Shown here: positions 1-49,811 of the stretch, one piece after another
How the letters are laid out: each line of letters opens with the position of its first letter
Position numbering within the stretch: the stretch's first letter is position 1
Origin: Discostella pseudostelligera
Lineage: Eukaryota; Bacillariophyta; Thalassiosirophyceae; Thalassiosirales; Thalassiosiraceae
Reading direction: 5' to 3'
DNA: 49,811 nt
Assembly: GCA_036940085.1 (NCBI GenBank)
Contig: JALLBK010000230.1
Location: forward strand, 1 to 49,811
Position numbers and translations under genes: made by a program
Notes under the pieces: generated by a model
What the model saw: only the letters and a program-made list of their open reading frames with translations
Told to the model about the DNA's origin: nothing
Database searches by the model: none

Positions 1-69
1 GCTGTTGTTGCTGTTGTTGCTGTTGTTGCTGTTGTTGCTGTTGTTGCTGTTGTTGCTGTTGTTGTTGCA
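1..69. repeat. TTGTTGCTG 9-bp tandem repeat
   Basis: About seven uninterrupted copies of a 9-bp unit (GCTGTTGTT in plus orientation) run from the window edge to about base 69. On the minus strand one frame reads as a glutamine run that stays open for some codons upstream, so it could be the poly-Gln part of a gene lying mostly to the left. No start or domain can be seen, so it is called a repeat only. Confidence 0.9.
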
Positions 70-1137
70 ATAGTAATTGGACACTCCTCAGATTGCTGTC
101 GCTGCACCTCCTCTCACATTTTGCATTTGCAGTATCATCCTTCTGCTGTGCCTGCCTTTACCTTTGCTGCCACTTGTGTGATGCAAGAGCACTCCATCCT
201 GCTTCCTGCTGCATCATTTTGTCTTAGGAGGAGTAAGTTGACTGTTGACTCATAGTAGTGCAACACTCCTCTTTTTTTGGCTGCAACTGCAATATCTTCA
301 ATCCTCAGCTGTATGATGTACCATACTCTAATACTAATATCACTCCTCACTCCTCACTCCTCACTCCTCACTCCTCACTCCTCACTCCTCTTTCCTCACT
401 CCTCACTTCTGATTGGCATTGCTGGGGGTGCTGGTTATGGACATGGACAGGAGTGGTGGTTGATTGGGCAGCACCATCATGATTTGCTGCTTGCTGGTTG
501 ATGGTGCTCCTCCTCCAGGCGCTGGTGCTGGTGCATGGGGAGGAGAGGAGCAGCATCACTCAGGAAAGAGCAGAGGATGAAGAATAAGAAGGATGATGTG
601 AGGAGCAGGGAGCAGCACAACAATGAGTATTGAGGATGATGCCAAGGATGGAGAATGATGAAACTATCTCAATTCACAATGCTTAGGGATAAAGATCAGC
701 ATGATGATTATTGAGGCCGAGGAACATGATGATTGTGCTGAGGATTAGAAGCAGCAGACAACAAGGGACAATGAGTGAGAGCAGTAGCAGAAAGAGCAAT
801 GCGGCTGAGGATTAGCTGGATGCATCAGCAGGAGCAGCATGAGTAGTAGGGTAGAAGAAGTAGAAGAGTACTACTAGCAGAATGAGAAAATGCCCTTCTT
901 TGCTCCTGTTGTTTAATTGTTCCACAGATACTGCTGTGTCTCCTGCTGGTGCAAATGAAATTAAAAGAAAATAGGTTCAAGAAAGAGGACAGAGGATGCT
1001 CCAGATGTGTCCATCATGGTGGTGGGTGGTTGGTATGCTTTGGTATGGTCTACCAGGTGGTGTGCCGAGGGTGTGGCGTGCCAACGAGTACTGAATCCTA
1101 CGTAGCATTCTACGGTGACACATCTTGGGCTTGTGGC
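70..1137. other. Low-complexity intergenic DNA
   Basis: About 1.1 kb of purine/pyrimidine-skewed DNA full of imperfect AGGAGCAG, GATGATG and GCTGCT words. Open frames here are short, overlapping and without family resemblance. No gene, RNA or promoter can be supported. The only clear structure is the heptamer repeat at 341-407. Confidence 0.6.
341..407. repeat. CACTCCT heptamer minisatellite
   Basis: Seven perfect tandem CACTCCT units begin at 341, followed by degenerate copies to about 407. No coding role is seen. Confidence 0.9.
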
Positions 1138-1194
1138 CACCGAGCACCGAGCACCGAGCACCGAGCACCGAGCACCGAGCACCGAGCACCGAGC
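1138..1194. repeat. CACCGAG heptamer minisatellite
   Basis: About eight perfect tandem CACCGAG units end some 30 bp before the first plausible start codon (1226) of the next gene, so they probably lie in its 5' leader or core promoter. An upstream in-frame ATG at 1115 would translate the array as a repetitive peptide, but that would bury the signal peptide that begins at 1226. Confidence 0.9.
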
Positions 1195-1225
1195 AGCATG
1201 CACAAAAGCAAGCAAAGTAAGGACG

Positions 1226-2386
1226 ATGACGACGATGACGATGACGGCAATCCGGCGTCCGCCGACCGTCGTTTCAGTATCACTCTTCATCCTCCTATCT
1301 GCCTTCTCATGCAATTCATTTTCTGCCAGTAGCAGCAACGGCAATGCATCATTCGCATCATCATCGTCGTCAGCATCACCTATCTTTGATAGATTCCGAG
1401 CAACGTGCCCTGCTAACCTCGACGCGGTACGCCAATTCGATGCCTCTCTCCTTGACAGTATTGTGAAAGATAATGGCGACAATGAAGACGATGTGTGGGT
1501 AGCCGTGTATAGATCCGCAAATAATCTACCAAGCGTTTTTGTTCGGGATGCATTCTTTGATGCTATGCGAGCGTCGACGACGACGACGACTACACCATCC
1601 GCCACAGTCACAACAAGTTCCATTTCGATAACTACGGAAACATCCGAATTGTTTAATATCAATGATTCATCATCATCATCATCATCATCATCATCTTCCT
1701 CTTCGGGTGTCATAGTATCACCATCGAATAATGCCAAACCAGTGGCGGTGGCACGTCTGGGCAAATGCCGCAACAGTGGTAGCAGCGACAAACAAATCAT
1801 CCAACAACGGTACATGATCGATTCCATGAGATGCACACTAAAGAAAGAAAATACCGACCCCGATTGTGATGGTGGGAGTGAACATGCCGAGGCAGTAGGG
1901 ATATGTATTGATGAGCTTGTGCTTGCGTATTTGAAACGATATTCGGAATGGGAGAAGACGATGACGGCGAAGAGTGGGAAAGAGGGTGTCGATGAGGATA
2001 CCGGGGGTAGCGGGAGCCCGACAATCATGAGCTTTGATGGTGGCATACGCTTCCGTGGTACACTCGTGTCGGGGAAACTATTGGATTCACGTGGTTTTCG
2101 TGAAGCAACGGAATTATCCAGCGATATGCATTCCCATGAGAGTGATCTCGATGGTGCCATGAACATGTATGCTCAACGATCGACATCATTGCAGTTTGGT
2201 GGTGGTGCAAGGGATAGAGCGACTCAAATTGTGAGTTATTTGGGTAGATTGGATCGAGCAGAGGATATACGACGGGGAAGAGGAGGAGTTGTTTTGGCAA
2301 CTTCGGATAGGGAGAGTGGCAACAATTTGGACGATACAGGAGAGGGCGGCTTCGATCCTTGGGCGTCAGTGAAGAAGTTTATATGA
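1226..2386 (+). CDS. Secreted or plastid-targeted protein of unknown function
   Basis: A 386-residue single-exon frame that I do not recognise. It opens with a typical signal sequence: two basic residues, then a hydrophobic stretch (SVSLFILLSAF) and small residues. The SAF junction followed by a Ser/Asn/Ala-rich segment would fit a diatom plastid bipartite presequence, but secretion is equally possible. I chose ATG 1226 rather than the in-frame ATG at 1115 because only the later start puts the hydrophobic core at the N-terminus. The mature part contains Thr and Ser homopolymer runs (a TCA trinucleotide run near 1664-1695) and conserved-looking blocks such as VWVAVYRSANNLP and FDGGIRFRG. No domain is recognised. 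A long frame on the opposite strand is judged a composition shadow. Confidence 0.7.
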   Translation: MTTMTMTAIRRPPTVVSVSLFILLSAFSCNSFSASSSNGNASFASSSSSASPIFDRFRATCPANLDAVRQFDASLLDSIVKDNGDNEDDVWVAVYRSANNLPSVFVRDAFFDAMRASTTTTTTPSATVTTSSISITTETSELFNINDSSSSSSSSSSSSSGVIVSPSNNAKPVAVARLGKCRNSGSSDKQIIQQRYMIDSMRCTLKKENTDPDCDGGSEHAEAVGICIDELVLAYLKRYSEWEKTMTAKSGKEGVDEDTGGSGSPTIMSFDGGIRFRGTLVSGKLLDSRGFREATELSSDMHSHESDLDGAMNMYAQRSTSLQFGGGARDRATQIVSYLGRLDRAEDIRRGRGGVVLATSDRESGNNLDDTGEGGFDPWASVKKFI

Positions 2387-2805
2387 CACAATGATGGAAT
2401 GCTAGAGAGAGGAGTAACAACCATTGAATTCACTCTTCTTTGATACAACCCCGCATTGCATTATTATCTGCATATCATTCGCATGTGGTACAATATCGTA
2501 TCTGCAGCATGCCATTTCCCCAGAAAACCTGCCACGTGTAAGTGCCCGAGCGGGCACTGACGACGGGCAGGCTCGCTCAGTCTGTCTGTCAACGGGATGT
2601 GGTGGCGATTGAAATACCGCTCAATATCTTCCCCACAATCTTCGTCACCACACAACAGAAAACCAAAATCCAAGATCCAAACCATGAACCATGACCATGA
2701 GATTCATCGACGTCGTTGGTCGGCGGCGGCGGCGTCTATGAATTAGGAGTAGGTAATCCGACCCTACTACCCACCTACTACACACAAGAAGTTGTTGTTG
2801 ACATC
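2387..2805. other. Intergenic spacer before GFM2
   Basis: Same-direction spacer of about 420 bp with no supported ORF. It must contain the 3' end of the upstream gene and the promoter of the GTPase gene. A GTC-type imperfect palindrome (GTGCCCGAGCGGGCAC) lies near 2541-2556. Nothing else is recognised. Confidence 0.5.
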
Positions 2806-5800
2806 ATGCCATTCATTCCACCAGCTCGCATCATTCTGCCCTCCAGATCATCATCTCTATTGTTTCGGCAATCATGTAGTGGCTGTTCATCAATACCGTC
2901 GCTGTCGATGCGACGACGTCGTACGACGAATCCTCCTTATTGGGCGGCGATATCATCCAGATCCACAATAGCTTCAATACCACAGTCGTCGCGGCAGGGT
3001 CTACGCAATACTCTTTATCATCGTCGCCATAATCATCATCAACAACAGCGTTGGCATCACCACCTCTATGAAAATGTTGCATCATCGCGGCAACAGCTAC
3101 CACAACAACTACGTCGACGGAGCTGTGGTTACTTCTCCACTCTGCCAACAAGCAGCAATAATACCACGGATTCTGATTCGGACGATGATGACATCACCAA
3201 CCCTCCCAACAACATCAAATCATCCTCCTGTCCACACCACCACCGTCTCTCCTCCATCCGCAATGTAGGCATATTTGCTCATGTCGATGCTGGTAAAACT
3301 ACCGTCACTGAACGCATGCTTGCCTTATCTGGGATAGTACGACATCCTGGAAGTGTCGATGGTGGGGATACAGTTACTGATTATTTACCTGCCGAACGAG
3401 AACGGGGGATAACGATCCAAAGTGCCGCAGTGGGATTTGAATGGCGTGTCCCCCCACCACCACCACCCGCTCCAACATCATCATCATCATCATCATTGTC
3501 ATCAAATTCGGCAGGTAGTAGAAGAAAAGGAGGAGGAGTGGACAGATCCAATGGGAGGACAGTATCCATAAACTTGGTAGACACACCAGGACATGTCGAT
3601 TTCTCCGTCGAGGTTCATCGTTCCGTGGCTGTACTCGATGGTGCCATTCTCGTAGTGGATGCGGTGGCGGGTGCACAGGCTCAGACGGAGACGGTTTGGC
3701 GTGCCATTCGCAATACCGATGCCAATACTAGCATCAGTGGTGGTAGCAGTAACAGCAGTGGTAGCAGTAACAGCTGCAAGGGTGATGATGCTTCTGACAG
3801 TAAGAACAACAATATGGGCGGTGTGACAAGAATACATGGCACCCATGCCCATGAACCATTGCCAGCTCTCATGTTCGTTAACAAGATGGATCGAGAGGGT
3901 GCTGACTTCCAATATGCAATTCAATCAGTCAAATCGAAATTACGGGGGAGTAATCCCATTCCGATACAGATACCATTGTATCGTACATCATCATCCTCCA
4001 TTGCAAATCGGAGTGGAAGTGGTGTCATTGTGGCAAATGCTGATCATGGGGAATACATTGGTTTGGTTGATTTAATACACATGCGTGCGATTATTTATCC
4101 AGCCAACTCGGAATCATTGAGCGTGGAGGAGGCTGCACCGACAGTTATACCTCTCCTTGGACGGGCGAGTCAACAGCAGCATCAACAACTACTATATGAA
4201 TTATCACCGTCAGTTCTCGAGGCGGCATTGAATGCACGCCGAGAGCTCATTGTGCATTTGGCCAATGTGGATGAAATTATGGAAGATTCCTACCTGATGG
4301 CCATGATGAACCAAGAAGACGACGATGAGGAGACAGCCGGTTCCTGTTCAATCATAGAGACAATATCTACAGAAGAGATACAATCTTCATTGCGACGAAT
4401 GACATTGGCTCGTCGGATCATGCCCACGATGTGTGGTGCGGCATTGCGTGGACTGGGTGTTGAGCCGGTCTTGGATTGTGTTGCTGAATATTGTAAGTGG
4501 TCATTATTGATCTCGTTCTTATTGCAATGTGTATTTATGCATGCTGATTGACTAACATCTCCCACGCAATCATCAATATTTGCATTTGTGATACTCAAGT
4601 GCCTTGTCCCTTAGATCGACTGCCACCGCAACTGAGCTTGCTTGGGAATAATGCTAGTTCACAAACTCTTGGAGGAGCAGGACAAAAATGTAACAAACCC
4701 GGAAATAGTGATGATGACGATGATGATGCAAAGTCTGCCATCCGATTGGGACATCCACTCCATCAATCGACATTGGCATATGTGTTCAAAGTATTGCATA
4801 TGAAGGGACGGGGTGGATCCGGCGATGGTCGCGTGGCCTTTGCACGCGTCTATTCTGGAACGCTTAAAGCTAGGGATAGTGTTCGTGTCATCTCTCCTGG
4901 AATGATCGGTAGTAGCATGAGTGAGAATGAGGGTGGAAAGAAGAAGCCGAAGCATCCCGTCGAGCGCATAGGTGGCATGTTGGAATTGTCGGGTGGGACG
5001 TTTGGCAATCTACCGGATGGAATCTGCCTTTCGGGTGATGTCTGTGCCTTGGTTGGGCTAAAAGGTGTTGTTACGGGTGATACCCTCCTTTCAACATCGG
5101 TTGCAAATAATGGTGGCACAAGTGACTCAAAGAAGAAGGATGCAAAATCGAGCAAGGTCAATGATGTGCATTGGAAACAATACATGGAAGGCGTCCACCT
5201 CTCGGGTCTGACATCGCCTAAACCAGTGCTCACGCTTCGTGTCGAGGCCAACTCCGTTTCGGAACAAACACGCCTATCAGCCGCATTGGCTATGCTCGCT
5301 GTCGAGGATCCTAGCTTGGTCATTGAAGAGACGCCGACAACAACATTAATTTCGGGTTTGGGTGAGCTGCACATGGAGATCATATTAGATCGACTGCGAA
5401 GAGAGTTTGGACTGGTGGTGCGCACCGGGAAGCCTGCGGTGTCATATAGAGAAACGATATCGTTGAAAGATGGAGAAGAGGCCGAGACAGACGGATTAGT
5501 GGAGTATGATCGTACTGTTGGAACTGTTCGCCTACAGGGTGCCGTGCAACTATGCCTGGTGCAGAGCGTCGATAAGTCTTTGGACGATTCTCGCCTCGGT
5601 GTAGAGTCATGCTTCCCACCAAACGACCCAGTTGTTACGCTCTCATCTGAAATTCGAACATTCTTCAACCTTGACCCCAAACCTACTTCGAATGAGTCTG
5701 AACATAAATATCCGCAAGCACTACAAGCCATCCTTTCGGGAGTGCGTGGCTCGCTGAAGCGTGGTCGATTGGGCCCCTACCCACTTGCGAACATTGAATG

Positions 5801-6197
5801 TCATGTCATGAGTGCTCATTCGGAACTGTCAAGTCCTGATACCTTGCCTGGTGCAATGCGTGCTGCCGCTGCCAATGCTGCCACGACACTTCTGGAATCG
5901 TTGGCCAAGGATGGGAAAATGGTGATTCTAGAACCCAAAATGAATGTAGAAATATGGGTCCCATCAGCGAGGGTCGGGGACGTTTTATCAGACTTGACGG
6001 GAAGGAGAGGAACGGTTGGTGATGTTGCAATGGCAGATGAAGTTGGTGGAGGCAGTGGCCGTGTCAAATCCATGGTACGGGCCGAGGTCCCCTTGGTAGA
6101 AATTCTTGGTTACGCTAATAGCTTGAGGAGCTTGACTGGCGGAGAAGGAGCATTTTCCGCTGAGTACAAAGGGCATGCACCTCAGGATGGAATGTGA
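2806..6197 (+). CDS. GFM2: Mitochondrial ribosome-releasing factor 2 (EF-G2mt type GTPase)
   Basis: Translational GTPase of the EF-G family, exons 2806-4492 and 4600-6197, 1094 residues. The 107-nt intron starts GTAAGT and ends CAAG, and joining it restores the conserved AEYLP segment. The G-domain motifs are AHVDAGKTT (about residue 158), the switch I stretch GDTVTDYLPAERERGITIQS, DTPGHVD (about 259) and NKMD (about 359). Domains II-V follow, including GELHMEIILDR and the C-terminal block with LTGRRGTVGDV. The TVTDY...QSAA wording resembles GFM2 (recycling) more than elongation-type EF-G. The long basic, Ser/Arg-rich N-terminus fits a mitochondrial presequence. Ser/Pro/Asn-rich inserts near 3450-3535 and 3720-3830 enlarge the G domain. 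The frame is open a little upstream (to 2716) but only from TTG; ATG 2806 is the first Met. Confidence 0.9.
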
Positions 6198-6271
6198 GAT
6201 ATGACCGCGCTCGACAATACAGGTTCGTAAGATACATCTTAATAAATTCGTTTAATGACTCTAACAATCGT

Positions 6272-8122
6272 TCACGGTTGGAATATTTCAATAAAATGAC
6301 ACTTGGAATTGCACTTTGGACATGTGAGACGTTGCCTGCTACACGCCAAACAACAAATCTGATGACCACATGGTGTGGCGACACAGTTGACATCCTTTTG
6401 GCAGCAAATGATGCACACATCTGGAATTGTTGTGCATACCGAATTATCATCATCTGATGAATCGTTCGCTTCTTCCTCATCATCTGAGTCAATGTTGTCA
6501 TGATATCCTCCGATAGCGCCGTACAAACCAGCAATTTGTTCGCCGTAGGACTTCTCCACTAGAGGTGAACAATGTGATCGAGTTCTAGCCTTCTTTGGTG
6601 ATGTGTCGATGACATTCCCACTGCTCGCCACCTCCACATTTTCGGTAGTAGACTTTCGAGCATCTGCACCGTTGCTACCATTGTCGCTTTTATTTACATC
6701 AATCGCTTGTGGTTCCTGACTTGTATCCAATGACGTAGATGCCTTCGACAATGCCTCTACAGCACCCAGTGCCAACTCCAAGTCTTCTACTTCATAAACA
6801 GAAACATTTTTTTCGTTGATCAAATATCGCAATATGCCAACATGCTGAGTCTTCATTGCAATATCGATTATCGAGCGTCCCATGGATGTTTTCAGTGTGG
6901 GTACGAACTCATGTCGCTTTTCATTACCTGATGCAAGACTTTTGATCCCAGCGACGCTCATAATACCAACACGTTTGGTGTTTCCAGTGGAAATGACATG
7001 TATTGGGCAATGCTGTACATCCACAAGCCACCGCACCAGCATTTCGGACATGCCTTCTATCGCACAATGGATCGGAAATGAAATCTCAGTACCTCCTTTG
7101 AAAGCGAACGGTGCACGCAGATTGACATTACCCGTCAAATATAAATCTACGGCGGTGTTGTATTGACCTTGCAGAAGCGCATGCCGGAATCTCTTTGCCA
7201 ACGCATCACAACTCAAACATACCTTGACGGTCTTTTCATTTTTAATGTTGAAAGTTTCAGGAATCATCGTCTTGGGCCACCGAGCACAGCACCCAAAGTT
7301 GGAACAGATGCAAATACCACAATTTCGGCAATGTCTTGGACGTTTGAACATCGTAAATCGGGTGCCACAGAGCATACATTCTTTCCATTGATCAAAGGCA
7401 AGCATAATGGGTGGTGCATTAGCATAAGCCGACGCGCGCGCCTCCCTTTCAGTGCGAAAGCTGAATGCTTTGATAGAATTATTGTTGGTATTGCTGGCGT
7501 AGTTGATTGAGTTTGTGATATTATTGTTGTTTATCGTGACAACCCACAGGTCTGTACTGGTATTGTGATACATGGTGGGAGGGATGAGCGTTCGAGAGTA
7601 GCATTTAGTTGTACCGACCATGAAAATCTTCTGGTTGGAGCTGCCGCTACTAATGAGTTGTGGAATTGAAGATTGCTCCCCACCGAATTCTGTTGCTCTG
7701 ATAGTAGAGGTCCGGCATGTACTCGTGTCGCTCTTGGATTTGACGGCTACATTGTGCTCTTTCTTCTCTGGCGTTTTCCGATATGATATCCCTGATCTAT
7801 TTGGTGATGATCCGAAGTAACCACCTCGTCTTTCTGAAGAGTAGGCTGCAGCTAACTCGTCTGGGCATATCTTTGAATTTGTAGGCGGCGTGGTAACCTC
7901 GTTCGATGATCTCTTCCATTGACCCATGTTATCAACGCCATCTCGTGCACAATAATGTTCGTCATCGGGTGCGTGGCTTTCGCCCTCATCTCTTGTCTCC
8001 CTTCTTCTACTTTGTTCGTCCAGACCAGGTGGTGCCGACGGCGCAAGGGTTGATTCCAAGCCTGGTTTGGGTGGTGGAAGTAAAAGCAGCGAGGATAGGC
8101 TGCGAAAAGATTGGCTATCCAT
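6272..8122 (-). CDS. FYVE-like zinc finger, ankyrin and RING finger protein
   Basis: A 616-residue single-exon protein. The N-terminal 240 residues are Ser/Asn-rich and look disordered. A FYVE-type zinc finger follows at about 249-305, with CxxC spacing and the signature RPRHCRNCG, close to the PI3P-binding R(R/K)HHCR motif but with one His missing. About 310-450 contains ankyrin-like helical repeats (FPIHCAIEGMSEMLVRWLV; SIIDIAMKTQHVGILRYLI). An acidic Ser/Asp stretch precedes a C-terminal C3HC4 RING (CIIC...PCGHQICCLAC...CPKC, about 570-604). The inferred role is an endosome-associated E3 ubiquitin ligase. ATG 8122 is the first Met in frame. The 3' end converges on GFM2 with a 74-bp gap. 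Confidence 0.85.
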   Translation of the reverse strand: MDSQSFRSLSSLLLLPPPKPGLESTLAPSAPPGLDEQSRRRETRDEGESHAPDDEHYCARDGVDNMGQWKRSSNEVTTPPTNSKICPDELAAAYSSERRGGYFGSSPNRSGISYRKTPEKKEHNVAVKSKSDTSTCRTSTIRATEFGGEQSSIPQLISSGSSNQKIFMVGTTKCYSRTLIPPTMYHNTSTDLWVVTINNNNITNSINYASNTNNNSIKAFSFRTEREARASAYANAPPIMLAFDQWKECMLCGTRFTMFKRPRHCRNCGICICSNFGCCARWPKTMIPETFNIKNEKTVKVCLSCDALAKRFRHALLQGQYNTAVDLYLTGNVNLRAPFAFKGGTEISFPIHCAIEGMSEMLVRWLVDVQHCPIHVISTGNTKRVGIMSVAGIKSLASGNEKRHEFVPTLKTSMGRSIIDIAMKTQHVGILRYLINEKNVSVYEVEDLELALGAVEALSKASTSLDTSQEPQAIDVNKSDNGSNGADARKSTTENVEVASSGNVIDTSPKKARTRSHCSPLVEKSYGEQIAGLYGAIGGYHDNIDSDDEEEANDSSDDDNSVCTTIPDVCIICCQKDVNCVATPCGHQICCLACSRQRLTCPKCNSKCHFIEIFQP

Positions 8123-8346
8123 ATCAACTCTCGTGCTATTAAATGTACTGATGCTGTTGCTACTGCTCGTTGGATATCGAATGGTACATAGCGGCAAATT
8201 TCATGGTCATTCGATTTCATGTTGGCGTAATAGCTTGAGTTTGGCGAGGAGTGGTCTTGTGTCGTGAGAAAGTTCCCGCCGACATGGGAGAACTGGCGAT
8301 ACTATGTTCGCTCAAGCTCCCAATCGCTAACTGCGGCGATTTCACT

Positions 8347-10152
8347 TCATCGAGATTGAGAGGAATACCAATCTGATTCCGCCTTGAAGTGTTTAGCCAA
8401 CGCCGATAGGTCCTCATTGCTAGGTCCAAATTCTGCATGCGACAGCGCTGTAGATGAATTACGACGATGACCCACTTCAAAATTTTGTTCGGCGCACAGT
8501 CTGTCGATTGCATTATCCGTGCTCGACATTAGAGTTGCGTAGGCAAGTTTCCTCCGGTTCGCGCAATTGAGAACAACCTCGGAGATAAAGGGTCGCATCG
8601 CCATCTTTAGAGAACTGCCGTCTGATTGATATTCGATGGGCACAATATGAACACAACCACTTTTGTTATCAGGCGATGTCGATTGCTTCTCTGAGTTGTC
8701 ACATTTCTGTCCTTCAAATGAAGCTGAAAAGACGTTGTTGTATCGACGTATGTTTTCAGAATAGTTTCCGCTCCGCCCGATGGTACTCAATTGTCCAGCT
8801 GGCCATGTCATAGCCCATGGAGGCAGGCACTTGACCCCCGTCGTGAACAGTCCGAATAGACGTCGGAATGAATTTGAACCGCCACCATCACAATGTTGTT
8901 GAAGATAGTTCCTCCCTAATGTTTCAGCATTCGAATAGGCATACTGCACAAACTCCGACTTTGAGAATTCAAGAGCTTCGACAATTGTTTTGGGAGGGTA
9001 ACTTTCAGATCGAAGTGTTGTATTCCACTCTTTCAACCCCATACTCTCACCCCAAACCATTGCATTGTTTTCGTATTGCCACCAGCTTACAGCTTGGTCG
9101 ACTGGATTTCGTACACATGCTATTAAAACTGGAGGCGGAGAGTTGTGAAACGCACTAGCAATCAAGTAGGGTGCAGTGGGGCTGGATAGGTATTGCGCAC
9201 AGCCATCGAAACAAAAGAATATGTTTCTTAGTACTCGCTCCTCCCACCATCGTGAAATCTTATGTGTGATGAGAGAAACCAAGTTATTTAAAATGTCATT
9301 ATTGTCACTACTGCAAATATTCGTGATGCAAACTTACCTTCAAAGGGAATGCCATCCGATAGAAGTAAGGATCGACAATACCTATCGACGTCGACAAATT
9401 AAGTGGTGAGTCTGAAGTCTAGTGTCGGAGATTGCATTTTGTGAAATCAGAACCTTACCAAGATAATGCCCAACAAAATAGAACGATTCCTTATGATCAA
9501 GTTCTGGAACATTCCATGCACAAAAGGGAGTGTAGCATTTGATTTTCACTCGATCGGGAGATTGACACGAGATGGACGACAGTGAAACAATGTGCCCACA
9601 TAGATTCGTCGTCCCACATCGTGTCTCTCCTAAAACAATCGCATCCGGTAGAATACGCAGAGGAGCGGTAATGAATCGAAATATTATCTCGAGAGGACGT
9701 AGTAACAGAAGATGTGTGTTGAATGATTCCAATGCCGGGTGAGGAGCAGGCAACAATATGCAGCCATGATCAACTGTTGTTGATCGACGAGGTATCTTGC
9801 GGTTGAAAATTGTTTGGATCGAATGCCGATACATGAGAAGGAGGAAGGTATATCCCACCCCATTTAGCCAAAGATTCAAAATCATCAAATAAAGAGATAG
9901 TCGCCGCAAGTAGTAGTTTGCTGCTGGTGATGTTGGGGTGGCATCGGCATCGCTGCCATCGTACACCGATCTGAGGAAGGTGCAATGAACGATGGCATGG
10001 AATGGTATCACCAAGGTCAAACGCGGCAGTAGCCTCCCTGCCTTGTCGGCTTGGTAGACACCGACGAATAGGCCGCGTGTCGTTAATAGAAAGCATTTTA
10101 TGATTGAGCTCCAGCGGTGACGAGCTGTCTTTCGGGATGTCGCCGCCGTCAT
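8347..10152 (-). CDS. Membrane-anchored sulfotransferase
   Basis: Three exons, 10152-9459, 9411-9338 and 9258-8347, give 559 residues. The introns are 47 nt (GTAAGG...CTTCAG) and 79 nt (GTAAGT...CATAAG), and the phases close exactly. The N-terminal 120 residues carry two hydrophobic segments (LTLVIPFHAIVHCTFL and a stretch around LMILNLWLNGVGYTFLLLMY), suggesting a Golgi-type membrane anchor. The PAPS-binding 5'-PSB loop is LGETRCGTTNL, the KESFYF...FYRMAFP segment matches the usual KETxxF...WYR region, and RNPVDQAVSWW is the 3'-phosphate motif. The likely role is sulfation of a glycan or protein in the secretory pathway; the acceptor is unknown. The short middle exon was recovered from phase and motif continuity. 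The gene shares a divergent promoter with the lipase gene. Confidence 0.85.
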
Positions 10153-10320
10153 CGAGCGGATTTTGTGGCCATGGCCGCCCTGACTTCGGAGTTGGTTGTT
10201 TGATCGATGATGAGTGATGCTTTGGCCATCATGCCACGTGGAAGATCATACGAATGGCACCTAGACTCACCCTACGCCGCTGGAAGGCCACGTGGAAGAA
10301 ACGAGGCGATGGCAGTTGAA

Positions 10321-10440
10321 CTTCCCGCCAAATCTTTTGACACAGTTTTGGCGCGAAAACAAATGAGACTTCCCGCCAAATCTTCTCCGCTGCTTTTGGC
10401 GCGAAAGCGAATGAAACTTTCCGTCTCCGCCAAATCTTTC
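10321..10440. promoter_or_regulatory. 48-bp tandem array of E2F-like sites in a divergent promoter
   Basis: Within the 375-bp space between the sulfotransferase and lipase starts, a 48-bp unit is repeated at 10321, 10369 and (degenerate, with an insertion) 10417. Each of the first two units contains CTTCCCGCCAAATCTT and, 25 bp on, TTTTGGCGCGAAA (10346-10358 and 10394-10406). Both words match the classical E2F/DP consensus TTTSSCGC. The third unit keeps only CCGCCAAATCTT. Function as E2F sites is inferred from the motif alone. Confidence 0.6.
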
Positions 10441-10527
10441 ACTTTCATACGGTTCATACATACGGTTCACTTCCGACGTCGGCACCTCCATTGTCCTTGC
10501 CTCCATCCGATGGTATGGTAGCAAAGA

Positions 10528-11506
10528 ATGGCACCATCTAGAATCGTAGCATTGATATCAGCATCGATATGTTGGTTTCATCTAACTGCATGTTCTGCAC
10601 TCAGCGGCTTCGAGAACTCGAGACTTCATCGACTAGCTCAGGCATCATCGCTCTCCTATCTCACCATCGACAGAATGCCATCGTCACCGTACCTAAAAAC
10701 GAGCAATTTAGAACCACTAACTCAAGTCGTCGATTCGCAATCAGAATCTGGGGCTACCATCTTCCGATCTTTTGACAGTACCAACAGTGAGGAGAAAAAT
10801 ATATGCAAACTGGTCGTAGCATGTCGAGGATCTGCAACCCCACTGAATTTCAGCACCAATCTACGATTTAATTTAGTACCAGCAACCCAATTATCACTCA
10901 ATTCCATGCCCGAAAATGCATTGGTTCACGAGGGATTTCAACTAGCTTCGGTAGGCTTATGGAGGGAGCTGTCACAACCATTGATGGAACATCTCGATGA
11001 TAGTTCAATATCTGAAATCATATTCACCGGGCATTCGTTAGGTGCAGCAACTGCATTGCTTTGTGCAACACAATACAATACTTCATTCAAAGACTGCCCA
11101 TCACCATCGGTAGTTACATTTGGTGGACCTAAACTGTGCAATACCATTCTGGCGAGACATTTACGAGATGGAGTGCTAAAGGGGTGCGATACTGTACATC
11201 TAGTCCATTCCAAAGATCCAGTGCTGGCGAACAATCAACAACTTTGGGATACTTTAGGGTTCGAGAGTGCAGGTGTCGAATTAGAATGTGATCCGTACAG
11301 GTTAATTGTTTGGGACGAAAATAATTCTCCCAAGTCGACTGTGCCGACGTTTGCTTGGAATATTGTGGATCATTGCAAATACATGGTAAGTTTATTTCCT
11401 TTTTTTGTCACCGCGTAGTATATCAATCGAACGAATAGCAACCAACATGTAATATTCAACAACAAACTTCTAGGGGGTGTACGTGGGCCCGCGGGTATTC
11501 TTTTAG
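10528..11506 (+). CDS. Secreted class 3 (fungal-type) lipase
   Basis: Exons 10528-11385 and 11474-11506 give 296 residues. The 88-nt intron begins GTAAGT and ends CTAG. Splicing replaces an intron-encoded tail with GVYVGPRVFF after DHCKYM, which supplies the usual C-terminal His block of lipase class 3. The serine nucleophile elbow is GHSLGAATA, preceded by strand and helix segments typical of the alpha/beta-hydrolase fold, with KLVVACRGS as the oxyanion-side strand. SKDPV carries the likely catalytic Asp. The first 25 residues (LISASICWFHLTACSALS) form a signal peptide, so the enzyme is probably secreted, lysosomal/vacuolar or ER-linked. Substrate cannot be told from sequence. Confidence 0.85.
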
Positions 11507-11747
11507 ATGATAATCAAGAGGCTGCATACCATCTATCGATCCGTACTGGTGTGCTGGCTGTTTGAACGACGTAGGTTCTCAAGTATTATTGTTGGTGTGA
11601 CCGGCATCGACCTTTGCCGAATACTTGCTCTATGAATCCGCATTCCACAATATCTATTCGCCGAGCAGTGTGTCCTACCAATAACATCGATGCGGCGTTT
11701 TGAGCTGCCCCACTCCGATCTTTCCCACATCTCTTCGAACTATTAAC

Positions 11748-13112
11748 CTAAAATATGGTAATAATCACAAACGCCGAATACAACAACGCCGTAGGATACG
11801 CCACCAAAAACCTCTGCGCTCTCATATTACACCCCCGTTCAAACAGTCTTGCACTGGCGGTGGTACACCAAACAATCGTCAATACTGCCAAAACCATCCC
11901 CCACAATCCCAATTTATGCACCCTCAATATCATATTAATCCCCGCCAATAAATTCACTGGCAATAATGCATACCCCAAGATCGATATGACTGTCCACATA
12001 CTCACGGCACCATTTGGATTTAATAAATTTAATAAAAATGTCATGGCCAAACAACCGCTGACACCAAAACCGTACACATATCCAAAATGTAATTTCCCCG
12101 AGAGGAGTAATTCCCCACCGAGTCCTAAGGCAAATGCCAATGGTCCTGCCAGGTCAGCATCATTTTCTATAAATCCAGACTCGAGTGATTTGGCATGTTT
12201 CCCGAATGGGAAGAGGACGGCACGACTTTTGGAGTAAATGTGTGGAAAGTTCACGCCCAGTTCCTCGAGGAGGGGAGGCTCATTGTCATAATCTTCTTCG
12301 TCATAGGTAGATGATCCAATTTTGTTGTTGTCTGAAGTCTCGGCCTTTTTGGCTGCGGCAGCAGCACGTGGATCAAACACGTGTGGTTTGGGCGCTGCCG
12401 GTGCTGTGGAATTGGGCGCCAACGAAGAAGTCTCGCCTCCTCCAATGGGACCTCCCATATCATACACGTTGTTAGTAGTACTTATTCCAATACTCCCACT
12501 CATCATTGAATTCGACGTGGTAGTTCCAAATGCCAAAGCAGGTGGGATGGCCTGCTGGGTGCTACTAGATGGAGTTGCATACATGCCCGAAGAAGTGCTG
12601 CTGGTTTGGCCATAGTAGGACCCACTGCCCGTAGCACTACTACTGCCGCCGCCGACACTGCTGCTTCCGTAGGGATTGTTGTAGGTATTGCCATAACTTC
12701 CAATTCCACTCCCACCATCACCACCACCAATATTACCGGCGGCGGCGGCGGCGGTGGCTGACGTTGTCGTTGCAGTTGGCATGGAGTAAAATCCAGAACC
12801 AGAACTTGGCGCGGGAGGCTGAGGTCGGCGGGGTGGCGGTGCCGCCCTATTGGCGGTGGCAGAAGAAATGCCAGGAGAATTGAACCAATCATCTGACGAG
12901 GATGAAGATCTTGTAGATGAAGACATGATCGAAGACTCAGCAACGGTGGCGGTGGGGGCAGTTCGTTTGGTTTGTTGCAACCCCAATCGTTGTCGCGTCG
13001 CGTCGGTGGAAGTGGACGCTGTTGTTGGTGGTGCTCCGGTAGCGGCAGAGCTGTAGTAACCACCACCACCACCACCGCCGCCGCTGCCTCCAGCGTTATA
13101 GTTTGTGTGCAT
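11748..13112 (-). CDS. YIP1: YIP1 family Golgi membrane protein (YIPF5/7 type)
   Basis: A 454-residue single-exon protein. The first 220 residues are Gly/Ser/Ala/Thr/Pro-rich low complexity. The conserved block starts at PPLLEELGVNFPHIYSK, followed by DADLAGPLAFALGLGGELLL, GKLHFGYVYGFGVSGCLA and about five hydrophobic segments to the C-terminus (FLVAYPTALLYSAFVIITIF). This order matches human YIPF5/YIPF7 and yeast Yip1, which act in ER-to-Golgi vesicle formation with Rab GTPases. The family N-terminus is usually much shorter; the homopolymer-rich extension is lineage-specific. ATG 13112 is the first Met and lies immediately before the Gly run. Confidence 0.9.
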   Translation of the reverse strand: MHTNYNAGGSGGGGGGGGYYSSAATGAPPTTASTSTDATRQRLGLQQTKRTAPTATVAESSIMSSSTRSSSSSDDWFNSPGISSATANRAAPPPRRPQPPAPSSGSGFYSMPTATTTSATAAAAAGNIGGGDGGSGIGSYGNTYNNPYGSSSVGGGSSSATGSGSYYGQTSSTSSGMYATPSSSTQQAIPPALAFGTTTSNSMMSGSIGISTTNNVYDMGGPIGGGETSSLAPNSTAPAAPKPHVFDPRAAAAAKKAETSDNNKIGSSTYDEEDYDNEPPLLEELGVNFPHIYSKSRAVLFPFGKHAKSLESGFIENDADLAGPLAFALGLGGELLLSGKLHFGYVYGFGVSGCLAMTFLLNLLNPNGAVSMWTVISILGYALLPVNLLAGINMILRVHKLGLWGMVLAVLTIVWCTTASARLFERGCNMRAQRFLVAYPTALLYSAFVIITIF

Positions 13113-13259
13113 TTTCTATTGTCGGGATGATAATACTATTTAGACGAAGGTTCGTTGGGGTGACAGAGGAGCGGCAGCAGCTACCATACCGCTACCATGG
13201 CCATGGTCGCTTGTTTTTTGTTTTGTGATGAAGTGTGGCGATATTTGGCGAAAACTAAT

Positions 13260-13277
13260 GGCGGGAAGCATCCCGCC
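13260..13277. promoter_or_regulatory. Inverted pair of GGCGGGA elements upstream of the YIP1 gene
   Basis: GGCGGGAAGCATCCCGCC is a near-perfect inverted repeat with 7-bp arms and a 4-bp loop, about 150 bp upstream of the YIP1 start. A related TTTGGCGAAAA lies just before it (13245-13254). Both arms are E2F-like half sites of the type found in other promoters of this window. Confidence 0.5.
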
Positions 13278-13735
13278 TCGCAATTCTACCCTCCAATACT
13301 ACTTCTCCATCCGTCATCCTCCGCTCTTTCCACATCCAATTCATAACAGCAGCATTGTCCCTCAATAATCTCTAGAAACAGAATGATAATCAGGAAATTA
13401 TACGACTTATCAAGATTGATTGCGGCAAGTTGGAATTGCCACTAGCACAGGACCAATGACCAATGGAAACATACATTCAATCCCCATCGGTTGATGTTGT
13501 AGAAACAGTTAACACGTTGATTAACATTATTCACCTCGGTCAGACCAATAGCGATTTCATCAATGAATGGAAAGAACTGAGTTGTGAGGTGGAATTTGAT
13601 CGTCCATGCATAATAATATTTGTGTGATATTCGAGCTCCCTGGACAACTAATAACTGATCATAGTTTGCATTCCTCTTTCCACAAAATGGTTATTGTGTG
13701 GTCGTCATACGAAGAAATTCTCCATGCTAGTTCCT
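13278..13735. other. Spacer between YIP1 promoter and a small minus-strand gene
   Basis: About 460 bp with only short frames and no recognisable motif. It probably holds the upstream promoter of the YIP1 gene and the 3' end of the small gene that ends at 13736. Confidence 0.5.
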
Positions 13736-14296
13736 CTATGATTTACGAGTTTGACCATTCGTATCCAATGTCGATGCTACTCCACCGGCACCGGCACTGG
13801 CAGCCCCGGCAGCGGCTTGTGCCTCCTCTGCTCGTTTCTGTGCCCAATAATGTTGCAATGGTTCCTCAAAGATATACTTTCCACTTATTATTCCCAATAC
13901 AGTGCCAACAATAATATTCCCCCCAGATATACCCGTTTGTCGAAATCTTCCACCCCTTTTTCGTTGTGTTATTCGTCGAGCATTTCAATTGATTTTGTGG
14001 GTAGGAGGAGATCGCAATGGATATGATGAGAGATGTGATACGAAAATCCAGATTGGATCACGATAGATTGGTCTGAGAACATGAAATATGATATTGCAAA
14101 AAAGTTCTGCGAAGCTCGGGCATCATTGCGACGACGACGACGACCGACGGTTCACCGGTTCGTAGGTAGTTGTACACCTGCATCATGATTCATCATGTCT
14201 TCTGTGAGCACAAAATGATGACCAATATTATCACCATTGCCCGATGACTCACTTTAAGCCCACGACGCGCTGGAACCATTCCACCCTTGATATCAT
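13736..14296 (-). CDS. Small single-span membrane protein (tentative)
   Basis: Two exons, 14296-14253 and 13955-13736, would encode 87 residues. The donor is GTGAGT. The acceptor AAAAAG at 13956 or the next one, GGAAG, nine bases on are both in frame. The joined reading gives a short basic N-terminus (WFQRVVGLK), one hydrophobic helix (NIIVGTVLGIISGKYIF) and an Ala/Gly-rich tail after YWAQKRAEEAQ. The shape suggests a small mitochondrial or ER membrane protein; the family is not recognised. Supporting points are the exact phase match and the good codon sense of exon 2. Weak points are the 297-nt intron and an A-rich acceptor. It is divergent from the frame at 14490. Confidence 0.45.
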
Positions 14297-14489
14297 TGTT
14301 TGGATACTTGTATTCGCGGGCAAATAAATAGATACTATCGCTATCGTAGGCGAGGGATTCCAATCGGCGGCGGCGGAAAAGGATGGAAACACCATCCACG
14401 TGGCACCGCAATTGAACTCCATGTGGCATTCCTTCTCCCCAGCTCACCAACAACTCACAACACAAAAACCAAAAACCAACGATTGAACC

Positions 14490-14702
14490 ATGGCCGCCGT
14501 CGCCGGTCGCCGCCCCCTACGGAGCCCTTCCAACATTATCTCGGGCATGATAATGCACCCACAGATAGCTATTCGGCCACTCTTTACAGTAATGCCGCTG
14601 CGCAATTTTTTCTACGGCATGTCACCGATTGGCGGTCCAGGACCTTCGCGTCGTTGGTATTATACATCACAGCTCCCAATTCCCTCTCTATGCAGGCACT
14701 AG
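14490..14702 (+). CDS. Small basic hypothetical protein (3' end uncertain)
   Basis: The frame opens in a good context (ACCATGGCC) and encodes MAAVAGRRPLRSP and then an aliphatic/Met-rich segment, ending with SPIGGPGPSRRW before the reading becomes less convincing. As an unspliced frame it is 70 residues. A GT at 14662 after RRW could begin an intron ending at TTACAG (14740) or TTTCAG (14793), each giving a different short tail. The N-terminus would suit mitochondrial import. I do not recognise the family and cannot choose between the 3' structures. Confidence 0.35.
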   Translation: MAAVAGRRPLRSPSNIISGMIMHPQIAIRPLFTVMPLRNFFYGMSPIGGPGPSRRWYYTSQLPIPSLCRH

Positions 14703-14875
14703 TGAGACAGATTCATATCCGATGTTGGTTTATTACAGGTTGTTAAAGACGAAACTAAGCAATCAGGGTGACTAAACAACAACATTTTTCAGGCAGCGGC
14801 GTCGACTGTACAAAACTTGGCTTGGTGGCGATTCCGAAATGTATGACTTCATCCTGTTTCATTCTACAACGATCA

Positions 14876-17800
14876 TCAATACATCATGTTGGATCCAAGT
14901 GATATAATTAATGCCACAACTGTCGTGACAATCCACAGCTCTCTTCCGCAAGAAATGCCAGATCTCGAACTGTTAATACTAGTCCTCATAGTGTTCAGAT
15001 ATGAAACATCGCTGACCGATCCATACCAGCTCGAGCTATTCTTCTTGGCCGATTTGCCCAGTAGATCCTTGCCACTCTTTCCGAACACCTTGGCGGACTT
15101 CGAGACTTTATGGGGCTTGGATGACTTGGACTTCGAGGACTGTATCATGATGAATGGGCAGGATGATTAATTGGCAGTCAGTAATACAACAACAAGTATC
15201 ATCAAGTAGGATACGTACCTTGCTAAAGATAGCTACCAATCGGAAATATGACAAGAGAGGCATGACATCAGAGGGCCTCAGAAAAAAGAGTAAATACGAG
15301 GAAGGGGAAAGGTACAAAAATTCTTGAACTTACGTTCCCACTCCTTGATGGTTGGTGATTGCGTTGGCCACTCCGGCCACTCCGGAATGGGCTCACCTTC
15401 TTGTGGACTGTGGGTTCTGTATTTCAGAACATGTTGTATCGTAGTTATACGGGTAGCCCAAGAGGAATGCGATACAGCAATATTGAATCAGTTGTTGGAA
15501 GAATGCAACGCAACTACCTACATCATACGTGCTCCTATTCGATGTCTACTTACGGATATTGAGTTGGAATGAGAGTCTGTTGATACATGATCGGGGAACG
15601 CAGCAAACATAATCAAATTGTTGAGAAAGAGGCTAAACGACTGGGTCGTCCAGAGGGCCACACTGGGAGAATCGACAACATGTTCGAGCACTTACGGGAT
15701 AACAGGTAGGTTCATGTGTGCTGCGACAGCAGAGAAGTGAAACATGATGGGCGACGTATATCATTGAAGAGAATCAAAGGAGTATCGGTGCATCAAATAT
15801 CAAGGGAACTTACGGCTTAGGCTTCTTCGTTGGCTTCTTGGTCCTTGGCTTCTTGGTTGGCTTTTTCGTCTGCATACGCCAATGATTCAATTGAAGATGA
15901 GCGACTGCCGCAATATCAAAGCCGATCGAACGCTATGTCAAGAAATAATACTCACCGGAGGCTTGGTTGGCCAGGGACCCCACCACCCGGGGTGCTGTGA
16001 TGCGAATGACGGATGACAAATTATTTTGAGAACGCGTGGACGAATAACAAATCGAAAAGGTACGAGGATTTGTAGGAACAATTCACTCACTTTGGTTGGA
16101 GACTTGGTAGGACTCAACCACCCATCAGGCTGTGTCCGATAGATGCAAGAAGGATAAGAAGAGAAGGAGGTTCATTAAAGAGGATGAGTCGCCATCACCT
16201 CTATCTCACTCGAATACTAAATGAGAAGTACTCACAGTCTATCTCCAACGTGTGTCGAATTGAAGCGGACAATAATACAAGTATATTGAGAAACGAATTC
16301 AAGTTGCAAGAGAGAATGATTAAGAACTCTTTGTGAAGATACTCACCGGGCGCAGAGAGCCGGACGGGGCGGTCGTCCACGGCTTTCCAGGTAGCGCATC
16401 CCAGTCAACTGTTGATGGTTTACCAGACTATCAAAGGATCGATGGAATTGCAACAAAACAAATGTGTCAGGTAACGTGTTCATAGAGTGCATGAGAGAAC
16501 AAGACAAACAACAATATACACCACAGTAAGAGGGCCGGCACTCACTGGGCTTACAAGTTTGCCAACAGGAGCAGGCGAGAGAGTTTCAGCGTCGTCGGTG
16601 GCTATGGTTGGGGTCCCAGTCTGACAAGAAGAAGCGGCAACACGAGATGGCTCGTAAGCCGATTCGATGAGTTGCTGGTTCCATTCATTGAGTGACACAG
16701 CAAGCATGGTTTGGAAACAACAATCTACTCACAGTGGCATCAGAAGTTGTAGTCATTGGTACCGGCTTCAAGAGGATGAAACAGAAACAAGGAAAAAGAG
16801 GACGATAAGATGTTCAGCAGGATTGCGGTTCTGGCATACGAAAGGAACGGCGTAAACTCACCGCATCAGTGGGCTCGGAAGTGACTGCAGGTGTAGGTTC
16901 CGTCTGCAAAGAAAAACGAATCGAACAAAATAACGATGAGAGGTTGAGGATATAATCTGTCCTTGAGTTGCTGGTTCCATTCATTGAGTGACACAGCAAG
17001 CATGGTTTGGAAACAACAATCTACTCACAGTGGCATCAGAAGTTGTAGTCATTGGTACCGGCTTCAAGAGGATGAAACAGAAACAAGGAAAAAGAGGACG
17101 ATAAGATGTTCAGCAGGATTGCGGTTCTGGCATACGAAAGGAACGGCGTAAACTCACCGCATCAGTGGGCTCGGAAGTGACTGCAGGTGTAGGTTCCGGC
17201 TGCAAAGAAAAACGAATCGAACAAAATAACGATGAGAGGTTGAGGATATAATCTGTCCTACGTCGTTGCAGATAAAGCAGAAGTCTTGGTTACAAGATTT
17301 ACTCCTACTCACAGTGACCACTGCTTCTACACCAGCAGTTGGATCGAGACTTGGCTTGGGAGTTGGTTCGTCCTGGGGTACAGTTCACAGAAAATCATGG
17401 TATCGATGAGAGATATGGAGGCAACAAATACGAAAGTCTTGGGCACTATCCCCCAACAAACACCTTTCTACTCACAGTGATTATGTCGGTTGGTGCGGGA
17501 GATGGTTCCGCCTGGACGTAATCAAAATATCACAAGCATTGTATGAGATTGTAGATTATGCATCACACTGTAGCACATCGATATTGACGAAACAATACAG
17601 TAGCAACGAAAGTTACTCACCGTTATCGGCGCCACTGTAGGCGGTTTGCTCGGCTGAANACGAAACAATACAGTAGCAACGAAAGTTACTCACCGTTATC
17701 GGCGCCACTGTAGGCGGTTTGCTCGGCTGAACACTATTGCATCCATCATAAATGGTGCACCCGACATCAAATAATGATGCTCGTGCACTGCAGCATTCAT

Positions 17801-18113
17801 TGAAGCTGGAGTAGAATGTCTCCGCTGAATAACCAGTGTCTCTGGCGCATGCATTCAGATTGGAATCGAAATACCACTGCTGACCCTCACACGATGATGG
17901 CTGGGGGGTTGATACCTGGGCGACCGGAGGCAGGGTCGGAGATTGCTGACATGGAAATGGAAACGAGTTGAGAAATGAAAACGGTCACATCGGTTGTGAG
18001 CACAAGAAGAAACTTGTAGGGGGGGGGCGCGATCAGCAGAATCACATTCTTACCGTGTCTTGACCGAGGACGGATGCTGGCACGAGAGCGAGGAGGAGCA
18101 CAAGCTCCATCAT
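14876..18113 (-). CDS. Silaffin-like secreted protein with Cys-rich domain and pentalysine cluster
   Basis: Nineteen exons, all with GT-AG borders and matching phases, give about 419 residues: 18113-18054, 17945-17694, 17511-17476, 17372-17313, 17199-17158, 17061-17029, 16903-16862, 16765-16733, 16620-16546, 16427-16347, 16238-16236, 16129-16091, 15994-15956, 15869-15814, 15720-15696, 15576-15554, 15416-15334, 15232-15219 and 15139-14876. Exon 1 is a signal peptide (LVLLLALVPASVLG). Exon 2 has a six-Cys domain (CEGQQWYFD...NECCSARAS...GCTIYDGCN). Exons 3-18 encode Pro/Thr/Glu, Trp (HPGWWGPW) and TKKP segments. The last exon carries the pentalysine cluster KSSKPHKVSKSAK, then GKSGK, GKSAKK and a C-terminal hydrophobic segment (IVTTVVALIISLG). 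Pentalysine clusters direct silaffins to biosilica in Thalassiosira. The C-terminal helix suggests a silicalemma or membrane anchor. The assignment is by motif, not by alignment. The 3-nt exon is the least certain. Confidence 0.75.
16668..17259. repeat. 296-bp tandem duplication of an exon pair
   Basis: Bases 16668-16963 and 16964-17259 are two copies of a 296-bp unit that differ at one position in the part I compared (T at 16903, G at 17199). Each copy holds two complete phase-0 exons of the silaffin-like gene plus their introns, so the duplication adds 25 residues in frame. The single difference changes the first codon of one exon (Pro CCG versus Thr ACG). The high identity, introns included, indicates a recent event. 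Confidence 0.95.
17587..17731. repeat. 72-bp direct duplication around an ambiguous base (likely assembly artefact)
   Basis: Bases 17587-17658 are repeated exactly as 17660-17731, with a single N at 17659 between them. The copy contains the 3' end of exon 2 of the silaffin-like gene and the start of its intron. Collapsing the two copies leaves the gene model unchanged, since the extra copy falls in the intron. An N flanked by identical ends is what two overlapping but unmerged contigs produce. Confidence 0.85.
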
Positions 18114-18954
18114 TGAAAATGAATGATGCATCATTTACGAAAGTGAAAGTTGCGTCGTCGTTGATATGATTCTGATGTACAAATTCCAATCGATTCAATA
18201 TTATGCGGAACAACCGAGTGGTGTATTGATACTATCGTCGATGAATATTATTCTGCCGATGATGCGATGGAATGTCGGAATAGATGACTGCTTGGTGATG
18301 ATTGTTACGTCCACAAAATTACTTGTCACTATTGCTTCAGTCTTCAGTCTTCAGTCATTCTATCCTGCCTGCCCCGTGCATTAATTGCGTAGGTAGTAAC
18401 GGTGACGCCATCGGAAGATGAGGACGGCGGAAAAGACCTTGTGTACAAGACGTCGCGGGGATCAAATAGAGGGTTGCAGTTGCAGCACCATCGCGCGTTC
18501 ATCGTTCATCGCTGTTCATCATCTCTTGCATCTTGCAGCAGTAAATATTGCTGCTTGTGTGTGTCTTCCTCTAGAGCTCCCTCTCTAGAGAGAGAGATAT
18601 CATAGTATTTCGCTCTGCACCGCACTCTGCATGTTTAGCGCGCGGATAAAACTCCTCCGATTTCTCACTTTTAAATTCAGACTTCTCGTTCTTGTACTGA
18701 TTCCTTTTCTTCTGTATTCCTGTGGGCTGATGTAATGTGCGATTTTTAAAGTTTTGTACTAGATCCTACGTTAAAGTCAAGTATCAAGCAGCCACAAGTC
18801 CATTCGTGAATTGCCCATGTGACACACACACGTTCAGCAAGAAGAAACCCATCTTTGTGGTGGTACGGCGGACAGTCGTCGTCCAGGGGATCTCCGCGTG
18901 GAAGAGGTTGGATCTGGTTGTGAGGCGAGGAGACCATAAACATAACCAAGGACC
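18114..18954. other. Divergent promoter space, silaffin-like gene / thioredoxin-like gene
   Basis: About 840 bp between two divergent starts. It holds no supported ORF. A short GA-rich hairpin (CTCTCTAGAGAGAG, near 18581-18594) is visible. No E2F-like element was seen here, unlike most divergent spacers in the window. Confidence 0.5.
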
Positions 18955-20573
18955 ATGACCATGACGAAGCTGTCTCCAGTAGCTCGGCGTGGCATTACCA
19001 CCCTCCTCTTCAGCACTATCATAATATTCTTCCCATCACCCAGTTCTATAGATGAGTCAGCTCGTTTGGTGGAGGGGTTGGTGAATGGTGCTCCCTTCTC
19101 TCAAGTGGTAGGATGTTGTCCGATACGACGACACACTCGACTGTACAATTCTCATGATGCAATTACAGTGACGACGGCAGATGAATTACAGGCAATTCCT
19201 ACCTCTGCAATATCAACAGATTCATCAGCATTAGTAGGAGATGTTGCATCGCATGATACACAAGCATCTACGTTGCAGACAATAGTCCAACCGCGCGCTC
19301 CTCTACCCTCCACAATATCGGCCGACACTGCATCTCGAAATTCACAAAAAAGTGACAAACCAGCCAAACGAATGGGAGTTTGGATGCCGCCATCCAAAAA
19401 TTTGGATCAAAGACGAGGAAAGATATTCTCTATCCAACAGCCTCAGGATCTTTTAGATTTTGTTATCGAGGATGAGAGATTGAGTGTGGGTGAGTTATCG
19501 ATTAACCATCGTCATGCTGTAATGCTGTCATTTGTATTGTATCACTGATACCATTGTTTTGCCAATGCTTACCATCTGCAATTCAAGTCAAAGTTTATGC
19601 GAGCTGGTGTAAAACATGTCAAGTCTTTGATGTACGTTATCGAGGTTTAGCAGCAAAGTATGGAGACAATTCGGATGCTTCCATAGCTGGAGAGAGTGCA
19701 TCAAACGGCAGGGTGCGGTTCGCTGAGATGCAATACGACAATCCCAACAATGAAGAAATGTGCCAATTACTCAATGCTACAAAATTGCCATATATCCTGG
19801 TGTATAAGGGCTCGAGAGGGAAGGTGAAGGAATTCCATTGTAGTCCGGCAAAGTTTCAACTATTGATTGATGCCGTCAATGAGTTAGTGGACGAACCTGC
19901 ATTGACGGATTCACAATTGATCAATGATTTGGTAACACATTCAGAGGAGGCGATAGACAGTGCCGCAAATCCAGATGTTGCATCATCGAACGAGTTAATT
20001 CATGATGTAGAGGAGACTATCGAAGGACTGAAGCAACAACTAGAGAAAGAAACAGCCGAGAAGGTAGAGATGTTTGAAGTCATGAAGGCGCAAATTGAAC
20101 ATGATAAGGAGTACATTCAGAAACTAGAAAGCGGCATCGAAACTCAGCGATCAATGCTTGATGACAGAGCCAGTGAACTGTCTGACTTACAGTCTATGCA
20201 AAAATCCAATGAGGAAGAACGGCAATCTCTTTCGAATCAACTGACTCATCAGCGGGAGGACAACCAAGAACTCAAGGTCGACATCTCTGCGTATCAAACA
20301 CAAGTCCATCAGCTAAACCAGAGAATATCCGAACTAGAAAATTCCATCACCAAACTGGAACTGGAATCATCCTTCAATCGAAATTTGGCCAACGACAGAG
20401 AGCATCAACTACGTCTGAGTACGGATGAGTTAGAGGAGCTGAAGCAGCACTATGAAAAAGAACGGAATAGTCTGAGGCAATTGACATTGTTGGGGATGAA
20501 ACGGATTGGGAGAGGTGCAAAATCATTCCTCTTGAGGTTGAGGGGAAGGGAGATCAATGGAAGTTCATCATGA
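18955..20573 (+). CDS. Thioredoxin-like protein with C-terminal coiled coil
   Basis: Exons 18955-19489 and 19588-20573 give 506 residues; the 98-nt intron (GTGAGT...TTCAAG) falls just before the active site. The spliced reading VVKVYASWCKTCQVFD carries the redox motif WCKTC of a thioredoxin fold, and the cis-Pro is in TKLPYILVYKG. An N-terminal signal-like segment (GITTLLFSTIIIFFPSPS) and about 130 low-complexity residues precede the fold. The last 200 residues are a long coiled coil (heptads from about IEGLKQQLEKETAEK to EELKQHYEKERNSL) ending in a basic stretch. The membrane-crossing segment suggests plastid or secretory location. It lies between the two silica-type genes, but co-function is only a guess. 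Canonical plastid thioredoxins lack this tail. Confidence 0.8.
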
Positions 20574-21125
20574 CTGTCTTTTATTTTAATGCAAGCTGAC
20601 GGGTAATCTACTCCAAAATATTAATGAATTAGTTGTGTCCACTTCGCATTAGATCATTTGTATCAATATTATTGAATAGGTATCAACATCCCATGAGAAG
20701 TAGGTAGAGTAGGTAGACGCTGGAACTGAAGAAGTTAGTGAGATAGAAGTGAGCTGAAGCACGCTGAAGTGAGGTGATCGTGTTGGTTGTGGTAGATAAC
20801 CGGGGCAAGCGATGGAATAGGTAAGAGTGTAGAGACTCAGCGATTATTTCTACAATAGTTTCGTTAATATTATCGCTGGAATGGGCCATTCTGGCGTAAT
20901 TTTTGGCGGGAGACGTAAAGAAGCCCCTCGTTCCTCTCATTCGCCTGCTGCGCCAGCACAGCGTCGTCGTCGTCGCATCGCCGCCTAGCATTCTATTTCC
21001 TTGACATGATGTCGTGTAATGGATTCATCTATCCCCTGTTCCAATCAATTCAATCGATGGAGATTACTACCACTATCTATGCGGCCAAGTCTGTTCCAGT
21101 TGTTTCCCTCGTTTGGTAGCTTCAT
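20574..21125. promoter_or_regulatory. Spacer and promoter with a TTTTGGCGGGAG element
   Basis: About 550 bp between same-strand genes. An E2F-like TTTTGGCGGGAG sits at 20901-20912, about 215 bp before the next start codon. A minus-strand frame of 102 codons here has no protein-like features and is not called. Confidence 0.45.
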
Positions 21126-23837
21126 ATGATGCCGTCGGTACGATCATCGATTGCGTTGGTAATCGTCGTCGTTGGGGGATTCGCACTATGTGCAACAGCT
21201 GACTACAGCCATGAGGTGAGTGACGACGAAACGATGGATGACGGTTGACGCCCACCGGCTGGTAGCGATGGCGATGGCACGGTCATCTGACTTTTTCACT
21301 ATGGTTTCGAATTGCCGGCTCATTTTCGTGCACATACATATACTGTGTCAATGTTGTTCACGACAGGTCGAGCAAGATGCCCGTATTATTGAAGAGGCTG
21401 ACACGTCGTCTCGAAAGTTAAAAGAGTTCGGGACAGTGGACACCGACCAACCAGAGGTGAGTGGAGACTGTTGCGTATAGTAATAGAAAATATTTGCAAT
21501 GCGGTGCTGCATTTCATTACATCCCGCGCCTCATCCTGATTCACCCCCTTTCGATCAGCAGGCGGTGCACACGTCAAATTTGTTTTTGAATGATGAAACC
21601 CCATCGCTCTTTCGATCATCGGACATAGATGAAGATACAGAAACGGATGTGCCTACCTATATGCCCTCTTTGATCCTGCGGGCCAACGATGGACCGTCTA
21701 CAACGTCGCAACTAACATCTGACAAACAAATATCCAACACCACAACATTGCAACCGACAGGCCCAACTTCCCAGCCAACTTCCCAACCGACTGGACCGAC
21801 AGCTCAACCCACTTCTGGTAAACCAACTTCCATCCCAACATTTCAACCGACTGGGCCAACTTCCCAACCAACCTCCCAACCGACTGGACCGACAGCTCAA
21901 CCAACTGGCAAACCAACTTCTCAACCCTCTAAACCAAAAACTAGTAAACCAACGCCTCCTCCAGGTGAACCCTCCTTTTCACCGTAAGTTTTCACCCAAT
22001 ATTCTTCGTATTACATTGATTTTATCCTTGCTGACTGACTTTCTCTCTTGCTTTAGCACCTTGAGCCCGTCGTTGTCTCCGTCAGTGGTGAGAAACCAAC
22101 AAGTAATATTCCTCGTTTACAATCATTTTGAGCGCACTCATACTTTTGTATACAAAATCGTCTTCCATTCTTTGTCTTGCAATCAAAGTCACCCACTCTT
22201 TCACCGTCCCTTTCACCAACCCTTTCACCGTAAGTTGATTCTTTCATATAATTCATGTCTTGTCGGATTCATCCGTTCCTAACTGTCAACTTTAGTATAA
22301 TTGGTTCACCAACAACGCAAAAGCCAACTCGAATGCCCGGTAGTCCCTCGGTATCACCGACCCTTAGTCCTTCGCTATCACCAACTCTGAGCCCGTCGGC
22401 GTCGCCCACCATAAGCCCGTCGGAGTCGCCCACCATAAGCCCGTCAATTTCGCCGACCCGGAGTCCAGGTATTATCAAGGACCCAACCGCCAGCCCAACA
22501 TTAACACCATCACTCAGTCCAACACTTAGTCCATCAATTTCACCGACTCTGAGCCCTGTTAGGGATCCAACTGTCAGGCCAATTAGGAATCCAACTGTCA
22601 GGCCAATTAGGATTCCAACTCTCAGCCCTACACTTACTCCAACTCTCAGTCCAACACTTAGTCCATCAATTTCACCGACTCTGAGTCCATTTAGGGATCC
22701 AACTGCGAGACCAATCTTATCACCATCACTTCGTCCTGTCCAGCCAACGCCGCCTCCGTTTCTGAGACCATCACCACCGCCGACATTTAAGCCATTTAAT
22801 AATACTCCAGCACCCGTTCGACCCAACTTGGTAAGTTGAACTGACACTTTATCCTATGAATTCTCATTCAGAAGTGTTGTCATCTGACATTGTATCATTT
22901 CTTTCTTGGGTGTGCAGTTTCCCACAACATTGAGGTGAGTCAGGCTTTCGATCTTTCATATTACATCCATTTCACGCTCTCTTGATTACTAACTGTTGTT
23001 ATTTCACAAAGTCCTTCAACGTATGCACCAATTTCAGGAGCAACTCAATTTCCTTCCTCCTCGAGCTCGCCTTCACTCAATCCCTCATCACCCTCTCCAA
23101 CTCGTTTCATTGAGTTACTCCCTAGTGCTAGTGTTCCTCCATCTCAGCCGACGAATTATATTAAAATCCCTGTCGTTCCTCTGCCACCTACATTTGGGCC
23201 GAGTGCAGGACGAGAAAAGCAATCACTAGACGTGAACGTGAACGTAAACGTAGACGTAGACGTAGTAGTGGTACTTCCATTTTTTTCGGGGAAATCTTCC
23301 AAATCAAAATCAAAAACATACAGTGAGTTGATGCACACATTATGGCAACATCGTTGTTGATCTTCATCTGTGACACGGCCAAGTAACTCACAATGAATTT
23401 GTTTTCCATCGTCACCTGACGTAATCCCATCATACCCGGATGTACAAGTAGTCTACGTCGACGGAAAGAGCTCTAAGGCATCTTATGGCAAGTCAGGGAA
23501 AGGAAGCAATGCATATTATGTTTTGGCGAAGGAGGAGGAAATGCAATACAGAGAACCTGAGCTGGGAGATATGAATACTGAATTGAAAAATATTATCGAT
23601 ACTAACGGCAAGGCAGGGAAAGGCAGCAAGGCATATTACGTAAGTGCGAAGGATGAGCAAATTGGATACAGAGAACCTGAGCTGGGAGATATGAATACTG
23701 GGTCGGAGAATATGAATACTGGGTCGGAAAATATGAATACTAGATCGGAGAATATGAATACTGGGTCGGAAAATATGAATACTGGGTTGGAAAATATTAC
23801 GAGCACTGGGTATTCGTCTACGGCTGGTACCTGTTAG
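21126..23837 (+). CDS. Secreted PT/SP-repeat protein with lysine motifs (silica-associated type)
   Basis: Nine exons with consistent phases give about 641 residues: 21126-21215, 21367-21456, 21562-21983, 22057-22087, 22189-22229, 22296-22830, 22918-22934, 23012-23322 and 23449-23837. Exon 1 is a signal peptide (IALVIVVVGGFALCATA). Exon 2 contains SSRKLKE, an RXL tripeptide of the kind cleaved in silaffin propeptides. Exon 3 has PTGPTSQPTSQPTGPTAQPT units; exons 4-6 have SPTLSPSLSP units. Exon 8 ends with SGKSSKSKSK. Exon 9 has GKSSKASYGKSGKGS, a second GKAGKGSKAYY copy and five MNTGSEN heptads. The GKSGK motif and the split-Pro CC|GTAAGT splice sites are shared with the minus-strand gene at 14876. 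The likely role is extracellular or frustule matrix. No perfect pentalysine cluster is present. The CAGCAG acceptor of exon 3 allows a one-residue alternative. Confidence 0.7.
23487..23726 (+). repeat. 120-bp internal tandem duplication in the last exon
   Basis: The segment starting GGCAAGTCAGGGAAAGG at 23487 recurs with an exact 120-bp offset at 23607 (GGCAAGGCAGGGAAAGG). Both encode GK(S/A)GKGS(N/K)AYYV, then K(E/D)E and YREPELGDMNT. Each unit is 40 codons, so the frame is preserved. Confidence 0.85.
23691..23795 (+). repeat. Five 21-bp units encoding MNTGSEN
   Basis: Five tandem 21-bp units encode the heptad MNTGSEN with few substitutions (R for G in unit 3, L for S in unit 5). They form the acidic/amidic C-terminus of the secreted protein. 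Confidence 0.9.
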
Positions 23838-23913
23838 TATTACTTCTATTGCAGTGATTCTTATTGTTTTCAATGCAATCAATAGAGCAAGAGTGTTACC
23901 ATGCCTTTTGAAT

Positions 23914-25233
23914 TCACAAAGTTACTTCAACCTTGGCTTTCTCATCCATGAAAAAGTCTACTATGCTATCAGCATAAAAGTCCGGGGTAATTGTATTCTC
24001 TTGACTCAGTAATTTCTCCTCACTCGTTACTCCGCTCAAAACCAACACACTTTTCAGTCCATTGTCTGTTCCAAAAAGAACATCTGTATCCAATCGATCG
24101 CCAACCATGCAAATCCGTTCTCTGTCGAGACCCAACTTGTCACACAAATAATCTATCATGAGTGGACTTGGTTTCCCGACCACTGTGGGCTCACGCCCAG
24201 TGCACCCTTTGATTGCCCCGACCATGCTTCCATTTCCTGCCCATTCTTGTGCATCGGTAAGATGTGTCACTGCATCAGTATTTGTCGCGATGAACTCACA
24301 CCCGGGATTCTCGTTAATGCACAATTGCGCGTATTGGATTTTGTAATAGTTGATATACCTGTCAAACCCAACCACCACGGCACCGACATCATGGTCGTGT
24401 TCGACCATGCACCCTGGACCCATGTCTGGTGACTTCCCTCCATCCTCGGGCCCACCGAAATGCGGCACGCCTATCAAATCCAATTCCTCCTGAATTCCCA
24501 CCTCACCAACGACATACACTTTTTTGCCCGTCTCCTTGAATTTAGTCTTTTCCAAATATGCCGCAGCAGCGAAGGAGGAGGAGAAGATCTCTTCGGCAGG
24601 AACGTTGAGACCGAGACTGTCGAATTTCTTTTTGTAGCCCGCTCGTGATTTTGTGGAGTTGTTGGTGACAAAGTACATCTTTTTGCCCATGGCACGTAAT
24701 TTGTCGAGTGTTTCGGGAATACCGTCAATGACCGAATCACCCTGTTGAGCAAGTAAACATAATCAATGATAATGACATTTCATGAGACAATTGTTCACGC
24801 AAAAGAAATAGATGCATATTCGCAACTGGACTGTCATCTGCATTCATATTCAATCGGCAATGATCCAAAGTGAAGCCAATCAAACCTACGCATATCTACC
24901 TATGTCTAGTTCCAGTGCACAATGCGGGTAGGGGTTGCGGCTCATGAATCTGAATCGCAAAACATCGGTCCTGCACATATATCTACTACTCACCCTCCAA
25001 ATAACACCATCACAATCAAAAATGAATACATCTACACCCGAAAGCAAATCCTTCGATGGCTCAGTGAGTTTTAGAACATTGGCTCGTAGCGCCGTGGTGG
25101 TGCCGAAACTTCTCGACATCGACGATGACGAAGCCGACGACATTGGAGCGAATGCACTTCGAGCTGCTGGCGAAAATGCACGCGCGGCGGTGCAACCGAT
25201 GGAAAAAGCGAGAGCGGATCTGGCAAGAATCAT
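23914..25233 (-). CDS. PGP: Phosphoglycolate phosphatase, plastid-targeted HAD enzyme
   Basis: Exons 25233-24994 and 24741-23914 give 355 residues; the 252-nt intron (GTGAGT...CAACAG) interrupts motif I just after GVIWR. HAD motifs are FDCDGVIWRGD (nucleophile and general acid Asp), VTNNSTKSR, the motif III Lys in GKPSPLMID and GDRLDTDVLFG, with a C2-type cap between. This is the p-nitrophenylphosphatase/PGP family, which dephosphorylates 2-phosphoglycolate made by Rubisco oxygenation. The N-terminus (ARSALAFSIGCTAARAFSPAARSAFAP) has A-F junctions of the diatom ASAFAP type, suggesting plastid targeting. It converges with the secreted PT-repeat gene (77-bp gap) and diverges from the ClpS-like gene. 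Confidence 0.9.
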
Positions 25234-25781
25234 TATTCTTGGCTAGAATGATACTATGTTGGGAGATAGGAAGTCAATGGTGTCGACGAGGTGGAAAATG
25301 TGGTGGGTATGGTGGAAAGTGGTACATAGTGGGCGGAAAAAGAGCACATCATGGCGGCGGCGGGCGGCGGCGTCGAGATTGGGTGCAGCTTTTGCGAATG
25401 ACGTCGTTCAGCCACGTCATTCATTCCCCTCATTCACCGCAGACGTCATCCCACCCCCCGAGAGGGATGGGGGGCTGCCCTCTTTCCTCTGTCGCCGTCG
25501 GCTGTCTGGCTGCCGGCCACAAACTTCCGGGCAGCGGTGTCCAAATTCCGCCGGCAGAAGCAGAATTTGAACTCCCTCCGATCGAGCAGATGTCACCAAA
25601 GAAAAATGACATGGCACTTGGCGATAAAAATGTTCTTTGCATAGCGGGGAAATTTAAAAGAGGCCGTCAGAACGATCGCTAATTCACTGTTTTGCCTTCT
25701 CCGCCAGCTTGCTTGTTGACGCAGCGCAGCGGCAGCAAAAGTACTCCCTCGCAATCGCAATACCATCCTGTCATTAAAAAA
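25234..25781. other. Divergent promoter, PGP / ClpS-like gene
   Basis: About 550 bp, GC-rich in the middle (25340-25560), between two plastid-protein genes. A plus-strand open frame across it has no start context or domain. No E2F-like element was noted. Nothing else is recognised. Confidence 0.5.
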
Positions 25782-26582
25782 ATGACCACCGCATCCCGTC
25801 CCAAACTATTTTTCGCAGCCATTGCCGCCACCGTCCTCGCCGCCCGCCCGGCCACCTCCCTTCTCATCTCCGATCAGAATCACGTTGCTCGTCAGACATT
25901 GGGTCGTCCATCCTTTGTACAATTGGATGCTTCTGCTTCTTCGAATAATCGGCGTCCACAATACACGGAATTGGAGAAACTCACGGCCAAGAGATTGAGT
26001 ATTCGACGTCGTCGTATTACCGAGCCTGATGTTGATGTCGCGGCGGAGTTGTCGGCCAGCATTGATGAGCAACAGCAAAGTCAAACGACAATTGACCTAG
26101 AGTACCTATACGAATCAGGAGAAGAGCGTCATTCTGATGACTTATTCCATATAATTCTCATGCCATCGTAAGTGTCATTGACGCATATTATTTTTCTTTG
26201 CTCGTTTGCCTCGTCATCGACATCACAATGCGAATACTCATTTGACGCGTTTGATTCCTTCCTTCCCAATATCCAACCTTTTCATAGCTCATTCAAAAAA
26301 GACTTCATACCATCTGTAGAATACGTTGCCGAATCCTGTTCCGAAATTCTTGGACTACGCTCCGACAAGGCCTACGATTTCTCTCTCTTTGCCAAACACG
26401 AGGGCTTTAGTCTTTTAGGGACATGGACTCGCGAGGAGTGTCTTACCATGGGAGAACAGTTGTTGGAGCGTAATTTAGATTGTCGTGTCATTCCCTTCAA
26501 TGGGGGAGTGGAACCGATCATTGGTAGTACACCCGCGGAAACAAGACCATCGGGGACGATTGATACATTTTATCTTGTGTAG
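25782..26582 (+). CDS. ClpS-like N-recognin adaptor, plastid-targeted
   Basis: Exons 25782-26167 and 26288-26582 give 226 residues; the 120-nt intron is GTAAGT...CATAG and falls in the first ClpS strand. The C-terminal 100 residues follow the ClpS pattern: DDLFHIILMPS, a helix around VEYVAESCSEILGL, a helix with KAYDFSLFAKHEGFSLLGTWT, then the final helix and strand (MGEQLLERNLDCRVIPF). The usual NDD and HxxG signature residues are poorly kept (MPS in place of NDD), so peptide binding may differ. The N-terminus (KLFFAAIAATVLAARPATS) is a signal-peptide-like segment consistent with a plastid presequence. ATG 25782 is the first Met in frame. The alternative is a ClpS-fold relative with another role. 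Confidence 0.6.
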
Positions 26583-26961
26583 AAGGTTAGAGTCCCACCC
26601 TCCCTTCGAGATCGAGTCTACCAAAAAATCTCGAGAGTCCTGATTTTGTACATAACCTCCACGCAATGGTGTTGGTGTTGCGTCCACAAATGTATTATTT
26701 CGAACGCATACATTGCCGCCAGGATGATATCTGTTAGATGTGTTTTGAATGTCTGGTAGAGTATTTGCGGTTGGGGATAGATGTAATGTTGTTGGAATAG
26801 AAACTGAGAACCCGTCTTCTCGTCATCGTCATCCTCTGTGGAAGAGAGATTGAATTCTAGTTAATATAATACATGATTGCATCAATTGAAAGAGTTAAAT
26901 CTAGGTTGGTGTTGTAGTTCAATCGGTCCTTCAGCGAGCCCTCGACACTCCACGATGATCC
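26583..26961. other. Convergent 3' spacer
   Basis: About 380 bp between two convergent genes. AT-rich with no supported ORF; it presumably carries both 3' UTRs. Confidence 0.5.
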
Positions 26962-27699
26962 CTAATCCTCTGGAACTTCCTTAACGCTGTTCCCAAACTC
27001 ATCCGTGATAATCTGTCCCCGAAAATCTCGAATTGGCTTTGCCTTCCTTGTCCACTGTCCCGGCTTGTAATTCGTCCGCAACTGAATTAATCCCTCTCTC
27101 ATCGTTTCATTATCATCCTCCTCAGACCATGGTCGGTACAACTTGACAGCAAATCCTTTAATCTCCACCACAACCACGGGAATTTCATATATATTTTCCA
27201 ATGTCGATGCAAGAGTTTGTGCCATTTCATATACTTTCCGTTTACTATTTTTGCTAACACCACGAACTTCAATCAGTTCACTTTGTTCAAAGAGTTGAGA
27301 GATGGCATCAATCGTTTCGTCGGATAAATCTTCCATGTTTACGTCTTCTTGTTGCGATGTCGAGAGATTGTATCTAGGTAGTTTGTTACGTGCTTCTCGT
27401 TTCGATGCCTCTTTTCGTAATAAGGCGATTTGTTCGGGAGAGACGAAGAAATCGATTACCGCATCATCCTCTTCATCACCATCATCGAATCCCCCCTCTT
27501 GCAACCTTAGTTGAGTGGATCTACATGTGGTCGATGGCCGATAATGTGTAAGATGAGTAGTCCATGAAGAAGTTGGAGCTGAATTGTTGCTTCGAATCCA
27601 ATGAGGACGAGTCGACAGTTGGAAGGCACGTGTTGTGGATGTGGTTGCCATCAACATCAACAAACATGCCGACATGGTTGTTCGGGTAGAGTAGACCAT
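26962..27699 (-). CDS. CRM/YhbY-like RNA-binding protein, plastid-targeted
   Basis: A 245-residue single-exon protein. Residues 125-195 fit the CRM (YhbY) fold: LSDETIDAISQLFEQSELIEVRG, a helix (KRKVYEMAQTLASTL), then VVVVEIKGFAVKLYRP, which corresponds to the terminal strand (VIGxxxVLYRP) of the family. CRM domains bind structured RNA in plastid intron splicing and in 50S ribosome assembly. The canonical GxxG loop is not clear, so the assignment is moderate. The N-terminus has a hydrophobic stretch and a TTRAFQLS junction of the diatom plastid type. The C-terminal 50 residues are basic, with an NYKPGQW segment. It is divergent from the TLC gene. Confidence 0.65.
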   Translation of the reverse strand: MVYSTRTTMSACLLMLMATTSTTRAFQLSTRPHWIRSNNSAPTSSWTTHLTHYRPSTTCRSTQLRLQEGGFDDGDEEDDAVIDFFVSPEQIALLRKEASKREARNKLPRYNLSTSQQEDVNMEDLSDETIDAISQLFEQSELIEVRGVSKNSKRKVYEMAQTLASTLENIYEIPVVVVEIKGFAVKLYRPWSEEDDNETMREGLIQLRTNYKPGQWTRKAKPIRDFRGQIITDEFGNSVKEVPED

Positions 27700-28109
27700 G
27701 CTGCAAGAGTCTATTGTCTATTATTTGGAAAGAGAAGAAGATGATTTGACGACGAAGATAGCGAACGATGATCTATTATTTGCCGATCATTCCTTGCCAA
27801 TAGATACAATCCATATCACACTGCCTTGTGCCTTCTTTCGATCATTGACTCGATGGTCGAGGCATTGTCGATGGACGATGCGTGCGAGCTGTGTGGCTGT
27901 GGTTGGGCTGCTTTTGATGGTGCGATGACTCAGTGTCTGGCCGCCACCCTTTCTTCCCGCCATTTTCCATTTCGCGTTTTGTTCGCCCAATCATCTTCCC
28001 GCCATTTAAAAATAGCGCGCCCAGAAAGATTCGACCCCGCACTTCCTCCGTCATGCTTGTCATCGCACCGACCCAAAACAGTACGATACGATAACCCAAA
28101 AGCAAGAGC
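27700..28109. promoter_or_regulatory. Divergent promoter with two TTCCCGCC elements
   Basis: The 410-bp spacer between the CRM-like gene and the TLC gene contains TTCCCGCCATTTTCC at 27954 and TTCCCGCCATTT at 27996, a 42-bp spacing, followed by AAAATAGCGCGCC. The motifs are E2F-like; they lie 110-155 bp from the TLC start. Confidence 0.5.
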
Positions 28110-29240
28110 ATGACCATGGCCATGGCGGATCAGCAGTACTATCAATCCTCTGGTACCAATCCATGGATAGAATGTTTCCTCCATGGTGAATTCATCTTTG
28201 AACGTCGTTTCCTAGTCTATTGCCTTGGATACATCATCGTTAGCTTTATTGGCAATTGGTGTCACCGCAGTCATAATGCCGGAATCGCCAAGGCCAATGC
28301 CAATGCTACAACATCATCTGCTCCCGATCCCAAAAGTTGGAAGGCATTAATTGCCTCTCGTCCTACAGTGATTGCTGCAACCATTCATGCTGTTGCCACT
28401 TCTATCATAGCGGTGGGGGTACTGTTCGCCTACTACACTAATCCAAACAACAATGCAGATAGTGCATCATCATCGTCATCGCCATGGATGTATCATGACA
28501 ATATCAACCTCATCCACATCTGGCAACGAGTAGGCCTACCAATCTCTCTCTCCTACTTTGTCATCGACAGTTACTTCTACTGTCTACCGAAAAAAGATGT
28601 CATCATATTCGTACATCATTGCATCATGTGCTTTTGTCATTATCCAGTCTGTCATCTCGCCGGAGCAATTCTGGCTGGTGCTGGAGATGTTGAATGGGTG
28701 ACCTGGCTATCTCTCGTGGGGTATACGTCAGAAGTATCCACAACCATGATGAATTATCGATGGTATTTAATTAACACTCTTGAAAATGATTGGATAGGAT
28801 TTGGAATTGTGAATGGTTTCGTTGTAGCCAGTTGGGCAGGACGGGTAGTGCTGTTTACTTATCTGTTAGTTGTGGAGATTTATCCACGCATGCACATGTA
28901 CATGGAACAACAACAAATGTTTACGTTTGTCATGATGGTATTGGGACATGCTGGTATTGGATTACTATCGTTATATTGGTGCATCATCATGTGTAAGGGT
29001 GGAATTAAGAGTTTGTTCGTCTTTAAGAAACCACAGAATCAGAAGAATGCGAATGGTGGTGTGCAACGAGGATTGTCCTTTGCCGAGGAGGTGAGCGGTA
29101 AACGATTGGATAATGGCACGGAATCATGTCATCATAATAGTCCTTTGAAGATTATTGAGGAAGAAGCGGAGGCGTACAAAGACGGGTCGTTATTTACTGA
29201 AACTCCGTCGGAGAACCGTCGGTCGAAGAAGATACAGTAA
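28110..29240 (+). CDS. TLC-domain multi-pass membrane protein
   Basis: A 376-residue single-exon protein with about six hydrophobic helices between residues 30 and 310. The pattern matches the TRAM/LAG1/CLN8 domain: a His-rich motif after FYCLPKKDVIIFVHH, and the late signature TSEVSTTMMNYRWYL, close to the family's EISTxxxNxRW. The C-terminal 65 residues are polar and probably cytosolic. It resembles TLCD-type proteins more than ceramide synthases because no Hox-like or complete Lag1p motif (HHxxxxxxD) is seen. Substrate or lipid role is not known. Nearby in-frame ATGs at 28116 and 28122 are alternative starts. Confidence 0.8.
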   Translation: MTMAMADQQYYQSSGTNPWIECFLHGEFIFERRFLVYCLGYIIVSFIGNWCHRSHNAGIAKANANATTSSAPDPKSWKALIASRPTVIAATIHAVATSIIAVGVLFAYYTNPNNNADSASSSSSPWMYHDNINLIHIWQRVGLPISLSYFVIDSYFYCLPKKDVIIFVHHCIMCFCHYPVCHLAGAILAGAGDVEWVTWLSLVGYTSEVSTTMMNYRWYLINTLENDWIGFGIVNGFVVASWAGRVVLFTYLLVVEIYPRMHMYMEQQQMFTFVMMVLGHAGIGLLSLYWCIIMCKGGIKSLFVFKKPQNQKNANGGVQRGLSFAEEVSGKRLDNGTESCHHNSPLKIIEEEAEAYKDGSLFTETPSENRRSKKIQ

Positions 29241-29334
29241 TGCACATCTGCATGACGACCCACGACAATCGTTATCGATGAATACCACCGATCCCTTCTC
29301 CTAGATATGCTTTCTAGCATTAAATAATTTATCT

Positions 29335-30861
29335 CTAATGCAACATGGAACGAGATACAGCACCCAACCCCCGCGAGCTACCATGTACATCAAATCCCCC
29401 CGAATCGGTATCATTCTTCCGATCTCTCCAAGCATCCTCACTCAATCTCACCACCAACTTCCCGCTCGGGAATAATCCAAGGTACTGCAATGTTTTCTTG
29501 GCATGTTTCTCAACATCTAAAGGTAATATCGGATATACATTCATATCACAAAGACACCATTCACGAACTTCACCACGTATCTTATCCAGTAATTCATTGC
29601 CATAACATCCGCCAAGCCAATTCAACACATCCTCTAATGTATCATCCCCATCAAATCGACGGGAGATTTGACCTCCCTCAATATTCTCATCGCCCAATTG
29701 CACAAATAGTCGGGCGCCACGACCCTCGGGTGGTTCCTTGGGACAATTGCTCATGTATGTCAATCGTATGGCTGTTTCGCTGTCAGTCATACCAGCTTGT
29801 TGCATTGAACTGCTACCTCCACCATTCTGTGTGGCCACACGTTTCATTTCGGCATGAAACGCACGTAATTTCTTCGCCTCAATGTATTCCGTACTCATTC
29901 GCATCTGTTCCAATGCCGAAATGCCCAGATAGAGCAATGTATCATCAAGTAAATGTCTTTCTAATCTCAATTCATTTGTATTGCTAGCAGGAACCACATT
30001 TCGTCGATAATTCATTGCTAAAAGCAAATCCTCTGCACCGGGTTTATCCTTCACATGGGTAATGTAATTGGAATTATTCCGATCAATAATACGAAATTTG
30101 GGATTGTCTGGCATAGTTCGTACTGAGGTTAGTACACGTAGTAGTGTGTCTACGGCCATGACGTGGGATTTCAATCGATGTGCACATCGTAATACTTGTT
30201 CTTCTTTGGATTTGTTGGACATTTTTTCTGGTAGTTGAATGTTTGGATGGGTGTGGTTGAGTGTTGTTGTGTTTGTTTTTGGAAGAGTGATATTTGTAGG
30301 ATTGAGGTGACGTGCGGTTGCTGCCTTTCCGGCGTTGATTGCTGCGGCTGATTTGAAGTTAGCATTAGTTGTAGTGGTGGTGTTAGTACTAGTAGCCGGC
30401 GAAGAATTCTTCTTCTTTTTCATGGTACCTGGGTTGTCTCCTGTCAAATCTATTACATCCTTCGTCGACGATGCAAAATTCGATTGTTTCTGCTTTGATG
30501 CATTCTGCTGTTCAATTCTCAGGCTCTCTTCTATTGCAAGTCTCATCTGTTCATCGTTGTGTGCTGCGACATGTGTTCCCTCCCGGCTGTTGCTCTGAGT
30601 GCGAAGCTGTCGATCATGCGATGAAATGTCGTCAACATGCTGAGGTTGCTGCTGCTCTGCATCGGCAGCTGCCAATAATAATTCCGCAGCACGGTCCACA
30701 TCTCCCTCTGTGGCATTAAGGGCATGTCGAGCACGTTCAGGAGGGAACCCCATGGAAGATAATTGGTGGATTTTCTCTGCCTGCTCTGGGCCGTGAAGCA
30801 GAGTGTTGGCGGCAGTGGTGCCTGCAGACCGAAGTCGATCGGTGAATTGTTTGAACACCAT
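29335..30861 (-). CDS. UBA-UIM-PUB-UBX protein, Cdc48/p97 cofactor
   Basis: A 508-residue single-exon protein. A UBA domain lies at about 30-66 (HQLSSMGFPPERARHALNA), a UIM at about 103-118 (DEQMRLAIEESLRI), an IDLTG stretch at 137-141, a PUB domain at about 220-310 (RLKSHVMAVDTLLRVLTSV; FRIIDRNNSNY), and a UBX at about 382-474 with the usual beta-grasp pattern (ARLFVQLGD...RRFDGDDTLEDVLNWL...LGLFPSGKLVVRL). UBX and PUB both bind Cdc48/p97, UBA and UIM bind ubiquitin, so this is a substrate adaptor for p97-dependent protein extraction or degradation. The middle (145-215) is Asn/Thr-rich and probably disordered. It converges with the TLC gene. Confidence 0.85.
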   Translation of the reverse strand: MVFKQFTDRLRSAGTTAANTLLHGPEQAEKIHQLSSMGFPPERARHALNATEGDVDRAAELLLAAADAEQQQPQHVDDISSHDRQLRTQSNSREGTHVAAHNDEQMRLAIEESLRIEQQNASKQKQSNFASSTKDVIDLTGDNPGTMKKKKNSSPATSTNTTTTTNANFKSAAAINAGKAATARHLNPTNITLPKTNTTTLNHTHPNIQLPEKMSNKSKEEQVLRCAHRLKSHVMAVDTLLRVLTSVRTMPDNPKFRIIDRNNSNYITHVKDKPGAEDLLLAMNYRRNVVPASNTNELRLERHLLDDTLLYLGISALEQMRMSTEYIEAKKLRAFHAEMKRVATQNGGGSSSMQQAGMTDSETAIRLTYMSNCPKEPPEGRGARLFVQLGDENIEGGQISRRFDGDDTLEDVLNWLGGCYGNELLDKIRGEVREWCLCDMNVYPILPLDVEKHAKKTLQYLGLFPSGKLVVRLSEDAWRDRKNDTDSGGFDVHGSSRGLGAVSRSMLH

Positions 30862-30942
30862 AATATTGTATAGGAAGTGAAATAATGAGGTAGCGTAGAC
30901 GAGCGAGAGTTATTGGCAGCTACTACTGGTAGAAGTTATGGC

Positions 30943-30986
<44 letters not shown>
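30943..30986. repeat. TAG trinucleotide microsatellite
   Basis: Fourteen to fifteen uninterrupted copies of a TAG/AGT unit lie about 80 bp upstream of the UBX gene start, in its promoter or 5' leader. Confidence 0.95.
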
Positions 30987-31067
30987 ATGGTACTCGCAGC
31001 TAGCTGCAGCGAGCATCGTCGGTCGACGTCGTCGTCATTCTTCGTTTGTCGGCGATGATCTTCGAAA

Positions 31068-31187
31068 TTGGCGGGAAGAGTTCGTACGGTGGCGATACAA
31101 TTTAAAATTTTGGCGAGAATGGCGGGAAGAGTGTGGCGATGACGTGGCGATAGGAATTGAAAGAAAATAGCGGGAAGAGGCGGGAAG
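31068..31187. promoter_or_regulatory. Cluster of GGCGGGAA elements between UBX and AKR genes
   Basis: Within 120 bp there are TTGGCGGGAA (31068), TTTTGGCGAGAA (31108), TGGCGGGAA (31120), and AGCGGGAAGAGGCGGGAAGG (31169-31187, two overlapping cores). All are oriented the same way. They lie 50-170 bp upstream of the AKR start in a divergent promoter. E2F-like by motif. Confidence 0.55.
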
Positions 31188-31239
31188 GAATCCAAAATCC
31201 AATCCACCGACAAAAACACGAACAAACAACAACATCAAC

Positions 31240-32672
31240 ATGCGCACCATGAAGATCGCTCTGTCTCGAACCTTACCACTACTCCTCTCCGCCACAGCCG
31301 CAACAATATCAGCCAATCCCTACTCCACTCTAATAAGCCGTTCAACTCGCGTGGCATTTATTAATTCTCTCTCCACCTCACTCTCATCCAAAACAACAAA
31401 GCACAACCTGAGGATGACGTCGTTGTCGTCCTCGTCGTCGTCATCATTCTCGTGGTCACCCCAACAAAAACAAACCCTCCTCTCCTGCCCCACAATCCCA
31501 TTGCGAGATGGTACACCCCATCCTGCTATTGGGTTTGGGACGTATAAGGTAGGATTTGTTCCGGCGTCAGCATCCTCTGCGGCTACCGCTGCCGCATCCG
31601 GTTCTGGTAACAATGAGCCGCAACGCACCGCGGAGGAATGTGTTCGTGATGCCCTCGATTTGGGATATAGATTTTTCGAATGGTATGTGCATTCATTCCA
31701 TAATTTCCCAAAGTCAGTACTCAGTGCACACTCATATATTGGTTTTCTCTTTTTCTTTTTCTCTTTAATACTTGTCGATTGATAAAATAATGCACCATGC
31801 ACCACCAGTGCCGAGTTTTATGGCAACGAGGCAGAAGTTGGCAAGGCAATCCAGTCGAGTGGTGTGCCAAGAGAGGAATTATTTCTAGTCAGTAAGGTAT
31901 GGACTACAACTATTGAGAAGGGAGATGCTGCGATACGTGCTCAGCTGGATAAGAGTGAGTTATGAACGATGTCGAATTTATGCGCATAATTCGTCAGCAA
32001 TTTACTTATCTCACACCTCGTCAAACCACGCACATCGTCCCCATCGAAATATTTTCAATAGCACTTGCCGATCTCGGAACGACCTATCTCGATCTCTACC
32101 TCATCCATTGGCCAGTACCAGGCAAACACGTCGACGCCTACAAAACTCTCGAACAGTTACAATCACAGGGTAAAATTCGCAACATTGGTGTATCCAACTA
32201 TGTCGTGGAAGATTACCAAGAACTCCTCGATAATGGAATATCCTCCAAACCTGCCGTGAATCAAATTGAAATCAACCCCTTCCTCTATCGAACAAATACA
32301 ATCGAATACTTCCAACAACAGGGCGTGGTACTTCAATCGTATCGAGCATTGCGGGATGGAAAGGCAATGGATCATCCCATACTCGTCAAAATTGGTAACG
32401 TGCATTCAAAGTCACCCGCACATATTCTTGGACGATGGTGTGTCCAACATGGCTTTGTGTATGTTCCAAAATCAGTCAAGGTGGAAAGAATGGCAGAGAA
32501 TGCAGAGGTGTTTGACTTTGAACTGAGTGTGGAAGAAATGGCGGAGTTGGATAGATTAACAACTCCCGAGGCATTGAGTGCATTCGAGGCGTTGTATAAG
32601 AAGTGTGTGAATAGGGACACGTCGAAAGATGGAACTATGGAGGGTGTAAAAATGAACATTACCGTGGACTGA
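31240..32672 (+). CDS. Aldo-keto reductase with altered catalytic Asp
   Basis: Exons 31240-31682, 31809-31954 and 32062-32672 give 399 residues; introns of 126 and 107 nt restore FECAEFYGNEAEVGKAI and LDKTLADLGTTYLDLYLIHWP. The AKR barrel is clear: IGFGTYKVG near the start, tetrad Tyr in EFYGNE, Lys in LVSKVW, His in LIHWP, then GKIRNIGVSNY, NQIEINPFL and the cofactor-loop PKSV. The catalytic Asp position (usual DTAxxY) is Glu in FFECAEFY. A 90-residue N-terminal extension starts with a hydrophobic segment and a Ser-rich run; organelle targeting is possible. The barrel also has an Ala/Ser insert after GTYKVG. Substrate unknown. The loss of Asp may reduce or change the reductase activity. Confidence 0.85.
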
Positions 32673-32864
32673 TACTCGTGTGTACAATGGTATCACCGTG
32701 TACAAACAATTGGGTCCAATTCTTGATCTAGGATGTTGGTGAAAGCAAATACATGGCCAACATTAAATCTGATTAATGAATGATTAGACGATGATCATCA
32801 TTGATAATATTATGTTGCTGGATCTCGGTTGCTTTTGATAGTGTTTGTCCTACACGTGGACGAC

Positions 32865-32988
32865 TTTTGGCGGGAGACACAAGGAGGTCCACGCGGTGAT
32901 CGGTGCAAGAAGAGCTCCACGTGGATGGTTTCGACTCCAGATAGACGACGTCGTGACGCGAGCGAGACATAAGAGATTTGGCGGGAGA
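32865..32988. promoter_or_regulatory. Two TTTGGCGGGAG elements in the AKR/JmjC spacer
   Basis: The 474-bp spacer 32673-33146 contains TTTTGGCGGGAG at 32865 and TTTGGCGGGAGA at 32979, 114 bp apart and in the same orientation, upstream of the JmjC gene. Also present are CACGTG-like words (TACACGTGGA, CCACGTGGA). The rest of the spacer holds nothing recognised. Confidence 0.5.
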
Positions 32989-33146
32989 ATCCATCCCCAA
33001 ACACCTCACTCTCCACCACACAACCATCCATCGTACCATGGCGGTGGATGTTGTCAACTCGGTTGGGTACACATCATCATCGCCTTCCCACCCCAATAGT
33101 GTAACATCGCCAACCCAATCTCTCACTAGATTCGCATACAAGTACA

Positions 33147-34985
33147 ATGTCGGCAGCCGCAAATCCACCAGTCGTCATCATCCAAGACGTGGATGATACC
33201 AATCATACTGGTGGACACAAAAAGAAGCGGGCCAAGACGAACTCGCGACAACAGAGGAGCAGCCAATCGTCGTCGCCATCAGTATTTCATCCCGATTCGA
33301 ATGAGCTCCTAACGAATATGCTTCATCCTCTTCAACCATCTACTTTCTTACACCATCATTTTCGTAAAGACGCTGTGCATATCCAGCGACACAATCATCG
33401 ATCACAAGATCAAGTAGAACAAATGGTACATGACATTTGTCACAATTATCTCTTTGGCTTGGATGTGCAGCAGATATTTAGAGAGACTAGTAGCGAGAAT
33501 GTATTCCTTTGGCTTCATCATCCTCCTACATCTACATCTCCTTCGAACGATCCGTGTAACGACAGCAAGGTGCCATCAAAAGCAATAGCAACATCGGCAA
33601 CAACACCGACGCAAACACCCACACTCAACAGTGTAGAAATTTCTGATCCTGACACAGCGTACGCACTGCACCAATCTGGATTGCATTCCGCGTACTGTCG
33701 TGCGCCGCCTATATTAGAGCAGCATCTTGTCAGCTCATTATTGCGTACGACGGGACTAGGAGGGGGGCACTATCATGCACCACACAGCGCATCGTCTCGA
33801 ACATTGGGAGGTGGAACGACATTGGGACGTGGCGAGGTGGAGTTGTTTATTAGTGGTGGCAGTGGTGGCAGTGGTGACGGAGAAGGAAGTAGCATCCGCA
33901 TGACTGGATGGCATACTGATTTTCAAGAGAACTTTACAATTCAATTGAGCGGAGTGAAACGGTGGACATTGCGCCGAGGACGTGTCCGTCATCCATTGCG
34001 TGGTACCACACCCCATTATGCTCGTGATGCAAGTGTTGTGGAGAATCAGTTGAAGGTGGCACGACTTTCCTGCTTGGGAAGTAAAATTGATGATGACAGC
34101 AATGGCGCATCGTTTCATGGTCGATATGGATTTGACTATGATGACAACAACGCTTATGGACCTGAGCAAACAATAACTCTGCACACGGGAGACGTCCTTT
34201 ACTTTCCAGCCGGGATGTGGCACAAAGTTGAAACTGTCGAGCCTGGTATTAGCTTGAATGTATCTCTTATGGGCACCACCTATGCCAAGCTCGTATGCGA
34301 GGCCTTGCAGCATGTCATGTATGGTAGTGATGAGGGCTGGCGAGAAATCGTTACAACTCGACCGGGCGATGCGAATGCGAATGGAGTGCAACGCCTGGAT
34401 GGATTATTGAGTGGATTGAGTAGTTTGGTGCATACTTTTGTTCAGGCGCAGGGTGGAGCACAGAGTTTGCTTCCTCCTGCATTATTGCATCCGCCGTTGA
34501 GGCAAAATCATGGGGGTTCTATGGAGGATATAGGCGATGATGATGATGAGTGCGACAATGATGATGATAACGATGTTGACGATGATGATGACGACAAAGA
34601 TGATGGCGATGGTGACATCGTAATAGTTGTGGATCAATTTAAGGGTCCATCGAGTTGGACATGTGCTCAACCCCCAAATGCCCGGTTGGTTAAGAATCCA
34701 TTGGCATCCTTAATTTCGATGCCTGACATTTCGAAACAGAAGCAAGATGCGGGGCGATTTATTCTCAACGTGAACTTTGCTGGAAATGAAATGATGGAAA
34801 GTCACCTCCGTGTTGTGCTAGAAACTTCAGAGAGGGAACTGGTTGACCAATTGAAGTTTTACGTGTCATGTGAGGGGCAAGGTGAAGATCCGGGTCATGC
34901 TGTGAATAACCCCAAGAAAGGGGAAGCGATTGCTCTTCCACCAAAGTGTTTATTTTACTTTGGTTACTTTTCGTGGAAGATATAG
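33147..34985 (+). CDS. JmjC/cupin-type Fe(II)/2-oxoglutarate oxygenase
   Basis: A 612-residue single-exon protein. The iron-binding triad is visible as the HxD of MTGWHTDFQENFTIQLSGVK and the distal His of YFPAGMWHKVET. GVKRWTLR and GDVLYFPAGMWH are standard jelly-roll strands of the cupin_4/JmjC hydroxylase group (NO66, MINA, YcfD relatives), which hydroxylate ribosomal proteins or histones. The N-terminus contains HKKKRAKTNSRQQR, a possible nuclear signal. Asp-rich low complexity (about residues 460-495) and Gly/Ser linkers enlarge the protein. The C-terminal 100 residues resemble the winged-helix-like dimer/recognition region only weakly. The substrate cannot be assigned. Confidence 0.85.
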   Translation: MSAAANPPVVIIQDVDDTNHTGGHKKKRAKTNSRQQRSSQSSSPSVFHPDSNELLTNMLHPLQPSTFLHHHFRKDAVHIQRHNHRSQDQVEQMVHDICHNYLFGLDVQQIFRETSSENVFLWLHHPPTSTSPSNDPCNDSKVPSKAIATSATTPTQTPTLNSVEISDPDTAYALHQSGLHSAYCRAPPILEQHLVSSLLRTTGLGGGHYHAPHSASSRTLGGGTTLGRGEVELFISGGSGGSGDGEGSSIRMTGWHTDFQENFTIQLSGVKRWTLRRGRVRHPLRGTTPHYARDASVVENQLKVARLSCLGSKIDDDSNGASFHGRYGFDYDDNNAYGPEQTITLHTGDVLYFPAGMWHKVETVEPGISLNVSLMGTTYAKLVCEALQHVMYGSDEGWREIVTTRPGDANANGVQRLDGLLSGLSSLVHTFVQAQGGAQSLLPPALLHPPLRQNHGGSMEDIGDDDDECDNDDDNDVDDDDDDKDDGDGDIVIVVDQFKGPSSWTCAQPPNARLVKNPLASLISMPDISKQKQDAGRFILNVNFAGNEMMESHLRVVLETSERELVDQLKFYVSCEGQGEDPGHAVNNPKKGEAIALPPKCLFYFGYFSWKI

Positions 34986-35015
34986 CGAAAGCCGTCATGA
35001 ATTGTACCACAGAAC

Positions 35016-36575
35016 TCAAAAGATAGCTTGAGAGGGTGCAACATCAGCGTCGATACCTATCCATGCATCTGGCCATTCTCTTGCAAAGGTATCCAAGTTG
35101 ACATTTCTCCATTCATGCATCATTTGCTTCTCCTCGGATTGTCCAAACCATGAGTTTTCCATTGACAACCCATAATATCCCCGCAGTCTATTAATGTATC
35201 CGGAAAAAGTTGATCGGTACGTTCCACAGAATGCTCGTCCTCGGCTTGCAACTACCATATCGATCATTCCCATCCAATTTGGATCGATATTGTCAACCCC
35301 TATCAGATCGCCAAAGTCACTAAGAAAGTATAGCTTGAATCCTGCGCTTCGGAATGGCTCGAAGAAGGCTTCCTTGTCCTTTTCGTCTGTTGCTATGTAC
35401 AATATCTCGCTTTCAAGCCAAATGTCTTGGGTAGTGTTGAACCTATGGCAAGGACAAATATGACGATTAAGCAATTCACAAGAACAAATCAGGCATTGAA
35501 AAGATTAAACTTCCTCAACGCACCAATCGTCTGCTGACACTCTCATCTTTTTATACTGAAAATCACCCCGACTAATGGATGTGTGCAAATTAGTGTTTGG
35601 AGTCTGTTACGCGAGAACAAACAAACCAACTTCGACTTACCGAACATGAAGCGAAGAATATCCACCTCCACCCTCAGAGTCAACTTGAAATCCTTGTTCT
35701 TTTGCTGCTTGTTGAAGGTACTTGACTATTTTCCCTGCTGCACAGAATATTTCATGTCGAAAATGAAACAAATCGCGGATATACCTTTTGTAGTAGTTAC
35801 CTACGGCAACATCCGTGAAATGAATATAGCCATAGTAGTGTCCCAGCATTCTGGTTGGCGGTTTGCCAGCTTGTATGTACAACAGCGATGATTCCTGCAT
35901 CTCCTTGGTTACATAAACTATTTGTCGATTCCCACTACCGCAAAATTCAATGGCGCTCTCTGGGTTGTCAGGGACACCAGTTTCATACATTCCCTTGTCA
36001 AACACCAGACATTGGTGATGAGCTGCGGTAATATTGGGTGTTACTGCGTGAGATTCAAGATAGTCATGAATGAATTCGCAGGGTGGATCGCCGACTCCGT
36101 CCCAGCTAGATATCGTGTTCCCACGAGAGCACACCTTTGCCGCTGAAAGCACTTGTTCTCTCGTCTCCGCAGGAACTGGGAACAGACCACCGGCATGACC
36201 CTCTATATTTATAAATTGCTCCATTGTAACATATTTGACCCTCTTTGTGTAATCATTTCCCTCCATATCAAAGAAATCATACAGTCCACGGTGCCGCTTT
36301 GTTTCGTCGTTTCTTAAGAGGTACATCGGTTGTTCTGGCGGCAACACTAATATTCGATCTAATGCAGCACAAATAATGCAAATTATTTCAAAGCTCATTC
36401 GAACTTTGTTGAAACCTCCCTATTCAAGGCAACATCAATGTTAGAGAACATCAAAAGTAAATATGGTGCGTAGAATTGAACTTACCTTGTCCGGTGTAAA
36501 GACAAGGAACTTGGGTTCGGAACTCTTGTGGCTGAAGGTCGATACGAAGTTGACATCACGAACCCCTTGCAATGC
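35016..36575 (-). CDS. O-fucosyltransferase-like module, downstream copy, no start seen (partial)
   Basis: Four exons, 36575-36486 (5' limit uncertain), 36419-35641, 35571-35524 and 35442-35016. Joined phases give EPKFLVFTPDKGGFNKVRMSFE, then GGYSSLHVRRGDFQYKKM and DDWFNTTQDIW, which match the neighbouring gene step by step. The fold resembles GDP-fucose protein O-fucosyltransferases: the N-terminal GGxxN(N/K)xR motif and the later HxRRGD motif are both present. In the first exon the frame is closed upstream by TAG at 36576-36578 and has no Met, and it overlaps the last codons of the upstream gene. Either an upstream exon joins it, making a two-domain protein, or the copy has lost its N-terminus. 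One donor (35523) is GTGCGT. Confidence 0.65.
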
Positions 36576-38966
36576 CTACTTCAGGCCGTCTGTCAAGCCA
36601 CGTCGCCGCCGATTCCGCCTTTAGTCTATCCATCTCGTCCCTAGTCCTCGGCATGCCATATTCCGATTCTCTACCTTCATTGTCATTATCGACAAAAACA
36701 TCACCGTCGATGCCAGTCCATCCAGTTGGAAACTCGCGTGCATACAAGGATTTAATGTCTCCAACGTTCATCCATTTATGCATGAAGTATTTCCTATCCA
36801 ACCATGAATAGTAAGAAAAGAATTTGGACATCCCATAATAGCCGCGTAATCGAATAATGAAACCAGAAAAGGTGCTGAACCATGTTCCCGCAAACACCGA
36901 CCCTCGACTGGCAACGATCGTATCTATCATCCCATATAAGGTTGGGTCTATTTGATCTAATTCGGCCAGCTGCATGTAATCATTCAAGAATCTCAATGGC
37001 CCAGCGTGATGCATTCGAAAGTCATCGAAGAATGTTTCATTCTTTTCATCTGTTGCCACGTACAATACTTCGTTTGGTTTCCACATTTCCTTCGTATTTT
37101 GATACCTGATTGCACATCAAGAGATGAAGATGAGGCAAAGGCATCAGTAAAATGTAGACGATAGAGCAAAGTCAACCCTTGACGGAGAGAATGAAAGCAA
37201 AAGGAACCATACCATTGCTCCGAGTCAAACTTGACTTCCGGAAATTGCAAGTCTCCTCTCCGTATATGCAACGAGGAGTACCCACCCACCAACTCAGCAT
37301 CCAAATCGAGTGAAGGAGATGGATTTCCTACATTCCCCGACAGTAAATAATCTTCATACTGCAACGCCAATATTATTTTCCCCGCTGCACAGTAGATCTT
37401 GTCATGATATCGTACATTGTCTCTCATGAATCGTTTGTAGTAGTTCCCAACCTTTGGATCTGTGAAAAACATCATGGCATAAAAATGTGCCAGTAGTCGT
37501 TTGTGAATTTGCCATGTCTCAAAGTGCCAAATGCCTGCCTCATGCATGGTTTGGTTGTAAAAGATCATCTTCCGATTTCTGCAAAATGACTCGATTCTAT
37601 CCATCATTTCTGGGTCAAGATCTAACAAGGATTCATTTCCACGGAGAAACACACCTTCATCAAATACCAAACATGATTCATTGGGCCACTCGGAGCTTAC
37701 TTCGGAGTATAGTCCATATTTCAAATAATGATCGTACAAATCCTCACAGAAAACATCGCTCTTTTTCATCTGTACGCATGTTCGTGCCGTTTGTCGCAAA
37801 TGTTCCTGCCACGTTTTATTGTAATGCACTAATGGGGCCAATCCATCCTCGCCTCCCTCCAACTCTAAGAATTTTTCGGCCGTAATGATAGGTACTCGTC
37901 GTAATAGGTCAGTATCAAAATTGATGTAATTGTCGAAATTCCTCTCTTTATGTTCGTCGGCTATGCCTGGCGATAAAAGGTACAAGAGATGGTCGGGTGG
38001 CATCACCAGCGTTCGTCCAGATACAGCCGCCAGCAGAATTATATTCTCAAGGGACATGCGTAGATTGTTCCATCCGCCAGTATCCGCCTCAAAGGTCAAA
38101 TATCGTCTCCGTGATACACGTGGATTTTTCGCTGCCTCTTTCGTTATCGGTGGTGGAATAAAGATATGTGGATCACTGGGACCACCGGCATTATAATCTC
38201 GTGTTCCTACTGGATCATTCCAAAATGCCAACATCGACGACAGGACAGCTACAACCTCAGGCACCATGTCTGGACAATGAATCGATCCACGTTTTGCACC
38301 AATCAATGCTGGGGATAAATCGGGATGTATGCCCGAGAATCCACGTGCGGTGCGTTCCGGGGGGATGGGAGTTGGGAGTAGTTCATTGACAAGTAATTCG
38401 ACCTGAAGTTGCTGCCATGTCAAACCTATGTTGGTGGGAGGCTCGTCCAGTTGTTGTTCCGGTTGTGAAATAGATGTTGGCCGTGAATTGGACGCATTAT
38501 CATTGTTTCCATCCGTTATGGATGCACCCTGATTCTGTTGTTGCTCATTCATAGTAGCTGGATTCGACTTGGTGTCATTGAAATCATGACTAATGCCACT
38601 CTCCTTCTTCTCCATTTGAATAAAATCAGACTCATTCCCACCCCTGTAACCACCAACTTTCATAGCCTCCATCTGTCCCTCTAGCATTTGTGCTGTATCA
38701 TATTTTTGTATCAGATAATTGGCCAATTCCATCTTGTGCCGCAATGCCGATCCACCGACACTATTCGTTGTACCACTGCTTTCATAATTGTCGACATTGG
38801 ATGCATCGTCTATGACATGATGGTGAGCATGGTGTAGATGAAATAGATAGATTGTGGTTAGTAGAAGAGCTGCAGCAAACACTCGGAGCACCACGTCGAG
38901 TGTGCGAATGCGAAGAAGGTAGGGCGGGGGCGCATTGAGTGAGTGAGGAGATGAGCGGGGCAGCAT
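36556..38966 (-). CDS. Type II membrane O-fucosyltransferase-like protein
   Basis: Exons 38966-37213 and 37105-36556 give 767 residues; the 107-nt intron (GTATGG...ATCAG) restores the SEQWYQNTKEMW segment. A single membrane helix near residues 25-42 (VVLRVFAAALLLTTIYLF) after a basic start makes it a Golgi type II protein. A disordered stem (about 45-230) leads to the catalytic part: YLTFEADTGGWNNLRMSLEN, SLHIRRGDL and LYVATDEKNETFFDDF, and ASRGSVFAGTWFSTFSGFIIRLRGYYG. These are the donor-binding GGxNNxR, HxRRGD and TDE and SxF motifs of the O-FucT superfamily. The acceptor is unknown. The downstream copy lies directly behind it. Confidence 0.8.
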
Positions 38967-39570
38967 GGCGGCGTTGATGTCGAAGTCGACGTCGTCGATG
39001 AGCTGTACTGACTAATTCAGTGGCGATTATTCTGAGATAAGGTAACAAACATTGCCCAATCTTTGCTCCATACGAAGAAGGCTATCGCAAACTTTTGATT
39101 CAACCTCTCATTAGGATAAATGTGCTGATACTGATACTACACTACGTACTGATATTGTGTGATAAGCCGCCATGTTCATGGTCCACATACGATACCACAT
39201 CTATCATTGTTTTGCTCGCCCTCGTCGTCGTCGTCTCGTCGTCGTCGCCGTCGCTCGTTCATCCTCGCTCTCCAGTCTCCCGCCAATTCGAGAGCCACGT
39301 GTAAGCAATGACCCACGTAGACGGACAGACGAGACTTTGACCCACAGTCGTGACAGACAGACCGCATGCACCGACGGCCACACCATCACCATCCTCCATG
39401 CACATGCATCACCACCACCATGGACATGGACCATGGCGGCCGCTTCCGTCGTCGGTCCGCGTAGTACCACATGAGTGCCATAGTCATATTCTCCTCGAAG
39501 GTGGATGGACGACATCGCCTGATAACGACCGTCGTTCATGGCCTATGGTAGTTCATATCATCGCACGAAC
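38967..39570. promoter_or_regulatory. Divergent promoter, O-FucT / helicase-associated gene
   Basis: About 600 bp. TCTCCCGCCAA, an E2F-like element, is at 39276-39286. A CACGTG word follows at about 39297. A run of CAT/CAC/ATG words (39397-39440) gives several short open frames that are not credible genes. Confidence 0.4.
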
Positions 39571-39714
39571 ATGACTGCCAAAAGCAAAACGGCAAGGGCA
39601 ACATCAATTTCAGTAGCAGGAGCAGCAGTAATAGCCCTAGCTCTGGCGGCAACTTCGTCAGTACATGTATTTGTAATAATATCTGGCAGAGGTACCACAA
39701 TTCAAACGACGTAG
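39571..39714 (+). other. 47-codon upstream ORF with signal-peptide character
   Basis: ATG 39571 opens a frame that reads like a signal peptide: basic start (TAKSKTAR), then SVAGAAVIALALAATSS, ending at TAG 39712-39714, eight bases before the start of the next gene in another frame. It could be an upstream ORF, or the true N-terminus of the next protein separated by a frameshift or sequence error. No normal-size intron can join them. Confidence 0.35.
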
Positions 39715-39721
39715 AAAGTCG

Positions 39722-41320
39722 ATGCTTGAGTTAACATTACATGAAGAATTGATAGAGGTCGAAGAAGGAGATAATGATGAACACCATCGATCAATATCTA
39801 GTGCACACTCGAATAGTCATCCAACTGTTTCCACCCGTGGTAATACCAATCGCAATGAGAAGCTATTCCAAAAGCGTCTTACAGAACTCCAAGACTTTCG
39901 AAGTATTCATGGACACGGGTCCATACCCACACCCTACACGTCAAATCCATCATTAGGGATCTGGGCAGCAAATGTACGACAACAATATTCATTGTACAAA
40001 CATGCCGAGGAACGAGGAGCGCCCTACATTGGCTATTTGACACCGTCGCGTAGGCAACAATTGCAGTTGGCGGGGTTTGAGTTCGCATCGTTGACCGAAC
40101 GGCAATTCCGTACAAGATTGAGGGAATTGGAGATGTTTAAAAAACAATATGGGCATTGTATGGTGCCTGAAAAATGGGAAGAGAATGCTGCACTGGGGGC
40201 ATGGGTTTCTAACATACGGAGTTTGTACAAACGGAGGGTGATGGTTCAACAGCAGCGGCAAGTCCAATTGCAGCATGATGGCGAGGAAATCAATAGAGAA
40301 CATACCGATGCTACTCAATCTAAAATCGGAAATCAGAAGCAGAGGCGGGGTCGTCGCATACTACTCCAATCCTCATCGCACCATTCACGCAAGAAACGAC
40401 AACGATTACCTCGATTCTCACATTTAGATGAACATCGAATACAAGTACTGGAAGATATGGGTTTCGTTTGGAGCTCTATCGATAGAAAGTGGTTGGAAAT
40501 GTTGGAGTGGGCTAAGGTGTATGGCGTTGTGAATTATGCAATGACATTACCTGATGCGGAAGAAGTCGGAGGTGAGGGCGACCCCGATTTAGAGAAGAAC
40601 ACAATTCATGCAAATTCGAAGTATCCAGCTCAACTCAACAAACAAAGCCGCGCCCTTCTACTTGACAACTACCACCAATTTGTGCAAAACATCCAAAATC
40701 AATCGCTTCTACCATGCTTTCATCCCCAAGACAAAATATTGTCTCTAATGATGGAAGACACATATCCACAGAGTATTCTTGAGCAACCGCCACTATGGCA
40801 ACCAACATTATCATCGCCTCCATCGGATGAGAATGCAATGGATGAATCCACATCCACAAATCTTGACTATCGCATCCGACGAAATGATAAACTTCATCAA
40901 CCTCTTCGCATTTGGATGATCAATCAACGCTCGAATTACAATCGACTTGATCCTACCACCAATCAAACTCGAGAGAAATTGCCATTACCAACTCCATCAT
41001 CCACACTGATACCTCAACGACAGCGGGCATTGGAAGCAATTTATTTTCCATGGTCGGGACGGTTTCGTACTCGAGTTGAAGAAATGAAACATGAACAAGA
41101 AATAATGGAGAATATAGAACGAAAACGCGAGAGGGAACGTAGAATAGAACAAAAAGTAAGGGAGGAACAGGACCGAGTGGATCAGTTGACATCGTCGATT
41201 GTTGCATCGGTCTCGTCGAGAAACAACAATGGTATGATAGATTTGGCGGAAGCGGATGCGGATATCATGGCACTGTGGGGTGAAGAAGATGACGATGACG
41301 ACGGCGACGATGGGTGGTAG
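39722..41320 (+). CDS. Helicase-associated (HA) domain protein without helicase
   Basis: A 532-residue frame with at least two and probably three helicase-associated repeats (Pfam HA type): LFQKRLTELQDFRSIHGHGSIP...LGIWAANVRQQY...LTPSRRQQLQLAGFEF, then FRTRLRELEMFKKQYGHCMVP...LGAWVSNIRSLYKRR, and a diverged third starting at RKWLEMLEWAKVYG with LRIWMINQRSNYNRL. The family is expanded in diatoms and other stramenopiles and usually lacks any helicase core, as here. Nucleic-acid binding is presumed but not shown. The C-terminus is a charged coiled coil (MENIERKRERERRIEQKVRE) and an acidic tail. ATG 39722 is the first Met, but a signal-like frame lies just upstream. Confidence 0.8.
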   Translation: MLELTLHEELIEVEEGDNDEHHRSISSAHSNSHPTVSTRGNTNRNEKLFQKRLTELQDFRSIHGHGSIPTPYTSNPSLGIWAANVRQQYSLYKHAEERGAPYIGYLTPSRRQQLQLAGFEFASLTERQFRTRLRELEMFKKQYGHCMVPEKWEENAALGAWVSNIRSLYKRRVMVQQQRQVQLQHDGEEINREHTDATQSKIGNQKQRRGRRILLQSSSHHSRKKRQRLPRFSHLDEHRIQVLEDMGFVWSSIDRKWLEMLEWAKVYGVVNYAMTLPDAEEVGGEGDPDLEKNTIHANSKYPAQLNKQSRALLLDNYHQFVQNIQNQSLLPCFHPQDKILSLMMEDTYPQSILEQPPLWQPTLSSPPSDENAMDESTSTNLDYRIRRNDKLHQPLRIWMINQRSNYNRLDPTTNQTREKLPLPTPSSTLIPQRQRALEAIYFPWSGRFRTRVEEMKHEQEIMENIERKRERERRIEQKVREEQDRVDQLTSSIVASVSSRNNNGMIDLAEADADIMALWGEEDDDDDGDDGW

Positions 41321-41438
41321 AGGCGATGGTTAGTCAGAATTTAGATACGGAGTATTCATTTTCTACTTTACTGTGCAATTGTTTTTCTATCAAGAGCGTT
41401 GCATTCCATTCTCTCGCAGTTTCCTGCTCCGCGAACGG

Positions 41439-41717
41439 CTAATCACTATTCTCGCTCAAAAGCTGATAATTATGTATAAGATCGGAATGTAGCTTTGACA
41501 TCTCCTGGCGTAGATCGATTAGCATTGTCAACATTTCCTGTTTGTGATGCTCAATGCGTAGCAAGAGCAGTGGCACGAGACTTTCATAGTCGTCGTCGTA
41601 GTCGTCGCCGAGATGGAATAGTAGTACCCCTCCTTCCACTGACCGTGGTGAGGTGGCCGAAGCCTTCCCCATCGCCATCGTTATATCAAGATCGCTTGCA
41701 ACTACTTCTGATTGCAT
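41439..41717 (-). CDS. Small hypothetical protein (tentative)
   Basis: A 92-residue frame starting at ATG 41717. The C-terminal half is strongly helical and amphipathic (LRIEHHKQEMLTMLIDLRQEM), preceded by an acidic DDYDDDYES stretch. No family is recognised. The frame is longer and more protein-like than others in this spacer, but there is no splice or promoter support, and it converges on the upstream gene with a 118-bp gap. Confidence 0.35.
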   Translation of the reverse strand: MQSEVVASDLDITMAMGKASATSPRSVEGGVLLFHLGDDYDDDYESLVPLLLLRIEHHKQEMLTMLIDLRQEMSKLHSDLIHNYQLLSENSD

Positions 41718-42043
41718 GATTTCGGTTTGTATGACATGCAAAGTTTGGTTTGGTAGGTAACATGATAAGCCATTCCATTAATATTGGTCGTGGTCTTGAT
41801 ATTGAATAAGCCCGTCTTGATGATTCATCTCAGGGGTTCAAGGTTGCGGTTGTGCGGTGCGTGGTGCGCGCGTGGTGCGGATCCAGCGAAACGAAGGACA
41901 GACACATGCGGATAGAAGTAGAAGACTGCCACGTGTAATGCAACAGCTCCATCCATCGTCACACAGTACACAGTCGATGTCCTCCCGTCCAACCAAGCAA
42001 ACAATAATATGTTTAGGAAGTCAGCCATCAAAGTAATATAAAT
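41718..42043. other. Spacer upstream of PWP1
   Basis: About 325 bp with no supported ORF; includes the PWP1 promoter. GTGGTGCGCGCGTGGTGCGG near 41858-41877 is GC-rich and partly symmetrical. Confidence 0.45.
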
Positions 42044-44371
42044 ATGATTGCCGCAATCGAATGGATCCCCGCTGGCCGCGCAAATCCCAATCCAAGCAAA
42101 TATGAATATTCTCGTGCTGAACAAGAATTTCTAGCGCGGGTGCAGGCGGGTGAATTGGATGGTGATGGTGGCGACGCTGCTGATGCCGACGGCGATGTCG
42201 GCAAACATAAGTCAGCTGCTGGCAATGAATCTGGTTCCGACGAAGATTGGGAAGATGTAGAAGATGGAGACGATTATGAGAAAGGTAACGGTAATAATAT
42301 GGAGTTACCCAAGATCGATCCGAGTAGTCTTCCCGCTGATTTAAGAATGGATGAGTACTCAGATGATGACGAAGAGAAAGATGTCGGTGAATTGCTACGT
42401 CTTGGCGAGGTATGAATATTCATCTTGACATTTTTTGTCATTTTATCACTTTTACTGCAACTTACTTGATTGAATCTTTGGAATACTAATGGAATGAAAT
42501 CGTTACACGGAACGGCATCATCACCATTGCTGCAATCTCATCTTCGCATCACATGTGGACAATGATGCAACTCTGTTTATGAATCAACTTCCATTCATTT
42601 TCGGCATTCCTGTTGTGTGATACATCATTGGATTCTAATAATCCCACAAAAATATCATGTAAGGATGCCGAAATGATGGGAGAATTCAAACACAAGAGTA
42701 GTAAATCTGCTGCAAAAGATCTTTCTGATGACCAAAGCGATGATAGTGAAGACGAGGACAATTTGGAAGATATTCCAGATACCCGTGAATACATGCCACT
42801 TGATTTGGAAGGACTACAATCTCTTGGTATTGGCGGATCCAAGATGATGGGTGACGAAGGTTACACGATGGAAGACTTGAAAAATATGACCATGAACAAC
42901 ATTGAACTTGATGGTTCTGACGAGGATGAAGAAGATCAAGATGATGTCGATGATATTAGGCTACAAGATGGTGATGCTTTGATTGTTGTGGCCAAGACGG
43001 AAGATGATTTTGCATCACTCGAAATCAATATCTTTGATGCTCAATCATCCAACCTGTATGTGCATCATGACATACCGTTGCCATCCTTCCCACTCTGTCT
43101 AGCCCTCGGAAGTGTAGTATCATCGTACCAACCCAATGATGACAACAATGGTGTTGCCGTTGGGAATTATGTCGCGGTAGGATCCTTCGAACCAGGCATT
43201 GAGATTTGGAACTTGGATGTTATGAATGCTCTTGAACCCACACTTGTTTTGGGCGGAGCGGATACACGCGGTTCAGAGGAAAATTGGGTGAGGATGCAAG
43301 CGATGATGCCTTCAAGTACCACTGTCGGCGGAAAGAAGAAAAATAAGAAGGGCAAGAAGAGCGCCAATACCAGAGGAGGACGAGGTTTGCGTGAGGGAAG
43401 TCACACCGATGCTGTTATGGGCTTGAGCTGGAATGCAGTGCACAAACAAGTTTTGGCAAGCGGATCCGCTGATGGTACTGTGAAACTCTGGGACGTTACT
43501 CAACCCAACGGAGATTACATCCGTCCTTCAGCGACGTTGACTCATCACACCGACAAGGTTCAATCATTGGCGTGGCATCCGTCAGAGGGCACATTACTTG
43601 CCACAGGAGGATATGATCGCAAAGTATGCTTGGTGGATGCTCGATCTGCCGCGGCTGCGTCCGCAACCCAAACGAATGCCGTAAAGAGAGCCAAGCTGTT
43701 ATCCGACTGTGAAGCGATTGCATGGGATCCACACAATCAGCAATATTTAACGGCCGCATGTGAAGATGGAACAATTTGCTGCTGGGATGTGCGCAAGTTT
43801 GACTTGGACCCTGTTTGGAGCTTTGTGGCGCATGAGTACGGCGGGGTTAGTGACATATCGTACAATTCGTAAGTTCGTCCGCTTTGTCATCATATTTTGC
43901 TGTATTTGAAGCTTTATTTGCTCACTCTGTATCGTATTTTGCTGCAACATTTGCAGTCAAGTGCCAGGAATGTTTATCACCTGCTCCATCGACAAAACAG
44001 TAGCTCTCTGGGATACACACAACAATTCATCTCCGCAGCCTTGTGGCTCCAAGGATATGAGCGTTGGCAAGCTGTACTCTGTATCATGTTATCCTTCCTC
44101 GCCATGGTTGCTGGCGTGTGGAGGAAGTGGGAACGAGTTGGCCATTTGGGATATGGAGAGTGAAGATGCCATCCAAAATCGGTTTTCAAGTCGCCTTCAT
44201 TGTGGAGAAGGCGCTTCTACACCTACTCAAGAGAGCAAAGGTTTCGAAACAGCTGATTTTGAAGCAGACATGGCGGCGGAATCAAATGCTGCGACCCAAA
44301 ATGCTCTAGACAACATGAACAAAGCAAAGAAGAAGAAAGGAAAGAAGAAGAGCAAAGCCCACAAAAAGTGA
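42044..44371 (+). CDS. PWP1: PWP1-type WD40 ribosome-biogenesis protein
   Basis: Exons 42044-42409, 42664-43868 and 43957-44371 give 661 residues; introns are 254 nt (GTATGA...TGTAAG) and 88 nt (GTAAGT...TTGCAG), both in phase. The start MIAAIEWIPAGRANPNPSKYE matches the PWP1 N-terminus (a short W-I-P-x-G block), and the acidic Ser/Asp/Glu segments that follow are typical. The WD40 repeats are clear: VGSFEPGIEIWNLDVMNALEP, MGLSWNAVHKQVLASGSADGTVKLWD, VQSLAWHPSEGTLLATGGYD, ITCSIDKTVALWD. PWP1 is a nucleolar factor for rRNA and chromatin regulation. The tail is Lys-rich (KAKKKKGKKKSKAHKK). The exon 2 acceptor is the least certain border. Confidence 0.85.
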
Positions 44372-44433
44372 TAAAATGTCGAAGTTGGTGACCATGTCCC
44401 TTCGTTAATATTCCGAATAAACATAAGCACCTA

Positions 44434-46105
44434 TTATTGAAAATGCCCATTTTTAGAAGCAGAGTGGTTGGGGCACATTTCTTCAACGCATCCACTAAGC
44501 CTTTCTATCACCTGATCCATTTTCGGCCTTCGATTCATATCACCACACCAACAATCATCGATCAAGCATGCGAGATCACTCGGCCAGTAGTTGAACTCCC
44601 GCAAACAAGGTCGGTGACCATGCCTCAAAACCTCCACTTCATGTGAATGAACGGTGTACCCTATGAACGGTTGGATCAATGTGGCTATTTCATATAACAG
44701 TACTCCAAACGAGTACACATCAACTTTAAAGTTGTATGGTTCGCAGAAGGCGACTTCTGGGCACATGTACCTTCTTGAACTGTTGTTGCAAAGAGAGAAA
44801 CATTGGTTGTTAGGAAAAGTATGGATGCAGGATGCGATCAACCGCTAACAGTGCAACAGAGTACAAACATTGCGGCAGGTATGATACTCACCCGGTGCAT
44901 CCAGTCAACTTGAATACGGCATCATCATCTTTATAATTATTGTTACCAAGACATGATACTTCGGGAATCACCTTGCACGATTCTTTGACTTCTCTAACCA
45001 GACCAAAATCGAATAGTTTGGGAACCTCGACGCCCTCTTTGCTGTAGAATCCAATGTTATCTGGCTTGATGTCGCGAAAGATAATGCGATGCTCATGCAA
45101 GTATTGTATTGCCGATGCAATTTGTTGAAGGATGAGTAATCTCTTTACAAGCGAGTCATGCAAGGGATACCGAGAGCTACGAACACCCTCGTTCTTGGTA
45201 ATAAATAATGCATCATGCTTATGTTGGAACCACTTTGGTAGATAATTGAACCACCAATTGTGTTGACGACACCCAACATTACCATGCGTATTATTGTGGT
45301 TGAAGAGGTGGTGCTGATGATGATTGTCGCGGTTCTTAATTGGATCCATCCCCGTTATACGTGTCACTTCGGGAATGTAGGTGTGTAGGATTCGATGGTC
45401 GAGAGTTTCATGGAGGTGTTCGAGTACAAGGAAGAAGCCCAAGTGATGTAGATGGTGATTGTCGTCCTCTTCTCCATGGCTCGCCTCGTTATTGCCAACA
45501 CTTGTGTTGTTGTCCGAACAATTGTAATTTTCACGTAAGCTACCCACACTCACATAGTGCAATCGGATAATATTTGGATGACTCAACAAAGATAGAAAAC
45601 GAGATTCGATAGCCAAGTCGGCGACACCTCGACAGAATGACTTCTTGCTCTTCGTTTTGGTGATCGTAGGTGAAAGGTATTTGATTGCATATTTCTTTTG
45701 TGGTGGGTTTAGCCTATCTTCTTCACTGCCATCCAAATATGCTAGTCGAACTTCACAAAATCCACCGCGTCCAATGAGCTCCTCGAGACGGAGGTCGTGT
45801 TCGGATATTGTACCGACATGGGTTGTTTTGTGCTGTGTCGACGGTACGATATCTTCTACGTCACTTGTGCTAATCAAAGCTGGAGGTTCTGTTATCGACA
45901 ACTGTCCATCTCGAGAAGACGAGCAGTGATGGAACCAATCCTCTTTTGCCGCATCGGGTGGGAAAAAATGAGAATCCTTCACGAGTTCCCAAATCGACCG
46001 TTCGGCAAGTGATAAATCCTGCGGCGGATGGCTGGACAGTGTAGGAAGACTGATGGATTCAACGCCGGTGCTTGCACTACGATTCTTTTGCTGATGCTTA
46101 TCCAT
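44434..46105 (-). CDS. Serine/threonine protein kinase with large insert
   Basis: Exons 46105-44892 and 44779-44434 give 519 residues; the 112-nt intron (GTGAGT...AACAG) falls in the activation segment and restores TGCTGSRRYMCPEV. Kinase motifs: glycine loop IGRGGFCEV (111-119), Lys in YAIKY (142), Glu in AIESRFLS, catalytic IFRDIKPDN (Asp 345, with Phe where His is usual), LFDFGL (Asp 366), and the APE equivalent CPE. VDVYSFGVLLYEIATLIQPF and the C-terminal NRRPKMDQVIERL are tyrosine-kinase-like (TKL) style subdomains IX-XI. A His/Asn-rich insert of about 100 residues (195-310) splits the N-lobe from the C-lobe. All catalytic residues are present, so it is probably active; substrate unknown. 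It converges with PWP1. Confidence 0.85.
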
Positions 46106-46752
46106 TGGGTTTCTTATGTTGGAATAGACTTGCTGAGGGGAAATAATAATGTCATGCCGACATGATCATCGTCGTCGTCGGTGATAGTGATAGTGTGTTG
46201 TTGGTGATGGAGTTCATTGTGTTGGTGTGTTGTTGTTGTGTTGTTGTGGGCGGGTGCGATGAGAAGCCTGTGATTTGGGGAGCTGACACCCCTGAACGTG
46301 GGAACTAGTAGTCCTTTACTTATCGAGGAGAGAAACGAATCTTCTATTTTTTAGGAGGAGTACTAGCCGCTGCGCAGCTAGCAGCAGCTAGCCACGTAAA
46401 GCTCATTGGTACTTTACCGGGGAGCGTTACGGAGAGAGAGAGAGACGCGAGGATTTTCTAATGTGTAAGATGATTTATGATGAGTCATCGCCATCCTGTC
46501 CGTCGCATGGAGACACATCGATGCGATCTCTTTGCGATGACGATGACGGTGACGACGACCCAATCCCAACCACACCGACACCATGGCGAAAAGAAAGAGT
46601 GGGTGACGATGAATCATTATCATGTGGTAGTCTGCGGTGGCATTCAAACACATCACGATGAATGACTCATCAACCTCCTCCAGAATGGCCATGGTCAATC
46701 ATCATGCGCATTTTCTCATAATACATTCAGCCGCTTTGTGCCAACAGCCAAC
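46106..46752. other. Divergent promoter, kinase / FCP antenna gene
   Basis: About 650 bp. A GA microsatellite (46433-46446), a CAGCTAGC-rich palindromic patch (46374-46393, CGCAGCTAGCAGCAGCTAGC) and GTTGTT runs are visible. No E2F-like element and no credible ORF. It should hold the light-responsive FCP promoter, but no known element can be named. Confidence 0.5.
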
Positions 46753-47614
46753 ATGATGAAATCGCTCGCTCTCGCCTTCGCCGTCCTATCGGCATCTTCT
46801 TCGGCGTTTGCCCCCACTCGCAACCACAACGCGATCAGTCCATCCTCTACTTTTTTCATGTCGGAAGCACCAATCGATGATGTCGCTACTACTCCTCTCG
46901 TCACTGAAACGCGTCCCATCGCGCCCGCGATGTCACAGTCGCTACCCTTCCTTCCCCGTCCTGTTCACCTCGACGGTACCCTCGCAGGAGATGTTGGCTT
47001 TGATCCATTTGGCTTTGCAAAATCCGAGTCGGATCTCATGAACTACCGTGAGGCAGAGGTCAAGCATGCTCGGTGAGTTTCGTGTACTTCCTGATCGATC
47101 GACAAGTTGCAATTGAAGTATCTCTCACCACATTGCCGCTATGTCGATGTGCTACAGTCTCGCAATGCTTGCAGCCACAGGATGGCCATTGAGTGAGTTA
47201 TTCGACAAAAAGATCGCTGCGGCGTTGCACATGGATCCTCTACTGGATGGTGCTGACCGTGTGCCCTCTCTTCTCAATGGTGGACTTGGCAAAATCTCTC
47301 CGGCGTATTGGGTCGGATGCATTGGCGCCGCGGCACTTATCGATATCATCGGCTCTCTTCGAATGAAGGGAGACAGTACCAATTACCTACCCGGAGACTT
47401 TGGATTGCGCCTTGGGTACCCTTCCGACGAGGCTGGTCAAAAACGTATGCAACTGGCTGAGATTAAGAATGGACGGCTCGCCATGATTGCCATTTTCGGA
47501 TTTGCAATCCAGGAGTTTGTTAGTAAGCAGGGTGTGATTGATGAGACTCCGTTGTTTTTCTTCCCGATCGTTCAGACATTGCACAATTATGCCAACTCGG
47601 GTTATATTCAATAA
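46753..47614 (+). CDS. Fucoxanthin chlorophyll a/c-binding light-harvesting protein
   Basis: Exons 46753-47072 and 47158-47614 give 258 residues; the 85-nt intron (GTGAGT...TACAG) lies inside helix 1 and restores [19 protein letters not shown]. Three-helix LHC layout: helix 1 as above (Glu and His chlorophyll ligands with the partner Arg), helix 2 around [18 protein letters not shown], helix 3 [19 protein letters not shown] (Glu/Asn/Arg). [10 protein letters not shown] is the usual pre-helix 1 motif. The N-terminus [20 protein letters not shown] is a signal peptide ending at a perfect SAFAP plastid junction. The two adjacent ATGs (46753, 46756) make no difference. [13 protein letters not shown] suggests a PSI-associated (Lhcr/Lhcq-like) rather than major Lhcf branch, but I cannot place it. 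Confidence 0.9.
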
Positions 47615-48384
47615 GTAGTGTACAATTATTTGTAAAGCAATAGGTAACATTGTTGTCATTACATTCTTACTTCGAACTCTAGTGCATGCATGCGGCATGC
47701 GTAGATACCTGTAGACACCTTTGAGTGTAGACCGTGTTACATGATTGTTTTGTTATTCATTACGCAGACTTGATGCTCATGAGGCAAATTGATGCATTGA
47801 TTTGTGTCATTCTTCGAAGAGTACTAGAGAGTACTAGATATGGTTGGTGAGGCGGAGGCAGGAAGAAGAAGTTGAACGTTGGTGTTGTTATTGTTGTTGG
47901 AGATCTCGTTTCCCGCGCAATCGCCAGACAGGCGCAATGTCGTCTGTCCGGCTTCCACTTTCGTACTCCTACGTCCAAAATTTCAACATTCAAATTTAGC
48001 AACAATCACTCTTTCGGCCCAAGACAAAACCACTTAAAGTTAGGAGCGTGAAAGGAAATGGAAATTTGCCCAGTTGAACTTGAACAAGAAACAACCTGGC
48101 TGGGCCTTCAGACAAATCTGTTCCATGCTGTTCTAGCTCCCTTCATGGATCTTAAAGCCTTCAACAAACATCCAAAACTGGCATGCAGCATTCACACGAA
48201 GCTCTCCATCCGAAGTCGAAGTGCTGGGCAGAGGACGTTGAATCGAATTTGAAAGGAGAGGCCGGTGGTAGACACAGGCGACAGGCGACCCTCTCGTCAT
48301 CACTCGTCACATCATGGCAGCGTTACCATGACCAGCTCATAAAATGTTTCATTGGATGAAATCGACGGCAATAACATCTTGGTC
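47615..48384. other. Spacer between FCP and MORN genes
   Basis: About 770 bp. A 64-codon frame at 48058 has no features of a real protein. A palindromic GCATGCATGCGGCATGC patch lies at about 47683-47699 in the FCP 3' flank. No gene is called. Confidence 0.5.
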
Positions 48385-49811
48385 ATGGAGCGACCGCGGC
48401 GACGATCCCATGATGTGCCTACTTCCTCGTCATCGTCGCGGCGGCCGACGACATCAACGCCGCGACGCCGTCCTTCACGTGAGTTGACCGCCTCTTCGTC
48501 ATCGTCATCATTGCAGCATAAAAATTTGGAGGTCGGCCGTGGACGACCACGCTATCATCGCAAAGATTCCATTGTTCGAAATACTTCGAGTAATAGTCGC
48601 GTAGAATCATCATCGTCGTCGTCGCACTACCCTCGCCAATCTTCATCCAGATCCAGTGACATTGCCACTGGTGGCAAGAACAACGATAGAGCCAGTCGAA
48701 CAATCAGTGGAACCCGACGAGAGCGGGGTTTCATTACTGATTCCAGGTTGAATTCCACTAAAGCTCTCCCTACTCATTCTTCATCGAGGGAAAGCAGTAC
48801 ACCAACTTCAGTGCGTCATCATCACCGTCATGCACGTGTGCCATCCCGTTCTGCATCCAGCAGAACATCAAGACGCAGTGATCCTCCTCCCTTACGAGCA
48901 TCAGCTTCGCCTCCGAGACTTCATTCTCAACGTGGTGCAAGCAAGAACAGCAGCAGTAGGGATGGCAGATTGTTGTCGTCGTTGTTGGAATCATCGTCTT
49001 CCAAGCGAATGTCAAGCAGTTGCCCCATCTTGTCGACGACTACCAACGAGATTGAATGGAGGATTGGCAAGAATCAAGATCATGCTAGATGTTTTGGCAA
49101 TAGTGAAACGAGGAATCATCGCTTTGTTCCACCCGTTGATTTGTACACGAGCAATGAAACCGTCGATAGGAAATCGACCAATCTTCTCATGAATGCTTCA
49201 TCGCGAAAGGTATCAAAGATGTCCTACACCGACCCCTTTGGTGATGCAGGCATCTACACTGGCGAAATCGACGAAGACAATCGTCCACATGGAAAGGGTA
49301 AAATGAAGTATGATAATGGAATCTACTTCGAGGGAGCATGGGTCTACGGATGCAAGAATGACTCTATGGGTTTGAAGAGTAATGGCATCTCGACCATGGG
49401 TGCTGGACGAGACGCATCGACCACTAGCTCCTGCGTGCAACAAAGTATCGCTACTCGAGAACGGATATTGAGTGGCTTTACATCGTGGAAGGGAAAGGGC
49501 AGCACAGATTCTTTGGTTAGTAGTGGTGTGACGAGTGGGAGTTTCGCATATGGCATGGATTGGGTGGATAGAGCCGGTCTGGCGGGGAAGTATACTGGCC
49601 GTGTAGATGAACACGATGTTCCCGATGGAAGGGGTGTGATGCGCTACCACTTTGGACTTATTGCGGAAGGCGATTGGATCAAGGGCGTATTGAATAATGG
49701 TGCAGGGACTGCAGGGGCCAATTCTTTCATTGCTGGCAGCTCTGGTGCAATCATGTCGGGCGCGATGAGCGTCGCACCAGGAATGAGCGTGGTCGGTGGG
49801 GGTGGAGGTGC
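48385..49811 (+). CDS. MORN-repeat protein, 3' part outside window (partial)
   Basis: From ATG 48385 the frame is open for 475 codons to the window edge, with no stop; an in-frame TAA lies upstream at 48340. The first 280 residues are Ser/Arg-rich and disordered, with many RRxS and SSRxS phospho-site-like patterns. MORN repeats follow: YTGEIDEDNRPHGKGKMKY, then NGIYFEGAWVYG, and later YTGRVDEHDVPDGRGVMRY and GLIAEGDWIKG, with long Ser/Gly-rich spacers. MORN repeats usually organise membranes or the cytoskeleton, or sit next to lipid kinase or SET domains, so the missing C-terminus may decide the function. The DPFGDAG segment just before the repeats is family-like. Splice sites inside the N-terminal part cannot be excluded. 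Confidence 0.75.
   Translation, partial: MERPRRRSHDVPTSSSSSRRPTTSTPRRRPSRELTASSSSSSLQHKNLEVGRGRPRYHRKDSIVRNTSSNSRVESSSSSSHYPRQSSSRSSDIATGGKNNDRASRTISGTRRERGFITDSRLNSTKALPTHSSSRESSTPTSVRHHHRHARVPSRSASSRTSRRSDPPPLRASASPPRLHSQRGASKNSSSRDGRLLSSLLESSSSKRMSSSCPILSTTTNEIEWRIGKNQDHARCFGNSETRNHRFVPPVDLYTSNETVDRKSTNLLMNASSRKVSKMSYTDPFGDAGIYTGEIDEDNRPHGKGKMKYDNGIYFEGAWVYGCKNDSMGLKSNGISTMGAGRDASTTSSCVQQSIATRERILSGFTSWKGKGSTDSLVSSGVTSGSFAYGMDWVDRAGLAGKYTGRVDEHDVPDGRGVMRYHFGLIAEGDWIKGVLNNGAGTAGANSFIAGSSGAIMSGAMSVAPGMSVVGGGGG

Follow-up and report, generated by a model that had tools for sequence, protein, structure and literature searches.

Within the window (the whole 49,811-nucleotide stretch of DNA that was analysed), the gene of the freshwater diatom D. 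pseudostelligera lies on the minus strand between positions 18110 and 14876, where a 19-exon frame with every join in phase encodes 418 amino acids (8 Cys in all; N plus Q account for 18/418 residues). Sixteen of the 17 internal exons measure 83 nt or less and 12/17 are a multiple of three in length; exons 2–13 are all divisible by three, with phase-0 borders. The description ‘tiny exons’, made in an earlier note on this DNA, suits most of them but not exons 2 and 19 (252 and 264 nt); 59% of the coding sequence lies in exons no longer than 83 nt. The introns span 79–137 nt, with a median of 107. From start to stop, the features are:

18054..18110, minus strand: exon 1, signal-peptide-like MELVLLLALVPASVLGQDT; 18/19 residues in P0002, hydropathy
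17694..17945, minus strand: exon 2, six-Cys domain C..C..CC..C..C; present in P0001, absent from the P0002 model
17587..17732, no strand: 73-bp duplicate flanking an N at 17659, assembly joint; P0001 has a single copy
17476..17511, minus strand: exon 3, AEPSPAPTDIIT; 12/12 in P0002
17313..17372, minus strand: exon 4, PT segment; 18/20 in P0002
17158..17199, minus strand: exon 5, PEPTPAVTSEPTDA; 13/14 in P0002
17029..17061, minus strand: exon 6, PVPMTTTSDAT; in P0001, missing from the P0002 model
16668..17259, no strand: 296-bp tandem duplication with 1 difference, giving exons 5–6 and 7–8
16862..16903, minus strand: exon 7, copy of exon 5; in P0001
16733..16765, minus strand: exon 8, copy of exon 6; in P0001
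16546..16620, minus strand: exon 9; in P0001, 20/25 in P0002
16347..16427, minus strand: exon 10, contains Trp, final complete exon of the NCBI model; 22/27 in P0002
16236..16238, minus strand: exon 11, candidate 3-nt exon ACT; AG-ACT-GTGAGT
16091..16129, minus strand: exon 12, PDGWLSPTKSPTK; 13/13 in P0002
15956..15994, minus strand: exon 13, HPGWWGPWPTKPP; similar DNA in P0002, other frame
15814..15869, minus strand: exon 14, TKKP repeats; similar DNA in P0002, other frame
15696..15720, minus strand: exon 15, (P)THEPTCYP; single-genome evidence
15554..15576, minus strand: exon 16, TLIPTQYP; single-genome evidence
15334..15416, minus strand: exon 17, Trp/Pro segment; 25/27 residues in P0011
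15219..15232, minus strand: exon 18, 14 nt, (P)IFSK; P0011 AIFSKVR, in frame
14876..15139, minus strand: exon 19, lysine block, spacer, hydrophobic tail and stop TGA; P0010
15089..15127, minus strand: perfect K-x2-K-x2-K-x2-K-x2-K, KSSKPHKVSKSAK; within exon 19
14879..14938, minus strand: C-terminal hydrophobic tail LWIVTTVVALIISLGSNMMY, putative membrane span or GPI-attachment signal

The exon chain, its phases, the six-Cys segment and the PT, Trp and TKKP segments of the earlier note are all present on the DNA, as is its signal-peptide-like start in exon 1 (hydrophobic core LVLLLALV, with small residues preceding QDT). Its count of 19 exons is reached here by a different route, with the candidate ACT as the 19th; the further copy of exon (Q)PSKPPTVAPIT (17656–17621) sits beside the N at 17659, within the 73-bp duplicate, and is taken as an assembly artefact. 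The introns around exon 11 are 108 and 106 nt long—a single 217-nt intron if the exon is omitted—and its one residue is missing in the P0002 model. Because AG-NNN-GTRAGT occurs twice in the window, the motif by itself is no evidence of a 3-nt exon; exon 11 is a candidate, and the exon total is 18 or 19.

Splice sites, public annotation and relatives

The gene region carries 17 GTRAGT motifs on the transcribed strand and none on the opposite one (mean 1.7, maximum 8, in 500 dinucleotide shuffles); 16 of the 17 are donors, the last sitting in the 73-bp assembly duplicate beside the N. Counted from an ATG, the longest run of GTRAGT introns that stays in frame comprises 12 in the gene and at most 3 in any of 200 shuffles. 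Among 94 windows measuring 3.2 kb, both strands included, the three containing the bulk of the gene gave chains of 12, 10 and 10, two more that overlap it a chain of 3 and all others at most 2, and in a 200-kb genome sample (20 other 10-kb stretches, 40 strands) no chain exceeds 3. The exon chain is far beyond chance expectation. An origin of the introns as introners was considered and rejected, there being no outlier pair apart from those linked with the 296-bp duplication (z 14–19; next best pair 3.0).

The gene had been thought unreported, which holds for its second half; exons 1–10 are covered by an NCBI model, ACHAXH_008418 (P0001; same contig, 247 aa), that is concordant with ours across these exons and takes as its start codon the in-frame ATG at 18134. 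The gene is thus partly annotated, the public model being its first half only. From strain AJA232-27 of this species, RNA has been collected for an expression study (PMC10700740). That model ends two residues past exon 10, an end that seems to require a GT..AC intron (as judged from unsplit codons and one 4-nt-exon route).

A search for related proteins, as the earlier note had proposed, found P0002, P0010 and P0011 besides the partial public model. P0002 keeps the same frame for exons 1, 3–5, 9, 10 and 12, splicing exon 10 to exon 12 before its model goes astray; that model leaves out exons 2 and 6–8. P0011 covers exons 17–18 in our frame, its AIFSKVR running on into the exon 18 donor; the match is weak by score (E = 0.68), and we keep it on the strength of its letters, which agree with exons 17 and 18 and with the adjoining introns. 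P0010 is 75% identical to exon 19 over 72 aa. For exons 15 and 16 there is no matching relative among the proteins found. With residues 312–418 as query, 52 candidates among proteins of ~230–731 aa included none at E <= 10; P0010 and P0011 came from a shorter C-terminal query, among 12 candidates. In the species’ own genome neither the last exon nor exon 17 has a further copy at E <= 1, and on viral contigs 34 pattern stretches resemble the last exon, none confirmed as a relative.

These data bear on whether the locus might instead hold two transcription units; that is, a 247-aa gene of exons 1–10 followed by a separate or decayed 3′ part. The end of the NCBI model, the straying of the P0002 model after exon 12 and our finding no protein that joins both halves would agree with such a division, which we nevertheless consider very improbable: P0002 itself joins exon 10 to exon 12, the DNA of exons 13–14 and the protein of exons 17–19 are conserved in relatives, GTRAGT donors run on unbroken through the region and the public model’s end carries the apparent need for a GT..AC intron. 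The predicted gene model is supported by P0002, P0010, P0011 and the partial public model together, and relatives support much of the unannotated half as well. The gene structure can be read directly on the DNA, and its reading frame recurs, for most exons, in relatives.

The lysine block and the six-Cys domain

The perfect K-x2-K-x2-K-x2-K-x2-K cluster lies exactly where the earlier note placed it, at 15127–15089. Pentalysine clusters reportedly formed the subject of a 2013 study by Poulsen et al. Five overlapping pentalysine windows are present in the gene, and at least four in P0010; a KSSK-S-KSSK motif is also present, and depends on the exon 18–19 join. Among 200,000 shuffles of the last exon, 0.1% contain a perfect K(xxK)4 and 4.4% some pentalysine cluster, and because of the latter figure the presence of a cluster is, taken alone, weak evidence. 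Its conservation is the stronger evidence: against P0010 the block is identical at 34/34 positions, the downstream part at 35/54 alignment columns (Fisher p = 3e-5).

As described in the part of the work available to us, the KXXK screen of Brembu et al. required an N-terminal ER signal peptide and repeated KXXK, with X being S or G and the repeats 1–6 residues apart (PMC5501833). Pentalysine clusters (five non-consecutive Lys in 12–14 residues; 8/10 new KXXK proteins) and an RXL protease site (all 10) are given there as features and not as criteria (PMC5501833). Lysine clusters of this kind (pentalysine cluster: PMC9650480, in part) guide other proteins of diatoms to the glassy wall of the cell. 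The Discostella frame contains both the KXXK repeats and the pentalysine feature; its only RXL site, a GREL adjoining the tail, is absent from P0010. Judged by the published screens, the predicted product would count among the silaffin-like/KXXK proteins, and it has pentalysine clusters as well as PT repeats. The ‘silaffin-type’ label of the earlier note is partly borne out, in this respect and by the conserved lysine block.

Exon 2 has relatives of its own. Its Cys domain recurs at 28–38% identity in six database proteins, and PT repeats accompany a six-Cys domain in 6/7 database matches (P0003–P0007 and P0009, out of P0003–P0009), the strict pentalysine cluster being found in 0/7. The same genome holds four frames with the domain, of which only two, similar to each other and both on contig C662, combine it with a pentalysine cluster; besides RRL, these two have a hydrophobic anchor at the N-terminus and stretches with KSEK and with Trp. 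Homology of their lysine cluster to that of the gene was considered and set aside as not clearly better than composition would give (6–7% of 5,000 shuffles align equally well). The pairing of Cys domain and pentalysine cluster in these two predicted paralogues fits a cell-wall role. Pfam returned no match for exons 2 and 19, nothing at E <= 0.01 for P0010, P0004 and the C662 plus-strand protein, and matches all below the curated cut-off for P0009 and P0007. A PDB sequence search with exon 2 gave no match at E <= 1, and its AlphaFold model, made with 7 sequences, reached a mean pLDDT of 60.8, which we considered inadequate for searching by fold.

The same observations can be read as those of a surface glycoprotein, secreted and rich in PT, that would belong to an adhesive, a chitin network or a protective coat and have no particular connection with silica. 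The lysine block would then be a basic patch outside the cell, close to the membrane, to which acidic polysaccharide binds. The six PT/six-Cys database relatives that lack a strict pentalysine cluster, the frequency of such clusters among shuffled last exons and the absence of RXL from P0010 all speak for this. We think it rather unlikely, in view of the exact lysine spacing and the 34-residue block, both unchanged in P0010 although the remainder of the exon has diverged, the agreement with the published KXXK screen and the pentalysine cluster borne by two Cys-domain paralogues.

Proposed function and comparison with known systems

With moderate confidence, we favour a joint reading in which the locus is a single protein-coding micro-exon gene with mostly strong GTRAGT donors, and its product a new, C-terminally anchored variant of the silaffin-like proteins. 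The predicted order is signal peptide, six-Cys domain, Pro/Thr stalk, lysine/serine block and hydrophobic tail; the stalk is long, probably carries glycans and includes the Trp and TKKP segments. We infer secretion, modification, silica targeting and anchoring: the protein would enter the ER, the Ser and Lys of its lysine block would be modified in silaffin fashion, and the modified block would bind the silica and polyamine matrix, in the silica-vesicle lumen or at the wall. The tail, as a membrane span or GPI anchor, would tether the protein to the membrane, leaving the Cys domain and stalk to contact the organic wall matrix. A role in silica is plausible.

Where a C-terminal helix had been described we do find a hydrophobic tail (Kyte-Doolittle 1.86 over 19 residues; 1.50 in P0010), with few residues beyond it before the protein ends; whether it spans the membrane is uncertain, and it could be a GPI-attachment signal. 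Small residues, a spacer and a terminal hydrophobic stretch form the pattern typical of GPI signals. Both the gene and P0010 show small residues (SSRSG/SSRSN), a short spacer and then a hydrophobic stretch to the C-terminus, with no basic residue downstream of it. On the other side, the final residues of the tail have no strong hydrophobicity, the membrane proteins of the silica vesicle described in the parts of the literature consulted are transmembrane, and our literature search found nothing linking GPI anchors with the silica vesicle. A GPI signal, which would be a compatible variant of the last step proposed above, is a distinct possibility to which we stop short of giving preference.

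A more speculative, and in our view unlikely, extension sees in the gene a diatom equivalent of the micro-exon genes of schistosomes. Since exons 2–13 are multiples of three with phase-0 borders, any subset of them could be skipped without a frameshift, which would allow the gene to yield wall proteins that differ in the length of the stalk and have an optional Cys domain, all ending in the membrane-anchored, silica-targeting lysine block. The gene could grow by duplication of exons with their introns, the 296-bp unit being an instance caught mid-growth, and the 3-nt exon would belong to the same picture. Were this so, diversity among wall proteins could arise simply from micro-exons that keep the frame.

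If the favoured reading of an anchored silaffin-like protein is correct, silaffin-type lysine targeting in such a protein would tie the membrane directly and physically to silica. Annotations of other diatoms may contain similar genes in truncated form, since gene finders have difficulty with micro-exons, and biosilica proteomes searched against truncated annotations would therefore miss peptides. Our literature searches found no related work by title on micro-exons in diatoms, and for diatom silaffin splicing returned only a sponge genome paper.

Among known systems, the silaffins and KXXK proteins of Thalassiosira pseudonana, compared by published criteria and not by sequence (PMC5501833, PMC9650480; both in part), share a signal peptide (a putative one in the Discostella product), KXXK with S/G, the pentalysine clusters and, in some, PT repeats; the six-Cys N-terminus, hydrophobic tail, micro-exons and lack of a conserved RXL are the Discostella gene’s own. 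Silicanin-1 and SiMat7-like proteins, as far as described in the portions consulted (PMC5525289, PMC5501833), resemble it in what is predicted for it: a signal peptide, a Cys-containing lumenal part and a C-terminal membrane segment. The NQ-rich domain of silicanin, with its 18 conserved Cys, and the 20-aa cytosolic tail (PMC5525289) are absent here and a lysine block is found instead. SAP1-3, on the evidence of the part seen of PMC5647440, combine, as is predicted here too, a signal peptide, a long lumenal part and a single C-terminal hydrophobic segment, but the Discostella protein has no room for their 28-aa conserved cytoplasmic domain, and has the lysine block and Cys domain in addition. 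The PT-repeat six-Cys proteins (those on C662 and C856, P0003–P0007 and P0009) share the Cys domain and PT linkers, with 1–5 domain copies by rough pattern as against one in the Discostella gene, whose lysine block stands at the other end; the C662 and C856 proteins are encoded in long uninterrupted frames, the Discostella gene in many exons. The micro-exon genes of Schistosoma, finally, have a secreted product (as predicted here) coded largely by short exons that are mostly multiples of three, and a record of difficult annotation, although schistosome introns reach almost 5,000 nt in the account available to us (PMC10526429), against 79–137 nt here; the likeness is one of structure and not of homology.

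A chain of 19 mostly small exons

On the minus strand, positions 18110–14876 resolve into 19 exons and 18 introns with GT-AG borders throughout, encoding a product of 418 aa; the in-phase exons proposed in the earlier note are borne out, the frame being kept at every join.

18110–14876, minus strand: gene of 19 exons; lengths of exons 1–19 (nt): 57, 252, 36, 60, 42, 33, 42, 33, 75, 81, 3, 39, 39, 56, 25, 23, 83, 14, 264

Every exon from 2 to 13 has phase-0 borders and a length divisible by three; the lengths of exons 14–18 are not divisible by three, with the frame nevertheless maintained across each of their joins. The donors are GTGAGT (12), GTAAGT (4), GTAAGA (1) and GTACGT (1), and the introns span 79–137 nt (median 107, with a 73-bp assembly duplicate subtracted from intron 2). 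The source, D. pseudostelligera, is a freshwater centric diatom of the Thalassiosirales whose assembly comprises 963 contigs (23.0 Mb). In a published annotation of the species (PMC12159174), genes with more than one exon have a median of 2–3, the largest number being 28.

As free choice of splice sites can open a frame in nearly any DNA, strict donors (GTRAGT) were chosen for a chance test of the exon chain. Seventeen occur on the transcribed strand and none on the opposite one; 16 of these are donors of the model, the remaining one lying within the duplicated 73 bp adjoining the N. Shuffled sequence contains a mean of 1.7 and a maximum of 8 (500 shuffles). Starting from an ATG, up to 12 GTRAGT introns can be chained in frame at the gene, versus at most 3 in 200 shuffles; the limit is again 3 when 20 further 10-kb stretches of the genome are read on either strand, their densest 3.2 kb holding 6 GTRAGT; since this sample covers 200 kb of 23 Mb, comparable genes could exist in the rest of the genome. 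That the gene is a real coding unit is nearly certain.

A second, PT/SPT-repeat gene lies ~3 kb away on the opposite strand (21216–23640, plus strand), with 8 GTRAGT in 3 kb; it too is probably intron-interrupted, because its frames are broken.

Support from relatives and irregularities of the model

Among 7,996 candidates scored (those with most words in common), the best match of the spliced protein is P0001 (ACHAXH_008418), a public partial model of a hypothetical protein, which annotates this same contig; its letters are identical to ours from MELV to the end of exon 10, plus the following T. P0002 (ACHAWU_000590, from a different record of the same species) matches exons 1 (18/19 residues), 3 (12/12), 4 (18/20), 5 (13/14), 9 (20/25), 10 (22/27) and 12 (13/13), leaving exons 2 and 6 unmatched. 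Its model reads past the exon 12 donor and then through exon 13–14 DNA in other frames; here, by manual reading of the letters, the differences fall mostly at third positions of the TKKP frame. Further down, P0011 (118 aa, 2,375-bp contig) is identical at 25 of 27 exon 17 residues and then carries AIFSKVR, exon 18 plus its donor in the model’s frame, and P0010 (98 aa, 907-bp contig) represents the last exon, entered via its acceptor (75% identity over 72 residues). Exons 15 and 16 have no match outside the window in the relatives compared, and support for exon 2 comes from P0001 and more distant paralogues only.

The single N at 17659 is flanked by 73-bp copies of one another, resembling the ends of two contigs that overlap; the exon concerned is present once in P0001, and its extra copy should be left out of the model. 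A 296-bp tandem repeat (16668–17259, 1 difference between copies) yields exons 7 and 8; exons 6–8 are all missing from P0002 at the level of its protein model. This duplication could be of recent origin or confined to the strain, or could be an assembly error.

Between exons 10 and 12 sits AG-ACT-GTGAGT, a candidate 3-nt exon flanked by introns of 108 and 106 nt; without it there is one 217-nt intron, longer than all others. The frame is maintained with or without ACT, and P0002 joins exon 10 directly to exon 12, lacking the encoded residue. P0001 ends in RP-T-A-stop. ACNGCN-stop occurs once from exon 10 to the contig end, starting at 16133, 4 bases before the true acceptor; an ending there would require a GT..AC intron, hardly a probable choice for a gene finder. 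The odd end may have arisen from a transcript in which the position of ACT could not be assigned.

The lysine block and the six-Cys domain

At 15127–15089 (minus strand) exon 19 encodes KSSKPHKVSKSAK, the perfect K(xxK)4 that the earlier note had described. Five overlapping windows of 12–14 residues fit the pentalysine definition as quoted in PMC5501833, and KSSK-S-KSSK conforms to its KXXK criterion. In shuffled versions of exon 19, K(xxK)4 arises in perfect form at a frequency of 0.001 and any pentalysine cluster at 0.044. Conservation is the stronger argument: between the gene and P0010, 34/34 residues of the block are identical versus 35/54 alignment columns after it (Fisher p = 3e-5). Between the same two sequences the tail stays hydrophobic (mean hydropathy 1.86 in the gene, 1.50 in P0010) with its letters changed, and the gene’s single RXL site is lost in P0010.

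Exon 2, the six-Cys domain, has no match in Pfam, nor by sequence in the PDB. Within its own genome it matches at least six other places at E <= 0.1 (at least four on contig C662, at least two on C856); the frames seen on these contigs are:

C662, L014 1903–4041, plus strand: long open frame
C662, L005 1–2631, minus strand: long open frame similar to, and head-to-head with, the first
C856, L013: two frames that combine six-Cys domains and PT repeats with an N-terminal part containing Trp/Lys, one including N

In both C662 proteins an N-terminal hydrophobic anchor is accompanied by KSEK and Trp-containing stretches, RRL, the pentalysine cluster KTKSAKVKQNSSAK and PT repeats, with 2 and 4 copies of the Cys domain. 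On visual comparison they are similar to the cingulins and silaffin-like proteins that PMC9650480 and PMC4557024 describe; judged from their sequences, they are good silaffin/cingulin-like candidates. Neither C856 frame contains a pentalysine cluster. Among the seven database matches P0003–P0009, the Cys domain is present in six and a strict pentalysine cluster in none (KxxK counts: 7 in P0004, 3 in P0007). The association of Cys domain and lysine cluster is thus recurrent yet not general. A C-terminal motif like FGSTPTVSxETTGPPT is common to P0003–P0007 (P0003: SGSTPTVSTEVTGPPT) and the C662 plus-strand protein, and is absent from the gene.

Placement of the product and known systems

Since a putative signal peptide, PT stalk and block precede the terminal hydrophobic tail, the lysine block would be placed on the lumenal or outer side, the same side on which the blocks of silaffins act. 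The tail itself, previously read as membrane-spanning, is present, but as it forms the very end of the protein the odds of a GPI signal are almost those of a membrane span. On these sequence features we lean, if slightly, towards a silaffin-like wall protein that is anchored; a surface protein that plays no part in silica formation is the less probable reading.

The separate parts of this putative wall protein are known already. We met no description, in the open-access text available, of a Cys domain, PT stalk, conserved pentalysine block and terminal anchor so arranged, nor of a diatom micro-exon gene; the arrangement of known parts is thus apparently new. Silicanin-1 has a 20-aa cytosolic tail (PMC5525289) and SAPs a conserved cytoplasmic domain (PMC5647440), whereas the protein encoded here ends at its hydrophobic tail.
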